Source of the DNA: Gammaproteobacteria bacterium | GTDB lineage: Bacteria; Pseudomonadota; Gammaproteobacteria; Steroidobacterales; Woeseiaceae | Length of the DNA stretch: 64,000 nucleotides | Direction of reading: 5' to 3' | Assembly (NCBI GenBank): GCA_013151645.1 | Contig: JAADHU010000005.1 | Location: forward strand, 1-64,000 | In this document: one piece after another, positions 1 to 64,000 of the stretch | Numbering within the stretch: position 1 is the stretch's first letter | Layout of the letters: each line of letters opens with the position of its first letter | Program-made: the position numbers and the translations under genes | The notes under the pieces: model-generated | Databases searched by the model: none | What the model was told of the DNA's origin: nothing | The model's input: only the letters and a program-made list of their open reading frames with translations

Positions 1-93
1 TCCTGGCGCCGCCATTGGCACAATCTCAACACGCTGTTCGGCTACCCGGAAGACATCCGTAAAGTGATCTACACGACCAACGCCATTGAGTGA
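1..93 (+). pseudogene. 3' remnant of an IS256-family (Mutator-type) transposase
   Basis: The first 30 codons, open at the window edge, read SWRRHWHNLNTLFGYPEDIR and then KVIYTTNAIE before a TGA. The YP-DIR-(K/R)-(V/I)-IYTTNAIE block is characteristic of IS256-family transposases, which normally continue past NAIE with ESLN and a further C-terminal stretch. Here the frame ends directly at NAIE, in a 14-bp tandem repeat, so this is a truncated remnant. The upstream part lies outside the window, and no terminal inverted repeat is visible on this side. Family membership rests on this one motif. Confidence 0.8.
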
Positions 94-118
94 AGGGATT
101 TCAGTGAAGGGATTTCAG
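91..118. repeat. 14-bp tandem duplication at the transposase breakpoint
   Basis: TGAAGGGATTTCAG occurs twice head to tail (91-104 and 105-118), exactly where the transposase frame is cut off. The first copy supplies the TGA stop. It looks like a rearrangement or slippage scar. Confidence 0.7.
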
Positions 119-135
119 GTGAAGAGGTAGATTCA

Positions 136-311
136 GGACACCCATTAAATCACCCAAATAATTTAAATTCATTCCTGAACGAAAAACCAAGAAACAGAGA
201 GCCGGGCACCAGTGCGATTTGTTCGGTTTCACCGAATTCCGTCGAATCGATGGGTGTCCGTATTCTCGCTTTCCGTATTCTCGCTTAAAATCGATGGGTG
301 TCCTTATTCTC
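136..311. repeat. Short interspersed repeats containing ATGGGTGTCC
   Basis: The motif ATGGGTGTCC occurs as TCGATGGGTGTCC(G/T)TATTCTC at 247-267 and 291-311, and once inverted (GGACACCCAT) near 136-147. A 15-bp unit TCCGTATTCTCGCTT is duplicated in tandem at 257-271 and 272-286. Such GGGTGTCC-TATTCTC words resemble repeats found beside REP-associated (Y1) transposases in gammaproteobacteria; that link is from memory and is an inference. No transposase is present here. The rest of 94-347 holds nothing I recognise. Confidence 0.55.
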
Positions 312-347
312 ATGATGGATGCTCATTCTCGGCTTATTCTCGACTAT

Positions 348-884
348 TCAGAAGGGTTCGTAGATACCGAGTTCCTCGTCACTTTGTGCTTGATAGGTCT
401 CTCCGTCGAATCGCCAAACTTTAAATCCTGAAATTTTTCCGTTAATAATACCTACAGCAATATAGGGGGGTTTCCAATTCAGGTATTCTGAGTCAGGCTG
501 GTCCGAAAACCTCAATTGCACCAAAAGACATGGCTTGTCACTAGGGTCCCATCGCTCAATCTCGTTCCCGTCTTCATCCACAAAGACTATGGCTGATCGA
601 CGGCAGTAAAATAGCTCCAGACTGCCCAATTCGGGATTCGGGGCAAAGTCTAAGATCTTCCTTGGAACTCTAATCGTTAGATCTTCATATTTTACGGTTA
701 GGCTTTCAAGAGTGTCGACCTTATTCGTGGCGGCGATTTCAGCAACAACGCTTACCATCAATTCTGGGTCGTCAATATAACTTGTCAGCTCAATGCGCTT
801 CGTGGTCGCGGCAAGATATTGGTTTGCTATGGCGGGGCCAACGGTCAGGCATAAGACTAACGATATTACTCTAAGATGTACCAT
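348..884 (-). CDS. Hypothetical exported protein, 178 aa
   Basis: I do not recognise this protein. It starts with a clear export signal: a short charged start, hydrophobic VISLVLCLTVGPAIA, and likely cleavage after AIA or IAN. The mature part is a mixed alpha/beta-looking sequence rich in acidic residues, with one pair of cysteines (CRRSAIVF and CLLVQL), and ends KVWRFDGETYQAQSDEELG. It contains no transmembrane segment beyond the signal. It is visibly AT-richer than the housekeeping genes to the right and sits between IS remnants and nlpD, where rpoS is usually found, so horizontal acquisition is likely. Its ATG overlaps the start of a doubtful divergent reading frame (876-1094). Confidence is for it being a real gene. 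Confidence 0.6.
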   Translation of the reverse strand: MVHLRVISLVLCLTVGPAIANQYLAATTKRIELTSYIDDPELMVSVVAEIAATNKVDTLESLTVKYEDLTIRVPRKILDFAPNPELGSLELFYCRRSAIVFVDEDGNEIERWDPSDKPCLLVQLRFSDQPDSEYLNWKPPYIAVGIINGKISGFKVWRFDGETYQAQSDEELGIYEPF

Positions 885-1094
885 TCCAATTACCCAATCA
901 GCGGTCCTGTCGAATCAACCAAAATAGTTCTAGATGGTAGAAATTATCGCGTACTCAATATCCATAACTACTTTTATCCACGATACGCCCACGCTCCGTG
1001 GATCTGCGAAAATTCCGAAGACAATTTCTACTATGACCAGCGAAATCCTATTCCATTTTCAGACAGCCTGGCTTTAGTAACTCAGTACTCTTAG
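876..1094 (+). CDS. Doubtful small reading frame, 72 aa
   Basis: This frame is rich in Tyr, Asn and Pro (NYFYPRYAHAPWICEN) and looks less like a shadow than most frames, but it has no recognised family and no good ribosome binding site. Its start overlaps the divergent start of the 178-aa gene by 9 bases. It may be a fragment of an eroded gene. It is kept only because the surrounding AT-rich patch has no better explanation. Confidence 0.2.
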   Translation: MYHSNYPISGPVESTKIVLDGRNYRVLNIHNYFYPRYAHAPWICENSEDNFYYDQRNPIPFSDSLALVTQYS

Positions 1095-1288
1095 GGTCTT
1101 CGGGAGAATCAAAGCGCCTCAATGCACCGTCGCTGCCTCCTAAAGAATCAACGGGTGGCATCACAACCGGCCGTCGCATGGAACGCGGCGCGTTTCGCAC
1201 TGCTTGCCGCCGATCGGGTGAACCCATGTGCTTTGTCCATCGCGAAACTCCTTCTTCAGGAAGCAGTCGGCAATTGCACCTCAGACGA
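885..1288. other. Gene-poor stretch where rpoS would be expected
   Basis: This stretch lies directly 3' of nlpD on the minus strand, where most gammaproteobacteria carry rpoS. No sigma-factor reading frame is visible. It does contain, 48 bp after the nlpD stop, a well-placed AAGGAG (1248-1253) seven bases before an ATG at 1240. That ATG opens a frame of only 30 codons (1148-1240, MDKAHGFTRSAASSAKRAA...). A 43-codon minus frame partly overlapping it (starting near 1181) ends in an acidic stretch and a stop near 1050. Neither is recognised. The ribosome binding site may be the orphaned start of a lost gene. Confidence 0.5.
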
Positions 1289-2023
1289 TCAAGTCGATTT
1301 ATCTCGCCGGCAAATACTGTCGCGGGTTAACCGGCTTGCCATTGCGCCTGATTCAAAATGCAGTCGCGGCTTCCGTCCCGGCCCCTCACCCATGGTCGCT
1401 ATGCGCTGGCCTTTCTTAACCGAATCGCCTTCTTTAACGAGTAGCGACGCGTTGTGCCCGTAGGCACTGAGGTAAGTGTCGTTGTGTTTAACAATAATAA
1501 GCTTCCCGTAGCCAATGAGTCCACCGCCAGCGTAGACCACACGACCGTCCGCGGCTGCCTGAATGCGCTGTTTCATTTTGCCGGCAATTAAAATACCGGT
1601 GCCGCTGCCAGGCCGGTCGCCAAACTTGACCACGACGCGCCCGGCGGTTGGCCATATCCAGGGCGGTGGCGCGACCGTCGGAATGGTGGGCAACGGCCTG
1701 GCTTTCCTGTTGCTTGCACGTGGTTTGTTACGCGCGACGACGCCGCTGGGCGGGGTCAGCCGCAGCACCTGGCCCGGATAGATGAGCGTGCCATTTCCCA
1801 GCCGGTTCCAGCGCGCCAGGTCACGATGATCTTTGCCGTAGCGCCAGGCAATCGTAAACAGGGTTTCGCCGGAACGCACCACGTGCTCTTCGCGCGGCGT
1901 TTGATCCCAACGGGTGCCGCCGCAGGCGCCGATCTGCAGGAACAACGGCAATAGCAGCGGCAACCACCAGCGCAAGCGGTACCGAGGTCCGGTTTGTGGC
2001 ATCAGTCTGATAATCGGCTGCAC
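1289..2023 (-). CDS. nlpD: NlpD-type murein-activator lipoprotein (LysM + degenerate M23), frameshifted C-terminus
   Basis: NlpD is an outer-membrane lipoprotein that activates the amidase AmiC during septal splitting. Seen here: a signal with lipobox I-G-A-C34, a LysM domain (HVVRSGETLFTIAWRYG to YPGQVLRL, about residues 46-90), a Pro-rich linker, and an M23/LytM domain ending GHNASLLVKEGDSV, IATMGEG, RLHFE. Family members then read EIRRNGKPVNPxxYLP. Here the frame runs LHFESGAMASRL to a TGA at 1289, while a +1 shift at about 1351-1354 restores EIRRNGKPVNPRQYLPAR and a TAA at 1299-1301. This is a one-base deletion or a sequence error. I chose the GTG start at 2023 because GAGGAG lies just before it, overlapping the yqaA stop; an ATG at 2002 has no such site. 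Part of the surE-pcm-yqaA-nlpD run. Confidence 0.88.
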   Translation of the reverse strand: MQPIIRLMPQTGPRYRLRWWLPLLLPLFLQIGACGGTRWDQTPREEHVVRSGETLFTIAWRYGKDHRDLARWNRLGNGTLIYPGQVLRLTPPSGVVARNKPRASNRKARPLPTIPTVAPPPWIWPTAGRVVVKFGDRPGSGTGILIAGKMKQRIQAAADGRVVYAGGGLIGYGKLIIVKHNDTYLSAYGHNASLLVKEGDSVKKGQRIATMGEGPGRKPRLHFESGAMASRLTRDSICRRDKST

Positions 2024-2030
2024 CTGCTCC

Positions 2031-2615
2031 TCACGTTTTAAGCACCGCGTAGGCCACGACAGCGACCGCAATCGCGACCACGGTCCAGCCAATGCGTTCT
2101 ACGTATTTAGGCAACATGGCGGCCATTCGTTCCCCGCCGGCGACGATCAATCCGGCCACCAGGAAAAAGCGCGCACCACGGCCAAGCAGCGAAGCGACAA
2201 TGAATCCCGGCAGGTTGAGCAGTGCGACACCCGCCGAGATAGTAAAAATCTTGTACGGGATCGGCGAAAAACCCGCGACAAACACGGCCCACACGCCCCA
2301 ACGACTGAACCATTCCCGACCCGTCAGGTAGGCATCCCAGTAGTCGGTTGTTGCCAGCCAGGGTTGAATGCGATCGAACAGAAAATAGCCTATGGCATAA
2401 CCCGCGATACCGCCGGCGAGCGATGCGGCGGTCGTAATGCCCGCAAATCGCCAGGCACGTTGCCGCTGTGCGAGACACATGGGTGCCAGCATAACGTCAG
2501 GCGGAATCGGAAAAAATGACGATTCGGCGAAACTCAAACCCGCCAGATAACGTTCCGCGTACGGATGCCGCGCCAGGGACAATACCCAGTCGTACATCGA
2601 CGTAAACAAGCGCAT
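2031..2615 (-). CDS. yqaA: YqaA-type DedA/VTT-domain membrane protein, 194 aa
   Basis: This is an inner-membrane protein of the DedA/SNARE-associated (VTT) superfamily; members act in envelope lipid transport or proton-dependent homeostasis, but this subfamily's exact job is not settled. Visible signs are FFPIPPDVMLAPM near residue 35, a glycine-rich membrane segment (SLAGGIAGYAIGYFLF), the second re-entrant-type motif FSPIPYKIFTISAGV around 117-132, a G-R-G-ARFF segment typical of the family (about 144-150), and a last hydrophobic helix (WTVVAIAVAVVAYAVL). A YqaA-like gene between pcm and nlpD is a common gammaproteobacterial arrangement. Its stop overlaps the ribosome binding site of nlpD, suggesting translational coupling. 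Confidence 0.82.
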   Translation of the reverse strand: MRLFTSMYDWVLSLARHPYAERYLAGLSFAESSFFPIPPDVMLAPMCLAQRQRAWRFAGITTAASLAGGIAGYAIGYFLFDRIQPWLATTDYWDAYLTGREWFSRWGVWAVFVAGFSPIPYKIFTISAGVALLNLPGFIVASLLGRGARFFLVAGLIVAGGERMAAMLPKYVERIGWTVVAIAVAVVAYAVLKT

Positions 2616-2686
2616 GGTCTAATGGGTACCGCGAAGTGAGCGGTTAGCGCTCCAAGATATACCTTGCATCATATTGATATATAACA

Positions 2687-3352
2687 CTAATTACCTTTCA
2701 CCAACGGCACAAAGCTGACCTGACCCAGAGAGACCTGTTCAAAATGGCCGTTCTGGTTTCGAATCATGGCGAGTTCCTGCTGCCCCGATGGGCCGACCGG
2801 TATGATCAGGATTCCGCCGGGCGCCAACTGCTGCAGCAACTTCTCCGGGACCTCGGCGGCCGCCGCCGCGACCAGGATGCCATTGTACGGCCCGTATTTC
2901 GGCCACCCTTGCCAGCCATCGCTCAGACGAAAGCGAACATTGTAAATATCCAGCCCACGGAGTCGTATTTTTGTCTTGCGCAGGAGTTCAGGAATTCGCT
3001 CAACGGTGTAGATTTCCTTGACCAGCGGTGCGAGGACCGCCGTCTGGTAACCGCAGCCCGTACCAATTTCAAGCAGCCGGTCACCTTCCATGTTATCCAG
3101 CAGCGCCTCGCTCATGCGCGCGACAACATAGGGTTGGCTGATCGTCTGGCTCATGCCGATCGGCAACGCCGTGTCCTCGTAAGCCCGACTGGCCAGCGCC
3201 TCGTCAACGAACAAGTGACGCGGCACGCTGCGAATCTGCTCGAGAACGGCGGTTGAACGGATGCCCTGCTCGATCAAGCGTTTAATCAAGCGGTCGCGCG
3301 TACGTGCCGACGTCATACCGATTCCACGAACAGCCGGGTCGGCCTGCATCAT
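2687..3352 (-). CDS. pcm: Protein-L-isoaspartate O-methyltransferase, 221 aa
   Basis: Uses S-adenosylmethionine to methylate L-isoaspartyl residues and so starts repair of aged proteins in the cytoplasm. Diagnostic blocks are [20 protein letters not shown], the family motif [10 protein letters not shown], the SAM-binding [15 protein letters not shown] and [21 protein letters not shown], and [13 protein letters not shown] start at the ATG at 3352, whose ATGA overlaps the surE stop. A GTG at 3364 and an ATG at 3316 ([14 protein letters not shown], the usual family N-terminus) are alternatives. Length fits the family. The surE-pcm pair is classical and translationally coupled here. About 70 bp separate it from yqaA. 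Confidence 0.95.
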
Positions 3353-4092
3353 GCTTCGAGCCACTGTGCCAGCCGGGGCACAGCTTCATGTCGTGTCAGG
3401 TCGACTTTGAGCGGACTGACCGCGACGAAACCCTGCTCGATTGCCTGAAAATCGGTGCCCGGCCCGGCATCCTGCCCCGGCCCGGCCGGTCCAATCCAGT
3501 AAATGGTTTTACCCTGCGGATCCGTTGTCTTGACCATCGGTTCCGCGCGATGACGGAAGCCCAGCCGTGTCGACTGAATGCCGGCCAACTCGGCAAAGGG
3601 CCGATCCGGTACGTTCACATTCAATATCACGTCCGGCGGGAGGACATTGGCTTTGAGTCGCTTCACCAGGTCGACGGCCACTTGTGCGGCCGTTTCAAAG
3701 TGCGTCGCCTGCTGGCCAACCAGTGACACGGCTATGGCCGGCAAGCCGAGAAAGCGTCCCTCCATGGCCGCCGCGACCGTGCCCGAATAAATCACATCAT
3801 CGCCAAGATTGGCGCCGTGATTAATACCCGACACCACGATATCCGGATCTTCATCAAGCAGGCCGGCAAGCGCGAGGTGCACACAATCCGACGGCGTGCC
3901 GTTGACGAAATAATGATCTTCCTTTACTTCGTGAACTCGCAGTGGTGAATGCAGCGTCAGGGAGTTGCTTGCCCCGGAGTGATTGCGGTCCGGCGCAACC
4001 ACAACGACGTCGCCGACACCGGCCAACGCCTCGGCGAGCACGTTGATGCCCGTCGCCAGATAACCGTCGTCATTGCTAACCAGAATCTTCAT
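3349..4092 (-). CDS. surE: 5'/3'-nucleotidase SurE, 247 aa
   Basis: Metal-dependent nucleoside-monophosphate phosphatase linked to stationary-phase survival. The N-terminus [16 protein letters not shown] carries the metal-binding NDD motif. [50 protein letters not shown] and the C-terminal [16 protein letters not shown] are all family signatures. The start at 4092 gives the canonical MKIL beginning; the longer frame from 4125 adds 11 unlikely residues. It overlaps pcm by four bases (ATGA). In most gammaproteobacteria surE directly follows truD; here the plus-strand Smr gene and a palindromic repeat lie between them. Confidence 0.96.
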
Positions 4093-4214
4093 GGGCGTGC
4101 GGCACTGTGCGTCCGAGCGCACCATTTTTCAGTCAATATCATATTTTTCTGAGCTTCTTCGTCAGGCGCTCACTATACTGAATGTTCCCGCTGCTGGCCG
4201 GACATTTTGCCCTC

Positions 4215-4781
4215 ATGACCTCAAAAAAACGCGCCAAAAAAAAACGCAGCCCGGCGTTGGCCGACGATGAGATCGAATTGTTTCGCCGCAGCGTATCCGA
4301 TGCACGCCCGTTGAGCACGCCTGCAGTTCCTCCCTCGCCGCCCCGGCTGCCCGCCCGTGCGCGCTTCGCTCGACGGGACGAACAGGCTGTCTTGCAAGAA
4401 AGCCTGGAAGTTGACTTCGACGACCTTGAATCGAGCAGTGGTGACAGCCTGCGGTTTTGCCGAGCCGGCGTTGGCCGCAAGACGATGCGCAAACTGTCCC
4501 GCGGCAGCTTCAGCATTCAGGCCGAAATCGACCTGCACGGCATGACCGCAGCCGATGCACGCATCCAACTCAAAGACTTCATCGAGTACTCCGTCAACAC
4601 CGGCCTCTCTTGCGTGCGCATCATCCACGGCAAAGGGCTTGGCTCAGGGCTGTCCGGTCCGGTCCTGAAGCGCAAAGTCAACGCCTGGCTGCGGCGCTGG
4701 GACCCGGTGATTGCGTTTGTGTCAGCGCGGTCGGTCGATGGCGGTACCGGGGCGGTGTATGTGTTATTGCGGAAAAGTTGA
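4215..4781 (+). CDS. Smr-domain protein (DNA-nicking/RNA endonuclease fold), 188 aa
   Basis: Small protein with a basic N-terminus (MTSKKRAKKKRSPAL) and a C-terminal Smr domain (about residues 105-185). The domain shows the defining IDLHGMTAADAR motif, VRIIHGKGLGS (the HGxG motif) and a final AxxxxGGTGAVYVLL. Smr domains of MutS2 and YdaL-type proteins have endonuclease activity; the substrate of this stand-alone form (YdaL/SmrA/SmrB-like) cannot be told from sequence. It is divergent from surE, with about 120 bp between the starts. It is inserted, on the opposite strand, between truD and surE. The start at 4215 is preferred because the frame from 4182 adds 11 residues without family character. 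Confidence 0.85.
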   Translation: MTSKKRAKKKRSPALADDEIELFRRSVSDARPLSTPAVPPSPPRLPARARFARRDEQAVLQESLEVDFDDLESSSGDSLRFCRAGVGRKTMRKLSRGSFSIQAEIDLHGMTAADARIQLKDFIEYSVNTGLSCVRIIHGKGLGSGLSGPVLKRKVNAWLRRWDPVIAFVSARSVDGGTGAVYVLLRKS

Positions 4782-4843
4782 GCTGACTGTTACCGTAAAG
4801 ACGAAGCTTTTGTCGGTTTTAACGGGTGTTTTTTCGGAATGGG

Positions 4844-4980
4844 GTGCTACGGACCCGCGTGGCGAAGTTGGCTTCTGAGACCCGCTGCAAGTACATCCAT
4901 GTAAGCTCGGGCCCCGCATCCCTGCGGGGCACGGTCTCAGAACCCAACTTCGCCACACGGGTCCTTGATCGTGGTTCACA
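4844..4980. repeat. 137-bp palindromic repeat, copy A
   Basis: A long imperfect palindrome lies between the convergent 3' ends of the Smr gene and truD. The left arm 4851-4882 and right arm 4933-4964 pair at 30 of 32 positions around a 50-bp core (4883-4932). The core holds two further hairpins: TACAT-cc-ATGTA, and GCCCCGCA-tccc-TGCGGGGC. The outer ends are GTGCTACGGA and CCTTGATCGTGGTTCACA. The same element, also 137 bp, recurs inverted at 47390-47526. It carries no plausible gene. It could work as a bidirectional terminator, but I see no U-tract. Confidence 0.9.
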
Positions 4981-5001
4981 AATTCCGGGACTTCATGCGC
5001 T

Positions 5002-6018
5002 TCAGTATCGTGGGACGGTGTAGGAGAGTATTTCTCGTAGCACGGCCGTGGCAAATCCGCCCCGGAACAGGGAAAACTCAAGTACCAGGTTGTCTGCCCG
5101 CCACTCCCAGTTCAAGTCGCGGACTACGAGACGCAGCGCGCGGCGGCCTTCGTCCGTCATCTTTTCCAGGCCTGTGGTCAACTTTTCGTGATGCGCTGCT
5201 GCCTGCATTTCAATTTCGGCGACCTCACCGATCGTCGTCGGTGCGCCTTTTCCCCAGAGCGGGCCGGTTGGATGAATGTCGAAGTCGCGGCATCGTTGCT
5301 GAAGGTCGGTGTCTGCGTCGGTTACGGGAAACAGGCTGCCGCTTCCGTCGAGATTGGCGACCTCGCCAGCGAGTATCGTGTTCCAGTTTCCTGCCAGGAC
5401 CCTCGCCGACAGTACTTCATTGAAGATCAGCGCCCGTGCCGCTGACAACGCGATAGAGCGTTGCTCACGCGGCATTCTTTTGCGCGCGAACAAGCGCTCA
5501 GCCAGGCCGATATTGCTGCCGTTTCGGCCGAATCGTTGTTCGCCGAAGTAATTGGGTACACCCGCTTCCGAGATGGCCTCCAGCCTCGCCTGGACCGTCG
5601 AATCCGGGTCAGACAAATCGCGAATCCTTATTTTGAAGCGGTTGCCGTGATGAGCGCCTCGGCGCAGTTTTCGATTGTGCCGGCGTATCTCCAGGACGGA
5701 TACGCCTTCCAGCGCCAGTTGCTGCCAGTCCGCCTTGACCCCGCCCGGGCGTCGCACGCTAAACCATTGCCGGGTGACTGCACGACGATCTTTCATGCCC
5801 GCGTAGCCCACGTCGCGAACCGGAACAGCCGCATGGCGGGCCAGCGCACGCGCGACCCAGGGCGTATTCGCATCGGTTTTTTCAATGTACAGGTAGTCGT
5901 GTTCGCCCTCTCCCTGCAATTCGAAGGAGGGAATTTCCACCACTTCAAAATCCTGCGGCTCTACGCGTAGCTGTCCGGTCGCGGTCGTTCGACCACCGCT
6001 GTGTTGCCAACTCGGCAA
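5002..6018 (-). CDS. truD: tRNA pseudouridine(13) synthase TruD, 338 aa
   Basis: Converts U13 of tRNA-Glu to pseudouridine. Motifs: VEPQDFEVVEIPSF near the start, EKTDANTPWVARALAR, the catalytic block GYAGMKDRRAVTRQWFSV with Asp77, and NYFGEQRFGRNGSN in the middle. The insertion region and C-terminal part also match TruD. I chose TTG at 6018 because AGGAG sits six bases before it; the longer frame starts with a TTG at 6042 and no ribosome site. The normal upstream neighbours ispD and ispF are missing: only 72 bp separate it from ftsB. Its 3' end faces palindrome copy A. Confidence 0.95.
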   Translation of the reverse strand: MPSWQHSGGRTTATGQLRVEPQDFEVVEIPSFELQGEGEHDYLYIEKTDANTPWVARALARHAAVPVRDVGYAGMKDRRAVTRQWFSVRRPGGVKADWQQLALEGVSVLEIRRHNRKLRRGAHHGNRFKIRIRDLSDPDSTVQARLEAISEAGVPNYFGEQRFGRNGSNIGLAERLFARKRMPREQRSIALSAARALIFNEVLSARVLAGNWNTILAGEVANLDGSGSLFPVTDADTDLQQRCRDFDIHPTGPLWGKGAPTTIGEVAEIEMQAAAHHEKLTTGLEKMTDEGRRALRLVVRDLNWEWRADNLVLEFSLFRGGFATAVLREILSYTVPRY

Positions 6019-6090
6019 CGTGAACTCCTGTTGAGAGGACAAAATCGGAATAGGCGGCGCGCAGGGCCGGTTAACAGGCCCTGGCCCGAA

Positions 6091-6381
6091 TCAGGAAGCG
6101 TCGCGAGCGGGAACGACCTGGTAAAACGTTTCGGACGGGCCGATCATGCCGAGATCCGTTCGCGCCCGTTCTTCCGCTGCGTCGCGTCCGTGTTTGAGAT
6201 TGAGGACTTCTGCATCCAGGATGGCATTTCGCGCTCGCAGCGACTCGTTCTCCAAACGCTGTCGATCCACGGCAAGTCGTAGATTGTGCATTTTTCGATA
6301 ACCATCGTCGGACAACCACAGCTGCCCCTGCAACGTCAGTGCCATGACGATCAGAACAATCATTATCCAGCGTGTGCTCAA
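6091..6381 (-). CDS. ftsB: Cell division protein FtsB, 96 aa
   Basis: Single-pass bitopic protein of the FtsQLB divisome complex. It has an N-terminal membrane helix (WIMIVLIVMALTLQGQLWL), then a periplasmic coiled coil (LRLAVDRQRLENESLRARNAILDAEV) and the family block DAAEERARTDLGMIGPSETFYQVV. The start is a TTG at 6381 with GGGGA six bases upstream; an ATG at 6363 would cut into the membrane helix. It follows eno by 45 bp, the usual eno-ftsB order. Confidence 0.93.
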   Translation of the reverse strand: MSTRWIMIVLIVMALTLQGQLWLSDDGYRKMHNLRLAVDRQRLENESLRARNAILDAEVLNLKHGRDAAEERARTDLGMIGPSETFYQVVPARDAS

Positions 6382-6426
6382 GCAGTTTCCCCAATACTCG
6401 CCTGTCCAGCGGCCCGTTTGCAGGCC

Positions 6427-7767
<1,341 letters not shown>

Positions 7768-7775
7768 CTACGGCG

Positions 7776-10627
<2,852 letters not shown>

Positions 10628-11959
10628 TCACGTTATCGGCGGATGATTATTCCAGTGAATCTGGAAGCCGCTTTCATCGCTGAATTCCTCAGCGATCCAC
10701 AGATCTGCGACGGCAACGAGCTTGTCCGTCGTGTACAGCAACGGAATGCGCGTTCGCATCCAGGGCACGACCGCTGCATCCTGCAACAGTTTTTTGAGCT
10801 TGTGTGTGTATTCGCGACCGACCGGGCGAATACACTCCCCGCCGGCACGGAAGCGGACGGTCAGACCCGTTTCGATGACGCTTGCGGCAACGCCCGCCTG
10901 GCCTGACCGCGCAAGGCTCAGCGAGCCGAGAGCGGAGCCCAGCTGGACCCGCGCCCCCTCCCGTAACGGTTCTGCCGGACAGCCTGTCGCGTTCGGCTCT
11001 TCGGCCGCGAGCAGGTAAATCTTGTCGCGGTAACGCCGCGCTTCGCTCCCCGGCCATTTCACCAACGGCTGCGCATCGTCGCGCGCGCCCATCAATTCAT
11101 CGACAATTTGTGCCAGGCGCGTGGCCGGTGGTGGCGGCAGGCCGAGACTTCGGATGGCATACCGCAACAGGTTTCGCTGTCGTGCCGGGCTCAGTTGCTT
11201 CAACGCCGTAATTTCCAGCCGGTCGATAACACCGGCTGTTGCGAGATCGACTCGTGCCAGATCATCCAGCAAGTCACTGGCTTCGCCCGCCAGTTCCGCG
11301 CTGCGAGTCAGCCGTCCGGTCAGCGCAGGCCAGCGTGTTTCCAATTCAGGCACAATTTCGTTGCGCAGAAAATTTCGATCGAAGCGACTCTGCAGATTCG
11401 ACGGGTCTTCGATCCACGACAGGTTTTCCTGGTCGGCGTAGGCCTCGATCTGCGCTTTGCGCACGCCGAGCAGCGGTCGTACCAAACGCCCCTTCGCAAA
11501 GGGTCGTGACCGCCCAATGGCCGATAGACCGGCCGGTCCGCTACCGCGAAACAGGTTCAGCAACAAAGTTTCGGCCTGGTCGCTCTCATGGTGCGCGCTC
11601 AGCAGCCAGTCATTTTCCTCCATGAGAGTCTCAAAGAGACCGTATCGCGCTGCTCGGGCCGCAGCTTCCGGACCCTGGCCGCAATCCGCCGCGATATCAG
11701 CCTGCCGAACGATGTATTCAATACCCAACGATTCCGCAAACGCCCGGCAATGACGCTCCCACTCGGCCGATTCCTCGCAAAGCTGGTGATCGATGTGAAC
11801 AGCAACAACCGGAACGGAGGCGCTACTGCGGCACAGGGCATGCAACAAGACGGTCGAATCAATACCGCCGCTAAAGGCAACAACGTATCGGGCCGGCGAT
11901 TGCCCCCTGCCGATGAGCATCGCCAGGCCGTCGTCGAGAATTTGCGTTATGGATGACAT
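10628..11959 (-). CDS. tilS: tRNA(Ile)-lysidine synthase, 443 aa
   Basis: Ligates lysine to C34 of tRNA-Ile(CAU), changing its codon reading from AUG to AUA. The PP-loop ATPase motif SGGIDSTVLLHAL lies near residue 30, followed by VVAVHIDHQLCEESAEWERHC, LLSAHHESDQAETLLLNLFRGSGPAGL and RPLLGVRK. The SRFDRNFLRNEIVPEL segment and C-terminal substrate-binding domain (RAGGECIRP ... KLKKLLQDAAVVPWMRTRIPLL) are the long proteobacterial type. It follows accA by 51 bp, a common gammaproteobacterial order. Confidence 0.96.
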   Translation of the reverse strand: MSSITQILDDGLAMLIGRGQSPARYVVAFSGGIDSTVLLHALCRSSASVPVVAVHIDHQLCEESAEWERHCRAFAESLGIEYIVRQADIAADCGQGPEAAARAARYGLFETLMEENDWLLSAHHESDQAETLLLNLFRGSGPAGLSAIGRSRPFAKGRLVRPLLGVRKAQIEAYADQENLSWIEDPSNLQSRFDRNFLRNEIVPELETRWPALTGRLTRSAELAGEASDLLDDLARVDLATAGVIDRLEITALKQLSPARQRNLLRYAIRSLGLPPPPATRLAQIVDELMGARDDAQPLVKWPGSEARRYRDKIYLLAAEEPNATGCPAEPLREGARVQLGSALGSLSLARSGQAGVAASVIETGLTVRFRAGGECIRPVGREYTHKLKKLLQDAAVVPWMRTRIPLLYTTDKLVAVADLWIAEEFSDESGFQIHWNNHPPIT

Positions 11960-12010
11960 GGACCAGCCCGCGTAGTCACTGGTAAGCCGGGAAATCGAGC
12001 CTCAAGGTGC

Positions 12011-12970
12011 TTACGTTTCCTTGTACTGCCCGAAACTCGCCAGCCGGCGCTGCCGCTCTTCGAGCAATTGGTCCAGATCGAGCTTGTCGAGATCGTCAAG
12101 ATGCTTCAACAAGGCATTGCGCAATACCTCAACCACCGCACCCGGATCCCGGTGTGCCGCACCCAGCGGTTCCGGCAAAACCTCATCGATCAGACCGAAC
12201 TCATTGAGACTGTTTGCCGTAATTCGCATTGCTTCCGCCGCGTCCGCCGCCTTTTCGGCACTCTTCCAGAGAATCGACGCACAACCTTCCGGCGAGATGA
12301 CCGAATAGATGCTGTACTCGAGCATGAGCAGGCGATCACCGACACCGATGGCCAGCGCACCGCCTGAGCCGCCCTCTCCAATGACGACGCTGATGATGGG
12401 TGTCCGCAATCCGGCCATTAAATACAGGCTCGACGCAATTGCTTCGCTTTGGCCACGTTCTTCGGCACCGAGTCCCGGATAGGCGCCTGGTGTGTCAATA
12501 AACGTGACGACAGGTAATGAGAATTTCTCCGCCAGTCGCATGAGACGCTGCGCTTTGCGATAACCCTCCGGTTTCGCCATACCGTAATTGCGTCTCACCC
12601 GTTCCTTGGTATCGCGACCTTTTTGGTGCCCGATGAACATAATCGAGCGACCATCCAGCCGACCGATTCCGGCAATAATCGCCGGATCGTCCGCGTACAT
12701 TCGATCACCGTGTAATTCCTGAAAATCCGGCGAAAGCTTGCGCAGGTAATCGGCGGTGTAAGGACGTAGTGGGTGACGTGCAAGCTGGGCGACCTGCCAC
12801 GCAGTCAGTTTCGAAAAAATACTCCGGGTCAGCGCGTCGCTTTTGTTCTTGAGTCGCTCAACTTCCTCGCTGATGTTAATCTCGGAATCGTTGCCGACAA
12901 AACGAAGCTCGTCGATCTTCGCTTCGAGTTCGGCGATCGGTTGTTCGAAATCCAGAAATTGAAGATCCAT
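12011..12970 (-). CDS. accA: Acetyl-CoA carboxylase carboxyltransferase subunit alpha, 319 aa
   Basis: Alpha subunit of the carboxyltransferase that makes malonyl-CoA, the first step of fatty-acid synthesis; it works with AccD, which is not in the window. Motifs: [103 protein letters not shown], and [19 protein letters not shown]. The ATG at 12970 is preferred over a TTG one codon earlier. It lies between dnaE (78 bp upstream) and tilS, as in relatives. Confidence 0.98.
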
Positions 12971-13048
12971 CAAAACTCAACTATAGCGTGAACGTAAGCG
13001 TCGGGCGCCGGGCCGTTTCCGACTGCAGGCTTAGCCCTGACTCGGACT

Positions 13049-16000
13049 TTACATTAAATCGCGACCGGGCGTGTAGAGCAAGCGAACACTGTTTCTTCCC
13101 AGCAATTCCGCGAGCTTATCGCGTAATTCGCGACTGGGCCTCACCTTCCATTCCGGACCCAGCTGCAAACGAGCTGCCGCATCACTGCCGGTATACTGGA
13201 CCGCGACATCGCAGCTGCCCTCACGGTAAGGCAACAGCACATCGTGCAATTGTGCGAGCATTTGCGAACCCTGCCCGTTTGGCGAAAGCCGCAACACCAT
13301 GCTCCTTGCGCGCGTTTCGATGACCCGGTCAATGGGCACCACGTTCTTCGCGTTCACTTGCCAGCCACCGATAAAATCGTCGTACCGCAGTGCACCGCTG
13401 ACAACGATGATTTCGTCTTTGCTGAGAAGATCGCGAAATTCCTGAAATGCCTCGGTGAACAGGCTCACCTCGAGTTGCCCGGTATCGTCGTCCAGCACCA
13501 CGGTGACCCGGTTACCACGTTTGCGAATGTCCATCACCAAACCGGCAACGGTGACCTCTCTTTTGGGTTGCGCATAACTGCGCTCGCCACCACTGGACGG
13601 CGGCGGCGGTTCCGAATTCAAATCCGCAATCTTGGCATCGATAAAAGATCCGGCATCGTAGCGTACGGCGTCGAATGGATGACCTGACAGATAAAGCCCG
13701 AGCGCTTCCTTTTCGTTGGCCAGCAATTCGCTTTCATTCCATTCGATGAACCCTTGCGTCTCCTCGGCAACAACTTCTGCAACGGGCTCGGCGAGACCGA
13801 ACATATCGTTCTGGCCGGCCGCCCGGGCACGCGCTTCCTGATCGGCACTCTTGATCGCTTCCGGCATCTGCTGCACCAGCCCTCGCCGACTTTGACCGAA
13901 TACGTCGAACGATCCCGCCTTGATCATTGCTTCCAGAGCCCGCCGGTTTATCTTCTCCAGATCAACGCGCCGGCAAAACTCCTTGAGACCGGAGAACGGT
14001 CCGTTTTCGGTGCGTTGCGCTATCGCAGCTTCCACCGCACCCCGCCCGACACCCTTAATCGCGCCCAGGCCGTACAGAATCGCGTCGTCGTCTGCGACAC
14101 TGAACGAGTACTCCGAACGATTGATGCAAGGCCCTCGTAATTCGAGTCCGAGTTGTCGGCAGTCATCCTTGATCGTCACCAGTCGGTCGGTATTGTCAAT
14201 GTCAGCGCTCATCACAGCCGCCATGAAGGCAGACGGGTAATGCGCTTTTAGATAGGCCGTTTGATAGGCCAGCAAGGCATAGGCCGCCGAGTGCGATTTA
14301 TTGAAGCCGTATCCCGCAAACTTCTCGATGAGGTCGAAAATACGGGTCGCGGTCGCCTCGGCGACGCCGCGTTCTTCAGCACCACCAACGAACACCTCCC
14401 GCTGCTTGGCCATCTCAACGGCATTCTTTTTCCCCATCGCACGCCGCAGCAAGTCCGCCCCACCCAGGGTATAACCCGATAACACACGCGCAATCTGCAT
14501 CACCTGTTCCTGATACAAAATTACGCCGTAGGTCTCTTCCAGCACGGGTTGCAAATCAGGATGAAAATAATCGATGTCCAGTTTATTCACGTCGTGCCGG
14601 CGAGCAATGAAATCATCCACCATGCCCGATTGCAGCGGTCCGGGACGAAACAGTGCAACCAATGCAATCAGATCAGCGAAATGGTCGGGTTGCATACGCT
14701 TGATCAGGTCGCGCATGCCGCGAGACTCAAGCTGGAAAACCGCTGTTGTACTACAGGCACACAGCATTTCGAACGTGCGCTTGTCTTCCGTGGGTATATC
14801 GTTGATATCCAGCGGTTCGTCCACTCTGGATTCATTGATGATTTGCACGGCCCAATCGATAATGGTCAGTGTTCGCAGCCCCAGGAAATCGAATTTGACG
14901 AGCCCGGCCGCCTCTACGTCGTCCTTGTCGAGTTGCGTAACGACATTGATGCCACCTTCTTCGCAATACAGCGGCGTAAAATCGGTTAGCTGGCTTGGCG
15001 CGATAACGACGCCACCGGCGTGTTTTCCAGCATTGCGTACCAGCCCTTCGAGCGATTTGGCGAGATCGATAATGGCCCGAACTTCCTCATCGTCGCGATA
15101 CATCGCCGCCAGTTCAGCTTCCTGCTGCAGCGCTTTGTCCAGCGTAATACCGATCTCAAACGGCACCTGCTTGGCAATGCGATCGACAAACCCGTACGGC
15201 TGGCTGAGAACTCGTCCGGCGTCACGAATAACGGCCTTTGCGGCCATCGTGCCATAGGTAATGATCTGCGAGACCCGGTCGCGACCATAGCGCTCTGCCA
15301 CGTATTCGATGACGCGGTCCCGGCCCTCCATGCAGAAATCGATATCGAAATCCGGCATCGACACTCGCTCAGGGTTCAGGAAACGTTCAAACAGCAAGTC
15401 GTATTCCAGTGGATCCAGATTGGTGATGCCGAGCACGAACGCGACCAGCGATCCGGCGCCCGAGCCGCGACCCGGACCCACCGGAATCTTTTCCTTTTTC
15501 GCCCAAATAATAAAATCGGCGACAATGAGAAAGTATCCGGCGAATCCCATGTCACAGATTACTGCCAGTTCTTCACGCAAGCGTTTATCATAGGGTGCTC
15601 TTTCCGCACCCGCCTTGTCAGCATCCATTGCGCCGGATTGCAACTTTTGCTGCACGAACGCTTCAAGTCCGCGCTCCGCCTCGACACGAAGATAATCGTC
15701 GGTCGTCGTATCTTCCGGTACCGGAAAAATCGGCAGGAATGATTCGCCCAGCCGCAGATCCAGGCTGCAGCGTTTCGCGATCTCAACAGTGTTTTCCAGA
15801 GCCTCCGGAATATCCGCAAACAGCGCGGCCATTTCGTCACTGCTCTTGAGGTATTGCTGCTCACTGTACAAACGTGGCCGATTCGTATCGGCCAGCGTAC
15901 GGCCATCGTGAATACAAACCCGCGCTTCATGCGCCGAATAATCATCGGCCACCAGGAATCGAACATCATTCGTGGCAACGACCGGGACCGAAAATTCATG

Positions 16001-16567
16001 CGCAAGCGACAACGACTGCTGCACACATTTTTCTTCATTGCTACGGCCAGTGCGAATCAATTCAAGAAAAAACCGATCCCCGAAAAGATCGCGCCACTCT
16101 GACAGCAATTGCGACGCGATGTCGTAGTGTCCGCCGATCAGGCAGCGACCAATATCACCCTCCCGACCTGCTGACAACGCAATGAGTCCTTCACAGGAGT
16201 CACGATCGAGCCAGGTTTTTTGCAATCGAGGCACACCACGATGCTGTCCTTCCAACCAGCTCCGGGTCACGAGACGCGTCAGATTTCGATAGCCCGCAAG
16301 GTTTTGACTGAGCAGGACAATGCTGTCGTGGCGATTGTCGTCGGTCGGATCCGCAACACGTACGTCGACGCCGACAATCGGTTTTACGCCGTTTTGCAGC
16401 GCCTTGCGATAAAACTTCACCAGACCGAACACATTGCTCTGGTCGGTCAACGCCACCGCCGGCATCCCCCCCGATGCACAATGGGGCATCAATGACGGAA
16501 TTCGAACCGTACTGTCAACGATCGAAAATTCCGTGTGCAAATGCAGATGTACGAAACGACTCGTCAT
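13049..16567 (-). CDS. dnaE: DNA polymerase III subunit alpha, 1172 aa
   Basis: Replicative polymerase. An N-terminal PHP domain starts MTSRFVHLHLHTEFSIVD. The C-family palm carries the catalytic acidic motif MPDFDIDFCMEGRDRVIEYV, and upstream lies VGPGRGSGAGSLVAF. The finger region reads YGFNKSHSAAYALLAYQTAYLKAHYP, and an OB-fold follows (REVTVAGLVMDIRKRGNRVTVVLDD). Length is close to E. coli DnaE (1160). The ATG at 16567 gives the usual N-terminus; a GTG at 16582 is the other option. Neighbours rnhB (134 bp upstream) and accA (78 bp downstream) match the conserved lpxB-rnhB-dnaE-accA order. Confidence 0.98.
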   Translation of the reverse strand: MTSRFVHLHLHTEFSIVDSTVRIPSLMPHCASGGMPAVALTDQSNVFGLVKFYRKALQNGVKPIVGVDVRVADPTDDNRHDSIVLLSQNLAGYRNLTRLVTRSWLEGQHRGVPRLQKTWLDRDSCEGLIALSAGREGDIGRCLIGGHYDIASQLLSEWRDLFGDRFFLELIRTGRSNEEKCVQQSLSLAHEFSVPVVATNDVRFLVADDYSAHEARVCIHDGRTLADTNRPRLYSEQQYLKSSDEMAALFADIPEALENTVEIAKRCSLDLRLGESFLPIFPVPEDTTTDDYLRVEAERGLEAFVQQKLQSGAMDADKAGAERAPYDKRLREELAVICDMGFAGYFLIVADFIIWAKKEKIPVGPGRGSGAGSLVAFVLGITNLDPLEYDLLFERFLNPERVSMPDFDIDFCMEGRDRVIEYVAERYGRDRVSQIITYGTMAAKAVIRDAGRVLSQPYGFVDRIAKQVPFEIGITLDKALQQEAELAAMYRDDEEVRAIIDLAKSLEGLVRNAGKHAGGVVIAPSQLTDFTPLYCEEGGINVVTQLDKDDVEAAGLVKFDFLGLRTLTIIDWAVQIINESRVDEPLDINDIPTEDKRTFEMLCACSTTAVFQLESRGMRDLIKRMQPDHFADLIALVALFRPGPLQSGMVDDFIARRHDVNKLDIDYFHPDLQPVLEETYGVILYQEQVMQIARVLSGYTLGGADLLRRAMGKKNAVEMAKQREVFVGGAEERGVAEATATRIFDLIEKFAGYGFNKSHSAAYALLAYQTAYLKAHYPSAFMAAVMSADIDNTDRLVTIKDDCRQLGLELRGPCINRSEYSFSVADDDAILYGLGAIKGVGRGAVEAAIAQRTENGPFSGLKEFCRRVDLEKINRRALEAMIKAGSFDVFGQSRRGLVQQMPEAIKSADQEARARAAGQNDMFGLAEPVAEVVAEETQGFIEWNESELLANEKEALGLYLSGHPFDAVRYDAGSFIDAKIADLNSEPPPPSSGGERSYAQPKREVTVAGLVMDIRKRGNRVTVVLDDDTGQLEVSLFTEAFQEFRDLLSKDEIIVVSGALRYDDFIGGWQVNAKNVVPIDRVIETRARSMVLRLSPNGQGSQMLAQLHDVLLPYREGSCDVAVQYTGSDAAARLQLGPEWKVRPSRELRDKLAELLGRNSVRLLYTPGRDLM

Positions 16568-16701
16568 ATCGGCATCCGACACAAGGTCAGGTTTTGATGG
16601 GCTGGCTGGATCATAGGGCTATGCGGTATTTGTTCGCTGGAATTCTAACCCGAATGTTCGCTGAGGCATTATTTATTCGCTGCATCCCCTCTGCAGCCGC
16701 A

Positions 16702-17316
16702 TCAGCCGTCAGTCCCCATCCGCAATGGACTGAAGCTCCGCCGATGTTGCTGGCAAGGTCCCAGGCGATCGATATTGCGCAGATGCTCCGCCGTTCCATA
16801 GCCTTTGTGTTGCGCAAACCCGTATCCGGGAAACTGCTTGTCCATACGCCGCATCATCGCGTCTCGCGCTACTTTGGCAATGATCGATGCCGCGCTGATG
16901 GCGGCAATTTTGCCATCGCCGCCGACCACTGCTTCGCCTCTCACGTGATGTCCCGACACGCACAGGTTCGGCAGGCGATTGCCATCAATTCGCACCAAAG
17001 CCGGCAGCACCGGCAAACCCAGGATGGCCCGCCGCATCGCCAGCATCGTGGCCTGGAGGATATTCAGACAATCGATCTCGGCCGCATCGGCCCATGCAAT
17101 GGCCCATGCCAGCGAATGCTGACGTATTTCTCCTGCCAGCCTGTTACGCTTTTTCTCTGTCAGTTTCTTCGAATCGTCAAGCCCTTCGAGCCCGCCGGGA
17201 TTCGCCAATATCACAGCCGCCGTGACCACCGGGCCTGCCAGCGGTCCGCGTCCGACTTCGTCGATTCCCGCCACGAGACCGTGACGGCGCATTACCGGTT
17301 TGCGCCGAGCCGTCAT
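16702..17316 (-). CDS. rnhB: Ribonuclease HII, 204 aa
   Basis: Cuts RNA in RNA-DNA hybrids and removes single ribonucleotides from DNA. The GIDEVGRGPLAGPVVTAAVIL block holds the first acidic catalytic pair, LDDSKKLTEKKR follows, and ISAASIIAKVARDAMM with the downstream GYGFAQHKGYGTAEHL are RNase HII signatures. The ATG at 17316 overlaps the lpxB stop as ATGA. Length is typical. Confidence 0.97.
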   Translation of the reverse strand: MTARRKPVMRRHGLVAGIDEVGRGPLAGPVVTAAVILANPGGLEGLDDSKKLTEKKRNRLAGEIRQHSLAWAIAWADAAEIDCLNILQATMLAMRRAILGLPVLPALVRIDGNRLPNLCVSGHHVRGEAVVGGDGKIAAISAASIIAKVARDAMMRRMDKQFPGYGFAQHKGYGTAEHLRNIDRLGPCQQHRRSFSPLRMGTDG

Positions 17317-18458
17317 TGCCGGAGCTCGGTAGCCGTTTTCAATACCGCTTTGGCCGCCCGCGCATCGGCGCCACGCCGCAGTTCCTTGCGCAGTGTACCG
17401 AAAGACGCTGCGATCCTGGCCCGTTTGACAGGATCATCAAGCAAGGTGACAACCGCATCGGCCAGTGCCTGCGGCGTAGCCTCGTTTTGCAGAAACTCAG
17501 GCACCAGCGGTTCCTTCGTCAGAAGGTTTGGCAAGGTAACGTAGTTCACCTTCAGCAATTTGAATGCCCGGACGATCCAATGAGTCACCGCCGCAACCCG
17601 GTAGCCAGCGACGATCGGGCGGCCCAGCAAGGCGGCCTCGAGCGCCGCCGTACCGGATGCCAGCAATACAACATCGGCCGCGGCAATGGCGCTGTATGCT
17701 TCACCCTCGATCACCGTAAACTGCTGCGCAATGCCCTGTTGCTGAAGCTGCGATTCGAACAAGCGTCGTGTTTTATTGTTCACCAACGGCGCAACAAAGC
17801 CGATATCCGGATAACGTTCACCCAGCATCTTTGCGGCGGCCGCAAACGTCGGACCGAGGCGAGCAACCTCGCCAACGCGGCTGCCTGGCATTACTGCAAC
17901 GACGATTGCGGCCGCAAGGCCGAGCCGCCGGCGCTCCTGCTGGCGGTCAAGGTCCTCAGGAACACTCTCGGCCAGCGGGTGCCCCACGAACACGGCATTT
18001 ACCTGATGATGATCGTAAAAAGCTTTCTCAAAGGGCAGCAAACAAAGCACTTTGTCGACCGCCTTTGCTATTTTCCGTACCCGACCCTGGCGCCAGGCCC
18101 AAACCGACGGACTCACGTAATGCACCGTGCGTATGCTGTTCCTGCGCAGCCGCTTCTCCAGGCCTAAATTGAAATCGGGCGCATCAATACCCACAAAAAC
18201 ATCCGGCGGCGACTTGATCCAGCGGCTGCCGATACGGCGCCGAAGTCCCAGCAATCGCGGAATTTCTGCGAGCGGCTCAACCAGTCCCATGACAGAGAGC
18301 GCTTGCGCGTCCTCCCACGCGTCGCAACCGGCTGCTTTCATCAGAGGACCGGCAATTCCCTCGAACGTCGCCTCGGGGTGATGTTTGCGAATCTCTCGCA
18401 TGAGCCCGGCTCCCAATCGATCACCGGAGGTCTCACCAGCGACCAGGCCGATACGCAT
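17313..18458 (-). CDS. lpxB: Lipid-A-disaccharide synthase, 381 aa
   Basis: Joins UDP-diacylglucosamine and lipid X to the lipid A disaccharide at the inner membrane. Signs: MRIGLVAGETSGDRLGAGLM at the start, GIAGPLMKAAGCDAW, VFVGIDAPDFNLGLEKRLR, TVHYVSPSVWAWRQGR, LLPFEKAFYDHH, FVGHPLAE, VAVMPGSRVGEV, and LASGTAALEAALLGRPIVAGYR. It sits five bases after lpxA and overlaps rnhB by four. Confidence 0.98.
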   Translation of the reverse strand: MRIGLVAGETSGDRLGAGLMREIRKHHPEATFEGIAGPLMKAAGCDAWEDAQALSVMGLVEPLAEIPRLLGLRRRIGSRWIKSPPDVFVGIDAPDFNLGLEKRLRRNSIRTVHYVSPSVWAWRQGRVRKIAKAVDKVLCLLPFEKAFYDHHQVNAVFVGHPLAESVPEDLDRQQERRRLGLAAAIVVAVMPGSRVGEVARLGPTFAAAAKMLGERYPDIGFVAPLVNNKTRRLFESQLQQQGIAQQFTVIEGEAYSAIAAADVVLLASGTAALEAALLGRPIVAGYRVAAVTHWIVRAFKLLKVNYVTLPNLLTKEPLVPEFLQNEATPQALADAVVTLLDDPVKRARIAASFGTLRKELRRGADARAAKAVLKTATELRQ

Positions 18459-18463
18459 ACTGG

Positions 18464-19234
18464 TTACCTGACGATGCCACGATCGGACATCGTGAGGGAG
18501 GATAAGAAAGGTTCAAGCTCGGGCTGATCGCCGACGAGATTCTCTATTTCGAGAATCGCATCTCCAAGCTTCAGACCCTGACGATAGACAATGCGATACG
18601 CATTCCTGATGTTGCGAATCTGCTCTGTCGTAAAATCGCGTCGCTTCAGTCCCTCACTGTTGATACCGCGCGGTACCGCCGGCTGTCCGGACACCAGCGT
18701 ATAAGCGGGAACGTTACGGTTGCAACCCGAATACATGCCCAGAAAACTGTGCGCGCCCAGGTGGCAAAACTGATGCACGCCGGAAAAACCGGCCATTATC
18801 ACCCAGTCACCGACATGTACATGTCCTGCAAGGGTCGCATTGTTAGCGAAAATTGTATTGCTGCCTATCTGACAATCGTGCGCGATGTGCACGTACGCCA
18901 TGATCCAGTTATCGTCGCCCATGCGGGTGATGCCTTCATCCTGAACAGTGCCGCGACTGATTGAACAGTATTCACGAATGGTGTTGCGCTCGCCGATTTC
19001 CAGTCGGGTGCGTTCACCCGCGTATTTCTTGTCCTGGGGGTCCCCGCCGACGGAGGCGAACTGGTAAATATGGTTGTCACGACCAATTCGAGTTGGACCA
19101 CCGATGACAACATGACTGTCGATTTGCGTACCACCCGCGATCTCAACGTCATCGCCAATCACCGTAAATGCGCCAATTTCAACGTCATCGGCAATCGTTG
19201 CAGAAGCGGAAACGATGGCGCTGGCGTGAATCAT
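18464..19234 (-). CDS. lpxA: UDP-N-acetylglucosamine acyltransferase LpxA, 256 aa
   Basis: First committed acyl transfer of lipid A synthesis. The N-terminal two thirds are left-handed beta-helix hexapeptide repeats (MIHASAIVSASATIADDVEIG onward). The catalytic region reads VHIAHDCQIGSNTIFANNATLAGHV, with the active His at about residue 119, and the helical tail carries GLKRRDFTTEQI. The ATG at 19234 shares one base with the fabZ stop (TGATG). The frame from 19258 only adds the fabZ overlap. Confidence 0.98.
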   Translation of the reverse strand: MIHASAIVSASATIADDVEIGAFTVIGDDVEIAGGTQIDSHVVIGGPTRIGRDNHIYQFASVGGDPQDKKYAGERTRLEIGERNTIREYCSISRGTVQDEGITRMGDDNWIMAYVHIAHDCQIGSNTIFANNATLAGHVHVGDWVIMAGFSGVHQFCHLGAHSFLGMYSGCNRNVPAYTLVSGQPAVPRGINSEGLKRRDFTTEQIRNIRNAYRIVYRQGLKLGDAILEIENLVGDQPELEPFLSSLTMSDRGIVR

Positions 19235-19689
19235 CAAATAACGCGGCCCGGAGCACACAGTATGCGAGCAGTGACTGCTTTCCCGCCATCAACGCTGGCA
19301 GCACAGGCATAACGCCACATACCGCGCACGATCCTTTCGACCGTGACGACGATGTCGAGTTGATCACCCGCATAAACCGGCCGGCGAAATTTCGCATCGT
19401 CCACGCCAACCAGGTAATAAAGCGGTTTCGGCTCCACATCGCCCGCCGTGATATGCGACAAGACACCACCCGCCTGCGCCATCGCCTCAATGATCAGGAC
19501 CCCCGGCATAACCGGATTACCCGGAAAATGACCCTGAAAAAAGGGTTCGTTTATGGAGACGTTCTTCCTGGCCGTGATCGATTCACCGGGTGTGCAATCG
19601 ACGATCTTGTCGATCAGGAGAAAGGGAAATCGATGCGGCAGAAGATGCATGATATCCGTCGCGCTTAAGGTCATCGCATCATCCGTCAT
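19234..19689 (-). CDS. fabZ: 3-hydroxyacyl-[acyl-carrier-protein] dehydratase FabZ, 151 aa
   Basis: Dehydrates 3-hydroxyacyl-ACP in fatty-acid elongation and competes with LpxA for the same pool, which is why the two are usually neighbours. Hot-dog fold motifs: IMHLLPHRFPFLLIDKI, the active-site block GHFPGNPVMPGVLIIEAMAQAGG with catalytic His and Glu, and DDAKFRRPVYAGDQL. It overlaps lpxD by 11 bases if begun at 19689; an internal ATG at 19674 would remove the overlap. Confidence 0.97.
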   Translation of the reverse strand: MTDDAMTLSATDIMHLLPHRFPFLLIDKIVDCTPGESITARKNVSINEPFFQGHFPGNPVMPGVLIIEAMAQAGGVLSHITAGDVEPKPLYYLVGVDDAKFRRPVYAGDQLDIVVTVERIVRGMWRYACAASVDGGKAVTARILCAPGRVI

Positions 19690-20704
19690 TTTTCTTATTC
19701 ACTTCTTCCAATTTCCTGAGACGATCCGCGAGCTTGTCAAAACGTCGAAATCTGGCCACTTTTTGTCTCCAGTTCTTGCTCTTTTCCGCGGGAAAATGGG
19801 CCGAATAGAATCCGGGCTCTGTAATATCCTTCGTGGCAACCGCAGCTGCGCCGAGAATCACATCGTCGCAAATAGTGACATGACCGAATACGCCGACGCG
19901 TCCGGCCAACATGCAACGCTTGCCGATAATCGCACTCCCGGATATCCCAGCCGTCGCCGCGATGGCCGTATGTTCGCCAATACGTACGTTATGGGCGATT
20001 TGAATCAGGTTATCGAGGCGTACTCCATTCTCGATGACTGTGTCTCCAATGGCGCCGCGATCAATCGTGGTATTGGCGCCAATCTCGACATCGTCGCCGA
20101 TGTTTACTCCGCCCACCTGCGGAACCTTGAGCCAACCCGTGGCGGTCTTCGCGTTGCCGAAACCGTCCGCTCCCAGCACTGCGCCAGGATGCACGATGGT
20201 TCGTTTGCCGACCGTGACGTTCTGAACCAGCGTAACGTTGGCGACGAGCCGCGACGCCGTATCCAACGAACAGCAATCGCCAATGACACACCCCGGTCCA
20301 ACAAAAACGTCCTCACCGATGACGGCGTCTTCGCCGACAACGACCGACGCCGAGATCTGCGCCGATGCCGCAACTTGTGCTGACGTCGAGATCACGGCGC
20401 TGGCATGCACGCCGGGATCGACCGGCGTCGGCGGATAGAGCACGGACGCAATGCGCGCGAAGGTCAGATAAGGATCGTCGGTTATCAGTACCGCCGTTGG
20501 ACAAGCATCGACATCGCTCGCGGTTACGATAACCACCGATGCGGTTGTCGTACGCAATTGCGATGTGTAAGCCGCGTTAGCGAGAAAACTGACCGACCCC
20601 GGACCCGCATCCGACAACGTCGAAACCCTGCATACCTCAACCTGCGGGTCGCCGATCAATTCGCAGCCAAACCGGGCCGCCAATTCTCCGAGTTTAGCCC
20701 GCAT
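19679..20704 (-). CDS. lpxD: UDP-3-O-acylglucosamine N-acyltransferase LpxD, 341 aa
   Basis: Third step of lipid A synthesis, adding the N-linked hydroxyacyl chain. It has an N-terminal uridine-binding domain (LGELAARFGCELIGDPQ ... SVSFLANAAYTSQL), then a long hexapeptide beta-helix (IGEDVFVGPGCVIGDCC and further turns). The catalytic His is in LIQIAHNVRIGEHTAIAA, with a C-terminal helical extension (NWRQKVARFRRFDKLADRLRKLEEV). It lies 29 bp after skp and runs into fabZ. Confidence 0.97.
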   Translation of the reverse strand: MRAKLGELAARFGCELIGDPQVEVCRVSTLSDAGPGSVSFLANAAYTSQLRTTTASVVIVTASDVDACPTAVLITDDPYLTFARIASVLYPPTPVDPGVHASAVISTSAQVAASAQISASVVVGEDAVIGEDVFVGPGCVIGDCCSLDTASRLVANVTLVQNVTVGKRTIVHPGAVLGADGFGNAKTATGWLKVPQVGGVNIGDDVEIGANTTIDRGAIGDTVIENGVRLDNLIQIAHNVRIGEHTAIAATAGISGSAIIGKRCMLAGRVGVFGHVTICDDVILGAAAVATKDITEPGFYSAHFPAEKSKNWRQKVARFRRFDKLADRLRKLEEVNKKNDG

Positions 20705-20733
20705 GCTTCACCCGGACAGCCTCTATCTATGCA

Positions 20734-21273
20734 TCAATTACCGCTACCCGCGTTGAACTTCGCTTCCATCGCCTCCAACACAAAGCCAGTGATGTTGACG
20801 GTAGGGCTGGCAAAAAGCACACCGTCGCCCAGGACGACATCAAATCCCGCTGTCCGCGCATACGCCTGCACTTCCTGCAGCAAAGAACGCTGCAACTGTC
20901 CGAGCTCCTCATTTCGGCGCAGATTCAGGTCTTCCCGAAATTCGTTTTGTAATCTCGTCACCTCGCGCTGCATATCGCGCAAGTCTTTTTCCGCCGTGCG
21001 ACGTTCCGTCTCGCCCATCACCGCGACATCACGCTGGACTTTAGTCGTGAGTTCTTCAAATTCCTTTTGCTTCGCGATAATTTCACGTTGCCTCGGCTGG
21101 AATTCCTGTTCCAGTGCATCCATGGCGATCTTGGCTTGCGGAGCACTCTCCATAAGCACAGGCACATTAACAACACCGATCTTCAGCTCCTGGGCGGAAG
21201 CAGGCGACACCAAAACAAATACCAATGCCGCCGCGGCGACTGTTCTTACGAAATTACGCATCACAAAACTCAT
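20734..21273 (-). CDS. skp: Periplasmic OMP chaperone Skp/OmpH, 179 aa
   Basis: Carries unfolded outer-membrane proteins across the periplasm to BamA. It has a signal peptide (RNFVRTVAAAALVFVLVSPASA, cut before QELK), then a small beta core (KIGVVNVPVLMESAPQAKIAMDALEQEF). Long coiled-coil tentacles follow, rich in Glu, Gln and Arg (about residues 60-130), and the chain returns to the core (GFDVVLGDGVLFASPTVNITGFVLEAM). The ATG at 21273 is chosen; 21261 is also possible. It lies 15 bp after bamA. Confidence 0.94.
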   Translation of the reverse strand: MSFVMRNFVRTVAAAALVFVLVSPASAQELKIGVVNVPVLMESAPQAKIAMDALEQEFQPRQREIIAKQKEFEELTTKVQRDVAVMGETERRTAEKDLRDMQREVTRLQNEFREDLNLRRNEELGQLQRSLLQEVQAYARTAGFDVVLGDGVLFASPTVNITGFVLEAMEAKFNAGSGN

Positions 21274-21288
21274 ATTATCATCCAATCG

Positions 21289-23754
21289 TTAAAATGCCTG
21301 ACCGATAGAGAACTGAAACCGCTCTAACTGATCCTTATAAAATCTATCGTTCCCCTTGAACTCATTCAACGGGAAGGCGTAGCTAAATCTAAACAAGCCC
21401 AGCGGTGCCAGCCATTGCACGGCCAGACCCACCGACGTTTTTAGTTCATTAAAATCGGGCTTGTACTGTACCGGGCTTCCCAGCTTGTCCAGGAAAGCGA
21501 CTTCGCCTGTGTTAAAGACGTTGCCGATATCGTAGAAAATACTGGCCCTGGCCTGACTGGCAAACTTGTCGGGCAGCGGGATTATAAGCTCTAGTTGGCT
21601 CGCAACCAACACATTACCACCATATGGGCGGGCAAAACTGTCTCTTGGCCCCAGCCACGACTCCTTGTAACCGCGCACCGTCAGCGGACCGCCACCGAAA
21701 AACTGCTTAAACGGTGGTAAGGCGGTGGTACTGCCCAGCGCTTCGCCGATAGCAAGCTCGGCATTTGCCCGCAAAGCCCAGGGTCCGTAAATCGGCACAT
21801 ATTTAGTAAAATTGTAGCGTGCGGTCCAGAACTCGACATCGCTGCCGGGACCGGTCATCGAGGCGAAAATCTGGTGCCGGCTACCGCGGGTCGCAAAAAG
21901 ACTGCGATTGCGGCTGTCGAAGGACCATCCGGCAACCAGTTCTATTGACGTAAAATCGGTACCGAAAAACTCCACGCCGTTACTCGCGGTTTGCCTGAAC
22001 GGAGAACCGTTGTTGAGCACCCAGTCCTGAGCCTGTTGCGTGCTCCGCGTTGATGAGAGCAGTTCGTTGCCCTGGTAATTGACACCGAAACTCAGTCGCT
22101 GATAGTCGCTGATCGGATATCCATAGTTCAACGTCAGCCCCAGACTGGTCGTTGAGAAATCGGACGCCGCGGATACAAACTGCGTGATATCCCTGTAATT
22201 GACGGAAACCGTTCGGCTTACACCGTTGATCGTGCGATACGGATCGGTATGGGACAAGGAATAGAGTTTCGAAAACCGTCCTGAGTTGAGTTGCAAAGCG
22301 ACCCGATTCCCGCTACCAAGAAAATTGGTATGCACGATACTGCCATTCAGGATCAAGCCTTGCGATTGTGAAAATCCGAGACCACCACTGAATTGGCCGG
22401 GCATCCGGTAGCTCAAATCGAAATCGACATCCACCAGGTCCGGACTGCCGGGTACCGGGCTGTTTTCGACTTCGACCTTTTCGATATACGGCAGACGTTG
22501 CAGGAGAATTTTCGAGCGGTCGATCAGACGATTGGAGAGATATGCGCCTTCCGCCTGTCGCATCTCGCGGCGCAGAACCTCGTCGTCAACCTCATCCACG
22601 CCTCTGAAATTTATACGGCGCACGTAGACCCGGCTCTGTGGGTCGACGTAAAAAGTGACCGCCGTTTCCTTCTTCTCGTGATCGAGTTCCGGCACCGGTT
22701 CGATCTCTGCGTTCGCATAGCCTTCCTCGCCGAGTCGGAATGACATCAACTCGGCCGAACTGGTCAGCATGTTCAAATTAAAAATATCACCCGGCTTTGC
22801 CAGCACCAATCGCTGCAGTTGCCCTTCCGGCACCACCATTTTGCCAACCAGTTTTACTTCGGAAATGGTATAGCGTTCACCTTCGTGCACGTTGATGGTG
22901 ACGTAGATATCCTTTTTGTTCGACGATATCGCCACTTGTGTCGATTCGACGCGAAAGTCGGCATAGCCTCGATTCATGTAAAACGAACGCAGCGTTTCCA
23001 GGTCACCACTCAATGCCTCTTTCGCGTATCGGTCATCCTGTCTGAACCAGGACAGCCAGTTCGCCGTATCCAGCTCAAACCCCTTGCGGACCTCGGCGTC
23101 CTCAAAGGTGTGGTTACCCACGACATTCACCTGGCGGATTCGCGCTCGATCGCCCTCTTTCACATTGATGTTCACGCGGACCGTATTGTTGGGTCGATCC
23201 ACAACTTCCGTATCGACAACGACGGCGTATTTGCCCCGGTCGTAATACTGTTCACGCAAGAACATGGCAACATTGTCGAGTACAGATCGATCGAAGGTAC
23301 GTCCGCGTGCGAGGCCGACGCCACGCAGGGAATCCATCAGGTCTTCCGTCTTGATGTCTTTGTTACCTTCGATGTTGAAATCTTCAATCGAAGGACGCTC
23401 GCGTACGGCAACTATCAGTGTCGTACCATCGCGCCGCATTTCGATATCATCGAACAGAGACTGCTCATACAGGGTTCGAATCGCTTCCTGGATGCGTAAA
23501 TCGTCGACCCGATCTCCCACATTGATCGGCAGGTAATTGAATACCGTTCCCTCCGATATACGTTGCAGCCCCTCGACACGCATATCGCCGACGACGAACT
23601 CTTCCGCCAGCACCTGGCCGAATCCGAAGACGGCAAAACCGACAAACGACACAAAGTATCGTCGCCACAATCGAAAAGCGGTCTTTCCCCTCACACGATT
23701 CCTCATAATTCCCATTGCCGGTGGAAACCACCCGGCCGATATACGTAGTTTCAT
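21289..23754 (-). CDS. bamA: Outer membrane protein assembly factor BamA, 821 aa
   Basis: Central Omp85 insertase for outer-membrane beta barrels. A long signal (basic stretch, then YFVSFVGFAVFGFGQVLA) precedes POTRA 1, which begins FVVGDMRVEGLQRISEGTVF. Five POTRA repeats reach about residue 440. The 16-stranded barrel follows and contains the lid-lock type segment FFGGGPLTVRGYKE (the VRGY motif). The protein ends with an aromatic Phe (FSIGQAF), the beta signal. The ATG at 23754 overlaps the rseP stop (ATGA); internal ATGs at 23715 and 23706 would shorten the signal. Length is typical. Confidence 0.97.
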   Translation of the reverse strand: MKLRISAGWFPPAMGIMRNRVRGKTAFRLWRRYFVSFVGFAVFGFGQVLAEEFVVGDMRVEGLQRISEGTVFNYLPINVGDRVDDLRIQEAIRTLYEQSLFDDIEMRRDGTTLIVAVRERPSIEDFNIEGNKDIKTEDLMDSLRGVGLARGRTFDRSVLDNVAMFLREQYYDRGKYAVVVDTEVVDRPNNTVRVNINVKEGDRARIRQVNVVGNHTFEDAEVRKGFELDTANWLSWFRQDDRYAKEALSGDLETLRSFYMNRGYADFRVESTQVAISSNKKDIYVTINVHEGERYTISEVKLVGKMVVPEGQLQRLVLAKPGDIFNLNMLTSSAELMSFRLGEEGYANAEIEPVPELDHEKKETAVTFYVDPQSRVYVRRINFRGVDEVDDEVLRREMRQAEGAYLSNRLIDRSKILLQRLPYIEKVEVENSPVPGSPDLVDVDFDLSYRMPGQFSGGLGFSQSQGLILNGSIVHTNFLGSGNRVALQLNSGRFSKLYSLSHTDPYRTINGVSRTVSVNYRDITQFVSAASDFSTTSLGLTLNYGYPISDYQRLSFGVNYQGNELLSSTRSTQQAQDWVLNNGSPFRQTASNGVEFFGTDFTSIELVAGWSFDSRNRSLFATRGSRHQIFASMTGPGSDVEFWTARYNFTKYVPIYGPWALRANAELAIGEALGSTTALPPFKQFFGGGPLTVRGYKESWLGPRDSFARPYGGNVLVASQLELIIPLPDKFASQARASIFYDIGNVFNTGEVAFLDKLGSPVQYKPDFNELKTSVGLAVQWLAPLGLFRFSYAFPLNEFKGNDRFYKDQLERFQFSIGQAF

Positions 23755-25106
23755 TCGACTAAAATTCTGGAAATGTCGTTATAGAACGCAAAGCTCATCA
23801 ACAGGATCAGAGCGAGAATGCCTATTTGTTGGCCGACGATTTGCGAGCGCATTGACAACGGGCTGCCCTTCAATCCTTCGATACTTTGATACACGATTTG
23901 GCCACCATCCAGTACTGGAATCGGCAGCAAATTGATGACGCCCAGGCTGATGCTGACCAGGGCCAGAAAACGCAAGAACGGGTTCAGCCCCGCTGATGCT
24001 GAAGCACCGGCGTATTGAGCGATGTTAATCGGGCCGCTGATGTTCTTCAGCGACACGTCACCGGTCAACATGCGTCCAAACATCGTAAAGGTGAACGTAG
24101 TTGATGACCAGGTCTGCTGCAGAGACTGGCCGACGGCCGCAACGGCACCGTATTTTCGCATATACCAAAAATCGCCGGCTGCGCGGTCGAGCCCGACACC
24201 GAGGAGTCCACTTCGAATGCCGTCGCTGTCGACATGGCCCAGCGTAACACCAACGATCAGCCTGGCCTCGTTTCGAACAAGCTCCACGTCGACGTATTGG
24301 TCGGCGCGCGCGGTAACGATGCGCTGCAAGTCGGTGAAGCTGCCGACGCGTTCACCGTCGATGCCGACGATTCGATCGCCTAACTGAATTCCGGCCGCTT
24401 TTGCTGCGCCCTCAGGACTTAAGGAACCCACCGTTGCCGGCGGTTGCCAGGGGTAAAACCCCAGCCCCTCGAACAACATTCCGGGTTCCGTCAACCTTTC
24501 CGTATCGCCCGCAACGTCAATAGTCGCAATACGCGTATTGCCATCTTCGTCCTCGAGACGCAGTTCGATGCGCCCGTCGCTGAGCATCGCGTCGAGCATG
24601 GATACGAGCGCCGTCTCCCAATCAACCGCATCGCGCTGTTCGACCTGCAGGATTCTATCTCCGTATTGCAGACCCGCTTCGGCCGCGTAGGAATTATCCA
24701 GCACCTGCCCAACGGCGGGTTTCATCGTTGGCACGCCGTTAACGAACAAAATCCAGTACGCCAGGATCGCGAACAGGAAATTGAACAACGGTCCGGCAAG
24801 AAGCACCGCGATCCGCTGCGGTACCGGCCGATGATCGAACGCCCGCCCCTGGTCTGCCTCATCCACCGGCCCCTCGCGTTCATCAAGAAACTTGACGTAA
24901 CCGCCCAGTGGAATGGCCGAGAGGCAATACTCGGTCTTATCAGCACCCGCAACTCGGCTCCAGATTGACTTGCCAAAACCGATGGAGAAGCGCAGCACTT
25001 TCATGCCGCACCACCGACCCACAATGTAGTGGCCGAATTCATGCACCGCCACCAGCACGCTGATCGCGACAATAAAAGCCAACAAGTTCGTTAGCGTTTC
25101 AACCAT
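23751..25106 (-). CDS. rseP: RIP-type zinc metalloprotease RseP, 451 aa
   Basis: Site-2 intramembrane protease that cleaves RseA to release sigma-E and clears signal peptides. The zinc site is VHEFGH with His22, Glu23 and His26, the same numbering as E. coli. Two PDZ domains follow (about 110-200 and 205-290), and the second metal ligand lies in NLLPIPVLDGGQIVYQSIE. Several hydrophobic helices lie at both ends. It directly precedes bamA with a four-base overlap. The usual upstream neighbour dxr is absent. Confidence 0.96.
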   Translation of the reverse strand: MVETLTNLLAFIVAISVLVAVHEFGHYIVGRWCGMKVLRFSIGFGKSIWSRVAGADKTEYCLSAIPLGGYVKFLDEREGPVDEADQGRAFDHRPVPQRIAVLLAGPLFNFLFAILAYWILFVNGVPTMKPAVGQVLDNSYAAEAGLQYGDRILQVEQRDAVDWETALVSMLDAMLSDGRIELRLEDEDGNTRIATIDVAGDTERLTEPGMLFEGLGFYPWQPPATVGSLSPEGAAKAAGIQLGDRIVGIDGERVGSFTDLQRIVTARADQYVDVELVRNEARLIVGVTLGHVDSDGIRSGLLGVGLDRAAGDFWYMRKYGAVAAVGQSLQQTWSSTTFTFTMFGRMLTGDVSLKNISGPINIAQYAGASASAGLNPFLRFLALVSISLGVINLLPIPVLDGGQIVYQSIEGLKGSPLSMRSQIVGQQIGILALILLMSFAFYNDISRILVE

Positions 25107-25299
25107 CAGTTGCCCTTTATTCCAAATATTATCAAGCGCTTGTTCCCTTTAATTAAAGTCGGTGTTACGCTCGCTTTGACCACTGCACACAGAGTGTGAC
25201 TGGCCTTCCAGGCGGCAGTTCCCGGCCCGCTACAGCACTCGCTGTATCGCCAGCGTAGGCTTGCCGGTATGAACCGCGGCTGAACAAACAGCGCCCTCA
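25107..25299. other. Spacer in the dxr slot between cdsA and rseP
   Basis: In most gammaproteobacteria dxr (about 1.2 kb) lies between cdsA and rseP. Here only 193 bp remain. The one minus-strand frame across it (65 codons) shows no NADPH-binding or metal-ligand motif of Dxr, so I see no recognisable remnant. A stem of the form AAGCGCTTG lies near the rseP end. Confidence 0.6.
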
Positions 25300-26091
25300 T
25301 CATGTAAGACCCGCAACGGCGACACCTGCCGCAAACAAAGTCGATGCGGCGGTTACGCTATCGATACGATCCAGCAGACCGCCGTGGCCGGGAAACAGCC
25401 TGCCGCTGTCCTTGATTCCGGCATGTCGCTTGAACATGCTCACGGTCAGGTCACCAACCACGGATAAGAGTCCTATAGCCAGACAAAACGGCAGCAGGAC
25501 GGCAAGGTTGGTTTGCCCCCAGACGCCGTACGCCGTTGCCAGCACCGAGACCGCCAGCAGCCCGCCCACCACGCCTTCCCAGGTTTTTCCCGGACTGATA
25601 CTCGGCGCAAGCTTCACCCGGCCAAACCTTTTGCCGGCGAAATACGCGCCGATATCAGCCGCCCATACAATGGCCAACAGGAAAAGCAGCAACGACGGTG
25701 AGCGCGAATAGAGCCAGTCAAGTGCCACGTATGCGGGCAGCAAAACGAGTACTCCGCACAACCAGCCAACCACCTTTGGGATGGCGGTCGGATAGAAAAA
25801 CATCCAGGCCAGTGCGCTCAACCACCAACCGACGGCGATATAAAGCACCGTTTGGTAGGCGATCGTGCCCGGTACCAGCCACCACGCGGCCACTTGCAGC
25901 AGCGCAATGCTGACGACGTAAGTCAGGCGGCCCGATGTCCCCGAAAATGCCAGAAATCCGGACCACTCCCAGGCTCCCGCGACAAAAAGAAGGGCGATAA
26001 CCAACCGGGCTGCCGGTTGCGGCAATTGATACAAAACCAATAGCAGCAGGACGATAGCGATCAGGGCCGAGATTACGCGCTGTTTCAACAT
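25300..26091 (-). CDS. cdsA: Phosphatidate cytidylyltransferase, 263 aa
   Basis: Makes CDP-diacylglycerol for phospholipid synthesis in the inner membrane. About eight hydrophobic segments start at MLKQRVISALIAIVLLLLVLY. The family signature near the C-terminus is complete: SMFKRHAGIKDSGRLFPGHGGLLDRIDS. WAADIGAYFAGKRFGRVKLAPSISPGKTWEG is also diagnostic. The start at 26091, one base after the uppS stop, is preferred; the frame from 26184 overlaps uppS. Confidence 0.96.
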   Translation of the reverse strand: MLKQRVISALIAIVLLLLVLYQLPQPAARLVIALLFVAGAWEWSGFLAFSGTSGRLTYVVSIALLQVAAWWLVPGTIAYQTVLYIAVGWWLSALAWMFFYPTAIPKVVGWLCGVLVLLPAYVALDWLYSRSPSLLLFLLAIVWAADIGAYFAGKRFGRVKLAPSISPGKTWEGVVGGLLAVSVLATAYGVWGQTNLAVLLPFCLAIGLLSVVGDLTVSMFKRHAGIKDSGRLFPGHGGLLDRIDSVTAASTLFAAGVAVAGLT

Positions 26092-26092
26092 C

Positions 26093-26857
26093 TCAGGCAA
26101 TTCCCAGCTGTTTTTCGGTGTTGCCGTAGCGACGTTGGCGGCTGGCGTAAAACGCCATGGCATCATCGAATTCGTCCTCGCCAAAATCGGGCCACAGACA
26201 ATCGCTGAAATACAGCTCCGCGTAAGCGAGATTCCAAAGCAGGAAATTGCTGATGCGTCGCTCTCCGCCAGTGCGAATTAATAAGTCCGGATCTGGAACA
26301 CCACCCAAAGCCAGCGCCTGCGAAAAATGCGATTCCCCGATCTCGTCCGCCTTCAAGTCGCCTTTCGCTACGCATTCGGCCAATTGCCTGGCCGCGTTGA
26401 CCATGTCCCAGCGACCACCGTAAGCAACCGCCACGATCAGTGTCAAACCGCTGTTGCCCTCAGTCTTGGCCTCGGCGGCCTCGATCTTTTTGCACAGCCG
26501 ATTCTGTAACCGCTCGCGCGCACCAATAAACTTGAGCTTCACATTATTACGATGCAGGGAATTCAGTTCTCGTTGCAGTGCCTCGACGAAAAGCCCCATG
26601 AGTTTGCTAACTTCAACACGTGGGCGCTGCCAGTTTTCGCTGCTGAACGCGAACAAGGTCAGATAGGAGACTCCACGCCGGGCTGCGTGTTCGACGATTT
26701 TTCGGACCGGGGCGACACCGGCACGATGACCGGCATGTCGCGGTTTCGAACGGTCTTTCGCCCAGCGCCCGTTACCGTCCATTATGATCGCTACATGCTC
26801 GGGAACATTCCCGCCACCCAGGCTATCCGTTGAAGTTTGTGCATCGGCTACTGACAT
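26093..26857 (-). CDS. uppS: Isoprenyl transferase (undecaprenyl diphosphate synthase), 254 aa
   Basis: Cis-prenyltransferase making the C55 lipid carrier precursor from farnesyl diphosphate and IPP. Motifs: VAIIMDGNGRWAK with the catalytic Asp, HRAGVAPVRKIVEHAARRGV, LTLFAFSSENWQRP, VAVAYGGRWDMVNAARQL, and DPDLLIRTGGERRISNFLLWNLAYAELYF. The protein shows that isoprenoid precursors are still needed although dxr, ispD and ispF are missing from this neighbourhood. Confidence 0.97.
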   Translation of the reverse strand: MSVADAQTSTDSLGGGNVPEHVAIIMDGNGRWAKDRSKPRHAGHRAGVAPVRKIVEHAARRGVSYLTLFAFSSENWQRPRVEVSKLMGLFVEALQRELNSLHRNNVKLKFIGARERLQNRLCKKIEAAEAKTEGNSGLTLIVAVAYGGRWDMVNAARQLAECVAKGDLKADEIGESHFSQALALGGVPDPDLLIRTGGERRISNFLLWNLAYAELYFSDCLWPDFGEDEFDDAMAFYASRQRRYGNTEKQLGIA

Positions 26858-26868
26858 TAGACCATCAA

Positions 26869-27426
26869 TCAGATTTCCATCAACTCGCTTTCTTTTTCCG
26901 CGAGGATCTTGTCGATGTCGGCGACATTCTTGTCGGTAATGGTTTGAATTTCGTCATGGGCGCGACGTTCGTCATCTTCGCCAATCATTTTTTCCTTAAG
27001 AAGGTCTTTAAGATCGCCCAATGCATCGCGACGGATATTCCTCACCGCGATCCGCGCATTCTCGGCCTGCTGACGCACCAGCCGAATCATGTCCTTGCGC
27101 CGTTCTTCGGTCAGTGGCGGAAGCGGCACACGGATGATCGTGCCTGCCGTGGCCGGATTCAGCCCCAAATCCGAGCCCATAATGGCTTTCTCGATCGGCT
27201 GCACCATGTCTTTTTCCCATGGCACAACGGACAAGGTGCGGGAATCTTCGACGTTGACGTTGGCAACCTGCTGCAGGGGCACAGCACTGCCATAATATTC
27301 CACCGTAATATGATCGAGCAGGCTGGTGTGTGCCCGCCCGGTCCGAACCTTGGTCAATTCCTGACTGAACGACGTTACACTTTTTTGCATACGCCCGGTG
27401 GCGTCTCGTTTGATGTCATCAATCAC
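26869..27426 (-). CDS. frr: Ribosome recycling factor, 185 aa
   Basis: Splits post-termination ribosomes together with EF-G. It begins with a GTG ([17 protein letters not shown]). [67 protein letters not shown] and the C-terminal [21 protein letters not shown] are canonical. It lies 36 bp after pyrH and 11 bp before uppS. Length equals that of E. coli RRF. Confidence 0.97.
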
Positions 27427-27462
27427 TTTATTTTGCCCCTTGAAGTGCCCGCCATTTGCGCG

Positions 27463-28188
27463 CTACACCGTTACCAGCGTTCCCACTTCACTGTCAGTCA
27501 TCGCCTGTACCAGCGTGCCCGCTTTAGTCATGTCAAAAATCCTCAGCGGCAGGTTGTTATCACGGCACATCACGACCGCCGTCGCGTCCATGACCCGGAG
27601 CTTATCGCTCAGGACCTTGTCAAATGACACGGTATCGTACATTGACGCCTCGGAATTGAGCTTTGGATCCGAATCGTAAACACCGCTAACCATCGTGGCT
27701 TTCATTAAAACCTCGGCACCAATTTCGATCGCTCGTAAACTTGCGGCTGAGTCAGTGGTAAAAAAAGGATTGCCGGTACCCGCCGCCAGTATCACTACCC
27801 GCCCTTTTTCAAGGTGCCTGACCGCACGGCGTCGAATATAGTCCTCACACACCTGGTGAACCTGCAGCGCAGACATGACGCGCGCAAAAACGTTCTGATT
27901 CTCCAGCGCATCCTGCATGGCCAGCGCATTCATGACGGTCGCCAGCATGCCCATATAGTCGCCGGTCACCCGATCCATGCCAGCGCCTGCCGCAAGACCC
28001 GCGCCGCGAAATATATTGCCGCCACCAATGACCAGCGCAACCTCAATACCGAGTTTTTGCACTTCAGCGACTTCGGATGCTATGCGCTCGATAACCACGG
28101 GATCAATACCGTAGTCCAGTTCACCCATTAATGCCTCACCACTCAGCTTGAGCAGGACGCGGCGGTAGAGAACAGGTGCAGCATTCAT
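27463..28188 (-). CDS. pyrH: UMP kinase, 241 aa
   Basis: Phosphorylates UMP to UDP (amino-acid kinase fold, hexamer). Motifs: [123 protein letters not shown]. It is separated from tsf by a terminator-like hairpin, so it may start its own transcript leading into frr, uppS and cdsA. Confidence 0.97.
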
Positions 28189-28211
28189 ATGACTTCTGGC
28201 CTTATGCGATC

Positions 28212-28240
28212 AAATCAAACCGCTCCTGAGTCGGGAGCGG
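28212..28240 (-). terminator. Putative terminator/attenuator between tsf and pyrH
   Basis: Minus strand CCGCTCC-CGACTCA-GGAGCGG is a perfect 7-bp GC-rich stem, followed by TTTGATTTG. It lies about 110 bases after the tsf stop and 24 bases before the pyrH start. A second hairpin, CCGTCAA-N7-TTGACGG, lies nearer tsf (around 28300) without a T tract. Confidence 0.6.
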
Positions 28241-28348
28241 CACAGATTCTAACGTATTCAAGGACTAAGGTCCCTTAATACAGTTCGTTTCTAGTGCCCC
28301 GTCAACTTAAAATTGACGGCATACTCGCACCGATGACGGTCGATTCCG

Positions 28349-29227
28349 TTATTTCCGGGCATCCTCTATTTGCTTCATGACTTCGTCAGCGAAGTTTTCC
28401 ACTTTTTTCTCAATACCTTCACCCACTTCGAAGCGCACGAACCGGGAAACCGTTGCGCCGGCGCCCTGTAGCAATTTATCGATCGTCACATCCGGATCCC
28501 TGACGAATGGCTGACCCAATAATGTGATTTCTTTCAAGAACTTGGCTAGCCGCCCAGTGACCATCTTTTCGATGATTTCCGCCGGTTTGCCCGACTCTGC
28601 GGCTTGCTCGGAAAAAATACGCCGCTCGCGCTCCAGCACGTCCGCCGGCACACTGTCTGCATCAATGCATTCAGGATTCGTCGCGGCCACGTGCATCGCG
28701 ATATCCCGCGCTAAATCGGCGTCGCCCCCCGTCAGCGCAACAACAGCGCCAATTCGCGCACCATGAATGTAGTAGCCCAGATGATCGGCTGCGTCGATCT
28801 GCGCGACTCGCCGAACCGAAATCTTTTCGCCCACCTTGGCAACCAGCTCGGTACGCGCCACTTCGACAGTGCGACCATCGTCCAGTGCCTGAGCGTTCAG
28901 CGTATCGACATCACTGGTCTCGGCCGCGAGCGCCGCATCTGCTACCGCGTTGGCGAAGGCAACGAAATTTTCGTCTTTGGCAACGAAATCCGTTTCCGAA
29001 TTGATCTCCACGATCGCAGCCCTGCCGTTGTCAGACGCAACGACAACCAGGCCATCCGCCGCCACACGACCCGCTTTCTTGTCCGCTTTCGCCTGTCCCG
29101 ACTTGCGCAACAGTTCGACCGCGGCTTCTGCATTGCCATCCGTCTCAACCAGTGCTTTCTTGCACTCCATCATGCCGGCGCCCGTGCGCTCGCGCAGTTC
29201 TTTCACCATTGATGCGCTAATGGTCAT
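28349..29227 (-). CDS. tsf: Elongation factor Ts, 292 aa
   Basis: Guanine-nucleotide exchange factor of EF-Tu. The N-terminal UBA-like domain contains VKELRERTGAGMMECKKALVETDGNAEAAVELLRKSG. The core contains the exchange-site motif SETDFVAKDENF and HVAATNPECID. The C-terminal part (ITLLGQPFVRDPDVTIDKLL ... RFVRFEVGEGIEKKVENF) is the long proteobacterial type. It follows rpsB by 80 bp. Confidence 0.97.
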   Translation of the reverse strand: MTISASMVKELRERTGAGMMECKKALVETDGNAEAAVELLRKSGQAKADKKAGRVAADGLVVVASDNGRAAIVEINSETDFVAKDENFVAFANAVADAALAAETSDVDTLNAQALDDGRTVEVARTELVAKVGEKISVRRVAQIDAADHLGYYIHGARIGAVVALTGGDADLARDIAMHVAATNPECIDADSVPADVLERERRIFSEQAAESGKPAEIIEKMVTGRLAKFLKEITLLGQPFVRDPDVTIDKLLQGAGATVSRFVRFEVGEGIEKKVENFADEVMKQIEDARK

Positions 29228-29307
29228 TACTTTTTATCCTCTGATATCCGTCAAAAATTGCCGGCATTTCGCCCTCAATTCCTGCTCAACCTGTACGAAA
29301 ACTTCCG

Positions 29308-30480
29308 TTACTCGACGTCACCGGACTCGTCGTCTGCCGATGTCTTGCTGGCCTTTTTCCTGGTTACGGGTTTCTTGGTCGTCGATTTTTTTGCAGCGGC
29401 CTTCTTACTGGTTTTCTTTGCCGCCGATTTCTTGGTGGTTTTCTTCGCAGCCTGCGGTTCAGCGCTGGATTCTGACGGTGCCTCAACGGCTGCAACGTCC
29501 TCGGTCGGAGCTTGTTCAGCCGCAACGTCCTCCGCGACCACAATGTCAGCCTCGGTCTCTGCCTCGGTCTCTGCCTCGGCGGCCACTTCTTTAACCTCGG
29601 TGACCGGTGCATCTTCGACATCATCCGCAGCAACATTCGCCTCGGGTGATACCGCTGCCGATTTCTTGACAACCGTTACTTTCTTCGCGTTTCCTCCAGC
29701 CGATTTTCGGGCCGGCTTCTTGCGTCCGCCGGCTTTCTTCGGCTTGCCTTCAGCGTCGAGTTCGACGAAATCATCGTCGCCCAGCGAAACTTCCGGCAGC
29801 GATGCCTTGCCATCGACGACCGCGTCCGCAATGAGCGCTGCATACAGCGAAATCGCCCGCATCGCATCGTCATTGCCCGGGATCACGTAGTCCGCGGTAT
29901 CCGGCGAACAGTTCGTATCAACCACGGCGACGATCGGAATACCCAGCTTACGTGCTTCACGAATAGCGATATCTTCATGCGATACGTCAACGACAAACAG
30001 CACGTCTGGCAACGAACCCATATTCTTGATACCGCCGAGACTGCGATCCAGCTTGTCCCGCTCGCGGGTCAGGCCAAGGACTTCTTTCTTGGTCAGACCG
30101 TCGAAACCGCCCTCTTCAGCCATCTGCTCGAGATTCTTGAGCCGCTGCACAGAACGTTTAATGGTTTTGAAATTGGTCAGCATGCCGCCAAGCCAGCGAT
30201 AGCTGACGAAGGGCATCTCACAGCGCTCAGCCTGCGTTCGCATGGATTCGCGTGCCGCCCGCTTGGTGCCGACAAACAGGACCGTGCCGCCATCCGCGAC
30301 CGTCGCTTTTGTAAACGCGTACGCATCACGAGCCATGGGCAGGCTCTTTTCGAGGTTAATAATGTGAATTTTGTTACGTTCGCCAAAGATGTAGGGTGCC
30401 ATCTTCGGATTCCAGTAACGGGTCTGATGACCAAAGTGCACGCCAGCCTCAAGCATCTGGCGCATAGTTACGTCTGCCAT
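29308..30480 (-). CDS. rpsB: 30S ribosomal protein S2 with a long Lys/Ala/Glu-rich C-terminal extension, 390 aa
   Basis: The first ~240 residues are canonical S2: [87 protein letters not shown]. About 150 extra residues follow where most S2 proteins end: first a basic part ([18 protein letters not shown]), then a very acidic Ala/Glu part, then a histone-H1-like tail of AAKK/TKK repeats ([20 protein letters not shown]) closing in acidic residues. No frameshift separates core and tail. The start at 30480 has GGAG nine bases upstream. The promoter is at 30594-30622. Confidence 0.95.
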
Positions 30481-30489
30481 GATATTTCT

Positions 30490-30545
30490 CCGGGTTATGC
30501 CTCCGAACACCCCATGCGCAACCCCTTTTCAGGTGGGGCACCCAG
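30490..30545 (-). promoter_or_regulatory. Candidate S2 autoregulatory leader of rpsB
   Basis: The rpsB 5' leader can form alternative stems: CCCC (30535-30538 region) can pair with GGGG at 30522-30525 or, as CCCCA, with TGGGG at 30510-30514. The rpsB leader is known to bind S2 for feedback control in gammaproteobacteria. That this one does so is inferred from position and pairing only. Confidence 0.35.
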
Positions 30546-30574
30546 CGCGATGTGACGGTGTACGTGTGGATTAA

Positions 30575-30603
30575 TTGCCTCTTGGGCGCGCGCTTTATAC
30601 CAT
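30575..30603 (+). promoter_or_regulatory. Weak sigma-70 promoter candidate for map-glnD
   Basis: TTGCCT (30575-30580), 17 bases, TACCAT (30598-30603) faces map. Its -10 overlaps the -10 of the rpsB promoter on the other strand, so the two would exclude each other. Confidence 0.3.
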
Positions 30604-30622
30604 ACTGTCCTGCGGCCAACAA
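30594..30622 (-). promoter_or_regulatory. Sigma-70 promoter of rpsB-tsf
   Basis: On the minus strand TTGTTG (30622-30617), a 17-bp spacer and TATAAA (30599-30594) form a good housekeeping promoter. It is followed by a GC-only discriminator (GCGCGCGCCC), as expected for a stringently controlled ribosomal operon. The predicted transcript has a leader of roughly 105 bases. Confidence 0.65.
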
Positions 30623-30748
30623 CGCGGATTTTGATAAAAGGATAATTGGCGTCGTAGCGCATTATTTTCAACCTCGGGTCGATTCTGAAAAAAATGCGCT
30701 TCGACGCCGATTTCCCATCTCCAATCGACCATCCAGCAACGGAAAACC

Positions 30749-31513
30749 ATGCACGTAACCATCAAAACGCCTGAAGAACAGGAAAAAATGCGGGTCGCCG
30801 GTCACCTGGCGGCGGACGTACTCGATATGATCGGGGAATATGTCAAAGTTGGTGCCAGCACCGACGAACTCGACACCATTTGCCACCGCTATATCACGGA
30901 AGTACAGGGCGCGGTGCCCGCACCGTTGAATTACCGTGGCTTCCCGAAATCTATTTGCACGTCGATTAATCACGTTGTTTGTCATGGCATCCCGGGCGAA
31001 CGCGTGCTCAAGTCCGGCGACGTGGTGAATATCGACATTACGGTCATCAAGGATGGCTACCACGGCGATACCAGCCGCATGTTTTTTGTCGGCAAGACCA
31101 GCGTTCAGGCGGAACGACTATCGACCATTGCCTACGAAGGCATGTGGCTCGGTATTGAGCAGCTCGCGGCCGGCAAACATCTTGGCGACATCGGCCATGC
31201 GGTGCAGCAGCATGTCGAAAAGAATCGTTATTCCGTGGTTCGCGAATATTGTGGGCACGGCATCGGCCGGGGGTTCCATGAAGACCCGCAGGTGTTGCAC
31301 TACGGCCAGCCAGGAACCGGCATGGAGCTGCGCGCGGGCATGACGCTGACCGTAGAACCGATGGTAAATGCTGGCAAACGCGAGGTACGCCTGTTGCCCG
31401 ACGGCTGGACGGTGGTCACCAAGGATCACCAGCTATCGGCACAATGGGAGCACACCGTCCTGATTACCGAAAGCGGCTACGAGGTGCTCACACTCGGCGC
31501 GGAACAGCGATAA
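30749..31513 (+). CDS. map: Type I methionine aminopeptidase, 254 aa
   Basis: Removes the initiator methionine from nascent proteins. The five metal ligands are visible in order: Asp in VVNIDITVIKDGYHGDTSRMF (two Asp), His in YCGHGIGRGFHEDPQVLHYG, Glu in LTVEPMVN, and Glu in QWEHTVLIT. The N-terminus IKTPEEQEKMRVAGHLAADVLDMI is the type I form without extension. It is divergent from rpsB, as in E. coli, and 16 bp upstream of glnD. Confidence 0.97.
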   Translation: MHVTIKTPEEQEKMRVAGHLAADVLDMIGEYVKVGASTDELDTICHRYITEVQGAVPAPLNYRGFPKSICTSINHVVCHGIPGERVLKSGDVVNIDITVIKDGYHGDTSRMFFVGKTSVQAERLSTIAYEGMWLGIEQLAAGKHLGDIGHAVQQHVEKNRYSVVREYCGHGIGRGFHEDPQVLHYGQPGTGMELRAGMTLTVEPMVNAGKREVRLLPDGWTVVTKDHQLSAQWEHTVLITESGYEVLTLGAEQR

Positions 31514-31529
31514 TAAGTTCCAGTTTTCA

Positions 31530-34199
31530 ATGGTTTATGATGATTTCGCCAAACTGAACAAGAACGCTGTACTCGCGACGCTGGCGGCGGAGCTGGCGGA
31601 CGCCGGCAATTCGGTCTCGCGCCTCGGCGCGGCACTCAAGACCGCGGATGCGGCGTTGAGCAGCGACTTTCGAAACAGCACACCGATCGGCATCCTGGTG
31701 CGTTTGCGTGCACAAGTCGTCGACCGGTTATTGCTTCATTTGTGGCGCAACTGCGCGAATACGGATAACGATATCGCGCTGGTTGCGGTCGGCGGTTACG
31801 GCCGCGGGGAACTGCACCCCGGCTCCGATGTCGACATCATGCTGCTCGCAAACCGGCACCTCTCAGTGCAGACAGAACAGGTCATCTCCGAGTTCCTGAC
31901 CCGCTTGTGGGATATCGGCCTGGAAGTCGGCCACAGCGTCCGTACCGTAGCGGATTGTCGTCGTGAGGCGGAAAAAGACCTGACCGTCGCAACAACCTTG
32001 ATGGAAACAAGATTGCTGGCGGGGACCGACCAGGCCTATAACGCCATGGTAGCCACGGTTTCCGCCGATCAAATATGGCCGTCGAAACAGTTCTTCGCGG
32101 CCAAGCGCGCCGAGCAAATAGCACGGCACCATCGCTACGACGATACTGCTTACAAACTCGAACCCAATGTCAAAGGCAGCCCGGGCGGTCTGCGCGACAT
32201 TCAGATGATCGGCTGGGTGGCAAAACGACATTTCGGCGTCAATACACTCGATGAACTGGTCGAGCATCACTTTCTTACGCCGGGACAACTGCAACGCCTG
32301 CACGATGGTCAGGATTTTCTCTGGCGGGTTCGCTTCGGGCTGCATGTGCTGACCGGACGCTGCGAGGATCGCCTGCTGTTCGACCATCAGATCAACCTCG
32401 CCAAGTTGCTCGGCTATGAGGATGCGAGCTTTACACTCGCCGTCGAACAACTCATGCAGCGCTACTACCGGACGGTCATGGAACTGAGCCGCCTGAATGA
32501 AATGTTGTTGCAATTGTTTGAAGAAGCCATCTTGATGAACCCCGTTGCGACCCCGGTACCGTTAAACCGGCGCTTTGAGGTCAAAAACGATTTCCTGCAA
32601 ACGACCAGTGATGACGTGTTTGCGAACGACCCGTCGGCTTTGCTCGAACTGTTCCTGCTGTTACAGCAGCATCCGAAAATCCGCGGTGTCAGCGCGTACA
32701 CGGTCGGCCTCATTCGCAGAAACCTCAGTCTGATCGACGAGGAGTTTCGCCAGAATCCGCGCAACCATCGCTTGTTCCTCGGTATTTTGCGCGCACCCGA
32801 AGGCGTCACGCATGAATTGCGGCGCATGAACCGTTATGGCGTGCTCGGCTTGTACGTCCCGGCCTTCGGCAGAATTGTCGGCAGGATGCAGTACGATCTG
32901 TTCCATGCATACACCGTGGATGAACACACGTTGTTTGTTGTCAGTAACTTGCGCCGCTTCGCGTTGCAACGTTTCGATCATGAGTACCCGGATTGCAGTC
33001 CGTTAATGCAGTCCTTCGAAAAACCCGAAATCGTCTATCTGGCCGGCCTGTTTCACGATATTGCGAAGGGACGCGGCGGGGACCATTCGGAACTCGGCGC
33101 AGTCGACGCCGAAGCATTTTGCCTTGAACATGGTATGAGTCAATACGAGGCGCGAACGGTTGCATGGCTGGTACGCCATCACCTGATTCTGTCAACGACC
33201 GCACAAAAGAAGGATATCGGCGATCCGGATGTCATTAATGAATTCGCAGCATTGGTCGGCGACAACACACACCTCGAATATTTGTACGTGCTGACCGTAG
33301 CCGACGTTCGCGGTACGAATCCAACATTGTGGAATTCCTGGAAAGCGACCCTTTTTCATGATCTTTTTTCATTGACACGACGTGCATTCAGGCACGGCCT
33401 CGAAAATCCGATTGACCGGGAACAGCTAATTCTGGAAAAAAAGGAAGCGGTGAAACAACAGCTCCAGGGAACGGGCATTGATGCGCAGAAGATACAATCT
33501 GCCTGGGTGCAACTCACCGAAGACTATTTTCTGCGCTACCGCAAAGGTGAAATCGCGTGGCACACGGAAGTGCTGATCCGTTCAGACCTGCAATCGGAAT
33601 ACGGATTCGCTGACGTTCGTCAACAAGTGGTTGGCGATGGCATTGAGGCAATATTGTATGCGCCGCGACAAGAACACACTTTCGCCCATGCGACGGCTAT
33701 CCTGGCGGAACTCGGCATGACCATCGTCGATGCCCGTATCGTGCCGCTGGCCAATGATTTCAACCTGGACACGTATGTTTTCATGGAGACCGATGACCGC
33801 GTGCAGGTGGATGATACGCGCCTGATAAAGATTCGACGGGCGCTCACGAATATGCTGACGTCCACCGATCATCGTGCCGTCAATGTGACCCGTCGCGCGC
33901 CTCGCAAAGTGCGCCTGTTTTCCACCAAAACAACGGTTAGCTTCGATCAGGATCTGGCTGGCCGACATACCATCATGGATCTTGTCGCCGCCGACCGGCC
34001 CGGACTTCTCAGCACCATCGGCCGAATTTTCATTGAACGGCGCATCGACACCCTGACAGCGAAGATCATGACGATCGGTGAGCGTGCCGAGGACGCCTTT
34101 TACATCGTCGATGATCGAGGCGCGCCGTTAAGCGATGCACTCTGCGACAAACTTCGCGGCCAGCTCGTCGCCAGGCTCGATTCTGAGTCGCTGGACTAG
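31530..34199 (+). CDS. glnD: Bifunctional [protein-PII] uridylyltransferase/uridylyl-removing enzyme GlnD, 889 aa
   Basis: Nitrogen sensor that adds or removes UMP on PII proteins in response to glutamine. The nucleotidyltransferase domain has VAVGGYGRGELHPGSDVDIMLL (active-site G-S-D-V-D). It is followed by a GlnD linker (KGSPGGLRDIQMIGWVAKRHFG). The HD domain reads LAGLFHDIAKGRGGDHSELGAVDA, with WLVRHHLILSTTAQKKDI. Two C-terminal ACT domains follow (EHTFAHATAILAELGMTIVDARI and DRPGLLSTIGRIFIERRIDTLTAKI). Full length. Its TAG stop (34197-34199) is also the first trinucleotide of a MITE-like repeat. Confidence 0.97.
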   Translation: MVYDDFAKLNKNAVLATLAAELADAGNSVSRLGAALKTADAALSSDFRNSTPIGILVRLRAQVVDRLLLHLWRNCANTDNDIALVAVGGYGRGELHPGSDVDIMLLANRHLSVQTEQVISEFLTRLWDIGLEVGHSVRTVADCRREAEKDLTVATTLMETRLLAGTDQAYNAMVATVSADQIWPSKQFFAAKRAEQIARHHRYDDTAYKLEPNVKGSPGGLRDIQMIGWVAKRHFGVNTLDELVEHHFLTPGQLQRLHDGQDFLWRVRFGLHVLTGRCEDRLLFDHQINLAKLLGYEDASFTLAVEQLMQRYYRTVMELSRLNEMLLQLFEEAILMNPVATPVPLNRRFEVKNDFLQTTSDDVFANDPSALLELFLLLQQHPKIRGVSAYTVGLIRRNLSLIDEEFRQNPRNHRLFLGILRAPEGVTHELRRMNRYGVLGLYVPAFGRIVGRMQYDLFHAYTVDEHTLFVVSNLRRFALQRFDHEYPDCSPLMQSFEKPEIVYLAGLFHDIAKGRGGDHSELGAVDAEAFCLEHGMSQYEARTVAWLVRHHLILSTTAQKKDIGDPDVINEFAALVGDNTHLEYLYVLTVADVRGTNPTLWNSWKATLFHDLFSLTRRAFRHGLENPIDREQLILEKKEAVKQQLQGTGIDAQKIQSAWVQLTEDYFLRYRKGEIAWHTEVLIRSDLQSEYGFADVRQQVVGDGIEAILYAPRQEHTFAHATAILAELGMTIVDARIVPLANDFNLDTYVFMETDDRVQVDDTRLIKIRRALTNMLTSTDHRAVNVTRRAPRKVRLFSTKTTVSFDQDLAGRHTIMDLVAADRPGLLSTIGRIFIERRIDTLTAKIMTIGERAEDAFYIVDDRGAPLSDALCDKLRGQLVARLDSESLD

Positions 34200-34360
34200 C
34201 AATCTGTTGAAAAAACTACCCATGGTATTTTCAACACCCTAATTCGAAAAACGTGGTTTTCGAATTGCTCACATATTCAATGGCTTGCATCCATCGAAAA
34301 TAACGGTACCTCCCTGTACCGTATGCAGCCTGTGGGAAAACGGTGTTTTTCGACGGTCTG
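34200..34360. repeat. MITE-like palindromic element, copy 1 (long form)
   Basis: About 160 bp directly after the glnD stop. The left end (CAATCTGTTGAAAAA) and right end (TTTTTCGACGGTCTG) are imperfect inverted repeats. Inside are three hairpins: ATTCGAAAA...TTTTCGAAT, ATGGCTTGCATCCAT, and ACGGTAC-ctccct-GTACCGT. It is similar throughout to 42249-42410. It has no coding capacity. Nothing further is recognisable in 34361-34545 apart from the ribosome binding site of the next gene. Confidence 0.85.
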
Positions 34361-34545
34361 CAGCTTGTTTTCCCTGGACAAAATTCGCTCAAAGCGCGAT
34401 CCCGGAGAAACTTCAATGGATCGGCATACGCTTGAACCGATAGCAGTTGCGTTCCGGCCGAAAAGCACGTACATATCTACCGTTGCACCGGCCCAACGGA
34501 CGTTCTTTGGCTGCTGTGTGCGAACTCAATCTTTAAGGAATTGAT

Positions 34546-34896
34546 TTGTTTAAGCTCTTTGGAATTTCGAGCTGCGACTCTTGTCGCAAAGCCAGGAAAT
34601 GGCTGCAAGACAAATCGATTGATTTCCAGTTCCACGATTTGCGCAAAGACGGGCTGGACGTGCAAATACTGGAGCGTTGGATGAACCGCATGGATTGGCA
34701 GAAATTTCTCAATACACGCAGCCTGACATGGAGAAAAATTCCGGAAGTCGATCGGGCGGAAATGACGAAAAATCGCGCCGTCTCATTGATGCTGGAGCAT
34801 CCTACGCTCGTCAAGCGACCGGTACTGGAATGCAAACAATTTATTGCTGTCGGTTTCTCACCCGAAAACTACGAGAAAATCTTCGCCCGGCTATAG
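34546..34896 (+). CDS. ArsC/Spx-family reductase-like protein (YffB type), 116 aa
   Basis: Thioredoxin-fold protein of the ArsC/Spx family. It begins LFGISSCDSCRKARKWL, where Cys-X-X-Cys replaces the Cys-Asp-Thr-X-Lys form of classic YffB. LRKDGLDVQILERWMNRMDWQKFLN and the resistance-type motif HPTLVKRPVLE (the R-P pair) complete the family pattern. The start is a TTG at 34546 with AAGGAA five bases upstream. In E. coli and Pseudomonas this gene sits next to dapE, so it is probably the same ortholog; here phosphate genes separate the two. Function is unknown in the family (thiol reductase-like, possibly glutathione-linked). Its TAG stop starts a short repeat. Confidence 0.85.
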   Translation: MFKLFGISSCDSCRKARKWLQDKSIDFQFHDLRKDGLDVQILERWMNRMDWQKFLNTRSLTWRKIPEVDRAEMTKNRAVSLMLEHPTLVKRPVLECKQFIAVGFSPENYEKIFARL

Positions 34897-34937
34897 CAGC
34901 CTGTTGAAAACATCATGGATGGTTTTTCAAACGACGG
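34897..34937. repeat. MITE-like element, short form
   Basis: After the TAG stop of the ArsC-like gene comes CAGCCTGTTGAAAACATC, then ATGGATGGTTTTTCAAACG. This is essentially the left terminal hairpin of the longer elements at 34200 and 42249. It may serve as terminator between two convergent units (this gene and pstB). Confidence 0.65.
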
Positions 34938-34959
34938 TTAGTCGCCCCGTCATCAACGA

Positions 34960-35901
34960 TCAACCGATACGCCCGGTAATATAATCTTCGGTCAACTTGT
35001 GCTGCGGATTGGTAAAGACCCTGTTTGTCTCATCCACTTCAATCAGCATACCAAGGTGAAAATACGCAACTCGCTGCGATACCCGGGCCGCCTGCTGCAT
35101 CGAATGCGTTACGATTACAATCGCATAGTTCTTCGATAGCTCATCAATCAAATCCTCGATACGCGCGGTGGCAATAGGGTCAAGTGCTGAACAAGGTTCG
35201 TCCATAAGGATGACCTCGGGATTCACAGCAATAGTGCGTGCGATACACAAGCGTTGTTGCTGGCCACCCGAAAGGCTGGTGCCAGGATCATCGAAACGAT
35301 CGCGAACTTCCTTCAGAAGACCGGCCCGGTCCAGCGAGGTGTGGACGATATGATCCAGCTCTGACCGATCCGCCGCCAGACCATGAATGCGGGGTCCGTA
35401 AGCGACGTTGTCGTAGATGCTTTTTGGAAACGGATTGGGTTTTTGGAAAACCATGCCGACGCGGGCACGAAGTGCGACCGGATCGAGTTCCCTGCTGTAA
35501 ATATCCTGACCACCTAGCGTTATCCGACCCGTCACGATTGCTGACTCGATGGAGTCATTCATGCGGTTCAGGCAACGGAGAAAGGTCGATTTACCGCAAC
35601 CCGACGGACCGATCAAAGCGACCACCTCGTTGCGCCCGATCTCCAGCGTTATGTCCCGGATCGCGTGATTGCTCCCGTAACGAACATTGACGTCCTCAGC
35701 GACGACGTAGGCGTCTTGTGCTTTGACATCACCGACAGTGCGCCCGGAAAGCTCGGTCAACTGCACCGGCGCGCCCGCCGCTGCCTCCCTCGGAACCTCA
35801 ACGCCGACAACCGACCTTGGCTGCAAATCAATCCCGGACGGCACCGCGCCTGTCCCATCGTTATCGATTGATTTCAAAGCTAGTGCTCCTGTTGCTGTCA
35901 T
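34960..35901 (-). CDS. pstB: Phosphate ABC transporter ATP-binding protein PstB, 313 aa
   Basis: ATPase of the high-affinity phosphate importer. Walker [10 protein letters not shown], the Q-loop [20 protein letters not shown], signature [14 protein letters not shown] and Walker [16 protein letters not shown] are all intact, and [13 protein letters not shown] is PstB-specific. The protein has about 65 extra N-terminal residues without domain character before the usual start ([16 protein letters not shown]). Either the true start is further in or the extension is real; no better ATG lies nearby. It follows pstA by 22 bp at the end of the pstSCAB operon. Confidence 0.96.
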
Positions 35902-35923
35902 GATGGGCGCTCGTGCATTTGAG

Positions 35924-37207
35924 CTACCACTGTCGTTCCACGCGTCGTCGCATGATAACTGCCGCCAGATTCATAAGCAGCAAAAAACCCAGTAAAACGA
36001 TAATGGCCGCCGCCGTACGTTCCGCGAACGCGCGCTCCGGACTGTCCGCCCATAAATATATCTGTACCGGTAGTGCCGTGGCAGGATCGGTAAAGCCAGC
36101 CGGCACATCGACGATGAACGCCACCATGCCGATCATAAGCAAGGGTGCCGATTCACCCAGCGCACGACTCATGCCGATGATTGCCCCGGTGAGCATGCCC
36201 GGTAGTGCCAGCGGCAAAACGTGGTGTGCGACCACCTGCATTCGTGAAGCTCCCAGTCCCGTGGCCGCTTCACGAATCGACGGCGGGACAGCCTTAATGG
36301 CGGCTCGGGATGCGATGATGATCACCGGCAAGGTAATCAACGCAAGTACCAGTCCACCCACCAGTGAAGACGATCGGGGTACGCCGATCCAGTTAATAAA
36401 CACGGCCAACCCAAGCAAGCCGAATACGATCGATGGAACCGCAGCCAGATTGTTTATATTGACTTCGACCAGGTCTGCCCAGAAGTTTCGTGGTGCAAAC
36501 TCTTCCAGGTAAATGGCCGTTGCAACGCCGACGGGAAAGGCAATCAGGATGGTGATCAATAGCATGTAGACTGAACCCATCAGCGCACCACGAATACCGG
36601 ACAGTTCCGGTTCACGGGAATCGCCGTTCGAAAACAGCGCACTGTTGAAACGACTCACCAGACGATCCTTTTCGATCAGGCGATCAACCCACTCGATTTG
36701 CCGGTCCGACAACGGCCGCTGCGACTGTTCCAGATCGCGGTCGATATTGCCCTTGAGCAGCATGTCGACATCCGCAGAAACCGGCAGCAACATCTTCAGC
36801 GTGGAGCCAAGCAAGTCCGGATTCTTCGCGATCGTGTCTTTTACCTGGTATGCGGCTCCGATACTCAGGAGGCGATTCATTTCGCGACGATCGCGCCGGC
36901 CATTGACATCGCCAAGCTCACGTCGCAGCGCCTGGCGAACAACGGCATCGAAGTCAGCGTAATCGATATCGAACGGCCCGTCCGGCGCCAGCAATTCCCG
37001 GGACAATTCGATATTGAGAATAATGTGCGTCTGCTTGAAGGCCGATGCTCCCTGAGACGCCAGCGTTGCGAAAAAGGTAATGAGAAATACCAGACCAACG
37101 GCGGTCGACAGTAAACCCAGGGTGCGAAACACGCGGTCTTTTCTGCGCCGTTTGGCCAAACCCGCTTCGACAATTTCGCGCGTCATGGACTTGCTTCGCA
37201 CATTCAT
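35924..37207 (-). CDS. pstA: Phosphate ABC transporter permease PstA, long form, 427 aa
   Basis: Inner-membrane permease with the BPD-transport domain in its C-terminal half ([29 protein letters not shown] ... [48 protein letters not shown]). The EAA loop is intact. Between the first helix ([20 protein letters not shown]) and the rest is an inserted soluble region of roughly 150 residues, making it far longer than the 296-residue E. coli protein. pstC stop and pstA start share one base (TAATG). Confidence 0.95.
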
Positions 37208-38595
37208 TATTCGTACTGCTCGCGATACTTTCGAACGACGTGCAGGCCGACAATATTGAGACCAAGGGTGACGACGAAGAGCATCAGGCTTAACGCGAAA
37301 GCAGCCAGCGTTTTTGCGCTATCGAATTCCTGATCGCCGACCAGCAAAGTGACGATTTGTACAGTGACGGTAGTTACCGCATGAAACGGATTGGCGGTGA
37401 GATTGGCCGCCAGACCCGCCGCCATCACCACAATCATCGTCTCGCCGATAGCACGGGATACCGCCAGCAAAATACCACCGACAATACCCGGCAACGCGGC
37501 CGGCAAGATAATCTGCAACACTGTCTCGGACCGGGTCGCGCCCAAAGCAAGCGCACCATCGCGCATCGCTCGCGGAACCGCTTTGATCGCGTCGTCCGAA
37601 AGCGACGATACAACCGGAATAATCATGATACCCATCACCAGACCGGCCGCGAGAGCGCTTTCCGATGCAACGCTGAGCCCGACAGCCTCACCTGCTCTGC
37701 GAATCGCCGGCGCCATCGTCAGAGCCGCAAAAAAGCCGTAAACGACAGTCGGCACGCCGGCGAGAATCTCGAGCAGCGGTTTGGCGATTTCGCGGAATCG
37801 GGTCGACGAAAATTCTGCCAGGTAAATCGCCGTCATCAGGCCGACAGGTACCGCGACCAGCATGGCAATGACCGTGATCAGCAAGGTACCGGCAAACAGG
37901 GGCACCGCACCGAAACTACCTGATGACCCGACCTGGTCGACCCGCATCGCGGTTTGCGGGCTCCAGTTAAGGCCGAACAGGAACTCCGAAACGGGTATCT
38001 CGCGAAAAAAGCGAATGGCCTCAAACAGCACCGAGAAAACGATGCCAATCGTCGTCAGGATAGCGACACTCGATGCCGCCATCAGCGCGACCGTCAACAT
38101 GCGTTCGACTTTGGTTCTCGCACGAAAATCGGCCCTGATCTTGCGCCAGGCGAACACACCGCCAAGAAACGCGATGCCGAGACAAGTCGCCGCCAGCAAC
38201 TGCCGGCTCGCCGTAGAATACGCCACGAAGCGGGCCGCATTTTCGCTCAGTAAGCCGTTAACCTTGCCAGAAACGACGTCACCAATCGCGAGATTCTGAA
38301 TATTGTTGAGCAGTAAATCGAGTTGACCCGACGACATCGACCGTTCAGCTTCCGGAAGATGTCGAACGATAAGCGCCATGATGATTTTCGGTTCAACCAG
38401 AAGCCAGACCAGGAGCACCGCCAGCGCCGGCAAAAGCGTACGAATGAGCACGAAATACCCATGGTACGCAGGCAGCGAATGCAGCTGCGGCAACCGGTGC
38501 TGACCGCCGACGACCCGCAACGACCGTTGCGTGCCGAAATAATAGGCTGCGGCTGAAGCGCTGCCTAATAACAAAATAATGGTGGTCAACTGCAC
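37207..38595 (-). CDS. pstC: Phosphate ABC transporter permease PstC, long form, 462 aa
   Basis: Partner permease of PstA. The C-terminal BPD domain contains LFAGTLLITVIAMLVAVPVGLMTAIYLAEFSS, AGVPTVVYGFFAALTM, and the EAA loop DGALALGATRSETVLQIILPAALPGIVGGILLAVSRAIGETMIVVMAAG. The first third holds extra hydrophobic segments and a soluble stretch absent in the 319-residue E. coli protein. It starts with GTG at 38595, 16 bases after pstS. Confidence 0.95.
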   Translation of the reverse strand: MQLTTIILLLGSASAAAYYFGTQRSLRVVGGQHRLPQLHSLPAYHGYFVLIRTLLPALAVLLVWLLVEPKIIMALIVRHLPEAERSMSSGQLDLLLNNIQNLAIGDVVSGKVNGLLSENAARFVAYSTASRQLLAATCLGIAFLGGVFAWRKIRADFRARTKVERMLTVALMAASSVAILTTIGIVFSVLFEAIRFFREIPVSEFLFGLNWSPQTAMRVDQVGSSGSFGAVPLFAGTLLITVIAMLVAVPVGLMTAIYLAEFSSTRFREIAKPLLEILAGVPTVVYGFFAALTMAPAIRRAGEAVGLSVASESALAAGLVMGIMIIPVVSSLSDDAIKAVPRAMRDGALALGATRSETVLQIILPAALPGIVGGILLAVSRAIGETMIVVMAAGLAANLTANPFHAVTTVTVQIVTLLVGDQEFDSAKTLAAFALSLMLFVVTLGLNIVGLHVVRKYREQYE

Positions 38596-38611
38596 TTTAG
38601 AGGTATCCGGA

Positions 38612-39685
38612 TTACGGGCTTTCCAGTTCCGCCAGTCTGATCGGGGTCAATGTTCGCACCGCGGCCGCGACATTCTCTCGTTCTTCCACTGGCATCGGAA
38701 TTAACCCGCGATCTGTCAAGTAACCTTCCTCTCCCCAGGCTTTGTCACTGGTAAACTCCCGCAAAAACCTGTCCAGGCCGGGAATAACATCGACGTGCGC
38801 TTTCTTGACATAGAAAAACAAGGGGCGAGATACCGGGTAGGATGCATCGGCAATCGCCTCGAACGTTGGCACGACGCCATCAATGGCAGCACCTTTCACT
38901 TTCTCGGCATTCTGATCAAGGAAGCTGAAGCCGAAAATACCGAATGCCGTTGGATTCGCCAGCAGTTTTTGTACGATTAGATTGTCGTTTTCACCGGCCT
39001 CAACGTAAGCACCGTCTTCCCGAATCGTCTGGCATATCGCTTTATATCGATTCTTGTCCCGGTTCTTCAGCACGCTGATCCACGGAATGGTCTGACAACC
39101 GCCTTCCATGGCCAGTTCAACAAAGGCATCCCGCGTACCCGAGGTTGGCGGAGGACCGAGCACCTCAATTTTTTGCGCCGGCAGACTCGCGTCGATATCA
39201 CTCCACATGACATGAGGATTGGGTACCAGCTCACCCTCAATTTCCCCTGGAATGTCTTTGGCAAGCGCCAGAAAAATCATTCTGCGCGACAATTTGAGCA
39301 ACGCAGAATTCCGCGCGTTGGCGATAACGATGCCGTCGTAGCCGAATTTGACTTCCACAATATCTTCAACGCCATTGGCCTGACACGCTTGGGCTTCCGA
39401 GCGCTTGATCGCACGCGACGCATTGGTTACGTCCGGAAAGTCGACGCCCACGCCTTCGCAGAACAGTTTAAAGCCACCTCCGGATCCGGTGGATTCAACT
39501 TTCGGTGTCTTGAAATGACTGCCCCGGCCAAAACGCTCAGCGACGACGGTCGAAAACGGATAGACCGTCGAGGAACCGACAATATAAATGTAGTCACGAT
39601 TCGCTTGTGCGAACGCATTTTCGGACATAACGACCGCTAGCATACCGCTCAAAAAAATCGCCCATGCAATGCTTTTGATTGTCAC
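38612..39685 (-). CDS. pstS: Periplasmic phosphate-binding protein PstS, 357 aa
   Basis: Substrate-binding protein of the importer. The signal is IKSIAWAIFLSGMLAVVMSENAFA, cut before QANRD. The phosphate site is recognisable: VGSSTVYPFS at the start, VESTGSGGGFKLFC, then NASRAIKRSE, and PPPTSGTRDAF. The C-terminal region FLREFTSDKAWGEEGYLTDRGLIPMP is typical of the longer SphX/PstS group. A GTG start at 39685 follows GGAGGAAA. A Pho box lies 63-80 bp upstream. Confidence 0.95.
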   Translation of the reverse strand: MTIKSIAWAIFLSGMLAVVMSENAFAQANRDYIYIVGSSTVYPFSTVVAERFGRGSHFKTPKVESTGSGGGFKLFCEGVGVDFPDVTNASRAIKRSEAQACQANGVEDIVEVKFGYDGIVIANARNSALLKLSRRMIFLALAKDIPGEIEGELVPNPHVMWSDIDASLPAQKIEVLGPPPTSGTRDAFVELAMEGGCQTIPWISVLKNRDKNRYKAICQTIREDGAYVEAGENDNLIVQKLLANPTAFGIFGFSFLDQNAEKVKGAAIDGVVPTFEAIADASYPVSRPLFFYVKKAHVDVIPGLDRFLREFTSDKAWGEEGYLTDRGLIPMPVEERENVAAAVRTLTPIRLAELESP

Positions 39686-39747
39686 TTTGGTGTTTCCTCC
39701 AAACAGGGTCAGGATCAGTTAAGATTGGCCATAGCTTAGCGGCCAAT

Positions 39748-39765
39748 TGTTACCGATTTGTTGCA
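39748..39765 (-). promoter_or_regulatory. Pho box upstream of pstS
   Basis: On the minus strand TGCAACA-AATC-GGTAACA: two 7-bp half sites with 4 bp between them, the 11-bp repeat expected for PhoB binding. Position fits regulation of pstSCAB; the site also lies within 60 bp of dapE on the other strand. Confidence 0.65.
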
Positions 39766-39806
39766 TTCGGCAAGATCAGATTCACTCACCTGCGGAAAAA
39801 CCATCA

Positions 39807-40943
39807 GTGCTCGATGACCCGACCAATATACTGCTGTGTGAGCTGCTCAAGCGCCGCTCGGTGACGCCCGACGACGCGGGTTGCCAGCAACTGATCGCCG
39901 GGCGACTGAATGCCATCGGCTTCAGCTGCGAATCCATGCCCTTTGGTGAAGTCAGCAATTTGTGGGCCCGGCGTGGCAATGGCGGGCCGGTACTCTGCTT
40001 CGCCGGACACACCGATGTCGTGCCGGCTGGTCCGGACGGTGCCTGGCAATCCGACCCTTTTTCGCCGACTTTAAAGGACGGAAAAATCTACGGTCGCGGC
40101 GCCGCAGACATGAAATCCGGCCTCGCCGCAATGGTGGTCGCCGCAGAACGGTTCGTCGCCCGCCACCCGGATCATGGCGGCAGCCTCGCCTTCCTGATCA
40201 CCAGCGACGAAGAAGGCCCGGCCAGAGACGGCACACTAAAAGTGGTGCAGGCGCTGCAAGACCGCGGCGAAAGTATCGACTGGTGCGTGCTCGGCGAACC
40301 TTCGAGCCAGCAAACGCTCGGCGATATCGTACGCGTTGGTCGACGCGGCTCCCTGACCGGAAAACTGCGAGTACATGGCACCCAGGGTCATGTTGCCTAC
40401 CCGCAGCTCGCGGATAACCCGATTCGTCGCTTCGCACCGGTCCTCGCGACACTGCTAAACACTACCTGGGATACCGGCAACGCTCATTTCCCACCCACCA
40501 GTTTCGAAGTTGTAGAAATTGAGGGCGGCGCGGGTGCATCCAATGTTATCCCGGGCGAACTGCGCGCACGGTTCAATTTTCGCTATTCCACACAATGGAG
40601 CCATCAAGGCCTGCGCCAGCGAGTCGAAACACTCTTCGAACAATTCGACATCAGGTATACACTGGATTGGCACTTGTCCGGCGAGCCCTTCCTGACCGAA
40701 ACAGGCCAACTTACCGACGCCGTACAACAGGCCGTCATGGAAACAACAGGACTGACAGCCGAACTCTCAACCGGTGGTGGCACCTCGGACGGACGCTTCA
40801 TTTCCCCGACCGGCGCCGCTGTTGTCGAACTGGGCCCGGTCAACGCGTCGATTCACAAAATTGACGAACACGTCGATATCGACGACCCACCCCGCCTGGC
40901 CGACATGTACCTTAGAATCGCAGAACTATTGCTCATCAACTGA
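39807..40943 (+). CDS. dapE: Succinyl-diaminopimelate desuccinylase, 378 aa
   Basis: Zinc enzyme of lysine and diaminopimelate synthesis. Metal and catalytic motifs: CFAGHTDVVPAGPDGAW, YGRGAADMKSGLAAMVVAAE, SDEEGPARDGTLKV (catalytic Glu pair), CVLGEPSS, and STGGGTSDGRFI near the end. I start at GTG 39807, which gives the family's normal length; the frame from 39747 adds an improbable Cys-rich leader. It is the only plus-strand gene inside the phosphate block, divergent from pstS. Confidence 0.95.
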   Translation: MLDDPTNILLCELLKRRSVTPDDAGCQQLIAGRLNAIGFSCESMPFGEVSNLWARRGNGGPVLCFAGHTDVVPAGPDGAWQSDPFSPTLKDGKIYGRGAADMKSGLAAMVVAAERFVARHPDHGGSLAFLITSDEEGPARDGTLKVVQALQDRGESIDWCVLGEPSSQQTLGDIVRVGRRGSLTGKLRVHGTQGHVAYPQLADNPIRRFAPVLATLLNTTWDTGNAHFPPTSFEVVEIEGGAGASNVIPGELRARFNFRYSTQWSHQGLRQRVETLFEQFDIRYTLDWHLSGEPFLTETGQLTDAVQQAVMETTGLTAELSTGGGTSDGRFISPTGAAVVELGPVNASIHKIDEHVDIDDPPRLADMYLRIAELLLIN

Positions 40944-40971
40944 GCGCACGGGTTCGTAGCACGAAGATCTT

Positions 40972-41466
40972 CTATCCAGCCTTGCGCAGATTTGCCCAAA
41001 TACCGAACCCACCCATAAAGACCAGCCCGATCAATACATACGCCGGCATCGACAAGCCAAGAAAAAGCCAGTCAACTGTCGCACATTCACCGGATCCGCT
41101 GAAGATCAGTTTGAGCGCGTCGCTCAAAGGAAAACTGTCAATAATGTAGTCGAATCCGGGTCCGCATGAGGGAACCTTGTCCGCCGGCAGATGCTGCAGC
41201 CACACGTGTCGGCTGGCCACGCCGATACCCGCCCCGGCCGCCAGCACAATCCCGAAAGCGTAGATTCGACGACCCCAACCCTGTGCATTGTGCAACGCGG
41301 CGAGCAGGAAAACGATGCCCAATGCCGTTACAGACATGCGCTCGAAGACGCACAATGGACAGGGCTCCAGCAGCAATTGATATTCGGCATACAGCGCATA
41401 GGCCATCATGGCACTGCAAACAAGAAAGCCCGCGAAATTCAAAAGCCGTGTATTAGGAATGCTCAT
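40972..41466 (-). CDS. dsbB: Disulfide bond formation protein DsbB, 164 aa
   Basis: Inner-membrane quinone reductase that reoxidises DsbA. Four hydrophobic helices. The first periplasmic loop has the CPLC redox pair in LLLEPCPLCVFERM, the second loop has the paired cysteines in VPSCGPGFDYI and GSGECATVDW. Its start overlaps the 3' end of phoU by 14 bases, so translation is probably coupled. No dsbA lies nearby. Confidence 0.94.
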   Translation of the reverse strand: MSIPNTRLLNFAGFLVCSAMMAYALYAEYQLLLEPCPLCVFERMSVTALGIVFLLAALHNAQGWGRRIYAFGIVLAAGAGIGVASRHVWLQHLPADKVPSCGPGFDYIIDSFPLSDALKLIFSGSGECATVDWLFLGLSMPAYVLIGLVFMGGFGIWANLRKAG

Positions 41467-42178
41467 CGTTACCTTGATCGGGTTGTACGTCGGGCAGCTG
41501 AGTATGCCTTACATCGCGCCCCTCAACCATGTAAATGACGTATTCACAAATATTCTTGGAATGATCGCCGATACGCTCCAGAGCCCGGGCAACCCAGGTC
41601 ACATTCATGACACGTTTGATGCTGCGGGGATCCTCCATCATGAAGGTAATGCCCTGACGCGTAATCATTTCGTATTCCTCGTCGACAAGCTCATCTTCGC
41701 GAAGCACGGCATAGGAAGACTCAACATCGAGACGTGCAAATGCGTTCATCGCATCCCGCAACATGTGTAGTACATGATTCCCCAGGTTTCTGAGTTCGCG
41801 GTACGAATCAGCCGGGCGATCCATGGCCGCAAGTTTTGAGGCCAGGAAACCGATTTTCTCGGCCTCATCGCCCACTCGCTCGAGATCGGTGATGGTCTTG
41901 ATGATAGCGACGATCAGCCGCAAATCGCTGGCCGCCGGCGCACGCGTGGCGAGAATACGACTACATTCTTCGTCGATTTCGACCTCGAGATTGTTTACTT
42001 TGTAGTCGTCTTTGGCGACTTTGAGTCCCAACTCGCTGTCGCCGTTGACGATCGCCGCAATCGCCTTTGACAACTGAGTTTCGACAAGGCCGCCCATGGT
42101 TAGAACGCTGTTTCTAAGACCTTCAAGGTCTTCATTGAAACGCTTTGAAATATGGTCTGTCAGGTCGTCCGGTTGCAT
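41453..42178 (-). CDS. phoU: Phosphate signalling protein PhoU, 241 aa
   Basis: Negative regulator connecting the Pst transporter to PhoR. Two PhoU three-helix repeats: RFNEDLEGLRNSVLTMGGLVETQLSKAI and the second beginning near RELRNLGNHVLHMLRDAMNAF. The metal-binding type E-x-x-D sequences EVEIDEECSRILATRAPAASDLRLIVAIIKTITDLERVGDEAEKI and ALERIGDHSKNICEYVIYM are present. It is not in the pst operon but downstream of phoBR on the same strand, after a MITE-like insertion. Confidence 0.96.
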   Translation of the reverse strand: MQPDDLTDHISKRFNEDLEGLRNSVLTMGGLVETQLSKAIAAIVNGDSELGLKVAKDDYKVNNLEVEIDEECSRILATRAPAASDLRLIVAIIKTITDLERVGDEAEKIGFLASKLAAMDRPADSYRELRNLGNHVLHMLRDAMNAFARLDVESSYAVLREDELVDEEYEMITRQGITFMMEDPRSIKRVMNVTWVARALERIGDHSKNICEYVIYMVEGRDVRHTQLPDVQPDQGNDEHS

Positions 42179-42492
42179 AGTCGTTCACCCAAAATTTCTG
42201 TATTCAAATCCCGCTACAGATCCCTCTATAACCCGGGATAGCCACTAGCAGTCTGTTGAAAAAACCATCCATGGTATTTTCATCACCGCAATTCGAAAAA
42301 CGTCGTTTTCGAATCGCTCACATTTTCAATGGCTTGCAGCCATCGAAAATGACGGTACATCCCTGTACCGTTCGCAGCCCGCCGAAAAACGGTGTTTTTC
42401 AACAGGACAGGCCACTAGTTCCCAGTCGACGTAATCCCGGCCAGCTCAGAAATTTCAGGATCGAATTTCGATTTTAGGACGCCAATGTTTCA
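42179..42492. other. phoU-phoR spacer carrying a MITE-like insertion
   Basis: Of the 314 bp, 42241-42418 is the repeat plus its flanking 8-bp duplication. Removing it leaves about 145 bp, a usual spacer. No gene is visible in it. Confidence 0.7.
42249..42410. repeat. MITE-like palindromic element, copy 2, with 8-bp target duplication
   Basis: A 162-bp element with terminal inverted repeats (left CAGTCTGTTGAAAAA; right TTTTTCAACAGGACAG) and the same three internal hairpins as 34200-34360. GCCACTAG stands directly outside both ends (42241-42248 and 42411-42418), which looks like a target-site duplication. No transposase is encoded, so mobility would need an enzyme in trans. Confidence 0.88.
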
Positions 42493-43794
42493 CTAATGTG
42501 ACAGAGTATCACCGGCCTCAATTCGCGTGCGCGGAAAACGGCAAATGAAGCGACTACCGACACCGATCTCACTCAAGATTTCCAACGTTGCATCGTGCCG
42601 GGACAAAACGTGTTTGACGATCGCGAGCCCCAGCCCGACGCCACCGTCTTCCCGGCTCCGACCGCGGTTGACCCGGAAGAACCGTTCGCTCAAACGCGGA
42701 ATATCTTCCCGGTCGATTCCTTCTCCCGTATCTGCAACCGTTAGCTGTCCGCCTTGCGCATCACTGGACCAGGTCAGTGTAATCGTTCCGTCACCCGGCG
42801 TATGGCGAACGGCATTCGACAGGAGATTGGCGATGACCGATTCCATCTCGGTCACGCTACCCAGCAATCGATCACTGGAATGACAGTCGACCATGATTGT
42901 TGGCGAACCCGCTGCGGTCGCCACGGATGCTTGTGCTGTCATCAGCAGAGCACACAGATCGACACGCTCATCTTTTACATTCCGTTCAATCGCTTCCAGA
43001 CGCGACAGCTCCAGCAGTTCGGCGATGATGTTATTCAATCGGTCCGCCTGTTCCTGCATTCGGGCAACGGGTTTCCGCCAGTGTTCAGGCGTTTCGACGT
43101 CCGTCACCAGCGTGTCGAGGTAACCACCGATCACTGTGAGCGGAGAACGCAGCTCATGCGATGCGTTGGCGATAAAATCCCGACGAATCTTGCCGAGTCG
43201 CACGTGTTCTGTGACATCGCGAAGCAACAAGAGATGTTGCTTCGCGCCAAAGGGGACCATCCGGTAATTCAGCCAGCGACCGTCCGCCACCGGTGAGCGC
43301 AGTTCGACGCCGTTTTCGAAATCACTTGAATTCAGGTAAGACGAAAACTTCGGGTCCCGCAGTATGTTATCGACACGGTGCCCGCGGTCCTGGCGAAGCT
43401 TCAGCCCGGCCAGTTCTTCAGCGGCGGTATTGCACGATACAATTTCAAAGGCTGAATTCAGGACAATACCACCGTCGGGCATCGAGTCGATTGAGTGCCG
43501 CAGTTCCTTTACCAGTCGCCGGTAGCGTTTTTTCTGTTTCAGACTGCGACGGTGTAAATAGCCCACCTCGGAGAATATGCCCGACCAGATGCCATTATCG
43601 TAACGCGTACCGGTAAATTGCTTATTGCGAAGCATCTGTTCAAATACGAAGAGTTGCCGTATTTGCCAGCCCAGCGCGATCGCTGTCGCCGCTAACAGGC
43701 CCCGGACGGGATAGTCGTAGCTCCATCCGATGAGGAAGCCGCCCATCAATAACAACGCCAGACCCAGCAGATATTTTCGTCGTGAATCGGCCAT
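42493..43794 (-). CDS. phoR: Phosphate regulon sensor histidine kinase PhoR, 433 aa
   Basis: Membrane sensor kinase of the Pho regulon. Two N-terminal hydrophobic segments (YLLGLALLLMGGFLIGW and GLLAATAIALGW), then a PAS domain (SIDSMPDGGIVLNSAFEIVSCN). The HisKA block is FIANASHELRSPLTVIGGYLDTL with the phosphorylated His. The ATPase has N-box NLLSNAVRHTP, G1 VADTGEGI and G2 GVGLGLAIVKHVLSRH. The ATG at 43794 is preferred to an upstream TTG. It follows phoB by 52 bp. Confidence 0.96.
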   Translation of the reverse strand: MADSRRKYLLGLALLLMGGFLIGWSYDYPVRGLLAATAIALGWQIRQLFVFEQMLRNKQFTGTRYDNGIWSGIFSEVGYLHRRSLKQKKRYRRLVKELRHSIDSMPDGGIVLNSAFEIVSCNTAAEELAGLKLRQDRGHRVDNILRDPKFSSYLNSSDFENGVELRSPVADGRWLNYRMVPFGAKQHLLLLRDVTEHVRLGKIRRDFIANASHELRSPLTVIGGYLDTLVTDVETPEHWRKPVARMQEQADRLNNIIAELLELSRLEAIERNVKDERVDLCALLMTAQASVATAAGSPTIMVDCHSSDRLLGSVTEMESVIANLLSNAVRHTPGDGTITLTWSSDAQGGQLTVADTGEGIDREDIPRLSERFFRVNRGRSREDGGVGLGLAIVKHVLSRHDATLEILSEIGVGSRFICRFPRTRIEAGDTLSH

Positions 43795-43846
43795 CAAACA
43801 GACTCGCAAGCGTCAGTAAGCCGGTCTGTATACTCGAGCCTCATCG

Positions 43847-44536
43847 TCAGGACCCGACCGAAAACCGGTAGCCTGCGCCGCGTACCGTCTGGATATAGGT
43901 ATCGGCCCCGTGACGTTCCAGTGCTTTGCGCAGGCGCCGAACGTGAACGTCGACCGTGCGCTCTTCAACGTAAACATTGGCGCCCCAGACTCTGTCGAGT
44001 AACTGAGTTCGACTGTAGACACGACCCGCATGTGTCATCAGGTGCTTCAACAACCGGTACTCGGTCGGCCCCAACTTAACATTGTCGCCGTTTGCGATAA
44101 CCCGGTGGCCCGCCGTATCCAGTTCAAGACATCCGGCCGATACGGTATCGCCGCCAGCGGCTCGGGAGCGACGCAAGACGGCCTGGATTCTTGCGATAAG
44201 CTCGCGTGGCGCGAACGGCTTGGTCACATAGTCATCCGCGCCACCCTCGAGGCCGGATATCTTGTCTTGCTCTCCCGTTCGCGCCGTCAGCATGATAATG
44301 GCCAGATCTTCGTTTTCCTTGTCCCGCTTCAGCATGCGAGTAAGTTCCAGACCACTCATATCCGGCAACATCCAGTCGATCAGCGCAAGATCGGGACGCT
44401 CATCCGCGAGCAACTGCCGCGCCTCCCTGCAATCTGCCGCCTCCAGCGTCTTGAAGCCGGCACGATCCAGATGGAACGCGATCATCTCCCGGATGGGCGT
44501 TTCGTCTTCGACGATGAGAATCTTGCTTGCGGTCAT
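43847..44536 (-). CDS. phoB: Phosphate regulon response regulator PhoB, 229 aa
   Basis: OmpR-family activator of phosphate-starvation genes. The receiver has the acidic pair in ILIVEDE, phosphorylated Asp in ALIDWMLPDMSG, Thr in IIMLTAR and Lys in YVTKPFAPREL. The C-terminal winged helix reads GPTEYRLLKHLMTHAGRVYSRTQLLDRVWG and ERTVDVHVRRLRKALERHGADTYIQTVRGAGYRF. The start at 44536 is the canonical one. A Pho box about 80 bp upstream suggests autoregulation. Confidence 0.97.
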   Translation of the reverse strand: MTASKILIVEDETPIREMIAFHLDRAGFKTLEAADCREARQLLADERPDLALIDWMLPDMSGLELTRMLKRDKENEDLAIIMLTARTGEQDKISGLEGGADDYVTKPFAPRELIARIQAVLRRSRAAGGDTVSAGCLELDTAGHRVIANGDNVKLGPTEYRLLKHLMTHAGRVYSRTQLLDRVWGANVYVEERTVDVHVRRLRKALERHGADTYIQTVRGAGYRFSVGS

Positions 44537-44614
44537 CACCCTTTGCCTCTGGTCGGGCGCGATCAACACTCGGTCCGCACCGGAGCGTCATTTGCTGGAA
44601 TTACAGCAGCCCTA

Positions 44615-44632
44615 TATTACAGTTCTGTTACG
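44615..44632 (-). promoter_or_regulatory. Pho box upstream of phoB
   Basis: Minus strand CGTAACA-GAAC-TGTAATA: two 7-bp half sites with 4 bp between them, same geometry as the site before pstS and closer to consensus in its second half site. Confidence 0.7.
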
Positions 44633-44671
44633 ACCGAACGGACTATTGGCCGATCCGCTCCGCTGCAACCG

Positions 44672-45367
44672 CTAAATTTTTATCGGCTCGGGTTTGACTG
44701 CCACGTGCATGCGCACGTATTCAGGTACGACCTCATGCGGAGATATCGCACCGTCCGCATGCCAGCCACGCAAGCCCAGCTCGAGTAAAAAACGGGCATT
44801 CGGGTAACAAATATCCACCAGCCCCTGGCGAGCTCGCGCATGGCCCTCAAGCAGTTCGGGATACCGTTGCCAACCTGCGCCTGCGACCAATAGGCTGCGC
44901 TCATCGATAAGGCTATCCAGACTCGCCGTTACCTTGTGCAAGCGGACTTTTCCTTCAGCCACGGGTAAACCCTCCTCATCGCGCACAAAGGATTCGAGGT
45001 AGACCTCATTCATACGGGCATCCTGTGCGATCAACGCACGCGAATCTTCGTGTGTTGCGAAGGCTTCTGCGGCAATGGCCGCCAGCGACGACACGGGTAC
45101 GATCTTGAGACCTGCGCCAAAGGCCATGCCCTGGGCGACGGAGGCGGCAATACGCATACCGATGAACGAGCCAGGGCCGTTGCCAAGAACAATGCAGTCC
45201 AGGTCAGTGAGTTCCATGTGGGCAGCTCGCAAAATCGCCTCAATCATCGGTATAAGAATCGCCGTATGCTCGCGCGGTTTGACGACATGGGAGACCTCGA
45301 TTGTTTCACTCGTCTGCAATGCGACCGAGCAAGCATTGGATGACGTGTCCAGCGCCAGCAAGTTCAC
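44672..45367 (-). CDS. tsaB: tRNA threonylcarbamoyladenosine biosynthesis protein TsaB, 231 aa
   Basis: Partner of TsaD in t6A37 modification of ANN-decoding tRNAs. The ASKHA fold begins LLALDTSSNACSVALQ. HTAILIPMIEAIL and LGNGPGSFIGMRIAASVAQGMAFG are family signatures. The GTG at 45367 overlaps the stop of the upstream helicase gene as GTGA; the longer frame from 45520 lies wholly in that gene. The end VPEYVRMHVAVKPEP is normal. Confidence 0.94.
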   Translation of the reverse strand: MNLLALDTSSNACSVALQTSETIEVSHVVKPREHTAILIPMIEAILRAAHMELTDLDCIVLGNGPGSFIGMRIAASVAQGMAFGAGLKIVPVSSLAAIAAEAFATHEDSRALIAQDARMNEVYLESFVRDEEGLPVAEGKVRLHKVTASLDSLIDERSLLVAGAGWQRYPELLEGHARARQGLVDICYPNARFLLELGLRGWHADGAISPHEVVPEYVRMHVAVKPEPIKI

Positions 45368-47304
45368 CCGACCCGTTCCCTGCTCTCGTGTTGCTCCTCT
45401 GCGGCCTGGTGTGCCTGGAGAAATGTTTTGACAGTATCCGGCGATGCGGTACTTTTCATTGGCTTCAGGCAATTGAGAAACAAACGGCCGTAACTTTTGT
45501 TGCTGATGCGCGGATCGCACAGAACGATCACGCCAAAATCCGCCTGATCGCGCAACAGCCGGCCAGCACCCTGCTTCAGCGACAGTGCCGCCAGTGGCAG
45601 CTGGTGCTCGGTGAATCCATTGCCGCCCTGTCGGCGAACGAACTCAAGTCGTGCCATCATTAAAGGATCGGCGGGTGAAGCAAACGGCAACTTGTCGATG
45701 GCCACAATCGTGAGCGCCGGGCCGCGCACATCAACGCCTTCCCAAAAACTTCCGGTACCCAGCAAGACGGCATTTCCGTGCTCACGAAATTTTCGCAGCA
45801 AGTCGTCACGGGGAGAATCGCCCTGAATCAGTAACGGCCGGCCACGTAAAAGTTTGCGCCGGCCTTTGAACCATTTTCGCGCCGCATTGAGCGCGCGGTG
45901 ACTCGTAAACAGACAAAACACGCCGCCGTTTGTCATACGGGTAAGCGGCATCACCGCTTCCAGCATCCTGGCGGTATGCTCAGGGTCGGCCGGCGCTGGC
46001 AGATCGGCGGGCAGATAAATCAAGCCGTTGTCTTCCAACGCAAATGGGCTGGGAAAAGTGATGCCGGTGACGTCCGGCAATCCCATGCGTTCAGTAAAAT
46101 GACTGAAATCGTCGCCGACCGCGAGTGTCGCGGAGGTAAATATCCAGGCCTGGTCCCCAACGTTAAAAAGTCCGTGCAGGGTCCCGGCGACGTCGAGCGG
46201 TGTCAGATGCAGCCGAAGACTGCGCGGATTCACGTCCAGCCAACGCAAACCGTCCCAGGAATCCTCGCTCACCAGGTGAGCAAGACGCTCGCCGGCTACG
46301 CCCAGCTGCTGATGTAACTTATCGATTTCGGCAGACACCTCGACGAACCCGCCAATGGCCTCTTGCAGCGGCTGAAGTGCGGCTCGCAGTTCGCTGATCG
46401 GCGCCGATATATCATCGAAGACGGTGGCCATTTCGTGGCGACCTTCCTTGCGCGGTGCACTGGCACAAAGCTGGCGCAGCGCAGTCTGCGCCCGGTCGAG
46501 GCGCCGCTGTAACTCCGGCTGATTCATGGGCAAGGTGGCCGCACGTAATTCAGTGAACAGACGTTCGAGTTCACGACTGCCGAGACTAATACCGAAAAAC
46601 TGTGCCGCCAGATCCGGAATCTGGTGAGCCTCATCCAGTATGATCGCCTCGGCCCCGGGCAGGAATTCGACGAAACCGTTCTCTTTCATGGCCAGATCGG
46701 CAAGCAGCAAATGGTGATTGACGACCACGAGATCGGCCTCTTGCGCTGCCCGGCGCGCACGCACGACGTGACACTCTTTATATTCAGGGCATTTCTGTCC
46801 CAGACAGTTGTCGGCGGTCGATGTCACCAGGGGCCAGATAGTGGAATCTTCCGCGACCTCGGTTAACTCAGCGCGATCGCCACTGCCAGTCCGGTACCGC
46901 CACTGGTGCACCGCCTTCAAATCATCGGCAAGACCGGCGTCCTGAACAGTCGTCGCCTCAAGCCGCTGGACACAAAGATAATTGGCACGCCCCTTTAGAA
47001 GGGCCGTCGTAATCGGGCGCCCCACGGCTTTCGCCAGCAAGGGCAGATCGCGATGATACAACTGGTCCTGCAGCGCCTTGGTACCGGTCGAAATGATGGT
47101 CTTCTTGCCGCTCATCATCGCCGGCAGCAAATAAGCAAAGGTTTTGCCGGTACCCGTACCGGCCTCGACCACCAGGTGCTGGTGACCACTAATCGCCTCG
47201 GCCACGGCTTCGGCCATCCACGCCTGTCCGGCACGCGGCTGAAACCCGGGCAATAGATCAATCAACGGACTCGACGGCCCAAAAAATTCGGTCAGAGATT
47301 GCAC
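45364..47304 (-). CDS. YoaA/DinG-type ATP-dependent DNA helicase with iron-sulfur cluster, 646 aa
   Basis: XPD-like superfamily 2 helicase. Motif I is VEAGTGTGKTFAYLLPAM, motif II is DEAH. Four cysteines bracketing an Fe-S site lie at ANYLCVQRL and at NCLGQKCPEYKECH, and motif VI is QGAGRLLRDQADFG. The length and tandem arrangement with tsaB match YoaA, which associates with HolC during replication-fork repair, rather than nuclease-fused DinG. It starts with GTG. Upstream lies palindrome copy B. Confidence 0.92.
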   Translation of the reverse strand: MQSLTEFFGPSSPLIDLLPGFQPRAGQAWMAEAVAEAISGHQHLVVEAGTGTGKTFAYLLPAMMSGKKTIISTGTKALQDQLYHRDLPLLAKAVGRPITTALLKGRANYLCVQRLEATTVQDAGLADDLKAVHQWRYRTGSGDRAELTEVAEDSTIWPLVTSTADNCLGQKCPEYKECHVVRARRAAQEADLVVVNHHLLLADLAMKENGFVEFLPGAEAIILDEAHQIPDLAAQFFGISLGSRELERLFTELRAATLPMNQPELQRRLDRAQTALRQLCASAPRKEGRHEMATVFDDISAPISELRAALQPLQEAIGGFVEVSAEIDKLHQQLGVAGERLAHLVSEDSWDGLRWLDVNPRSLRLHLTPLDVAGTLHGLFNVGDQAWIFTSATLAVGDDFSHFTERMGLPDVTGITFPSPFALEDNGLIYLPADLPAPADPEHTARMLEAVMPLTRMTNGGVFCLFTSHRALNAARKWFKGRRKLLRGRPLLIQGDSPRDDLLRKFREHGNAVLLGTGSFWEGVDVRGPALTIVAIDKLPFASPADPLMMARLEFVRRQGGNGFTEHQLPLAALSLKQGAGRLLRDQADFGVIVLCDPRISNKSYGRLFLNCLKPMKSTASPDTVKTFLQAHQAAEEQHESRERVG

Positions 47305-47389
47305 AGCCGAACTATACAGAATCCCTCAACCAAGTTGCCCGGAATAAATACCGCAAACCCCCGACAAAATGCCCCAACAGACTCGATGC

Positions 47390-47526
47390 TGTGTACCACG
47401 ATCAAGGATACGCGTGGTGAGATCAGTCTCTGAGACCGTGCCCCGCAGGGATGCGGGGCCCGAGCTTACAGGGACGTACTTGCAGCGGGTCTCAGAGACT
47501 GATCTCACCACGCGTCTCCGTAGCAC
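47390..47526. repeat. 137-bp palindromic repeat, copy B (inverted relative to copy A)
   Basis: Arms 47406-47437 and 47488-47519 pair at 31 of 32 positions around a 50-bp core that differs from the copy A core at only two positions. The arm sequences, however, match copy A at only about 23 of 32 positions, with the changes mirrored in the opposite arm. It lies between the stop of the giant surface protein and the start of the helicase gene, both on the minus strand. Confidence 0.9.
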
Positions 47527-47549
47527 TGAAATCCGCTGACTGTTCTCGG

Positions 47550-50500
47550 CTACCGCCCGGCTATCCGCTTCAATGTAGCCTGGTCAGCCTTGATCGACAC
47601 CCGGAAGTAAGGCCCCTGCGCCGTGTAGCGAGCCGCGGCAAAATCGTCATCGTAAAAACCATTGACGTTGTAGCCCAGCGTAATCCACACGTTGTCGCGA
47701 ACGTTAAGTCCCAGATCGATACCCACGCCGTAGTCGACGACATTGGACGCATAGGAATGATACGCACTGGCATGAATGCCAGCTTCCCACTTTTGTGCAA
47801 AGCCTTTGCTGAAATCGAGACCGGTGAGGTCGGTATAGCCGGTAACATCGGTGGCGCCGAATTCGCTGCGGACGTATTTGAAGGCATATTGCAGCGCGAT
47901 CTGAGTGGTGGCACTAATCCGTTTGTTGGTATTGAGATTATTGATCAAACGCCAGCTACGTCGCTGACTGAGGACGGAGGAAGCATTTTCGTAGATCAGG
48001 TCGACACGATCGAGGACAGACCACGAGCTTGCCGCCGGTCGAAACGCCCACCCCATACGAGCATTGACGGTCAGCGAATCGGAAGCGTCACTCAGCTTAC
48101 TGCGATAGACCGTCAATCCGGCAGACATGCCGTGACCGAGACTCGGCTCTCGATACCAGCCGGAAATCAGTGACGTGCGCGTCTCATTGTCGGAATCGCG
48201 GAACTCAATGCGACTGTTCACGCTCCAGAACTCTGACTGATAAAGAGTACCGAGAAATGCAGCCGTAAAATCATCTCGTTGGGAACCGAAAGTCAGCTCG
48301 CGTTCGTCGTCAAATCGCCGCAAACCCGGATCGGCCAGGGTTCGCGTTCGATCCAGTCCAACATCGACACTCCAGGATTCATTGACCTGAAAACCCTGAA
48401 TAATGCCCAGATTGGCAAACAATCTTGGCCCGAATTCGCTGCTCTCATTGACGAACGAACTGTTTATTTGTGCACGACTCCAGGGAGAAGCGCGCACACC
48501 GACACGAGTCATTTGAGTCTTGAGATCAGTACCTTGCGCATTTTCCAGCTCGAAGAACATATTGACGTCGGTCAATACTTCATAGTCGAAACCGAGCACG
48601 TAGCTGGAAAGATAATCCGAATTTTCCGTTACATTGTTGATTCCGAGACTGCCGTTCGCACGAATTTTCAGAGCACTGTTAAACAATCGACGACTAACAC
48701 CGCCTTGAACTACATTGCTTGTGCGGGAAACGCCGTCGGTAAAGTCATCTTGTGCGTGCACCAGGCCGAGGGACGCCGAGGATCGATCACCCTGATATCG
48801 GAGGTCGGCCTCCGCGGCAAGTCTCTCCGCGCCGGTCTGCAGATTTTTCTGCTGGGTAGCCCGGGCGTTCAGAGAGACTTCAGACGAAAAGTTATACCGG
48901 CCGTCAAGTCCGAACTTGCGGATCCCCCGTTCGGCGGCGGACTGTTGTTCGAGACCGAACGCCTGATCGACCTCTTTGTACTGGGCTCTCAAATCGAGCT
49001 TGTCGCTACGGTGCTCGACGCTCAGCATCTGCGCGCGACCATCGCTTGCGATACCACCGGCTTCACGGTTGCTTTGTGCGACTTCGGCTCTGACCAGTGT
49101 CTCCTCGTTTGCCCGCCAACGCAGATCGACACCGGTCAGGTCGCCCTCAGCGCCCTGTTGACCTTCGTTTATGTAGGTTAAACCGACCTCGATCGTTTTC
49201 TCACTGTCTCGTACCGCCACTCTCCCGCCGGCCACGATATCGCTGCTGGCGCCCGACGAAGTCTCGTATTCGGCGACGATATAGAGGAGGTTAAACTCGT
49301 TGTCGCGGCTTGGGACAGGTTTCTTGAAATAGAGTGTGCCGTTGAACGGATCGAGATTGTAGTCGAGAAAACGGCTCAACGTCGTGCTGGACAGGACAAC
49401 CGCTGTATCGAAGCGATCTCGAACCTCAATGCGAATGGTCTCGCTATTGCCGATGATAGGAGCACTGCTAAGGCGGTACAACCCGGACGTACCGTCGCCT
49501 TGCAATTCGTCGCGCACAAACGACTGCTCGGTCTCGCTCGCAAAGGCGGAAAGCAGCAGGTTCTGGCCATGATATTCGGTCTTGAAACCGTTAAAGCGAC
49601 GTTCGTAGCGACTGAGTTCAGTCGTGGACAAGGCCGTGCTGTAGTCCCCGAACAGGGCAACAAACTGATTGCGTTCAAGCTTCACATACAGTTTTCGCTG
49701 ACTGGGCGCCTCGAATCGTTGCTCTGAATTATCCGCATAAAGCGTGTAGTACGCATTTGGGTTGATCTCCGTCTGGAATTGACGTCTGGCGTCGTTTCTA
49801 TCGCGAGCGGAATCGTAAGCCAGTGTGAGCAGGTACTCTCCCTTGATCCTTCCTTTCGCGAAAAACGCCAACCGTCCATCGTCGTAATAGCCGCTATTCT
49901 CTCCCGCCTGGGTCGCGGCAAGCGTATTCTTCTTTAGCGTGTTGTAGCCGACCGTACCCTCACCAAAGCCGACCAGAATCCAGTCTCGCGGCTCTGGCTT
50001 GAGCCAGGTCGTCAGCTCCTGTTCGCGCTGCTGATCGAATTTCAGTCGCAGCGTCGCCATGCCGCTGGTGGTCGTTGGCTCAAGTTCAATGAGGGCGATG
50101 CCATCGCGTCCGACCGTGTAAAGCGGTTCGCGATTGCCAATATTCACGATCTTGTTCTTGCGATCGTTCTCGACCGACCACCAGGAACGATACGGTTGAT
50201 CGACTGCAAAAGCGCCGACGCTGGAGTGTCGCGCCGGCTGTCCGAAACGATCGTACAGGCGTACGGCAATAACCGGTCGTGTCCTGCCATCGGCAACGAG
50301 CAGCGACGATTCTCCCAGCAGTTCGCCGCGAACCGGCGCGCCTGCATAGTGGACCGTGCGCAGGAGTCGATCGGCGACCCGCCCGTCGGCACCGATGATG
50401 TCGGCGACCAGTTGATTGGCTCCGGTCAGCAAATCAACGCCGACCCAACGACTGACGGCAACGTTACGCGATGTATTGACTTCCGTGCCATCGAAATTCA

Positions 50501-53500
50501 ACGGGTTGACTTCGAGGCCGTTAATAAAAAGCGCGACGGACTGGTCCAGTCCGTGTTTGATGGAGATTTTCAGCGCCGGTATGGCCGGTCGGAATTCAGC
50601 AGCAGGCAGCACCCAGCCGATGCCCGGCGCGTGCGAATTGATATGCGGCTCCAGTTGTTTGGGTGCCGTCAGGTGATCCGCGAGTGCCTGCTCGTTGAGC
50701 ATTTGCTGCGTTGCTTCTGCAATGCTCGGCGGCAAGCCGCGGGTTTTCGTGATCAGTGTGCCGCTTGATGCCTGTTCAACGCGAAGAAATGATTGTTTGC
50801 CCGGACGCCTGCCAGTGAGCGCCATCTCGACACGGCGATTTTCCTGCCGCCCATTGACCGTGTCATTGCTGGCCACGGGCTCATCGGGACCGCGACCCAG
50901 GACCTGTACGTTTCCTTGCGCTACGTTTAGCGCTTGCGCAACATAGCGGGCGGCCGCCAGAGCGCGTGCTTCTGACAGCACGTAGTTGTCCGCGAACCTG
51001 TGCCGATTCCTGACCGCAATTCCCGTGCTGTCACTGTGGCCCAACGCCGAAATCCGAATATCCTGTACACCGGACCATTCTTGTATCAGCGAATCAAGTG
51101 CCTCCCGATCGACGACTGACAGCTGGTCGGATAACACGCCGAATTGCAGATTGAGCACATAGTCCTCATTTTCGAATGTCGCCGCTTCACGGCGAATCAG
51201 TGTTTCTGCAATGGGTGTTTGTTCGTCGTCTTTAGCCGGCGAATTGAAACGGGCGAGTGCGCGGGTCCGAAGTTCTCCGGATACATCGGCAACAATAACG
51301 CCGCCAAAACGGATGACTTTGCGCCAGTCACCACTCTGGTCTGGCAATGGCAGTGTTAGTGACTGACCGGCAATGCGGGGAACCGGCGCGGTTTCGCCAT
51401 CGAGCGACATCGACCCGGGAACGTAGCTGATGCCATCCGGCAGCAATACCATCACGCTGAGGTCGGTTACGGTGATGCTACCGGTTCCGTCCAGCTTGAG
51501 TTCGTAATGTACTTCGTCACTATTGGCGGAACCGGTATTCATTAGTTCGATATCGATTTTGCCATCCGGCGCAAGTTTACGACGTAGATAGAAATCGGCA
51601 CGTTGCAAACTACCGCGCGACAGGTCGACGAACTGCGAATCACCTCGACCGGCAAATCGTCCCTGGTCAGTACAGCCGACCACCTCGAAATAGTCCGGGA
51701 TCGTTGCTGTATCCAGTTGGGCAATGTGACCGCCTGGACGCAATCCTTCGAAATGGAATCGACCGCCCGCATCCGTGACAGCATAGCGTCCGTCCTCGAG
51801 GTAAACGCGCACATTCGCGACACCGCGGTCTTCCTCAAAGCTCGTCAACGCACAACTTCCATCAACGACGCGCCCGATCAGGGTACTGCTCGAACGGAAA
51901 AGGTCTTCGGCCAGGCGGATTCGCGCCTCGGAAGCGTTCGACACAACCCCGCCGTCGGCGAGCGCGATTGCTGTATTGACAAGTTCGTCATTCTTCACCC
52001 CGGCCACGATTTCGACGACGTAGGCAACCACCGACCGTTGACCGCCGGCGAGGTTTCCAGTTGTAAATACAAGCTCCATGGTCGCTGCATCGATGTCCGG
52101 ATCCATCAACGCAACACCGTCCAGCGTCGCAGAACCGGGCACGTAACGTACACCGGGCGGCAATTGGTCTATGAGCTGCACGGCCTGTGCCGTATCGGTC
52201 GTCGATGTATTCTCGACCACCAGTTCGTAACGGACGAAGTCGCCGGGTGCCGCTACCGTTGTCGTCGTCGACTTGCGCAAGAACAGCGAAGATGCGGCGG
52301 GATCAACCGGGTAGTCGAAACTGAAAGGACCGCCACCCGCGAATGTGAATGAATTGCCGAACGACTCCGGGCCGAGGTTGTATGGCGCATTCGGCAACAG
52401 TTGCAGATCGGCCGCTGCGACACTCGAGGGCGAAGAGTAGGCGTCAGGTGGCGTTACATCGATTCGGTAGTCACCCGCTGGTACGGACGGAAAACGGTAT
52501 TGACCGTTAGCGAATGAATAGCTGGTACCCCCGCTATCTACCGTGACTTCGCCGGTTACAATTGTCGAGGGGAAAATGCTTACACCGTCATTGCCGTAGA
52601 CGGTTGCGGGCAAGCCGCTCGACGTATCCGTAATCTGTACACTCGCACCGTCGATCAATGCACCGCTGCGTGAATCGAATACGACACTGACAGGATCCAG
52701 AATCGCCAGCGCCTCGGCGGAATCGGCAGCATCGGCTGGGTCCGTATAGCGCACGCGTACGCTGGAATCCATACCGCCCTGCACGACGCAATCGCCAAGC
52801 GATACCGGTGCGTTCGCGCTCGGCACATAACCGGCGAAAATACCGGAGTCGATGCCGGTTTCTGTGAGTCGGATTGTTTCTGTGTCACCACTGGAAGGGT
52901 GGCTGACGATCACCGTGGCGGTATCGCGAATTGTGGCGTCCACGTTCTGATCGAAGTCGTCAAGTCGCAGCATAAACGGCTCACCGAGGTTGTAGCTCGA
53001 TGTCACGCTGACATCCTGCGTTAATGCAGGATCGATCGTCAGTCCGCCACTGATTGTAGGGTCCGCAATATCGATGAAAGCTCCCGACTGCAAGCAGGCG
53101 GCGGGCCCCACGCTTTCCTGTAACGTTCCGGCTGCGACGACCCGGGTGAAGGCCAACGATGCCGGAGACCGGATGACCGCCGTTACCAGTTGTACCTCAT
53201 TGCTTGTGACCTGTGTCGGAAGTCCGGCCGCATTTTCATAGGCGACGAACGCCTGATTGGAAATGATGGTCCCCGGGGGTGCTGCAAGTGCCGGTACGGT
53301 CAGTAAAAAGGCAGCAAACGACAGCCAGATCAGGCGACCTTTCGGCCGTTTGTGAATACGCTGAATGCACCTCGGGGGGAACTTGCGTTCCCCCCGAGGG
53401 CTAGCTTGTAGCAGGCCGTGGAGCCTGTCTCCCGGAGGAGAAATACCGGTCGCAAGGGGGCCGGGGCTCCCCAAACGGGCAGCCCAGAACCGGCATTGCC

Positions 53501-53519
53501 TGAACAAACTATTGAGCAC
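47550..53519 (-). CDS. Giant exported protein: DUF11/Ig-like modules, OmpA domain and C-terminal outer-membrane barrel, up to 1989 aa
   Basis: Residue numbers from 53519. Signal-like helix RLIWLSFAAFLLTVPALA (62-79). First module (82-260) resembles the three upstream proteins (GTIISNQAFVAYEN). Carboxypeptidase-regulatory/SdrD-like modules lie at 275-360 and 545-645 (GVANVRVYLEDGRYAVTDAGG), DUF11 repeats at about 408-535 and 640-760 (PPGVRYVPGSATLDG; PDGISYVPGSMSLDG). The OmpA peptidoglycan-binding domain is at 790-903 (ISALGHSDSTG, LSEARALAAARYV, NRRVEM). Ig-like strands follow to about 1175. The last 800 residues have the alternating aromatic pattern of a beta barrel and end FRVSIKADQATLKRIAGR. 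The 53519 start is a GTG without a ribosome site, 14 bp after the upstream gene; the true start is unsettled. Likely an outer-membrane protein anchored to murein. Function unknown. Confidence 0.85.
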   Translation of the reverse strand: MLNSLFRQCRFWAARLGSPGPLATGISPPGDRLHGLLQASPRGERKFPPRCIQRIHKRPKGRLIWLSFAAFLLTVPALAAPPGTIISNQAFVAYENAAGLPTQVTSNEVQLVTAVIRSPASLAFTRVVAAGTLQESVGPAACLQSGAFIDIADPTISGGLTIDPALTQDVSVTSSYNLGEPFMLRLDDFDQNVDATIRDTATVIVSHPSSGDTETIRLTETGIDSGIFAGYVPSANAPVSLGDCVVQGGMDSSVRVRYTDPADAADSAEALAILDPVSVVFDSRSGALIDGASVQITDTSSGLPATVYGNDGVSIFPSTIVTGEVTVDSGGTSYSFANGQYRFPSVPAGDYRIDVTPPDAYSSPSSVAAADLQLLPNAPYNLGPESFGNSFTFAGGGPFSFDYPVDPAASSLFLRKSTTTTVAAPGDFVRYELVVENTSTTDTAQAVQLIDQLPPGVRYVPGSATLDGVALMDPDIDAATMELVFTTGNLAGGQRSVVAYVVEIVAGVKNDELVNTAIALADGGVVSNASEARIRLAEDLFRSSSTLIGRVVDGSCALTSFEEDRGVANVRVYLEDGRYAVTDAGGRFHFEGLRPGGHIAQLDTATIPDYFEVVGCTDQGRFAGRGDSQFVDLSRGSLQRADFYLRRKLAPDGKIDIELMNTGSANSDEVHYELKLDGTGSITVTDLSVMVLLPDGISYVPGSMSLDGETAPVPRIAGQSLTLPLPDQSGDWRKVIRFGGVIVADVSGELRTRALARFNSPAKDDEQTPIAETLIRREAATFENEDYVLNLQFGVLSDQLSVVDREALDSLIQEWSGVQDIRISALGHSDSTGIAVRNRHRFADNYVLSEARALAAARYVAQALNVAQGNVQVLGRGPDEPVASNDTVNGRQENRRVEMALTGRRPGKQSFLRVEQASSGTLITKTRGLPPSIAEATQQMLNEQALADHLTAPKQLEPHINSHAPGIGWVLPAAEFRPAIPALKISIKHGLDQSVALFINGLEVNPLNFDGTEVNTSRNVAVSRWVGVDLLTGANQLVADIIGADGRVADRLLRTVHYAGAPVRGELLGESSLLVADGRTRPVIAVRLYDRFGQPARHSSVGAFAVDQPYRSWWSVENDRKNKIVNIGNREPLYTVGRDGIALIELEPTTTSGMATLRLKFDQQREQELTTWLKPEPRDWILVGFGEGTVGYNTLKKNTLAATQAGENSGYYDDGRLAFFAKGRIKGEYLLTLAYDSARDRNDARRQFQTEINPNAYYTLYADNSEQRFEAPSQRKLYVKLERNQFVALFGDYSTALSTTELSRYERRFNGFKTEYHGQNLLLSAFASETEQSFVRDELQGDGTSGLYRLSSAPIIGNSETIRIEVRDRFDTAVVLSSTTLSRFLDYNLDPFNGTLYFKKPVPSRDNEFNLLYIVAEYETSSGASSDIVAGGRVAVRDSEKTIEVGLTYINEGQQGAEGDLTGVDLRWRANEETLVRAEVAQSNREAGGIASDGRAQMLSVEHRSDKLDLRAQYKEVDQAFGLEQQSAAERGIRKFGLDGRYNFSSEVSLNARATQQKNLQTGAERLAAEADLRYQGDRSSASLGLVHAQDDFTDGVSRTSNVVQGGVSRRLFNSALKIRANGSLGINNVTENSDYLSSYVLGFDYEVLTDVNMFFELENAQGTDLKTQMTRVGVRASPWSRAQINSSFVNESSEFGPRLFANLGIIQGFQVNESWSVDVGLDRTRTLADPGLRRFDDERELTFGSQRDDFTAAFLGTLYQSEFWSVNSRIEFRDSDNETRTSLISGWYREPSLGHGMSAGLTVYRSKLSDASDSLTVNARMGWAFRPAASSWSVLDRVDLIYENASSVLSQRRSWRLINNLNTNKRISATTQIALQYAFKYVRSEFGATDVTGYTDLTGLDFSKGFAQKWEAGIHASAYHSYASNVVDYGVGIDLGLNVRDNVWITLGYNVNGFYDDDFAAARYTAQGPYFRVSIKADQATLKRIAGR
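53340..53519 (-). other. Hairpin-rich stretch at the 5' end of the giant gene
   Basis: Between the upstream stop (53534) and the signal-peptide codons lie successive hairpins on the minus strand: GGGCT...AGCCC, TCTCC-tcc-GGGAGA, CAGGC-tccacg-GCCTG, and a perfect 13-bp stem with a 4-base loop at 53370-53399 (CCTCGGGGGGAAC / GTTCCCCCCGAGG). The region is open in the frame but, read as protein, has no family character, so it may be an untranslated structured leader or a processed N-terminus. I do not match it to a known riboswitch. Confidence 0.6.
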
Positions 53520-53533
53520 CGTAACGGAGTGGT

Positions 53534-54682
53534 TTAGTTAATGGTCACTCTGAAACTTATTACCGCAGGGTTATCTGTCCCTGTGGTACCTACCGTCAGG
53601 CCAGGATCAATAGTGATCGTTGCGCCAGCTGTACCACAACCGTCGCCATCACCATCTCCCGCATCCAGACTGCAAGTGCTTACGGTCGTACCCGCACCCA
53701 GATCGATCCTGGCATCCTGCCCCGGGGCACCGTAGCCGCCCAGAACGAGTGTCAGGTCACTGCTCAGCACATCTGCAATACGAACCTGATCAGCATTGAC
53801 CGCGCCGGTATTCTCGACGGTAATTTCGAACTCCACCGTCGCACCCGGAATCGCTTTCGGATTGACGCCGAGATTGAACGGATCGCTGATAACCGACGAT
53901 GATTTGGTGATCGTGAGTGCAGCTGATGACACTTGATAGCCGTCCGCGGACACTTCAAGGCCGTCACCGATACTACCGGCGCCATCATCGGCAAACACAA
54001 CCTCGACCGTGGTTGTGCTATCGACCGAAGCCGCGTCATCCGTCGTAAGCGCACCCAGCGCGGTGGCAACACCGGCGTCGTGGGTTGTTGCCGTTACTTC
54101 GATGTTACCAACATCCGCATTGACCAAAGCGACGTTTGCGTCGACAACGACAAAGACGAGAGTGGATGCGTCTGCCAGTAGTTCATCGACAAATATTAGA
54201 TCGGCGGGAGTCCAGGTGGCACTGCCATCGGTATCCGCAAAGACACGCAGGTTGCTCATGTCCACCGTATCGGTATTTCCGTTTACCGCACCGCCAACCA
54301 GATTGACCACCGCGAGGTTATAGTCTTGCGGCGAGTTACCTGTGTTGGTCAACTCGAATGTCGTAACGGCGTCCGGCTGTCCAGGATTGACTTGCGTCGC
54401 ACCAATCAGACCGAATTCAACCAGTGTGAAGTCAACTCGGTTGTCGACCAAGAATGTCGTCGCCAACGCACCACTGGCGAGGCCCGGCGCGCTGTTACCA
54501 TTCGGATCGGATAAAATGGGCTCTTGCGTATTGCCACCCACAGCATAATCCACCTGTGCCTGATTGGAGATCGACACACCGGCGTCGGTGCCGACGGCGA
54601 AAGCCTGCTGCGAGAAAAACAGCACAAGCACGATTGAACTCAGCCGCGCAAAGCGACCAAAGCCTGTTATTAAACGTTTCAT
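53534..54682 (-). CDS. Exported DUF11-type protein, 382 aa
   Basis: Signal peptide MKRLITGFGRFARLSSIVLVLFFSQQAFA, cut before VGTDAG. The opening GVSISNQAQVDYAVGG parallels the first module of its two larger neighbours. The C-terminal half contains a clear DUF11 repeat (GATVEFEITVENTGAVNADQVRIADVLSSDLTL). The whole chain is rich in Asp, Thr, Val and Gly and nearly free of Cys apart from two near the end (CSLDAGDGDGDGCG), an aspartate-rich loop that could bind calcium. ATG 54682 has AAGGAG at seven bases. It lacks a barrel or sorting signal, so it is probably secreted or periplasmic. Function unknown. Confidence 0.85.
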   Translation of the reverse strand: MKRLITGFGRFARLSSIVLVLFFSQQAFAVGTDAGVSISNQAQVDYAVGGNTQEPILSDPNGNSAPGLASGALATTFLVDNRVDFTLVEFGLIGATQVNPGQPDAVTTFELTNTGNSPQDYNLAVVNLVGGAVNGNTDTVDMSNLRVFADTDGSATWTPADLIFVDELLADASTLVFVVVDANVALVNADVGNIEVTATTHDAGVATALGALTTDDAASVDSTTTVEVVFADDGAGSIGDGLEVSADGYQVSSAALTITKSSSVISDPFNLGVNPKAIPGATVEFEITVENTGAVNADQVRIADVLSSDLTLVLGGYGAPGQDARIDLGAGTTVSTCSLDAGDGDGDGCGTAGATITIDPGLTVGTTGTDNPAVISFRVTIN

Positions 54683-54819
54683 TACGGTACTCCTTGCTTC
54701 ATTGCAAAAAAGATATTCGCCGGCATTCATTGCCGGACAGGGGCTCTGAGCACCTGCAGCCTTCCCTGCACCAGACTGCAGCTATCCCCCGTCCGGGGGA
54801 TCGCCGATTTCAAAATCTG
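54683..54819 (-). promoter_or_regulatory. Structured intercistronic leader with competing stems
   Basis: Minus strand: a hairpin ATCCCCC-ggac-GGGGGAT (around 54784-54801), then CTGCAG...CTGCAG, then CCGGCA-atgaa-TGCCGG near the gene. The bases 54787-54796 could instead pair with 54733-54743 (CCGGAC-GGGG against CCCCTGTCCGG, one bulge), which would open the first and third hairpins. This is the layout of a switchable leader, but no ligand class is recognised. Confidence 0.45.
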
Positions 54820-55308
54820 CTAGTCGAGTCGCGCTCGAAATTGCGACATACCCTGCGATCCGGCCGGAATTTCACCGACCATCACCCAGCGGATGTGCGT
54901 AAAGTCCTTGACGGTTGCCGATCGCGGCACGCCCGTATCGTTCACTGTCAACTCACCCGCTTTGGCAAAGGTCTTGCCGCCATCCACCGAAAACACGATC
55001 TCGGCACCTGGGCCGAAAGCCGAACCGTCTACGTAGGTCAGTTGTTCCGGCAACGGATTGGTGATGACGACGTTCTCAGCTGGCTGGTCACCGATATTGG
55101 CGAATGTCACGGTATAGATGACTTCGTCACCGGGAACGACTTTCGCCGCCTCCACCAGCTGCGTGCTGCGTTTGCCCGCTTCATCAATCGTGACTTCCTC
55201 TTTTTGCACTGTCGTAGTGACATTGAGGTGCCCGCTGGTCTGTGCACCGGCATTGCCGGCACTGGCCAGGACGAGAAAGAATATTCCTGCTTGCATTACA
55301 TTTTTCAT
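54820..55308 (-). CDS. Small exported DUF11-domain protein, 162 aa
   Basis: Signal MKNVMQAGIFFLVLASAGNAGA, cut before QTSG. The remainder is essentially one DUF11 domain: VVPGDEVIYTVTFANIGDQPAENVVITNPLPEQLTYVDGSAFGPG, followed by VFSVDGGKTFAKAGELTV and TVKDFTHIRWVMVGEIPAGSQGMSQFRARL. The ATG at 55308 follows AAGGGGG. It is the second gene of the DUF11 operon, 32 bp after the first. Such single-domain proteins could be the subunit of a surface layer or a partner of the giant protein; this is inference. Confidence 0.85.
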   Translation of the reverse strand: MKNVMQAGIFFLVLASAGNAGAQTSGHLNVTTTVQKEEVTIDEAGKRSTQLVEAAKVVPGDEVIYTVTFANIGDQPAENVVITNPLPEQLTYVDGSAFGPGAEIVFSVDGGKTFAKAGELTVNDTGVPRSATVKDFTHIRWVMVGEIPAGSQGMSQFRARLD

Positions 55309-55340
55309 TACGGCCCCCTTATGGCTGTAAGTTGGTTTGC

Positions 55341-56366
55341 TCAATCGATCGTGACTTGGAAAGACACCGTCTGGACGCCGTCCGCCTGAGTTAGATCACC
55401 CAGGCGAATAACAACCGTCGGCACACCACTGACATCGAGTTCACCCGAATCGGCATCGGTCGCGTCCGTCAGTCCGCCGCCATTCAGTGAAATGCTTGCT
55501 GTCACGTAGCTGGTGTTCGTTGGTACCGGGTCGGTGAAGACACTCCCCACCGCAGTGCCGGTATTGGTCACCTCGACGGTGACTGTGTAGGTAAGCGTGG
55601 CGCCGGGTACCGATTCAGTACCTCCGAATGGATCCGCGACGGCAACGGTTTTGACAATATTGATGACGACGTCACCAATCACATACGCACCCGTGTTAGC
55701 CGCGCTACCACCGGTGGTACCAATAACGGCATCAACTCCACCGTCGCCCTGGTTCGCGAATACATCTCCCGGCGCACCGGTACCGCTTACCGATGTCGCG
55801 GCAAGTTCACTACGCCCGATATCGCCATTGACCGCAGACGCAGGAATCCCGTTCACCAGCAGGATGCCTATCGACTCATCCGCCGCGAGCTGTGGATCAT
55901 TCGTTCCCGGCGTATAGGCAACATCGCCAAGACTAAAGTCGCCACTGGCATCGGAATCGAAATAGATTGCCGGCACCGATGGCACAGGATCGAAATCGTC
56001 GCCACCCAGGTTACTGTCCAGCGCCAATCGAAATACCTCGTTGCCATTGCCGGTATTGCTGACCGTGAAAAGCAGGCTTCGATCGACCGCACCCGCATTG
56101 ACGAGAAGTTGCGGGCTCTGCAGCGTCACAACCACGTCAATGCGCTCATCGACTGTGATACTGACGGTATTGGAAATAAGCGTTACATTGGTCCCGCTGA
56201 TATCGAAATCGACCTGCGCCGTATTGTCGATGACAGTGCCGGCGGCTGTGCCGGCGGCCCATGCGGGTTGAACCTGAAACAGAATTGTTGCGCACAACAG
56301 CAACGCTGGCATCCATGCAGGCGGCCGCGCGACAGCGAATCGCTGTTCAAATAGCTCTGATATCAA
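55341..56366 (-). CDS. Exported DUF11-type protein, 341 aa
   Basis: The TTG at 56366 has AAGGAA about eight bases upstream; an ATG at 56312 is the alternative. The export signal is MPALLLCATILFQVQPAWA. The first module starts GTVIDNTAQVDFDISGTNVTLISNTV, as in the giant protein. A middle domain carries DSDASGDFSLGDVAYTPG, a calcium-loop-like Asp pattern, and a final DUF11 domain has GATLTYTVTVEVTNTGTAVGSVFTDPVPTNTSYV. It is the first gene of the operon; no membrane anchor follows the signal. Confidence 0.85.
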   Translation of the reverse strand: MISELFEQRFAVARPPAWMPALLLCATILFQVQPAWAAGTAAGTVIDNTAQVDFDISGTNVTLISNTVSITVDERIDVVVTLQSPQLLVNAGAVDRSLLFTVSNTGNGNEVFRLALDSNLGGDDFDPVPSVPAIYFDSDASGDFSLGDVAYTPGTNDPQLAADESIGILLVNGIPASAVNGDIGRSELAATSVSGTGAPGDVFANQGDGGVDAVIGTTGGSAANTGAYVIGDVVINIVKTVAVADPFGGTESVPGATLTYTVTVEVTNTGTAVGSVFTDPVPTNTSYVTASISLNGGGLTDATDADSGELDVSGVPTVVIRLGDLTQADGVQTVSFQVTID

Positions 56367-56744
56367 GGTTCATTCCTTAATCGCAGCAGCGGTGCGATCA
56401 AGACCGGCCATGGCCGGCAATCGTCCGCTATTAATCCCTTATCGGGCATCGCATCATTGCGAGTCCGGCGACTGTTGAGTAATTGCGAAAGGGCTGCACG
56501 GAATCGCAGCGATTTGTCGTCAATCTGTGATCGGCCTCACGCTTTGCCCGTGATGCCGCTCACAGTCGCGATGCCAGCGAAACGTTGACGTTTCGAAGGG
56601 CTGGATGGATTCCGGATGCGTGTTATGTCGTCAAAAGGACGTGGACCGGGCGTCATTGCCAGGCATTTCGGCAACAGTAGCGCTGCGAATTTTCCTGTCA
56701 GCCTATCGAGGAAGAAATGGCGGGATTGGCATTGCTGGTCCGGG
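56367..56744. other. Upstream region of the DUF11 operon
   Basis: 378 bp between the sigma-54 activator stop and the first DUF11 gene. It contains no gene. It should hold the operon promoter. I looked on the minus strand for GG-N10-GC sigma-54 elements and found none with a TGGCA core. The palindrome GACCGGCCATGGCCGGC (56402-56418) and several short inverted repeats are present. Confidence 0.5.
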
Positions 56745-59144
56745 CTAGTGTTCGGTATTGCGTTGAATACCCAGTTTCTTCATTTTTGAGCGCAGGGTGC
56801 TTGGCGGGATGCCGAGCTTGGCCGCCGCTCCGCCCGGGCCCGCTATTTGCCATTCGGTTTGCGCCAGGATAGTGGAGATGTGCTCCCTTTCGGCAGAGCG
56901 TAAGTCAAGCGGGCTTTCGACGGTGCCGATGATCGTCGAAACAGGGGCAGGAGAAACCAGCCGTTTCTTGTCGAGCGCTTCAGCAAGACCAAGCACCGGT
57001 CCGCCGGCCGAAATTAATGCCCGTTGAACGATACTTTCGAGTTCACGCACGTTGCCAGGCCACGAGAACGCGTCCAACTGTTCCATCATTATCCCGGATA
57101 CGCCCGTCACTTCCCGGCCCAACGCCGGGGCATGCTTCGCGATGAAGTGTTCAACAAGTATCGGAATATCTTCCTTGCGCTCACGTAGTGGTGGCAACAT
57201 GATAGGAAAAGTATTGATTCGATAAAAAAGATCGGCGCGAAAATCCCCATGGTCGACGGCCTCCTGCAGCATCCTGTTGGTTGCAGCAATAATGCGGACG
57301 TCGACTTGAATCGTTCGACTGCCACCCAACCGCTCGAATTCGCCTTCTTGCAAGACGCGCAACAGCTTGCCCTGCAAATCAATTGGCAAATCACCAATCT
57401 CATCAAGAAACATCGTGCCACCGTCGGCAAGATCAAATCTGCCACGCTTGCGCGAGTCGGCGCCGGTAAACGCACCTTTCTCATGCCCGAACAACTCGCT
57501 TTCAATAAGGTTCGCGGGGAGTGCGGCGCAATTCACTTTCACCAACGCCCGATCGCTTCGATTGCTGCGTTCGTGTACCGCCCTTGCCACCAACTCCTTA
57601 CCCGTACCCGTTTCGCCAAGCACCAGTACCGTCGTGTCAGTTTCCGCCACCTGTGCGACTTGCTGTAAACATTTGATCAGGACTTTACTTTCACCCACCA
57701 GTTCATTGAAACCGTGCGTCGATCGTATCTCCTGGCGAAGATAGACGTTCTCCGCCTGCAGTCGATCTCTGGCCAGGCGCAGCTCATCGAGAGCGTCGTC
57801 CAGCGACTTTTTGACATTCATGCGGTTGACAACGTTCGACAGCAGGCTGGACAGCAACTCGATATCCTTCAACAGCTGTTCAGACCACTGTATCTCTTCG
57901 TGTATCGACGCAAAGCCACAAACACCGACGACGTCACCACCGATGACTACCGGAACTACGGCAATTGACTTCACACCGAGTCTGGTCATAAGCAGCTTGT
58001 CTTTGACGACATCCGGCATGTTTGCGACAACATCGATTGCAACGGTTTCACCTCGCAGAAGTTGTGCAGCCGACCACGAAAAGGCATCAATCGAAAGCTC
58101 GACCCAGGGTGGTCCTCCATGCTCATTCCATGAAAACAGAAGTTCCGCGCGATTGGTCGTACGGTCAAACCAGATCAGACTGACGCGATCAGCCATCGCG
58201 TACCGGCAAGCCAGTTTAAGGCTACCTTGCAGAACCTCACCCAAATGTTCATCCGGCGTCGTGATGAGGCGTGACGATATGTCAGCCACCGTCTGTTGAA
58301 AGCGCGCGCGATCCCGTAGCCCGGATTCCGCCTTACGAGTCGCCAGAATATCTTTCTCCGAGCCCCAGACCCGGAATAGACCGCCGTTCTTGATGACACC
58401 CGTAATGTTCAGAAGCAGCGCTCTTTCTATTCCCTCAGTACTGGTGGAATGGTCCTCACGATCAACCAGCCGATAGCCACCCGCAACGAAGTCGCGAAAC
58501 AACTGTTCATGCGCCTCCGCACCAAATGCCGAATTCATGTGTCGGTAACGCTTGCCAATGATCTGGGCGGGACTGCTCGCACCGACTGCCCTAGCGTACG
58601 CCGAGTTGCATTCGACCAGGACGCCATCGTAGGTTTGGCATGCCTGTTCGTCCAATGGCAGCGTCGTGTCAATCGGTGGCGAGAATTCGAAACAATAGAC
58701 TGAATCCGTATATTGCTCGACCAACGAACGAAACCGGTTCTCCGAGTCGACGATTCTCTCGACGGCCTTTGCTGCATTTTTTTCTGATCGGCGCATCGAC
58801 TGCTCCGACTCGGCAAAGTACCTGGCTGATGCAATCCCGCCGGCCACGATGAGCGCGAATGAAAGCAAGGTAACCGGCACTCGAAGATGCTGCTGCAGGA
58901 ATTCCATCGCAGCATGTGACGCTGCCGGTTCGACGAGTTCGGGCAGAACCGTTAAAACAACCAGGTCCGCGAGATAGTAAAGCGCGGTTGTGACGATACC
59001 GGCGGCGATCAATACCCGACCGGTAAGCGGTACCCGGCCTTTTTGAAAGATACCTTTAGGGATAGACACTGCCAGCAGAACCACCGCAAGCCCGACGATG
59101 ATCAGGTCCACCAGCACCAATGATGAGAATGTACTCCAGATCAT
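56745..59144 (-). CDS. Membrane-anchored PAS-GAF sigma-54-dependent transcriptional activator, 799 aa
   Basis: Three N-terminal hydrophobic helices (about 8-28, 43-66, 89-107), then a PAS domain (135-265), a GAF domain (285-440) and a coiled coil (445-475). The AAA+ domain (480-710) has Walker A GETGTGKE, the sigma-54 contact loop GAFTGA intact at 557-562, Walker [11 protein letters not shown] and an R-finger region ([27 protein letters not shown]). A Fis-type HTH ends the protein ([23 protein letters not shown]). No receiver domain, so it senses through the membrane/PAS/GAF part. It lies upstream of the DUF11 operon on the same strand and divergent from a gene pair with a sigma-54 promoter. 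Confidence 0.93.
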
Positions 59145-59262
59145 TTCAGCTTCGACTCAGACGACCCGACGAAAAAAAGAAGTAACTACGTCAACGGCAC
59201 CCCGACATACTACGCACTCGGGTCGATGGCGTATTCATAACACCAGACCGGGCCCGGGTCAC

Positions 59263-59299
59263 GAAATATCGCGTCAAAACGTATCGGGCGCGAGATTTC
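59263..59299. promoter_or_regulatory. Inverted repeat, candidate enhancer for the sigma-54 activator
   Basis: GAAATATCGCG (59263-59273) and CGCGAGATTTC (59289-59299) are inverted copies with one mismatch in 11, separated by 15 bp. They lie 100-150 bp upstream of the -24/-12 promoter, where enhancer-binding proteins usually bind. Which protein binds is inferred from proximity. Confidence 0.55.
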
Positions 59300-59400
59300 A
59301 CGAGCTGCACAGCGCGTCGACGCTCTCGTCAATCTCGGGAAAACTGCTAACCGATTGTTTCTACACTATTAACCGGTATTCCCCAGCCATCGCTCGTAGT

Positions 59401-59416
59401 TGGCACAGTTTCTGCA
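59401..59416 (+). promoter_or_regulatory. Sigma-54 (-24/-12) promoter
   Basis: TGGCACAGTTTCTGCA: the -24 GG and -12 GC dinucleotides are 10 bp apart, and TGGCAC is a perfect -24 element. Transcription would start near 59427, giving a 70-base leader before the ATG at 59499. Confidence 0.8.
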
Positions 59417-59498
59417 CTGTACCTATGACATTAGCTCTTTTCGTTGTGTGCTGCGCACCCAATATAGCCATAAAGCTTGGATAAGTACGGGGAAACAC

Positions 59499-60032
59499 AT
59501 GAAAAATGATGAAAATCGCGTCCGCATCCTGCTGATTCAAAATCAGGAAAGTACGCTGCGCACCGTTCAGCGAACGCTGGAATTAAACAAGACACGTTGC
59601 CAGCTGCATATGGTCGGGATCGGTCCCGCCACCCTGAATTACCTGCGGCGGGAGGAACCCTATGCGGATGCACCGACTCCGGACCTGGTGCTGTTTGATT
59701 TAAGCGATGCCGCTCCCGCCTCGATTGAAGTGGTCAAGGCTATCAAAGCCGACAACCGGTGCCACTCACTGCCCATGGTGTTGCTGATCAACGAGGGTTC
59801 CGAAGACAAGGTCGTCAAACTCGTCAGCAAACGCGGCCAGGACAATGCGTTCTCCCCGGTCGATCTCGACAGTTTTATCAAGGCATTGAATTCTTTCAAA
59901 CCCGATCGATTCATGCATGCTGTCACGCTGCTGGAGAATTTCGGGTATGTTCTCGTGCGGATGCCACGCATCCCCGTTGATGCAAAACCGCTGCTGGATC
60001 ACCGGCCGGCGCCAGCGGCAGTCGCTATGTAG
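59499..60032 (+). CDS. Degenerate receiver-domain protein, 177 aa
   Basis: The fold pattern is that of a response-regulator receiver (RVRILLIQNQES at strand 1, PDLVLFDLSDAAPASIEVVKAIKAD at strand 3, LPMVLLINEGSEDKVVKLVSKRGQDNAF at strand 4). An Asp lies at the phosphorylation place (Asp67). The usual acidic pair after strand 1 is replaced by Gln/Asn, and the conserved Lys-Pro after strand 5 reads FSPVD. There is no output domain, only a short basic tail (LENFGYVLVRMPRIPVDAKPLL). GGGG lies six bases before the ATG. It precedes the HDOD gene by 86 bp and is likely co-transcribed from the sigma-54 promoter. It resembles the Rcp1-like family with a long last helix, but phosphorylation is doubtful. 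Confidence 0.8.
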   Translation: MKNDENRVRILLIQNQESTLRTVQRTLELNKTRCQLHMVGIGPATLNYLRREEPYADAPTPDLVLFDLSDAAPASIEVVKAIKADNRCHSLPMVLLINEGSEDKVVKLVSKRGQDNAFSPVDLDSFIKALNSFKPDRFMHAVTLLENFGYVLVRMPRIPVDAKPLLDHRPAPAAVAM

Positions 60033-60118
60033 TCAGGCGAGCAGGCGGAGTGGCTCGCACTGCCCCGCACCCCCGATGGAATGTTAGGATATCGGCTAAC
60101 ACGATCCAGGGGACCGGT

Positions 60119-60955
60119 ATGTCCGCAGATGAACAAGCACAGTTTTTGCAAAAACTCGCAGAAGACTTAAACACCAGGAACATTGTATTGCCGTCCTTTC
60201 CGGACGTTGTCATCAAGATTCGCACGGCGCTTGAAGACCCGACCTGCAGCTCCGGTCGGCTTGCAGAAGTCGCCAAACTTGATCCCGTTCTGGTCTCTCG
60301 ATTGCTAATGGCGGCTAATTCGGCTTTTCACAATCGTGCCGGAATTGAAATTGTTGACCTGAATCTTGCCATCAGCCGGTTGGGCTTCGAGGTTGTGCGC
60401 AATACCGCAATCACCTTGGCCATCGAACAGATCTTCAATGCGTCGCAGCACGAAGCATTGCGAGAACGACTACAGGTGCTGTGGGCCAGAAGCATGTCCC
60501 TGTCATCAATGTGTTACGTGATCGCCCGTTCCGCTGCGCCCCTCAACGCGGACCACGCGTTCCTTGCCGGTCTTCTGCACGATGTAGGTAAATTGTATAT
60601 TTTGACGCAGGCGAAAGAGTATCCCGGTTTTCTCGGTGACGAAGATTCATTGAATACGGTATTGCGCGACTGGCACCCAAGCGTTGGCTGTTCCATTGTC
60701 GGCGCCTGGGGTTTCGCCGGGGAAGTCGTTCAATCGATCGACATTGACGAAAATCTGGATACGGCGTCGAGTCGCGGAGCTGCACTGGTCGATGTGGTTT
60801 ACGCCGCAATCGCACTGCTTGATGCGCCCGAAGAGACGCTCACCAAAATACCGCTGCATCCGTCGATGCAGCGCCTTGGCGTAACCGGCGACTCGTTTAC
60901 CGAAATCAGCGAAGCCGCGGAACTGCACGCTCAGTCGATGCGCCATTCCATCTAG
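60119..60955 (+). CDS. HDOD-domain signalling protein, 278 aa
   Basis: HDOD proteins are HD-related signalling or scaffold proteins, often tied to cyclic-di-GMP, motility or stress networks. The domain begins VLPSFPDVVIKIRTALEDPTCSSGRLAEVAKLDPVLVSRLLMAANSAF and continues with NLAISRLGFEVVRNTAI. The HD-like helix carries AFLAGLLHDVGKLYIL. The C-terminal part is helical and continues the HDOD fold, with no GGDEF or kinase fusion. The ATG at 60119 follows AGGGGA. Its TAG stop (60953-60955) is followed by GCGGCGTGTTGAAC, similar to the left end of the MITE-like repeats. Confidence 0.9.
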   Translation: MSADEQAQFLQKLAEDLNTRNIVLPSFPDVVIKIRTALEDPTCSSGRLAEVAKLDPVLVSRLLMAANSAFHNRAGIEIVDLNLAISRLGFEVVRNTAITLAIEQIFNASQHEALRERLQVLWARSMSLSSMCYVIARSAAPLNADHAFLAGLLHDVGKLYILTQAKEYPGFLGDEDSLNTVLRDWHPSVGCSIVGAWGFAGEVVQSIDIDENLDTASSRGAALVDVVYAAIALLDAPEETLTKIPLHPSMQRLGVTGDSFTEISEAAELHAQSMRHSI

Positions 60956-61099
60956 CGGCGTGTTGAACTTCGTGTCGAAATGCGATCCCGTAGCCGTCAA
61001 TATCGTGCAGGAATTCTGCCGCGAATCCAGCAGACGGCGGAACTCCAGCAACAGTCGCTGTGCCGCGCCTATACGTGAAGCCGTACGTCTGCGTGGTAT

Positions 61100-61720
61100 C
61101 TATTGACGAAACGCGACGTTGTACTGGGTGGCGACCGCATAGCTGGTTAGTGTGCTGTGCGACTGAATGCTGCCGGTACTTGGCACACCGTCATCGCCAC
61201 GCGACTCGAGAATCATTGCGATATCGCCCGGGATAGCGCCGAAGATGATGGTGTGTCCGCTAAGATTATAGCCGCGAAGCTGAACGCCGATGAGGCCGCC
61301 AAAGGCATTGGATGGCTGTTGATAGCTGGCAGTCGTATTGTCCACCGGACCTGCGATCAATCCGGAACCCCGCAGGTGCTTCCACAGCTTGCGAGACTCG
61401 TCGGTATCCGTGGAACTGGCCCACGAACCTGAAATTGAGCCGTTGCCGTTGCCGTTGTCGGCCGCAGCCCAGGTGCCGGAAAAGCGGGTTGAGGCAGAGG
61501 GGTCGTCGCCCGGCAGCGCGCCGTAACGATCCTGGTAGGCAAAGATCGCGGCAGAGACACCGGAAAAGTCTTTTTCGATGCGACCGACCTTCGCGTTGGT
61601 AATCATTTCCCGGCCCTTCAGGACGCCACCGATCAACAGGCCGATAATAACCAGCACGATTGCAATTTCCACGAGCGTAAAGCCCGATTGCTTACGTAAA
61701 TCCATCCTATTTTTATTCAC
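61100..61720 (-). CDS. Prepilin-type (type IV pilin/pseudopilin) protein, 206 aa
   Basis: The prepilin peptidase site and helix read KQSGFTLVEIAIVLVIIGLLIGGVLKGREMI, with cleavage after Gly and Glu at +5. The globular part has the GALPGDDPSASTRF stretch and a Gly/Asn-rich run (AADNGNGNGSISGSW) before SRKLWKHLRGSGLIAG. GTG at 61720 follows AAGGA at seven bases; an ATG at 61705 is possible but lacks a site. It is the last of three prepilin-related genes on this strand; 142 bp separate it from the next one upstream. It could be a major pilin or a minor pseudopilin. Confidence 0.88.
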   Translation of the reverse strand: MNKNRMDLRKQSGFTLVEIAIVLVIIGLLIGGVLKGREMITNAKVGRIEKDFSGVSAAIFAYQDRYGALPGDDPSASTRFSGTWAAADNGNGNGSISGSWASSTDTDESRKLWKHLRGSGLIAGPVDNTTASYQQPSNAFGGLIGVQLRGYNLSGHTIIFGAIPGDIAMILESRGDDGVPSTGSIQSHSTLTSYAVATQYNVAFRQ

Positions 61721-61862
61721 GACAGTATCCTTGTTTTCGATAAATCAGCTGCACTCTTACGGGCCGTCTGTCCGGGTTTCGATCATTCCTGATAGGCTTA
61801 TCGACCTTCTGTCGGGATACTTTAGGTACTGCGTCACAGTGCGCAACGCGCTCAGCAGAGCG

Positions 61863-62627
61863 CTACGGCAGCTGTCCGCTGATAACTAATTCGTGATAGA
61901 GGCTCAGTGGCGACATCCACACCACCACGTCGTCGAATTCACTACCGCTTTGCCCCGACCGCGAACGACTGACAAAGACCAGATCGGCGGCGACCGGATA
62001 GTTTGTGCCGGACGGTCCACCACCGAGCGTCGCGCCGGCATTTTCGAGTTGATCGGCACCGCCGAACGATGCCCAGTCTTTGCCCATTGAATAAACGATC
62101 ATCGGCGCCCGGGATGACAAAGTTGTCGTCGTACTGCCACAGGCCGACGCCGTCGTACCGGCCGCCGTGCTGCAAACAGACAGATCGGGAGCGAGATCGG
62201 GCATGCCAACGTCACGCAATTCCCCGCCGGTGGTAAAATCCCAGTATCCATCGCCGTCAACGTCCGCCGCCGAAACGCTGTAACGAAACGGTGATCCCCA
62301 GGGGTCCAGCAACAGATTGTCGTCGTTGCGGGAACCCGGCAGACCCAGCGTCGATGCCGGTACGAAGCCGTGCTGCACCGCGCAACCGCCGCCGGCCGTC
62401 GCTGCCAGCCCGGCGCTTGCGGGCGTCGCCGGACACGGCAAATAGCCGTTGGCGAGCGCATATCCCTGCAAGGCCTCTTCAATGTATTCCAGAACCTCAC
62501 GTACGTCCCGGACGCGAAGATTTTCTCTCTGGGCCGACAGCGGCATGGCAATACCACCCAGAATCAGCCCCATAATCAGTATCACGATCGATAACTCAAC
62601 CAGCGTGAAGCCTTTTTCCGCACGCAT
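61863..62627 (-). CDS. Prepilin-type protein with long globular domain, 254 aa
   Basis: The N-terminus MRAEKGFTLVELSIVILIMGLILGGIAMPL is a prepilin with a very short leader. NLRVRDVREVLEYIEEALQGYALANGYLPCPATP is the ALQGYA...LPCP pattern shared with the upstream partial gene. Two pairs of cysteines and a Ser-rich region follow, and LLDPWGSPFRYSVSAADVDGDGYWDF has a calcium-loop-like Asp pattern. AGGAGG lies seven bases before the ATG, just after the stop of the upstream gene. Probably a minor pilin or pseudopilin of the same assembly. Confidence 0.86.
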   Translation of the reverse strand: MRAEKGFTLVELSIVILIMGLILGGIAMPLSAQRENLRVRDVREVLEYIEEALQGYALANGYLPCPATPASAGLAATAGGGCAVQHGFVPASTLGLPGSRNDDNLLLDPWGSPFRYSVSAADVDGDGYWDFTTGGELRDVGMPDLAPDLSVCSTAAGTTASACGSTTTTLSSRAPMIVYSMGKDWASFGGADQLENAGATLGGGPSGTNYPVAADLVFVSRSRSGQSGSEFDDVVVWMSPLSLYHELVISGQLP

Positions 62628-62638
62628 CTTTATGCCTC

Positions 62639-64000
62639 CTAACACGAAGTCACCGCGAGCGTCGGATCGATACAAATGACAATGTCATTGAAGGAGTCCG
62701 TCGCCGGCATGGATTGGTAATCGGCCGCGCCACCGCGGTACGGATGATTGAGCGCGTTCGCACCCTCCAGATAGTTGCCGATCCGGCCTCTGGTGTCTGC
62801 GTCAATCGGCGGCGCGTTTCTCGTCTGGGCGGACGCGCTCAAACGCTCACCGGAAAAAAATACCATCGCGGCATACTGTCCGCCGCCGTTTATCGACAGA
62901 CAATTTCCGCACTGAACCGGCACCACGGCCGATGGCTGAAAGGCATCTGCGACAACGTAGAAGAAATGATCTTTCCAGGTCCGCCACAATGCCAGCGACG
63001 TGTTGTTCCATTCCGGAACCTTTGCTGGATCGCAGTCGCCGAGTACTCGCAAGACGCTGCTACCGGTTACCCCGGCGCTGTCATCCACTGAATCCGGGAG
63101 CCGCCCGGAATACAGGCCCGTATTCACATCGTCGTAAGAATTGTCGTCCGCGTAGTTTGCCATCGACATCTGTGCCGGCCAGGGCAGTCTGCTATCGGCG
63201 AGGCCGGCGGCATTTGATCGCCCATACGCAGCGATGCATGCCGCAACGCCTTGTGTAAGTGCCGTCATCCTGGCGGCGAAGTCGTGCCGCCGATAGATGG
63301 CTTTCGCCAGTTCGTCACGACCGAGGCTAATAATGCGATCGTTGTGAGAGGCATTGGCGCCGGTGGCCACAGCGAATGTTTCAATGACGTACGGACTGGC
63401 CGACAAGGCCGCATTGGAAACACCAACAGTCGCGTCAGCCTCCAGAAAATCGGTCGCTGTAAAATCATCACTACAATTTCCGCCGGGGGAGCCGGCGGCC
63501 GCTCTCGACTGCCCGGCCACTGCTTCCATCGGCGCGATAATCATCGCAACCGGTCGATCTTCCGGTGCGATTCCGGCAATCATCTGTCCGCTATCGATGG
63601 AGTACAACTGCAGTTGTCCGTTTGAATCCGGATTGATCATTGTCGATGTCGATGCTGCCGCATTTTTGTAACTGCCGGAAACAACGTACCAGAGACAGGT
63701 ACCGCTACTATCGTGATACGGGCGCGTAGCCAGTGTTTTCCACGGAAATCGCCCCATAACCGCGACGCCTGAATTTCCGCACGCTGCGGTATGTGCTTCA
63801 CCATCCTGCCAGGGGCCGGTCGCATCGATATCCGGGCACGGCAGTCGCGCCGCAGCACCCGGTGAAAACTCTGAATACGTTGTCGCGTATTCGATCAACG
63901 CCTGCTTTGCCATCGCGAGTACGCGCTGCGTGTCCGCATTTCGTTCATTGCGCGCGAGCCCGGATCGCAACTTGCCGACAAGCAGCGCGGATGCCGCGAC
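62639..64000 (-). CDS. Partial pilus-associated protein, 5' end beyond the window
   Basis: The frame is open to the window edge (VAASALLVGKLRSGLARNERNADTQRVLAMAKQALIEYATTYSEF), so about 453 codons are seen without the start. The block AKQALIEYA ... AARLPCPDID matches the ALxxYA-LPCPD region of the next gene and is found in proteins encoded with prepilins. A run of cysteine pairs (CGNSGV, CLWYV, CSDDF, CIAAYG, CDPAKV, CGNC) suggests disulfides outside the cell. The N-terminal membrane part lies off the window, so whether it starts with a prepilin leader cannot be seen. Confidence 0.75.
   Translation of the reverse strand, partial: VAASALLVGKLRSGLARNERNADTQRVLAMAKQALIEYATTYSEFSPGAAARLPCPDIDATGPWQDGEAHTAACGNSGVAVMGRFPWKTLATRPYHDSSGTCLWYVVSGSYKNAAASTSTMINPDSNGQLQLYSIDSGQMIAGIAPEDRPVAMIIAPMEAVAGQSRAAAGSPGGNCSDDFTATDFLEADATVGVSNAALSASPYVIETFAVATGANASHNDRIISLGRDELAKAIYRRHDFAARMTALTQGVAACIAAYGRSNAAGLADSRLPWPAQMSMANYADDNSYDDVNTGLYSGRLPDSVDDSAGVTGSSVLRVLGDCDPAKVPEWNNTSLALWRTWKDHFFYVVADAFQPSAVVPVQCGNCLSINGGGQYAAMVFFSGERLSASAQTRNAPPIDADTRGRIGNYLEGANALNHPYRGGAADYQSMPATDSFNDIVICIDPTLAVTSC

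Follow-up and report, generated by a model that had tools for sequence, protein, structure and literature searches.

A mobile palindrome dispersed in Gammaproteobacteria has a structured, strand-specific twin-hairpin core

Introduction

Functions have long been lacking for the palindromes that are dispersed through bacterial genomes. ERIC is an intergenic palindrome of about 127 bp, and the element described here is an intergenic palindrome of like size. MITEs are, like the element, short, intergenic, and non-autonomous, but its palindrome sits in several unrelated outer contexts rather than within one TIR type. REP and BIME sequences (RAYT transposases) are dispersed extragenic palindromes too; REPs are 20 to 40 bp long with GTAG or CGTC tags (PMC3733652), whereas the element is 114 bp long with a conserved twin-hairpin core.

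A second comparison is with RNAs linked to the regulator CsrA. The CsrA/RsmE site is an ANGGAN hexaloop in which N is variable, and CsrA bridges dual sites that are 10 to 63 nt apart, optimally by more than 18 nt (PMC7652899). The regulatory RNAs CsrB/C and RsmX/Y/Z present ANGGAN hexaloops closed by C-G at a spacing suited to dual-site binding (PMC7652899), as the element does, but the element differs from them in having exactly two sites, a very long stem, many copies per genome, and no recognizable promoter. TwoAYGGAY RNA (RF01731) consists of two hairpins with A-Y-GGA-Y loops and is a proposed CsrA binder (PMC4333381), the same principle as the twin GGA loops of the element. Finally, the Yersinia sRNA Ysr224 (RF02770) has the core in common with the element, ...CGCcGuaAAuaCauCCaUGUAgGCuCG...GCGCCaUCCcuGGCGC..., and we found no account of Ysr224 as dispersed, mobile, or CsrA related. 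Here we describe what is, on good support, a dispersed mobile palindrome with a structured and strand-specific twin-hairpin core.

Results

Two copies of the palindrome in the window

The window is a stretch of 64,000 nucleotides from a gammaproteobacterial assembly (GCA_013151645.1, contig JAADHU010000005.1, positions 1 to 64,000), in which a sequence-only reading had reported a 137-bp palindromic repeat at 4844-4980 and, inverted, at 47390-47526. Both copies were found there and aligned end to end, with two differences over the central 62 bp, the number that had been given for the core. The arms within each copy paired nearly perfectly, as had also been reported, and the arm differences between the copies were compensating. 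The flanking genes were checked and bore out the siting of both copies at gene ends: the Smr and truD genes converge on copy 1, and copy 2 lies just 3′ of the stop codon of a gene for a DUF11/OmpA protein and upstream of a gene for a DinG-like helicase, in an orientation that places the TCC strand in the mRNA. The conserved unit, however, is narrower than 137 bp. It spans 114 bp, made up of a 26-bp arm, a 62-bp core, and a second 26-bp arm, and the rest of each 137 bp is outer end and less conserved. The features of the window are as follows.

4851..4964, minus strand (GGA, the proposed functional RNA strand): 114-bp palindromic unit of copy 1; match to covariance model R1 (G000:C5, 121 bits); in alignment A2
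4877..4938, minus strand: conserved 62-bp core of copy 1 (GAGAC...GTCTC)
4892..4903, minus strand: hairpin 1 of copy 1, UAC-AUGGAU-GUA on the minus strand
4911..4930, minus strand: hairpin 2 of copy 1, GCCCCGC-AGGGAU-GCGGGGC on the minus strand
4844..4850, no strand assigned: outer left end of copy 1, GTGCTAC, less conserved in the alignment with copy 2 and other copies
4965..4980, no strand assigned: outer right end of copy 1, TTGATCGTGGTTCACA; some relatives have the core flipped with respect to these ends
47406..47519, plus strand (GGA strand): 114-bp palindromic unit of copy 2; match to covariance model R1 (G000:C5, 125 bits)
47432..47493, plus strand: conserved 62-bp core of copy 2
47467..47478, plus strand: hairpin 1 of copy 2, UAC-AGGGAC-GUA on the plus strand
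47440..47459, plus strand: hairpin 2 of copy 2, GCCCCGC-AGGGAU-GCGGGGC on the plus strand

The core pattern matched twice in the window against 0.00 matches expected. Folding z-scores of the window copies ranged from -9.5 to -12.5, and no shuffled sequence folded equally well on either strand. The core was not part of any known IS end. Rfam searched at the gathering threshold returned nothing at the element; elsewhere in the window, t44 RNA (RF00127) was found at 30494-30586 on the minus strand with 64.7 bits.

The core folds as two hairpins on a long stem

The fold was assessed by covariation among copies. In alignment A2, 94.4% of cells were paired, 31 pairs were changed on both sides, and the covariation score was 0.597, compared with 0.168 for shuffled alignments; slid structures scored no more than 0.10. 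The wider alignment A3 gave 94.6% paired and a covariation score of 0.894 against 0.186 shuffled, figures that lean toward the model structure, as A3 was fitted to the model. When RNAalifold was run unguided on A2, the stem and hairpin 2 were recovered. An alternative hairpin 1 proposed by RNAalifold (A2 columns 37-39 with 50-52) was rejected, as it breaks in the wider set, where the TAC/GTA stem covaries. Hairpin 1 is thus TAC-NTCCNT-GTA, below which lie a 5-nt bulge and a 3-bp stem, and its stem varies together with its complement (TAC/GTA, CCC/GGG, TCC/GGA, CAC/GTG, and GCC/GGC). Folding of single sequences misses the exact hairpin 1 loop because of the 5-nt bulge. We conclude that a 62-bp twin-hairpin core stands on a stem of about 31 bp, the sequence of which is free while its pairing is kept. 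The arm pairing of a palindrome could come from template-switch correction instead of selection.

The family is widespread but patchy within one class

The core was not confined to two sites: about 21 matches were found in the genome from which the window derives, and others were found in relatives. In that genome (G000; 3.96 Mb in 83 contigs) the core pattern matched 21 times and the reversed pattern 0 times, and several copies lay less than 80 bp from contig ends, as expected of a repeat that breaks assemblies. The pattern also found copies in 6 of 60 genomes of relatives, a patchy distribution. Covariance model R1, built on the TCC strand from 36 copies in six genomes, had matches at E ≤ 1e-4 in 68 of the 369 class genomes searched (61 of 272 genera), often with at least 10 copies per element-bearing genome. 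In a sample of the phylum, 26 of 398 genomes carried the element, and all 26 belonged to the class of the window. Among the matches displayed, the twin-hairpin core was kept almost always and the arms were wholly different between lineages; within one genome, the core sequence was close among copies. In one genome (L228, G599:C1:94413-95437), five copies lie in tandem at a spacing of about 227 bp, an array that resembles a BIME. Searches by core strings and topics found no published description of the palindrome family, which is weak evidence given that the subscription literature is poorly covered.

Copies are insertions

Orthologous sites were compared among relatives. The Smr/truD spacer that holds copy 1 lacks the element in two relatives (G003 and G006) and has a truncated copy in the sister species (G001). 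Copy 2 has an orthologue in the sister species that differs at 1 of 62 core positions, a free loop N, and at 7 and 8 positions in the 26-base arms, which indicates that this insertion is older than the species split.

In another relative (G008), the palindrome lies within 224-bp MITEs that have TIRs ACTGCTGTCCC, ends ACTGCTGTCCCATAAA, and 11-bp TSDs such as GGGACGGACCC. The same MITE ends surround copies in G390 and G347, and one G390 copy likewise has both TIRs and a TSD. Moreover, among copies in which the direction of the core with respect to the outer ends could be resolved, the core was flipped in 7 of 21 in G008 and in 2 of 6 in G001. A search of G008 with the ACTGCTGTCCC pattern returned the 224-bp copies together with a small number of ends that had no partner, and no autonomous element was reached with the terminal pattern GTCCTTGATCGTGGT. 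A Y1 transposase was matched once in the window's own genome. We conclude that copies are insertions and that in at least one genome they reside inside MITEs with TIRs and 11-bp target duplications. Of the natures that the sequence-only reading had offered for the repeat, a non-autonomous mobile element is therefore supported by the patchy distribution, the empty orthologous sites, and the copies with TIRs and 11-bp TSDs in a relative.

Several observations concern the surroundings of the insertions. The copies with flipped cores, which have a flip-flop-like appearance, are L100, L102, L103, L069, L053, L112, and L114 in G008 and L052 and L068 in G001. The Smr/truD spacer holds different palindromes, for example, GGGGTCGAACCGCTAAG...CTTAGCGGTTCGACCCC, in G008 (L239/L245), G013 (L242), and G018 (L238), the ends of which are GGGGTCGAAC and the insides of which are variable but complementary. 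Ends of the GGGGTCGAAC type also flank copies L014 (G000) and L064 (G001), which indicates that the repeat is nested there in a second palindromic family. The TSDs of the 224-bp MITEs (G008; L065, L100, and L108) have a consensus like GGGxCxGACCC, and their sequence suggests that the MITE may target the ends of the other palindromes.

One strand is kept foldable

A mismatch in a palindrome arm that is a G-U pair on one strand is a non-pairing A-C on the other, and the two strands can therefore be compared without reference to any motif. Arm mismatches were G-U on the GGA strand and A-C on the TCC strand in 149 cases, and the reverse in 39 (P = 2e-16), and the bias toward G-U on the GGA strand was seen in 22 genomes versus 5. 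R1, which was built on the TCC strand, would as a search model push the bias the other way. The bias was the same for copies with the TCC strand (37:11) and the GGA strand (21:7) in the sense of transcription, and mutation linked to transcription is therefore an unlikely cause. In the window copies, the GGA strand is also the more stable, at -84.4 and -84.9 kcal/mol compared with -78.2 and -81.3 kcal/mol for the TCC strand. These results support selection on folding of the GGA strand, as RNA or as single-stranded DNA, and together with the class-wide covariation the strand-specific tolerance of wobble pairs lends support to the earlier suggestion of a structured RNA. We note that a palindrome with a free stem sequence and pairing kept on one strand is a natural test for selection at the RNA versus the DNA level.

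The loops fit a dual CsrA site

Each of the two core hairpins has an NTCCNT loop. TCC was present in both hairpins in 36 of 36 copies, the next base being variable, and the final T was nearly or fully invariant. A second tally, of 165 copies, was prefiltered on TCC in both hairpins, the printed exceptions being mainly loop deletions and broken stems; in it, the bases flanking TCC each took all four identities and the closing pair was always C-G. The loops were spaced 20 nt apart in 158 of the 165. On the GGA strand the two loops become C-ANGGAN-G, in which GGA is invariant and both N positions are free. Both hairpins, in the 36 and in the 165 copies, thus have the CsrA/RsmA loop, ANGGAN closed by C-G with N free, and the 20-nt spacing falls within the 10 to 63 nt of dual-site CsrA/RsmA binding. 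On the GGA strand, hairpin 1 of the window reads UACAUGGAUGUA in copy 1 and UACAGGGACGUA in copy 2; the CsrA SELEX consensus is RUACARGGAUGU (PMC7652899). The Rfam families for CsrB, RsmY, and RsmZ gave no match in the window or at the loci tested, nor did RF01731 with a window copy (E ≤ 10) or with twelve diverse loci (E ≤ 1).

The presence of csrA in host genomes was also determined. Among the matches listed, PF02599 (csrA) was present in 56 of 57 genomes with the element and in 224 of 257 without it, all at least 90% complete (Fisher P = 0.01), a test that ignores phylogeny and in which reduced genomes may lack both. The element-bearing genome that was not among the listed csrA matches, G253, looks complete. 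In the window's own genome, which is 98% complete, no canonical csrA was found, and a single CsrA was found that is divergent (67 amino acids, 43 bits). The divergent gene lies at L234:1501-1704 (G000:C5, at about 119 kb) and follows a putative FlgN-like open reading frame.

We lean, with modest confidence, toward a palindrome that is mobile but non-autonomous and that, as GGA-strand RNA, would bind a CsrA dimer. Counting against this reading are the TCC-sense excess among co-directional copies described below, the lack of a promoter signal into the element, and the divergence of the one CsrA found in the window's own genome. The GGA-strand RNA would probably be made by read-through rather than from a promoter of its own, and it would hold the two loops such that one CsrA/Rsm dimer could bind both at once. 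Binding may protect or localize the transcript or may titrate CsrA, and it would explain why the core stays conserved and the arms are left to drift.

An unlikely alternative, to which we nevertheless give some weight, is a MITE- or REP-like selfish palindrome, the GGA strand of which folds as single-stranded DNA with its loops recognized by a transposase or a protein of replication and without a role for CsrA. G-T is better tolerated than A-C in DNA too, and such tolerance would fit the wobble bias. The insertions with their TIRs and TSDs speak for DNA-level folding, as do the core flips (7 against 14 unflipped in G008 and 2 against 4 in G001), which are expected of DNA-level events between the arms, and the absence of any inward promoter signal on either strand when the flanks were scored. 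The TSD-bearing unit, however, is the outer MITE with TIRs of its own, such that a transposase need not read the core. Moreover, folding as DNA does not predict that loop positions should be fixed or free exactly as in a CsrA site, nor does it predict the 20-nt spacing.

Gene context and the relationship to Ysr224

By simple open reading frame calling, the median distance from a copy to the nearest gene was 36.5 bp, and copies lay between convergent genes in 44 cases and between divergent genes in 16. Co-directional copies were TCC-sense in 46 cases and GGA-sense in 20 (18:8 per genome, P = 0.08), and genes pointed into the left end of the element in 90 of 126 cases. The TCC-sense excess argues against a simple 3′ untranslated region sponge in which the GGA strand is made by upstream genes. 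Such an excess could arise if GGA-sense insertions were selected against, a selection that would presuppose an active GGA strand.

The view that the repeat resembles nothing known needs amending, as some members match Ysr224. Copies from G627 and G738 scored 85 to 100 bits, above the Rfam cutoff of 70, whereas window copy 1 scored 17.3 bits and by the Rfam rule is not a member, and most other members tested scored 22 to 25 bits. The Ysr224 model is 107 nt long, represents the TCC strand, and stops inside the palindrome, without the 31-bp stem. We take Ysr224 to be one branch of the palindrome family seen in truncated form. The recorded transcription of the TCC strand in Yersinia counts against the GGA-strand model without excluding it.

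Could the TCC strand be the one that works as RNA, as in Ysr224, with UCC loops that pair with the GGA of Shine-Dalgarno sequences or with a hairpin that stabilizes the 3′ ends of upstream mRNAs? The strand matched by Rfam, the 46:20 bias, the genes that run into the left end, and the short distance to them are what such a role would give. We nonetheless consider it improbable, as non-pairing A-C mismatches are tolerated on the TCC strand (149:39), in an antisense loop the base after UCC would not be free to vary next to an invariant U, and the Ysr224 model has the look of a fragment.

Equally close core sequences among the copies of one genome would be found in neutral debris of old MITEs, with the core kept by gene conversion or recent spread and the arms by replication template switching. 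Quasi-palindrome correction can correct arms within copies, and the within-copy arm correction could have arisen in this manner. Such an origin is very improbable, however, as the loop pattern and spacing persist over dozens of families with unrelated arms, gene conversion within a genome cannot hold a loop consensus between families, and the wobble asymmetry distinguishes the strands.

The bidirectional terminator that the sequence-only reading had also offered has in its favor the strong hairpin and the gene-end siting, including the excess of convergent contexts, but it is very improbable, and intrinsic termination is contradicted by the data: five consecutive T at 14 nt or less from the end of the stem occurred in 1 of 189 copies on one strand and 0 of 189 on the other, a scan found no terminator-like site at the element, and conserved internal twin hairpins would be superfluous for termination.

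Reach of the family

If the element does carry bivalent CsrA sites, mobile repeats would be tied to a global regulator in much of the class, the orphan Rfam sRNA Ysr224 would be explained, and hundreds of natural insertions would be available in which to measure CsrA occupancy and effects on neighboring genes. More tentatively, and in our estimate with the chances somewhat against it, the mobile palindromes may form a class-wide, genome-dispersed sponge or tether for CsrA/Rsm of which Ysr224 is one exponent. Each insertion would then add a bivalent CsrA-binding hairpin to a read-through RNA, and a selfish repeat would rewire or buffer a global posttranscriptional regulator.

Mobile replicons were also searched. 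With blastn, the core of the window's own genome and a class consensus found no match among plasmids and phages, and viral contigs scanned with the core pattern gave none. A query shaped on the G627 copies found 15 copies on enterobacterial plasmids, and two other query shapes found no plasmid copies. Conjugative plasmids with related copies came from Klebsiella, Citrobacter, and Escherichia. On conjugative IncN and IncR plasmids of wastewater Enterobacteriaceae (L246 and L247), a gene for an iron-containing alcohol dehydrogenase is followed by a copy akin to those of the G627 branch. As for ERIC, homology was rejected: an E. coli ERIC sequence (L235) folds with a single central hairpin and has no TCC/GGA twin loops.

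Follow-up and report, generated by a model that had tools for sequence, protein, structure and literature searches.

A mevalonate gene cluster in place of MEP pathway genes, and retained DXP-dependent vitamin enzymes, in a lineage of Gammaproteobacteria

The MEP pathway has very probably (about 95%) been replaced by the mevalonate pathway in the gammaproteobacterial lineage from which the window derives, the window being the whole stretch of 64,000 nucleotides that was analysed. The genome that holds it lacks dxr, ispG, ispH and a full-scoring dxs, carries a mevalonate gene cluster in which HMG-CoA reductase (HMGR) and mevalonate kinase (MVK) are fused, and belongs to an order in which HMGR and dxr show a complementary distribution. 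The organism is an uncultivated gammaproteobacterium, and Woeseiaceae are its closest named relatives. Replacements of this kind are known; what sets the present one apart is the fusion, together with the lack of a source of DXP. Bacterial MEP-to-mevalonate replacement has been described, and Staphylococcus and Cellulomonas are among the genera with a split strategy (PMC10663253; review PMC13001223). The present case resembles the known ones in that MEP genes are lost, mevalonate genes are present and lineages differ at low rank. It differs from them in that the switch concerns a large gammaproteobacterial group, left an empty slot in a conserved operon, involves a fused HMGR-MVK and spared DXP-dependent vitamin genes; for none of these features was a precedent found in the literature searched.

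The minus-strand gene order in the window is pyrH-frr-uppS-cdsA-[193 bp]-rseP-bamA. The relevant features are:

21289..23754, minus strand: bamA, with Omp85 and POTRA domains
23751..25106, minus strand: rseP, site-2 protease (PF02163 and TIGR00054)
25107..25299, minus strand: empty dxr slot, the cdsA/rseP interval, with no family match and no Dxr remnant by tblastn
25300..26091, minus strand: cdsA, phosphatidate cytidylyltransferase (PF01148, 4.5e-51); the start at 26091 is our choice, and the reading frame as listed extends to 26184
26093..26857, minus strand: uppS, undecaprenyl diphosphate synthase, for which IPP is still required (PF01255, 4.4e-82)
26869..27426, minus strand: frr, ribosome recycling factor (PF01765)

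The sole frame across the gap between cdsA and rseP (65 aa, 25106-25303) matched no Pfam or NCBIfam family, and tblastn with the Dxr proteins of about 20 relatives gave matches at chance level only (best E ∼0.16 among the matches listed). Repeats, a promoter and a terminator were also sought in the slot, and nothing rose above chance. In all 20 dxr-containing relatives examined from the same bacterial order, dxr is found at exactly this place, flanked by cdsA and rseP. The family search, the tblastn search and the comparison with relatives thus bear out the original prediction that dxr is missing from this slot and that 193 bp remain without a remnant. The order uppS-cdsA-dxr-rseP, which had been called usual, holds for the relatives within this order of bacteria (20/20) and not for Gammaproteobacteria at large, since E. 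coli has frr-dxr-uppS, with dxr ahead of uppS.

The source genome is a draft of 3.96 Mb in 83 contigs (98% complete), and the evidence from the window was purely local; dxr could in principle have moved, or lie in an assembly gap, with the MEP pathway still running. Genome-wide profile searches covered dxr, dxs, ispG and ispH. No HMM match to dxr, ispG or ispH was obtained anywhere in the genome (E≤1e-3), using searches that gave matches in 9–10 of 14 genomes as controls. Matches to DXP_synthase_N were present, and the three loci inspected all proved to be transketolase or PDH E1 subunit genes; no match in the genome attained the TIGR00204 equivalog cut-off for dxs, and those read were therefore rejected as true dxs. 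The predicted concerted loss of the MEP pathway is upheld for dxr, ispG and ispH (no match) and for dxs (none over the cut-off). A complete MEP set elsewhere in the genome would speak against such a loss; of that set, dxr, ispG and ispH were looked for and are absent. With dxr nowhere in the genome, ispG and ispH gone too, and the same pattern shared by 180 genomes of the order, single-contig ones included (see below), a relocated or unassembled dxr is exceedingly improbable. Likewise, ispG and ispH are needed under any DXR type. Their absence, together with the failure of every dxs-family match to attain the cut-off, leaves hardly any credence for a swap of type I dxr for a DXR-II/DRL-type reductoisomerase with the remaining MEP pathway kept, for which the DXR-II family, a known non-orthologous replacement, provides the precedent (PMC3847144).

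HMG-CoA reductase gave a single match in the genome, on contig 10 (locus L002), in a cluster with the layout ispA(-), mvaD(+), PMK-type GHMP kinase(+), a 748-aa protein(+), idi type 1(+) and mvaS(-). Four of the functions scored above the curated NCBIfam cut-offs: (i) a class II HMG-CoA reductase in residues 4–387 of the 748-aa protein (TIGR00532, 381 bits versus a cut-off of 260); (ii) mevalonate kinase in residues 449–724 of the same protein (TIGR00549, 250 versus 163 bits); (iii) diphosphomevalonate decarboxylase, MvaD (TIGR01240, 234 versus 171 bits); and (iv) type 1 IPP isomerase (TIGR02150, 150 versus 106 bits). The best NCBIfam match of the PMK-type kinase, which has a fitting position in the cluster, was TIGR01220 at 111 bits, under the cut-off of 166. 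The HMG-CoA synthase, MvaS, was above cut-off for PF01154 and PF08540 and reached 165 bits in NCBIfam, under the cut-off of 360. As both are below the NCBIfam cut-offs, their names rest on the best family match and the place in the cluster; the best PDB match of MvaS is HMG-CoA synthase 5hwp (4e-33). Woeseiaceae loci keep the same cluster arrangement, dinB, ispA and mvaS included, and their MvaS is 74–78% identical to that of the source genome. The mvaS gene itself (L002, 17351-18823) encodes a divergent protein of 490 aa, whose closest structures (5hwo, 5hwp and 5hwq, ∼4e-33) match chiefly its N-terminal half.

A mevalonate route to IPP, as originally proposed, is supported by these matches, with HMGR, MVK, mvaD and idi above their cut-offs and the PMK-type kinase and mvaS below. 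Setting the two gene sets against each other, as had been suggested, gives a mevalonate cluster that is present and dxr, ispG, ispH and a full-scoring dxs that are absent. The HMGR half falls in the class II family that NCBIfam terms 'degradative' (TIGR00532), which would suit mevalonate genes that are catabolic, as in Pseudomonas mevalonii, in a cell importing its isoprenoid precursors; fusion of this reductase to mevalonate kinase and its clustering with mvaD, idi and ispA point to synthesis, and we very nearly discount the catabolic reading. In the preferred reading, replacement of one pathway by the other, the lineage would have taken up the mevalonate pathway as a gene cluster in place of the MEP pathway, and dxr would have been lost from the uppS-cdsA-dxr-rseP slot along with dxs, ispG and ispH. 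IPP would be made from HMG-CoA via MvaS, the bifunctional HMGR/mevalonate kinase, phosphomevalonate kinase and MvaD, and idi-1 would provide DMAPP for IspA and UppS. The enzyme activities, the flux and the horizontal acquisition of the cluster are what we infer from gene content and arrangement.

The distribution of the two pathways was assessed in 296 genomes of the order. HMGR without dxr was found in 180 of them (hereafter MVA or MVA-only genomes, a label by which HMGR alone is no proof of the full pathway in a relative), dxr without HMGR in 94, both in 15 and neither in 7. Five single-contig genomes (G065, G070, G029, G088 and G060) have the same pattern as the source genome, which is therefore no assembly effect; the MEP-to-mevalonate switch extends over whole lineages and is not peculiar to this one genome. 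The MVA-only genomes listed mostly have a frame of ∼740–850 aa, matching the size of the fusion. The reductase of the 15 genomes with both genes (for example G003, G009, G187 and G221) is perhaps catabolic; it is unfused, at 391–491 aa, in the four for which a frame was listed. In G003, whose family includes MVA genomes too, dxr again occupies the cdsA-rseP slot, as a 21st case. A two-gene tree (AceE and RibBA) grouped the MVA families imperfectly, with five changes of which only one was forced by well-supported branches; it appears compatible with one or several switches and does not decide between them. The case amounts to a whole-pathway swap in Gammaproteobacteria, and predicts that fosmidomycin-type drugs would be ineffective on these bacteria.

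The reductase and mevalonate kinase, which catalyze consecutive steps, form one 748-aa protein in the source genome, both halves over curated cut-offs. A scan of named genomes found fused HMGR-MVK in many Gammaproteobacteria, in Acidobacteriota and Calditrichota, in one Planctomycetota MAG and in cultured Cryobacterium. In a tree of the fusion the fused proteins cluster together (SH-aLRT 99), as does the main gammaproteobacterial set (99), and the protein of the source genome groups with those of Woeseiaceae (100). Cryobacterium stands beside a MAG of Salinisphaera, and the gammaproteobacterial group includes one MAG with the label Nakamurella; transfer or misbinning therefore occurs. In Myxococcaceae and in Virgibacillus/Oceanobacillus HMGR is likewise followed by a neighbouring MVK, but the two are separate genes, and the tree places them apart from the fused group. 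Enterococcus MvaE is a bifunctional acetoacetyl-CoA thiolase-HMGR, and thus also joins a class II HMGR to a second mevalonate-pathway enzyme; here, in contrast, the reductase is joined to mevalonate kinase, which acts next in the pathway and is located at the C-terminus. Residues E84, K268, D284 and H382 of the HMGR half, which we take to be the catalytic ones, are invariant in an alignment of 12 fusions. The AlphaFold model of the fusion (pLDDT 76.5, pTM 0.45) has a low-confidence linker at 428–437; an argument for channelling from this model was dropped, the model being too weak. Mevalonate could be trapped or channelled by such a natural fusion of HMGR and mevalonate kinase, and a literature search found no earlier report of one.

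Dxs makes DXP, which is drawn on for the synthesis of vitamin B6 (through PdxJ) and of thiazole (through ThiG) as well. PdxJ was found in 283 of the 296 genomes of the order, the source genome included (7.5e-98). Among the 180 MVA-only genomes it is kept in 171, and none of these 180 is among the genomes with matches above the dxs cut-off, which exposes a hole in the pathway. Full-length ThiG is present in seven MVA-only genomes from three families. With Dxs lost, DXP is therefore not made by Dxs, though PdxJ, and in some lineages ThiG, needs it. At all 17 of the presumed active-site positions examined, PdxJ aligned from 14 MVA genomes matches that of E. coli. The gene remains in the ancestral rnc-era-recO-pdxJ-acpS block at the MVA loci; a DXP enzyme beside pdxJ was considered and rejected, the neighbourhood being this ancestral block. 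PdxA of the source genome is 49% identical to that of E. coli and is encoded in surA-pdxA-rsmA-apaG, and PdxA was also found in nearly all MVA genomes tested. The substitute B6 route, PdxST, was not seen in 35 genomes, including the 27 MVA genomes tested, with a chimeric query in which Pfam identified the PdxS portion as SOR_SNZ; it was rejected as a replacement. In the MVA families f5, f8, f16 and part of f6, which include ThiG-keeping families, PdxJ scores lower (E ∼1e-80 versus 1e-100), and may possibly represent a second PdxJ lineage.

That PdxJ is a relic or acts on another substrate, so that no DXP is needed, would fit the failure to find a DXP source, but sits poorly with the intact active site, the conserved gene block, the retention of PdxA with PdxST not seen, and the keeping of ThiG, a second user of DXP, in seven MVA genomes; we consider it unlikely. 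The B6 genes resemble the E. coli-type DXP-dependent PLP pathway (PMC9997740) in PdxJ and PdxA orthologues, intact active site and genome context, and differ in that the genome is without Dxs. The portion of that 2023 survey of B6 pathway holes used here names Epd, PdxB, SerC and PdxH, and Dxs is not among the holes named there (PMC9997740). A literature search found no earlier report of PdxJ without Dxs.

No source of DXP was found in MVA genomes by the Dxs profile, by inspection of AceE and RibB for bypass residues or among the neighbours of pdxJ. In E. coli, loss of dxs is suppressed by AceE Q408R, L633R or E636Q/G, or by RibB G108S or D113G, and trace DXP has been reported without Dxs (PMC3424233). 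This bypass, proven in the laboratory and in a gammaproteobacterium (PMC3424233), could suggest that a mutant-type AceE or RibB produces DXP here as well. However, AceE Q408, L633 and E636 are unaltered in every MVA genome aligned, and RibB G108 and D113 in every MVA genome aligned and in the source genome; these changes were rejected as a DXP bypass, and the explanation is very unlikely. Slightly in its favour, RibB of the source genome stands alone (L228, contig 9, 2070-2720), flanked by nrdR and nusB, and reads E-S at E. coli T106-T107, next to G108; aligned relatives keep T106-T107, and at this place in relatives the frame is of RibBA length.

It may be, and we propose this tentatively, at somewhat less than even odds, that MEP-less gammaproteobacterial lineages make vitamin B6, and some of them thiamine, via DXP from a source independent of Dxs. 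The likeliest supply, we think, is a low-level side activity of pyruvate-decarboxylating TPP enzymes; another, separate DXP-forming route is almost as likely. The vitamin demand is far below that for isoprenoids, and a PDH-type side activity may thus suffice. A 2023 survey regards Dxs as the one replaceable MEP step, for which alternatives probably exist, and names none (PMC10663253). The MVA genomes provide a defined set in which DXP would serve vitamins only; as both suppressor mechanisms known from E. coli are apparently excluded, the question of an alternative to Dxs becomes testable. Downstream of pdxJ (L143, 13763-14515) lies a gene that reads as a methylthioadenosine/methylthioinosine phosphorylase-like one, present at this position in 9 of 14 MVA and 1 of 5 MEP loci; it would be relevant if an MTA-isoprenoid shunt, made up of RLP isomerase and the cupin MTXu-5P methylsulfurylase, supplies DXP.

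The window also contains the presumed second slot, from which MEP genes, ispD and ispF, had been said to be missing. Its features are:

5002..6042, minus strand: truD (PF01142)
6043..6090, minus strand: second empty slot, the ftsB/truD interval of 48 bp, where ispD/ispF had been expected
6091..6381, minus strand: ftsB, with a DivIC domain (PF04977, 5.7e-18)

Within the window this part of the prediction is confirmed, the gap of 48 bp (6043-6090) holding neither ispD nor ispF. In the same window, a palindromic intergenic element occurs in two copies of opposite orientation (4821-4990 and 47390-47526; 84% identical over 137 bp), with 32-bp inverted arms at 4851-4882 and 4933-4964, and is REP/MITE-like.

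Follow-up and report, generated by a model that had tools for sequence, protein, structure and literature searches.

Chaperone-usher and type V pili assemble by donor-strand complementation, and isopeptide domains have been split artificially to give DogTag, SpyTag and Jo-In. DUF11 has carried the name CLIPPER since 2025, when an intramolecular Lys-Asn isopeptide bond was demonstrated in it, with Lys715, Asp748 and Asn806 as the isopeptide residues of structure 9IFR (PMC12617251). Split Jo-In and DogTag were engineered from pilin domains and a bond in trans is known from that engineering (PMC5333627, PMC8878318). When the DUF11 consensus was aligned to 9IFR, the Lys and Asn columns matched, with the published spacing of 91 residues, and the Asp column fell one residue off the printed number. 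The last beta-hairpin of DUF11, which carries the Asn, is missing from the C-terminal DUF11 of three small proteins of the operon described here (S1, S2 and S3), while the N-termini of S1, S3 and a giant protein encoded beside them are, just past the signal peptide, that Asn hairpin. The truncated domain is referred to below as the acceptor and the hairpin as the donor.

The window is the whole stretch of DNA that was analysed, 64,000 nucleotides from a Gammaproteobacteria bacterium, and is contig C5 in a genome of 3.96 Mb. The operon consists of four ORFs on the minus strand, in the order S1-S2-S3-giant, at positions 47550-56366. Its features, and the regulator gene upstream of it, are as follows:

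56745..59144, minus strand: sigma-54-dependent regulator (PAS/GAF/AAA+/HTH_8; Pfam), upstream of the operon
55341..56366, minus strand: S1, 341 residues; signal peptide, donor hairpin, middle Ig-like region, truncated DUF11 acceptor
56142..56255, minus strand: S1 donor hairpin AGTAAGTVIDNTAQVDFDISGTNVTLISNTVSITV, right after the signal peptide; Asn48
55344..55673, minus strand: S1 acceptor, C-terminal DUF11 without its last hairpin; Lys239, Asp279
54820..55344, minus strand: S2, 174 residues; a signal peptide followed by a single truncated DUF11, without a donor hairpin
53534..54730, minus strand: S3, 398 residues; donor hairpin, middle region, C-terminal DUF11 acceptor
54431..54595, minus strand: S3 donor hairpin region; Asn56
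53537..53923, minus strand: S3 acceptor, DUF11 without its last hairpin; Lys276, Asp320
47550..53519, minus strand: giant anchor protein (predicted role), 1989 residues
53175..53282, minus strand: giant donor hairpin PPGTIISNQAFVAYENAAGLPTQVTSNEVQLV, just past the signal peptide; Asn88
51885..52307, minus strand: giant internal complete DUF11 (PF01345, E = 4e-11); Lys416, Asp451 and Asn515 in one chain
50805..51152, minus strand: giant OmpA-like peptidoglycan-binding domain (PF00691, 29.6 bits; cut-off 27.2)
47592..50063, minus strand: giant C-terminal beta-barrel region, residues 1153-1976 (AlphaFold2 strands and an outer-membrane beta-signal)

S1, S2 and S3 each open with a Sec-type signal peptide. 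The reading frames of S1 and S2 overlap by 4 bases, and alternative starts are possible for S2 (ATG 55308) and S3 (ATG 54682). Each small protein has one DUF11 match: the curated cut-off of PF01345 (24.6 bits) was passed in the Pfam search by S2 (E = 2e-9), S3 (E = 2e-5) and the giant, and S1 reached 15.8 bits there, below the cut-off, yet scored over that of TIGR01451 (NCBIfam). A sequence search of the operon proteins against solved structures matched the OmpA part alone; a weak match of S1 to structures of cell-wall anchoring proteins (E = 0.014) was taken as chance. The earlier note had described the small proteins as mostly DUF11 modules and the giant as opening with a similar module. A DUF11 is indeed found in each small protein, but the C-terminal one is always truncated, and the start of the giant is DUF11-derived but represents the missing hairpin piece, not a whole module. 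The operon is flanked by the sigma-54-dependent regulator and a helicase. The regulator is a possible candidate for control of the operon; a family of the size of this regulator is present in 11 of 80 relative loci, and no convincing -24/-12 site was identified upstream of S1, the best having 3 mismatches.

The giant occurs in single copy in the source genome, and the closest named relatives are MAGs labelled Proteobacteria or Woeseiaceae. A giant matching over most of the C-terminal 1060 residues was found in approximately 23 of 276 gammaproteobacterial genomes, with S2, S3 and the giant adjacent in these neighbourhoods and S1 usually there too. A wider scan of one genome per species, with six barrel sequences as queries, identified 396 relatives, the best 80 of which were from Woeseiaceae, Steroidobacter, Povalibacter, Desulfuromonas and Geobacter types, and Nitrospirota; no relative was found among viral contigs. 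One environmental carrier that is in culture is Povalibacter uvarum DSM 26723 (locus L107). Gene order was counted in 51 of these best 80 loci, namely those with at least 3.3 kb of upstream DNA. S2 was present in all 51 and S1 in 44, while S3 was located in 49 by script and in the remaining two by eye (L088 and L109, the latter with S3 split into two ORFs); all three small genes occurred in order in 43. The gaps between the operon genes are short (median of 22 bases before the giant in the 51 loci) and the giant of the relatives is approximately 1990 residues long. Because this gene order is conserved across phyla, the operon is not a product of chance, and the four-gene DUF11 operon proposed earlier stands as one conserved system, to which an adhesion-type role may be ascribed. 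Nor are the small proteins widespread without the giant. S3 was found in 19 of the 276 genomes and in none of them without a giant, the one in genome G228 being accompanied by a distant giant (locus L062), and a full-length match to S2 was found in 26, three of which (G190, G080 and G244) had no giant nearby.

The chain ends one residue past the penultimate strand of DUF11 in 45 of 46 S1, 46 of 54 S2 and 39 of 57 S3 proteins, those of the window ending in '..SFQVTID' (S1), '..FRARLD' (S2) and '..SFRVTIN' (S3). A broad DUF11 profile of 127 positions, for which all 226 source domains belong to other proteins of the loci and none to S1-S3 or the giant, continues past the cut as '..LTFTVTVD AGAAPGTLTNTATATSDTGASSNTATATVTV', and the starts that follow the signal peptides are AGTAAGTVIDNTAQVDFDISGTNVTLISNTVSITV for S1, VGTDAGVSISNQAQVDY for S3 and PPGTIISNQAFVAYENAAGLPTQVTSNEVQLV for the giant. 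The acceptors cover this profile to position 95 (S1) and 94 (S3). Using hhalign, the donor of S1 aligned to positions 96-127 (prob 54, E = 1.3e-4) and that of the giant to positions 98-127 (prob 60, E = 8.5e-5); the donor of S3 alone gave a weak alignment (prob 5, positions 96-112), and the N-terminus of S2 gave none to the donor part of the profile. The S1 donor also resembled positions 95-131 of the 133 of Pfam DUF7619 (E = 0.11). A short profile of the hairpin only proved too weak for use. Among 191 ORFs with a C-terminal last DUF11, many of them relatives of S1-S3 and hence mutually non-independent, the domain ends at profile positions 92-96 in 184, whereas internal last DUF11 domains mostly end at positions 120-127.

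Further proteins, encoded near the operon or away from it, finish in the same truncated DUF11. Some of these also possess a donor hairpin at their start (e.g. at loci L049, L054, L055 and L062), and the acceptor-only ones bear a reelin-like repeat, a GEVED-like domain or a proprotein convertase P-domain. The source genome encodes one acceptor-only protein (contig C82; L168, 2909-4534), whose acceptor VSDPVNGSSNPKAIPGAIMLYTINV is close to the S3 acceptor ISDPFNLGVNPKAIPGATVEFEITV. We propose that these acceptor-only proteins may be tip adhesins.

The acceptors of S1 and S3, which have no Asn strand downstream in the same chain, conserve the isopeptide Lys (46/46 and 57/57, respectively) and Asp (46/46 and 56/57). 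The donor Asn is retained in 57 of 57 S3, 48 of 50 giant and 39 of 46 S1 proteins, being missing from the S1 donor in the other seven. Lys, Asp and Asn are all present in the internal DUF11 of the giant in 50 of 50 relatives; since this domain has its own complete triad, the N-terminal Asn of the giant is without a partner in cis. S2 lacks the conserved Lys/Asp and has Asn or Ser at the Asp position in 49 of 54 proteins, and its junction would therefore be non-covalent. The S1 donor is the natural partner of S2 and is also the donor that loses its Asn, which, together with the presumably non-covalent S2 junction, suggests from sequence a chain order of S2 - S1 - S3 - giant.

The computed results comprise the operon and its conservation, the complementary ends, the invariant residues and the predicted completion of S3 by the giant (below). 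Our reading of them, which we consider fairly probable, is a fibre of naturally split isopeptide domains, anchored by the giant and assembled by head-to-tail donor-strand complementation that is probably covalent. S1 and S3 would be its links, each with a C-terminal DUF11/CLIPPER domain without the last beta-hairpin and an N-terminal hairpin to donate. Assembly would take place in the periplasm or at the surface, with the hairpin that starts one subunit inserting into the domain that ends its neighbour; the acceptor Lys would then bond with the donor Asn, with the acceptor Asp as catalyst, giving a weld made without an enzyme. S2 and the unlinked adhesin-like proteins, having an acceptor only, would cap the far end; the giant, having a donor only, would be the chain terminus at the cell, its OmpA domain gripping peptidoglycan and its C-terminal barrel residing in the outer membrane. 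The most likely order would be S2 or adhesin - S1 - S3 - giant. We infer that the bond is covalent in vivo, that the chain reaches polymer length, and that it may be exported via the giant's barrel to a surface location where it would act in adhesion.

In the giant, matches over the Pfam cut-offs were obtained for CarboxypepD_reg (two stretches), DUF11 (residues 414-519) and OmpA (794-895), and Ig modules are also present. The modelled OmpA domain matched solved OmpA-like domains over 106-109 residues at 2.1-2.3 A, including YfiB (VIA Z 15.7, 106 residues, 2.2 A). AlphaFold2 modelling of residues 790-1989 (71 sequences; mean pLDDT 80, pTM 0.66) gave the OmpA domain, Ig-like strands and then approximately 30 consecutive strands (model residues 622-1187), or up to 38 counting those upstream, with long antiparallel strands predicted across residues ~1150-1976. 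Outer-membrane barrels end in C-terminal signals of the kind seen here, 'GPYLRFRxKFDQ' being kept in the close family and '..GWFLNIVGKY' ending the distant members. Among the structures listed by Foldseek were Deinococcus SlpA, SprA and LptD, all with low TM-scores, and the FimD usher was among those listed by VIA (Z 17.2, with 341 residues superposed at an rmsd of 9.7 A); we read these matches only as a generic signal of a large outer-membrane barrel. A relationship of the giant to ushers or SprA was dropped from consideration, the structural matches being of this generic kind and neither family being among its Pfam matches. The regulatory-like and OmpA parts named in the earlier note were recovered and its barrel is predicted, and its view of the giant as an outer-membrane and peptidoglycan anchor agrees with the OmpA domain, the predicted barrel and the conserved beta-signal.

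This architecture also bears on where the chain would lie. The same chain could serve as a periplasmic scaffold, a mechanical strut that ties other proteins to the peptidoglycan and the outer membrane. OmpA, necessarily a periplasmic domain, separates the N-terminal modules from the barrel, and in the simplest topology the donor end of the giant therefore stays inside. We regard a strut as a serious rival, though rather unlikely: the acceptor-only partners bear modules of extracellular adhesion (reelin-like, GEVED-like and P-domain), the barrel is by its predicted size far bigger than anchoring requires, and most DUF11 proteins known so far are fibrillar adhesins (PMC12617251).

As for the fibre that we favour, the fit between its proposed links was scored by joining acceptors to donors. 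With the broad profile, nearly all joins across 41 loci gained 4-9 bits, the median gains being 5.7 (S1+S3), 6.1 (S1+giant), 6.1 (S3+giant) and 8.6 bits (S1+S1), against changes of -0.2 to -0.9 bits for control joins with shuffled or body segments. A profile made from the giant's DUF11 alone gave almost no gain, the broad profile being needed. With Pfam models, scores at single junctions are modest: S1 of the window rose from 16.4 bits alone to 21.4 with the S3 hairpin and 20.8 with that of the giant, and dropped from 16.4 to 14.2 with its own, while S2 joined to the S1 hairpin rose from 23.3 to 36.2 bits (DUF7619).

The family test, in which S1 with its own hairpin showed the largest gain, is also compatible with self-closure, whereby the hairpin of S1 or S3 completes the C-terminal domain of the same protein, giving a ring-closed, perhaps cyclised monomer and no fibre, and binding to the giant is by different means. 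S1 and S3 do carry both ends in one chain, and FimA is known to fold alternatively into a monomer (PMC6615685). Self-closure is considered improbable, however, as the giant is a donor without a free acceptor, and S2 and the adhesin-like proteins are acceptors without a donor; with their ends unpaired, these at least need partners.

A joint model of S3 and the giant of locus L075, where both lie in one frame, made with the stop codons read as Gly, also speaks against self-closure. AlphaFold2 of this read-through chain (90 sequences) gave a pLDDT of 86 and a pTM of 0.63, and the best VIA matches of the model were isopeptide pilins. Model residues 227-474 superposed onto residues 268-410 of BcpA (3kpt) with Z 14.6 over 133 residues at 2.3 A, and residues 226-472 matched the engineered split Jo-In complex 5mkc, lower in the list. 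As the BcpA match spans both the S3 acceptor (227-346) and the giant hairpin (~441-474), the two form one domain in the model. S3's own hairpin, present in the modelled chain, left the acceptor site to that of the giant, with the caveat that the read-through design puts the giant hairpin after S3 in sequence and so favours this joint. The giant's hairpin is thus predicted to complete the DUF11 of S3, with a fold like that of Gram-positive isopeptide pilins. For an N-terminal segment that completes a neighbour's fold, both sequence complementarity and one AlphaFold2 model argue in favour; the same complementary ends and predicted completion of S3 point to the interaction between giant and small proteins that had been proposed.

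That the giant merely exports the small proteins in the style of two-partner secretion, with no assembly among them, would suit an operon with a large predicted outer-membrane barrel and small proteins tightly dependent on the giant, but is very improbable, since it leaves unexplained both the matching truncated and donor ends and the invariant Lys/Asp in domains without Asn, and Pfam identified no POTRA or autotransporter domain in the giant; the small proteins, which the earlier note took for cargo, look with their complementary ends like links of a chain. The likelihoods given to these alternatives overlap partly with that of the fibre and do not form a partition.

Returning to the giant-anchored fibre, we propose more tentatively that it may be a surface fibre of a class new for Gram-negative bacteria, whose split isopeptide subunits self-weld without sortase, chaperone or usher. 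One protein would then serve as final link and as anchor to the peptidoglycan, and also form a very large barrel in the outer membrane, wide enough for the chain to pass out. In agreement with the earlier claim of no described equivalent, the system was not described in the literature searched, which lay mainly outside preprint servers and subscription journals. What has been done by engineering nature appears to do likewise, cutting isopeptide domains repeatedly at one exact position and linking separate proteins of Gram-negative bacteria. If true, this would add a fibre class beside the known pili, offer natural protein-welding pairs and give a function to DUF11 proteins so far annotated merely as repeats. 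A search for DUF11 domains that lie at the C-terminus and end short of the final hairpin could reveal candidate tip adhesins in any genome.

Among described proteins, the CLIPPER adhesin of Acinetobacter silvestris (9IFR) shares with the operon the Lys-Asp-Asn DUF11 domains and, with the giant, an OmpA-like anchoring domain in the same protein. It is, unlike the split operon proteins, a single chain of complete domains, and neither truncated acceptors or donor N-termini nor partner genes or a barrel at the C-terminus figure in the available part of its description (PMC12617251). Distant two-gene relatives of the operon, consisting of a DUF11 megaprotein and a barrel protein, show neither donors nor truncation at their ends and were treated as a group apart.

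Chaperone-usher pili (FimA/FimD) have, as is predicted here, an N-terminal donor piece that completes the incomplete Ig-like domain of a neighbour and an outer-membrane barrel at the base. The donor of the operon differs in being an Asn-bearing hairpin, the domain families are unrelated and the bond is possibly covalent; no PapD-like chaperone was detected by Pfam among the four proteins, the flanking regulator and the helicase. No Cys is found at the end of the signal peptides of S1-S3, where the type V pili of Bacteroidota, with their protease-released strand, have a lipobox Cys. Archaeal threads (Saci_0406), which also run head to tail, combine donor-strand complementation, as proposed here, with an isopeptide bond between subunits, from Asn57 to the N-terminal Asp24 amine of subunit n+2, but are archaeal and have neither DUF11 nor an outer-membrane barrel (PMC9715654).

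The Gram-positive pilins BcpA, SpaD and RrgB, of CnaA-like fold, lead the list of structures matched by the S3 domain in its completed form. Their bond lies within one chain and their polymers need a sortase, whereas the bond proposed for the operon is between chains; an LPXTG-type sorting signal is absent from S1-S3, which end in a beta-strand (e.g. FQVTID, FRVTIN). As predicted for the giant, SprA of type 9 secretion and Deinococcus SlpA are very large single-chain outer-membrane barrels, and at a TM-score of ~0.2 and with no sequence match no relationship to them is claimed. Pfam gave no type V autotransporter or intimin/invasin match in the operon proteins; intimin and invasin have LysM, a barrel and a C-terminal passenger, whereas the giant has its barrel at the C-terminus and OmpA for an anchor. 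By defining machinery, we rate a natural trans version of the isopeptide split, with such an anchor, as lying outside the known classes, with which it shares the principle of strand exchange.

A candidate tip adhesin, not linked to the operon, was identified elsewhere in the window's own genome:

Locus L168, 2909-4534 (contig C82, about 76908-78533): 541-aa protein

Besides a signal peptide and a reelin-like repeat, this protein has at its C-terminus a DUF11 module that resembles the one of S3 of the operon and is without its final hairpin.

The operon itself lies between the following genes of the window:

56745-59144, same strand as S1, upstream of S1: sigma-54-dependent regulator that contains GAF and PAS-type domains
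43847-47304, after the giant barrel protein: DinG-like helicase, TsaB-like protein and response regulator

A family similar in size to the sigma-54-dependent regulator was identified in 11 of 80 relative loci (the best 80 of 396 relatives), and no good -24/-12 site for sigma-54 was found upstream of S1 in the window. The DinG-like helicase is present in 31 of the same 80 loci, indicating that the operon retains its chromosomal place in this group.

At the N-terminus of the giant (53300-53519), a long segment precedes the signal peptide, as it also does in L075, L082 and L086, and in all four a motif resembling RGKxxFPP is conserved within it. This segment is either an extended signal region or the product of a wrongly assigned start codon. 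In L042, L050 and L073 the giant is split into at least two ORFs, reflecting either decay or assembly errors. Steroidobacter and Povalibacter-type loci (L103, L107, L110, L111, L112, L121 and L126) encode an extra DUF11 protein of 540-1060 aa on the opposite strand, immediately upstream of the operon.

Among distant relatives (L057, L058, L061, L065, L067 and L072), where the donor hairpin and truncated DUF11 ends are absent, a DUF11 megaprotein of 1600-3000 aa is followed by a separate barrel protein. The barrel proteins mostly possess an OmpA domain, and a C(D/C)C-YELIIE...W stretch close to the C-terminus is conserved among several of the megaproteins.

Follow-up and report, generated by a model that had tools for sequence, protein, structure and literature searches.

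An activator gene and a divergently transcribed gene for a receiver-like protein in the window, the 64-kb stretch of DNA analysed here, very probably form a dedicated sigma-54 circuit, in which the activator, tandem dyads, an IHF site and a -24/-12 promoter would govern a receiver-encoding transcript that starts at about 59427 and probably extends into an HDOD gene. A self-contained circuit with a divergent cognate activator and the receiver-like protein as target had been proposed in an earlier note on this DNA, and the proposal is supported by an equivalent promoter site in 19 of 19 loci, a near-unique operator and the presence of rpoN (sigma-54) in the window's genome. At the level of sequence comparison, our analysis establishes the predicted promoter and operator, their geometry, the pairing of activator and promoter and the near-unique target. 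Divergent one-component sigma-54 circuits are known from NorR–norVW, PspF–pspA and RtcR–rtcBA, with which the window's locus shares an activator gene divergent from its target, enhancer sites in the gap that separates them and a sigma-54 promoter. The circuit design is textbook and its kind well known; the instance is new, and its receiver-like target is unusual.

The window belongs to a 3.96-Mb genome in 83 contigs; the closest named relatives in the public collection are uncultured Gammaproteobacteria, of which several carry the label Woeseiaceae. Among the 149 genomes searched for the activator (the window's own included), 20 gave a strong match, and 19 of these belong to the same family. 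Judged by coordinates, the receiver gene adjoins the activator gene in divergent orientation in the window and 15 relatives; for G060 and G063, either the assembly breaks up the pair or no receiver was detected. The promoter comparison had 20 rows, one of which (L124) is apparently the same locus as G042 and was not counted. These relatives are not independent samples, and what is said here of whole genomes is based on searches by pattern and by family. Most relatives keep the order pilC-pilB-pilA, HDOD-receiver, activator, DUF11 a-b-c-large. When loci were picked by the pilin gene alone, the circuit was present in most close relatives with a sufficiently long contig, one exception being L129, which has HDOD without the activator; the circuit is missing from the pilin loci of more distant Gammaproteobacteria.

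The predicted promoter TTGGCACAGTTTCTGCA (TTGGCAC-N5-CTGCA) lies at 59400–59416 on the forward strand and combines TGGCAC (T59401–C59406) and CTGCA (C59412–A59416), separated by five bases, in a TGGCACR-N4-TTGCW-like context. Its GG (59402–3) and GC (59414–5) are 12 bases apart, the distance that sigma-54 requires, which would place +1 at 59427. The near-consensus TGGCAC-N5-CTGCA reported earlier at 59401–59416 is thus exact in position and spacing, and it is also the top match in the 64-kb window (18.0, with a runner-up of 15.3) to a sigma-54 matrix that is approximate, having been written from general knowledge of the consensus. An equivalent site of 15.6–18.9 bits, reading towards the receiver gene and downstream of a common operator, is found in all 19 family circuit loci; no other site in the relative loci examined (6–17 kb each) scores as high as 15.5. 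Sites of at least 15.5 bits arose in 10 of 6,000 shuffled regions (~0.2%).

Upstream of the promoter, the relatives' intergenic regions have in common an 18-bp dyad, with consensus GTCACGATATTTCGCGAC, centred near -150 and followed after 19–20 bp by a second, looser copy. The predicted first copy in the window, GTCACGAAATATCGCGTC (59258–59275), matches the family consensus and is centred at -160.5 from the predicted +1, as against -149.5 to -154.5 in 14 loci. The second copy, GGCGCGAGATTTCACGAG (59287–59304), is weaker and putative, weak when taken alone and proposed from a comparison of intergenic regions by eye; it follows at 29 bp, about one helical turn more distant than in the relatives. 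Such conserved tandem dyads, with a first centre at about -150, are predicted to be the distal upstream binding sites of an enhancer-binding protein. When 19 whole genomes were searched with GTCRCGATATWTCGYGAC, allowing up to two mismatches, the locus copy was recovered in every one, perfect in 13, and no perfect copy turned up outside the circuit locus; in the window's genome the locus copy is the sole match. Because the perfect dyad occurs once per genome, at the circuit locus, in 13 relatives, the activator looks dedicated to a single promoter. The 11-bp inverted repeat described earlier (59263–59273/59289–59299) is real, with 10 of 11 pairs, but it is not the unit, as it spans parts of two tandem 18-bp dyads; for the same reason, the genome scan with the exact repeat that the earlier note had asked for matched only the repeat itself.

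Between operator and promoter lies a putative IHF-like site, TAACCGATTGTTT (59348–59360, forward strand), centred at -73. Of the 19 loci, 13 (the window included) carry at -73/-74 a sequence with no more than one mismatch to YAANNNNTTGATW, the consensus established for IHF in other bacteria, and two with a shorter spacer carry one at -64/-61, against a background of 5 such matches in 1,905 other positions. IHF may therefore bind at about -73, and this candidate site rounds off what reads as a classic enhancer-loop promoter.

Two other readings of the promoter region have to be weighed. The -24/-12 match and the inverted repeat could be chance resemblances: shuffling the intergenic region 200 times gave an inverted repeat as good in 13 cases (6.5%), the repeat alone being weak evidence, and the pattern TTGGCAC-N6-TGCA has 7 matches genome-wide compared with 2 for a control pattern. 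Chance is nevertheless exceedingly improbable given that sequence, position and orientation are conserved in 19 loci amid differing flanking bases, and that site and operator recur at the corresponding place in diverged relatives. Alternatively, the promoter is real but is used by another sigma-54 activator, the divergent one not being its activator, or not its only one. The window's genome encodes 13 strong Sigma54_activat proteins, one of which (contig 75) is 45% identical to the divergent activator over residues 171–797. We consider this alternative very unlikely, since operator, promoter and activator co-occur in 19 genomes, the perfect operator is confined to the locus and no operator was found in the 17 kb surrounding the contig 75 homologue, a result on which that homologue was also rejected as a second such circuit. 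Control by the divergent activator is the reading that we retain. A second sigma-54 activator homologue, of ~1500 amino acids and 46–48% identical in its C-terminal part, recurs in several circuit genomes (L082–L087, in G029, G063, G082, G046, G053 and G023).

The activator (799 amino acids; 56745–59144, reverse strand) was characterized by Pfam, hydropathy, an AlphaFold model of its N-terminal part and an alignment of 12 orthologues. Hydropathy and the model indicate three membrane-type helices at the N-terminus, followed by PAS and GAF folds, and the domains comprise PAS (173–247), GAF (301–437), AAA+ with GAFTGA (482–648) and HTH_8 (748–791), the Pfam matches being PAS, GAF, Sigma54_activat, AAA_lid and HTH_8. 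With Walker A and GAFTGA in its AAA+ domain and a Fis-type HTH, the protein has the hallmarks of a bacterial enhancer-binding protein, and the GAFTGA motif, earlier described as intact, is indeed so (residue 557). The HTH stretch is nearly invariant across the aligned orthologues, which fits one operator common to all of them. Variants of GAFTGA occur among the orthologues (one GAYTGA, one GAFTDA and one GAFTSA); the latter two belong to G009 (L052) and G083 (L049), respectively, yet promoter and operator are conserved in both.

As in NorR, GAF, AAA+ and Fis HTH follow each other in that order. In contrast to the NorR, PspF and RtcR systems, three N-terminal membrane helices and a PAS domain precede GAF in the window's activator, and its target is a receiver-like protein rather than an enzyme. 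The activator does not reach the cut-off of any NCBIfam model listed, including the NorR equivalog NF003451 (355.3 of 476 bits), the NifA model (378 of 529) and PrsR (TIGR02915; 318.5 of 502.6 bits). The last is among its top NCBIfam matches, and sigma-54 control in an exterior-related neighbourhood is a further likeness to the PrsK/PrsR regulators of PEP-CTERM systems; unlike PrsR, the window's activator has no receiver domain. A literature search for membrane-anchored sigma-54 activators found no direct precedent in the papers covered, and neither did one for HDOD with RpoN, absences that prove little.

The proposed target (177 amino acids; 59499–60032, forward strand) has no Pfam match and is assigned as an Rcp1-like single-domain receiver by family alignment, structure model and Foldseek. 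The model (pLDDT 81.3) has the alternating alpha/beta receiver fold and matches receivers with a Foldseek E value of 2.6e-6, at moderate TM-scores (~0.6 by target), the top matches being Rcp1 and bacteriophytochrome response regulators (1jlk, 5ic5 and 4zyl). By contrast with these regulators, the beta-5 Lys is absent from all 15 family members, although the phospho-Asp (D67 in the window) is kept in all 15; the window's protein has a Q-N pair in place of the acidic pair and Ile in place of the beta-4 Thr, and no phytochrome kinase adjoins its gene. The protein thus lacks the full set of acidic pair, phospho-Asp, Thr/Ser and Lys that defines a canonical response regulator. Searching plasmids with it returned remote response regulators only. 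A paralogue, 61% identical, lies at a contig edge (G000:C62:17744-18250; L038), next to a hybrid histidine kinase with a hemerythrin domain and a receiver-EAL protein; by eye, no clear sigma-54 promoter was seen in the 153 bp upstream, which end at the contig edge.

Behind the receiver gene lies the probable second gene of the unit, encoding an HDOD protein (60119–60955, forward strand; Pfam HDOD, 1e-33). The earlier note had counted it as a member of the circuit, which is plausible in that it directly follows the receiver gene in most relatives, but it does not do so in four (G066, G083, G053 and G023), and the circuit-free locus L129 keeps HDOD next to the pilin gene. In the window, the two genes are probably co-transcribed.

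On the activator's other side lies a conserved four-gene DUF11 operon (47550–56366, reverse strand), which the earlier note had suggested as a further object of circuit control and which our analysis does not establish as a target. In favour of such control, a DUF11 gene is present in all 19 activator-bearing family genomes, nearly always adjoining the activator. The same note had found no sigma-54 site there, and our scan of the gap between activator and DUF11 genes agrees, with none above 11 bits; instead, the region contains a predicted tandem pair of CRP-type operators (TGTGAGCGGCATCACG and CGTGAGGCCGATCACA; 56526–56564, reverse strand) of the form TGTGA-N6-TCACA, at a spacing of 23 bp. 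A script recovered the pair at this spacing in 12 of 13 circuit genomes; in the thirteenth, G083, the pair is visible by eye, the script having paired another match. We read 14 circuit-free DUF11 loci. Ten of them retain the pair with 23-bp spacing and three, more distant, do not; in G011, a good site is accompanied by a poor one at spacing 22. The sister species G001 retains both the DUF11 genes (85% identical) and the dyads, with no activator between them and none found in its genome, which is 82% complete. DUF11 genes occur in 51 genomes and the activator in 20. The sigma-54 circuit is therefore very unlikely to drive the DUF11 surface operon as well. With no sigma-54 site and with CRP-type dyads that recur in circuit-free genomes, the operon most likely answers to a CRP-type regulator, independently of the sigma-54 circuit; a CRP-like protein whose recognition helix is typical is encoded in the window's genome.

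Immediately ahead of the DUF11a start (56367–56378, reverse strand) stands AAGGAATGAACC(TTG). Its core is shared by 12 of 13 circuit genomes and G001; the element did not turn up in the remaining circuit-free DUF11 loci that we read. Base pairing between its AAGG and CCTT may enclose the ribosome-binding site; alternatively, ATGAACCTT may be where a short leader peptide begins.

For the working of the circuit, we infer a ligand or signal, an active oligomer, a role for IHF, co-transcription of HDOD and an output. The earlier note had named an envelope or redox signal, between which the PAS and GAF domains do not discriminate. A signal that acts on the activator's membrane, PAS or GAF portion would free the AAA+ ring, and the membrane-anchored one-component protein (TM-PAS-GAF-AAA+-Fis HTH) would bind the two tandem dyads ~120–170 bp upstream. 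IHF would bend the DNA at about -73, folding it back, and the AAA+ ring would open the sigma-54 polymerase at 59400–59416. The resulting transcript, from about 59427, would carry the gene for the atypical, Rcp1-like receiver and probably, in the window, that for the HDOD protein; the receiver, with or without HDOD, would probably act as a protein-binding adaptor. For the output, our favoured but tentative suggestion is that it adjusts the neighbouring type IV filament machine via protein–protein contacts of receiver and HDOD, the filament machine being named as the likely partner because of the neighbourhood only. More broadly, and as speculatively, the Woeseiaceae may have evolved a family of membrane-anchored single-target activators with the pseudo-receiver (with HDOD) as sole product, a non-phosphorylated adaptor that would set the activity of the adjacent type IV filament machine, separate from the CRP-type control of the DUF11 surface proteins.

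The locus offers a fully drawn, testable regulatory unit of activator, operator, bend site, promoter and target for largely uncultured sediment bacteria, and tells apart two regulators, sigma-54 and a CRP-type protein, at one surface-structure locus. An activator with one predicted target and a defined 18-bp operator is also convenient for reconstitution.

The filament operon itself is represented in the window by pilin-like genes (61100–63970, reverse strand); GspE- and GspF-like genes lie further along it in a relative. No sigma-54 site was seen at the window's pilin gene. At two loci of more distant Gammaproteobacteria (L138:3483 and L151:4407), a strong sigma-54 site stands 47–79 bp upstream of the match to the pilin-gene homologue, and a sigma-54 activator gene lies nearby.
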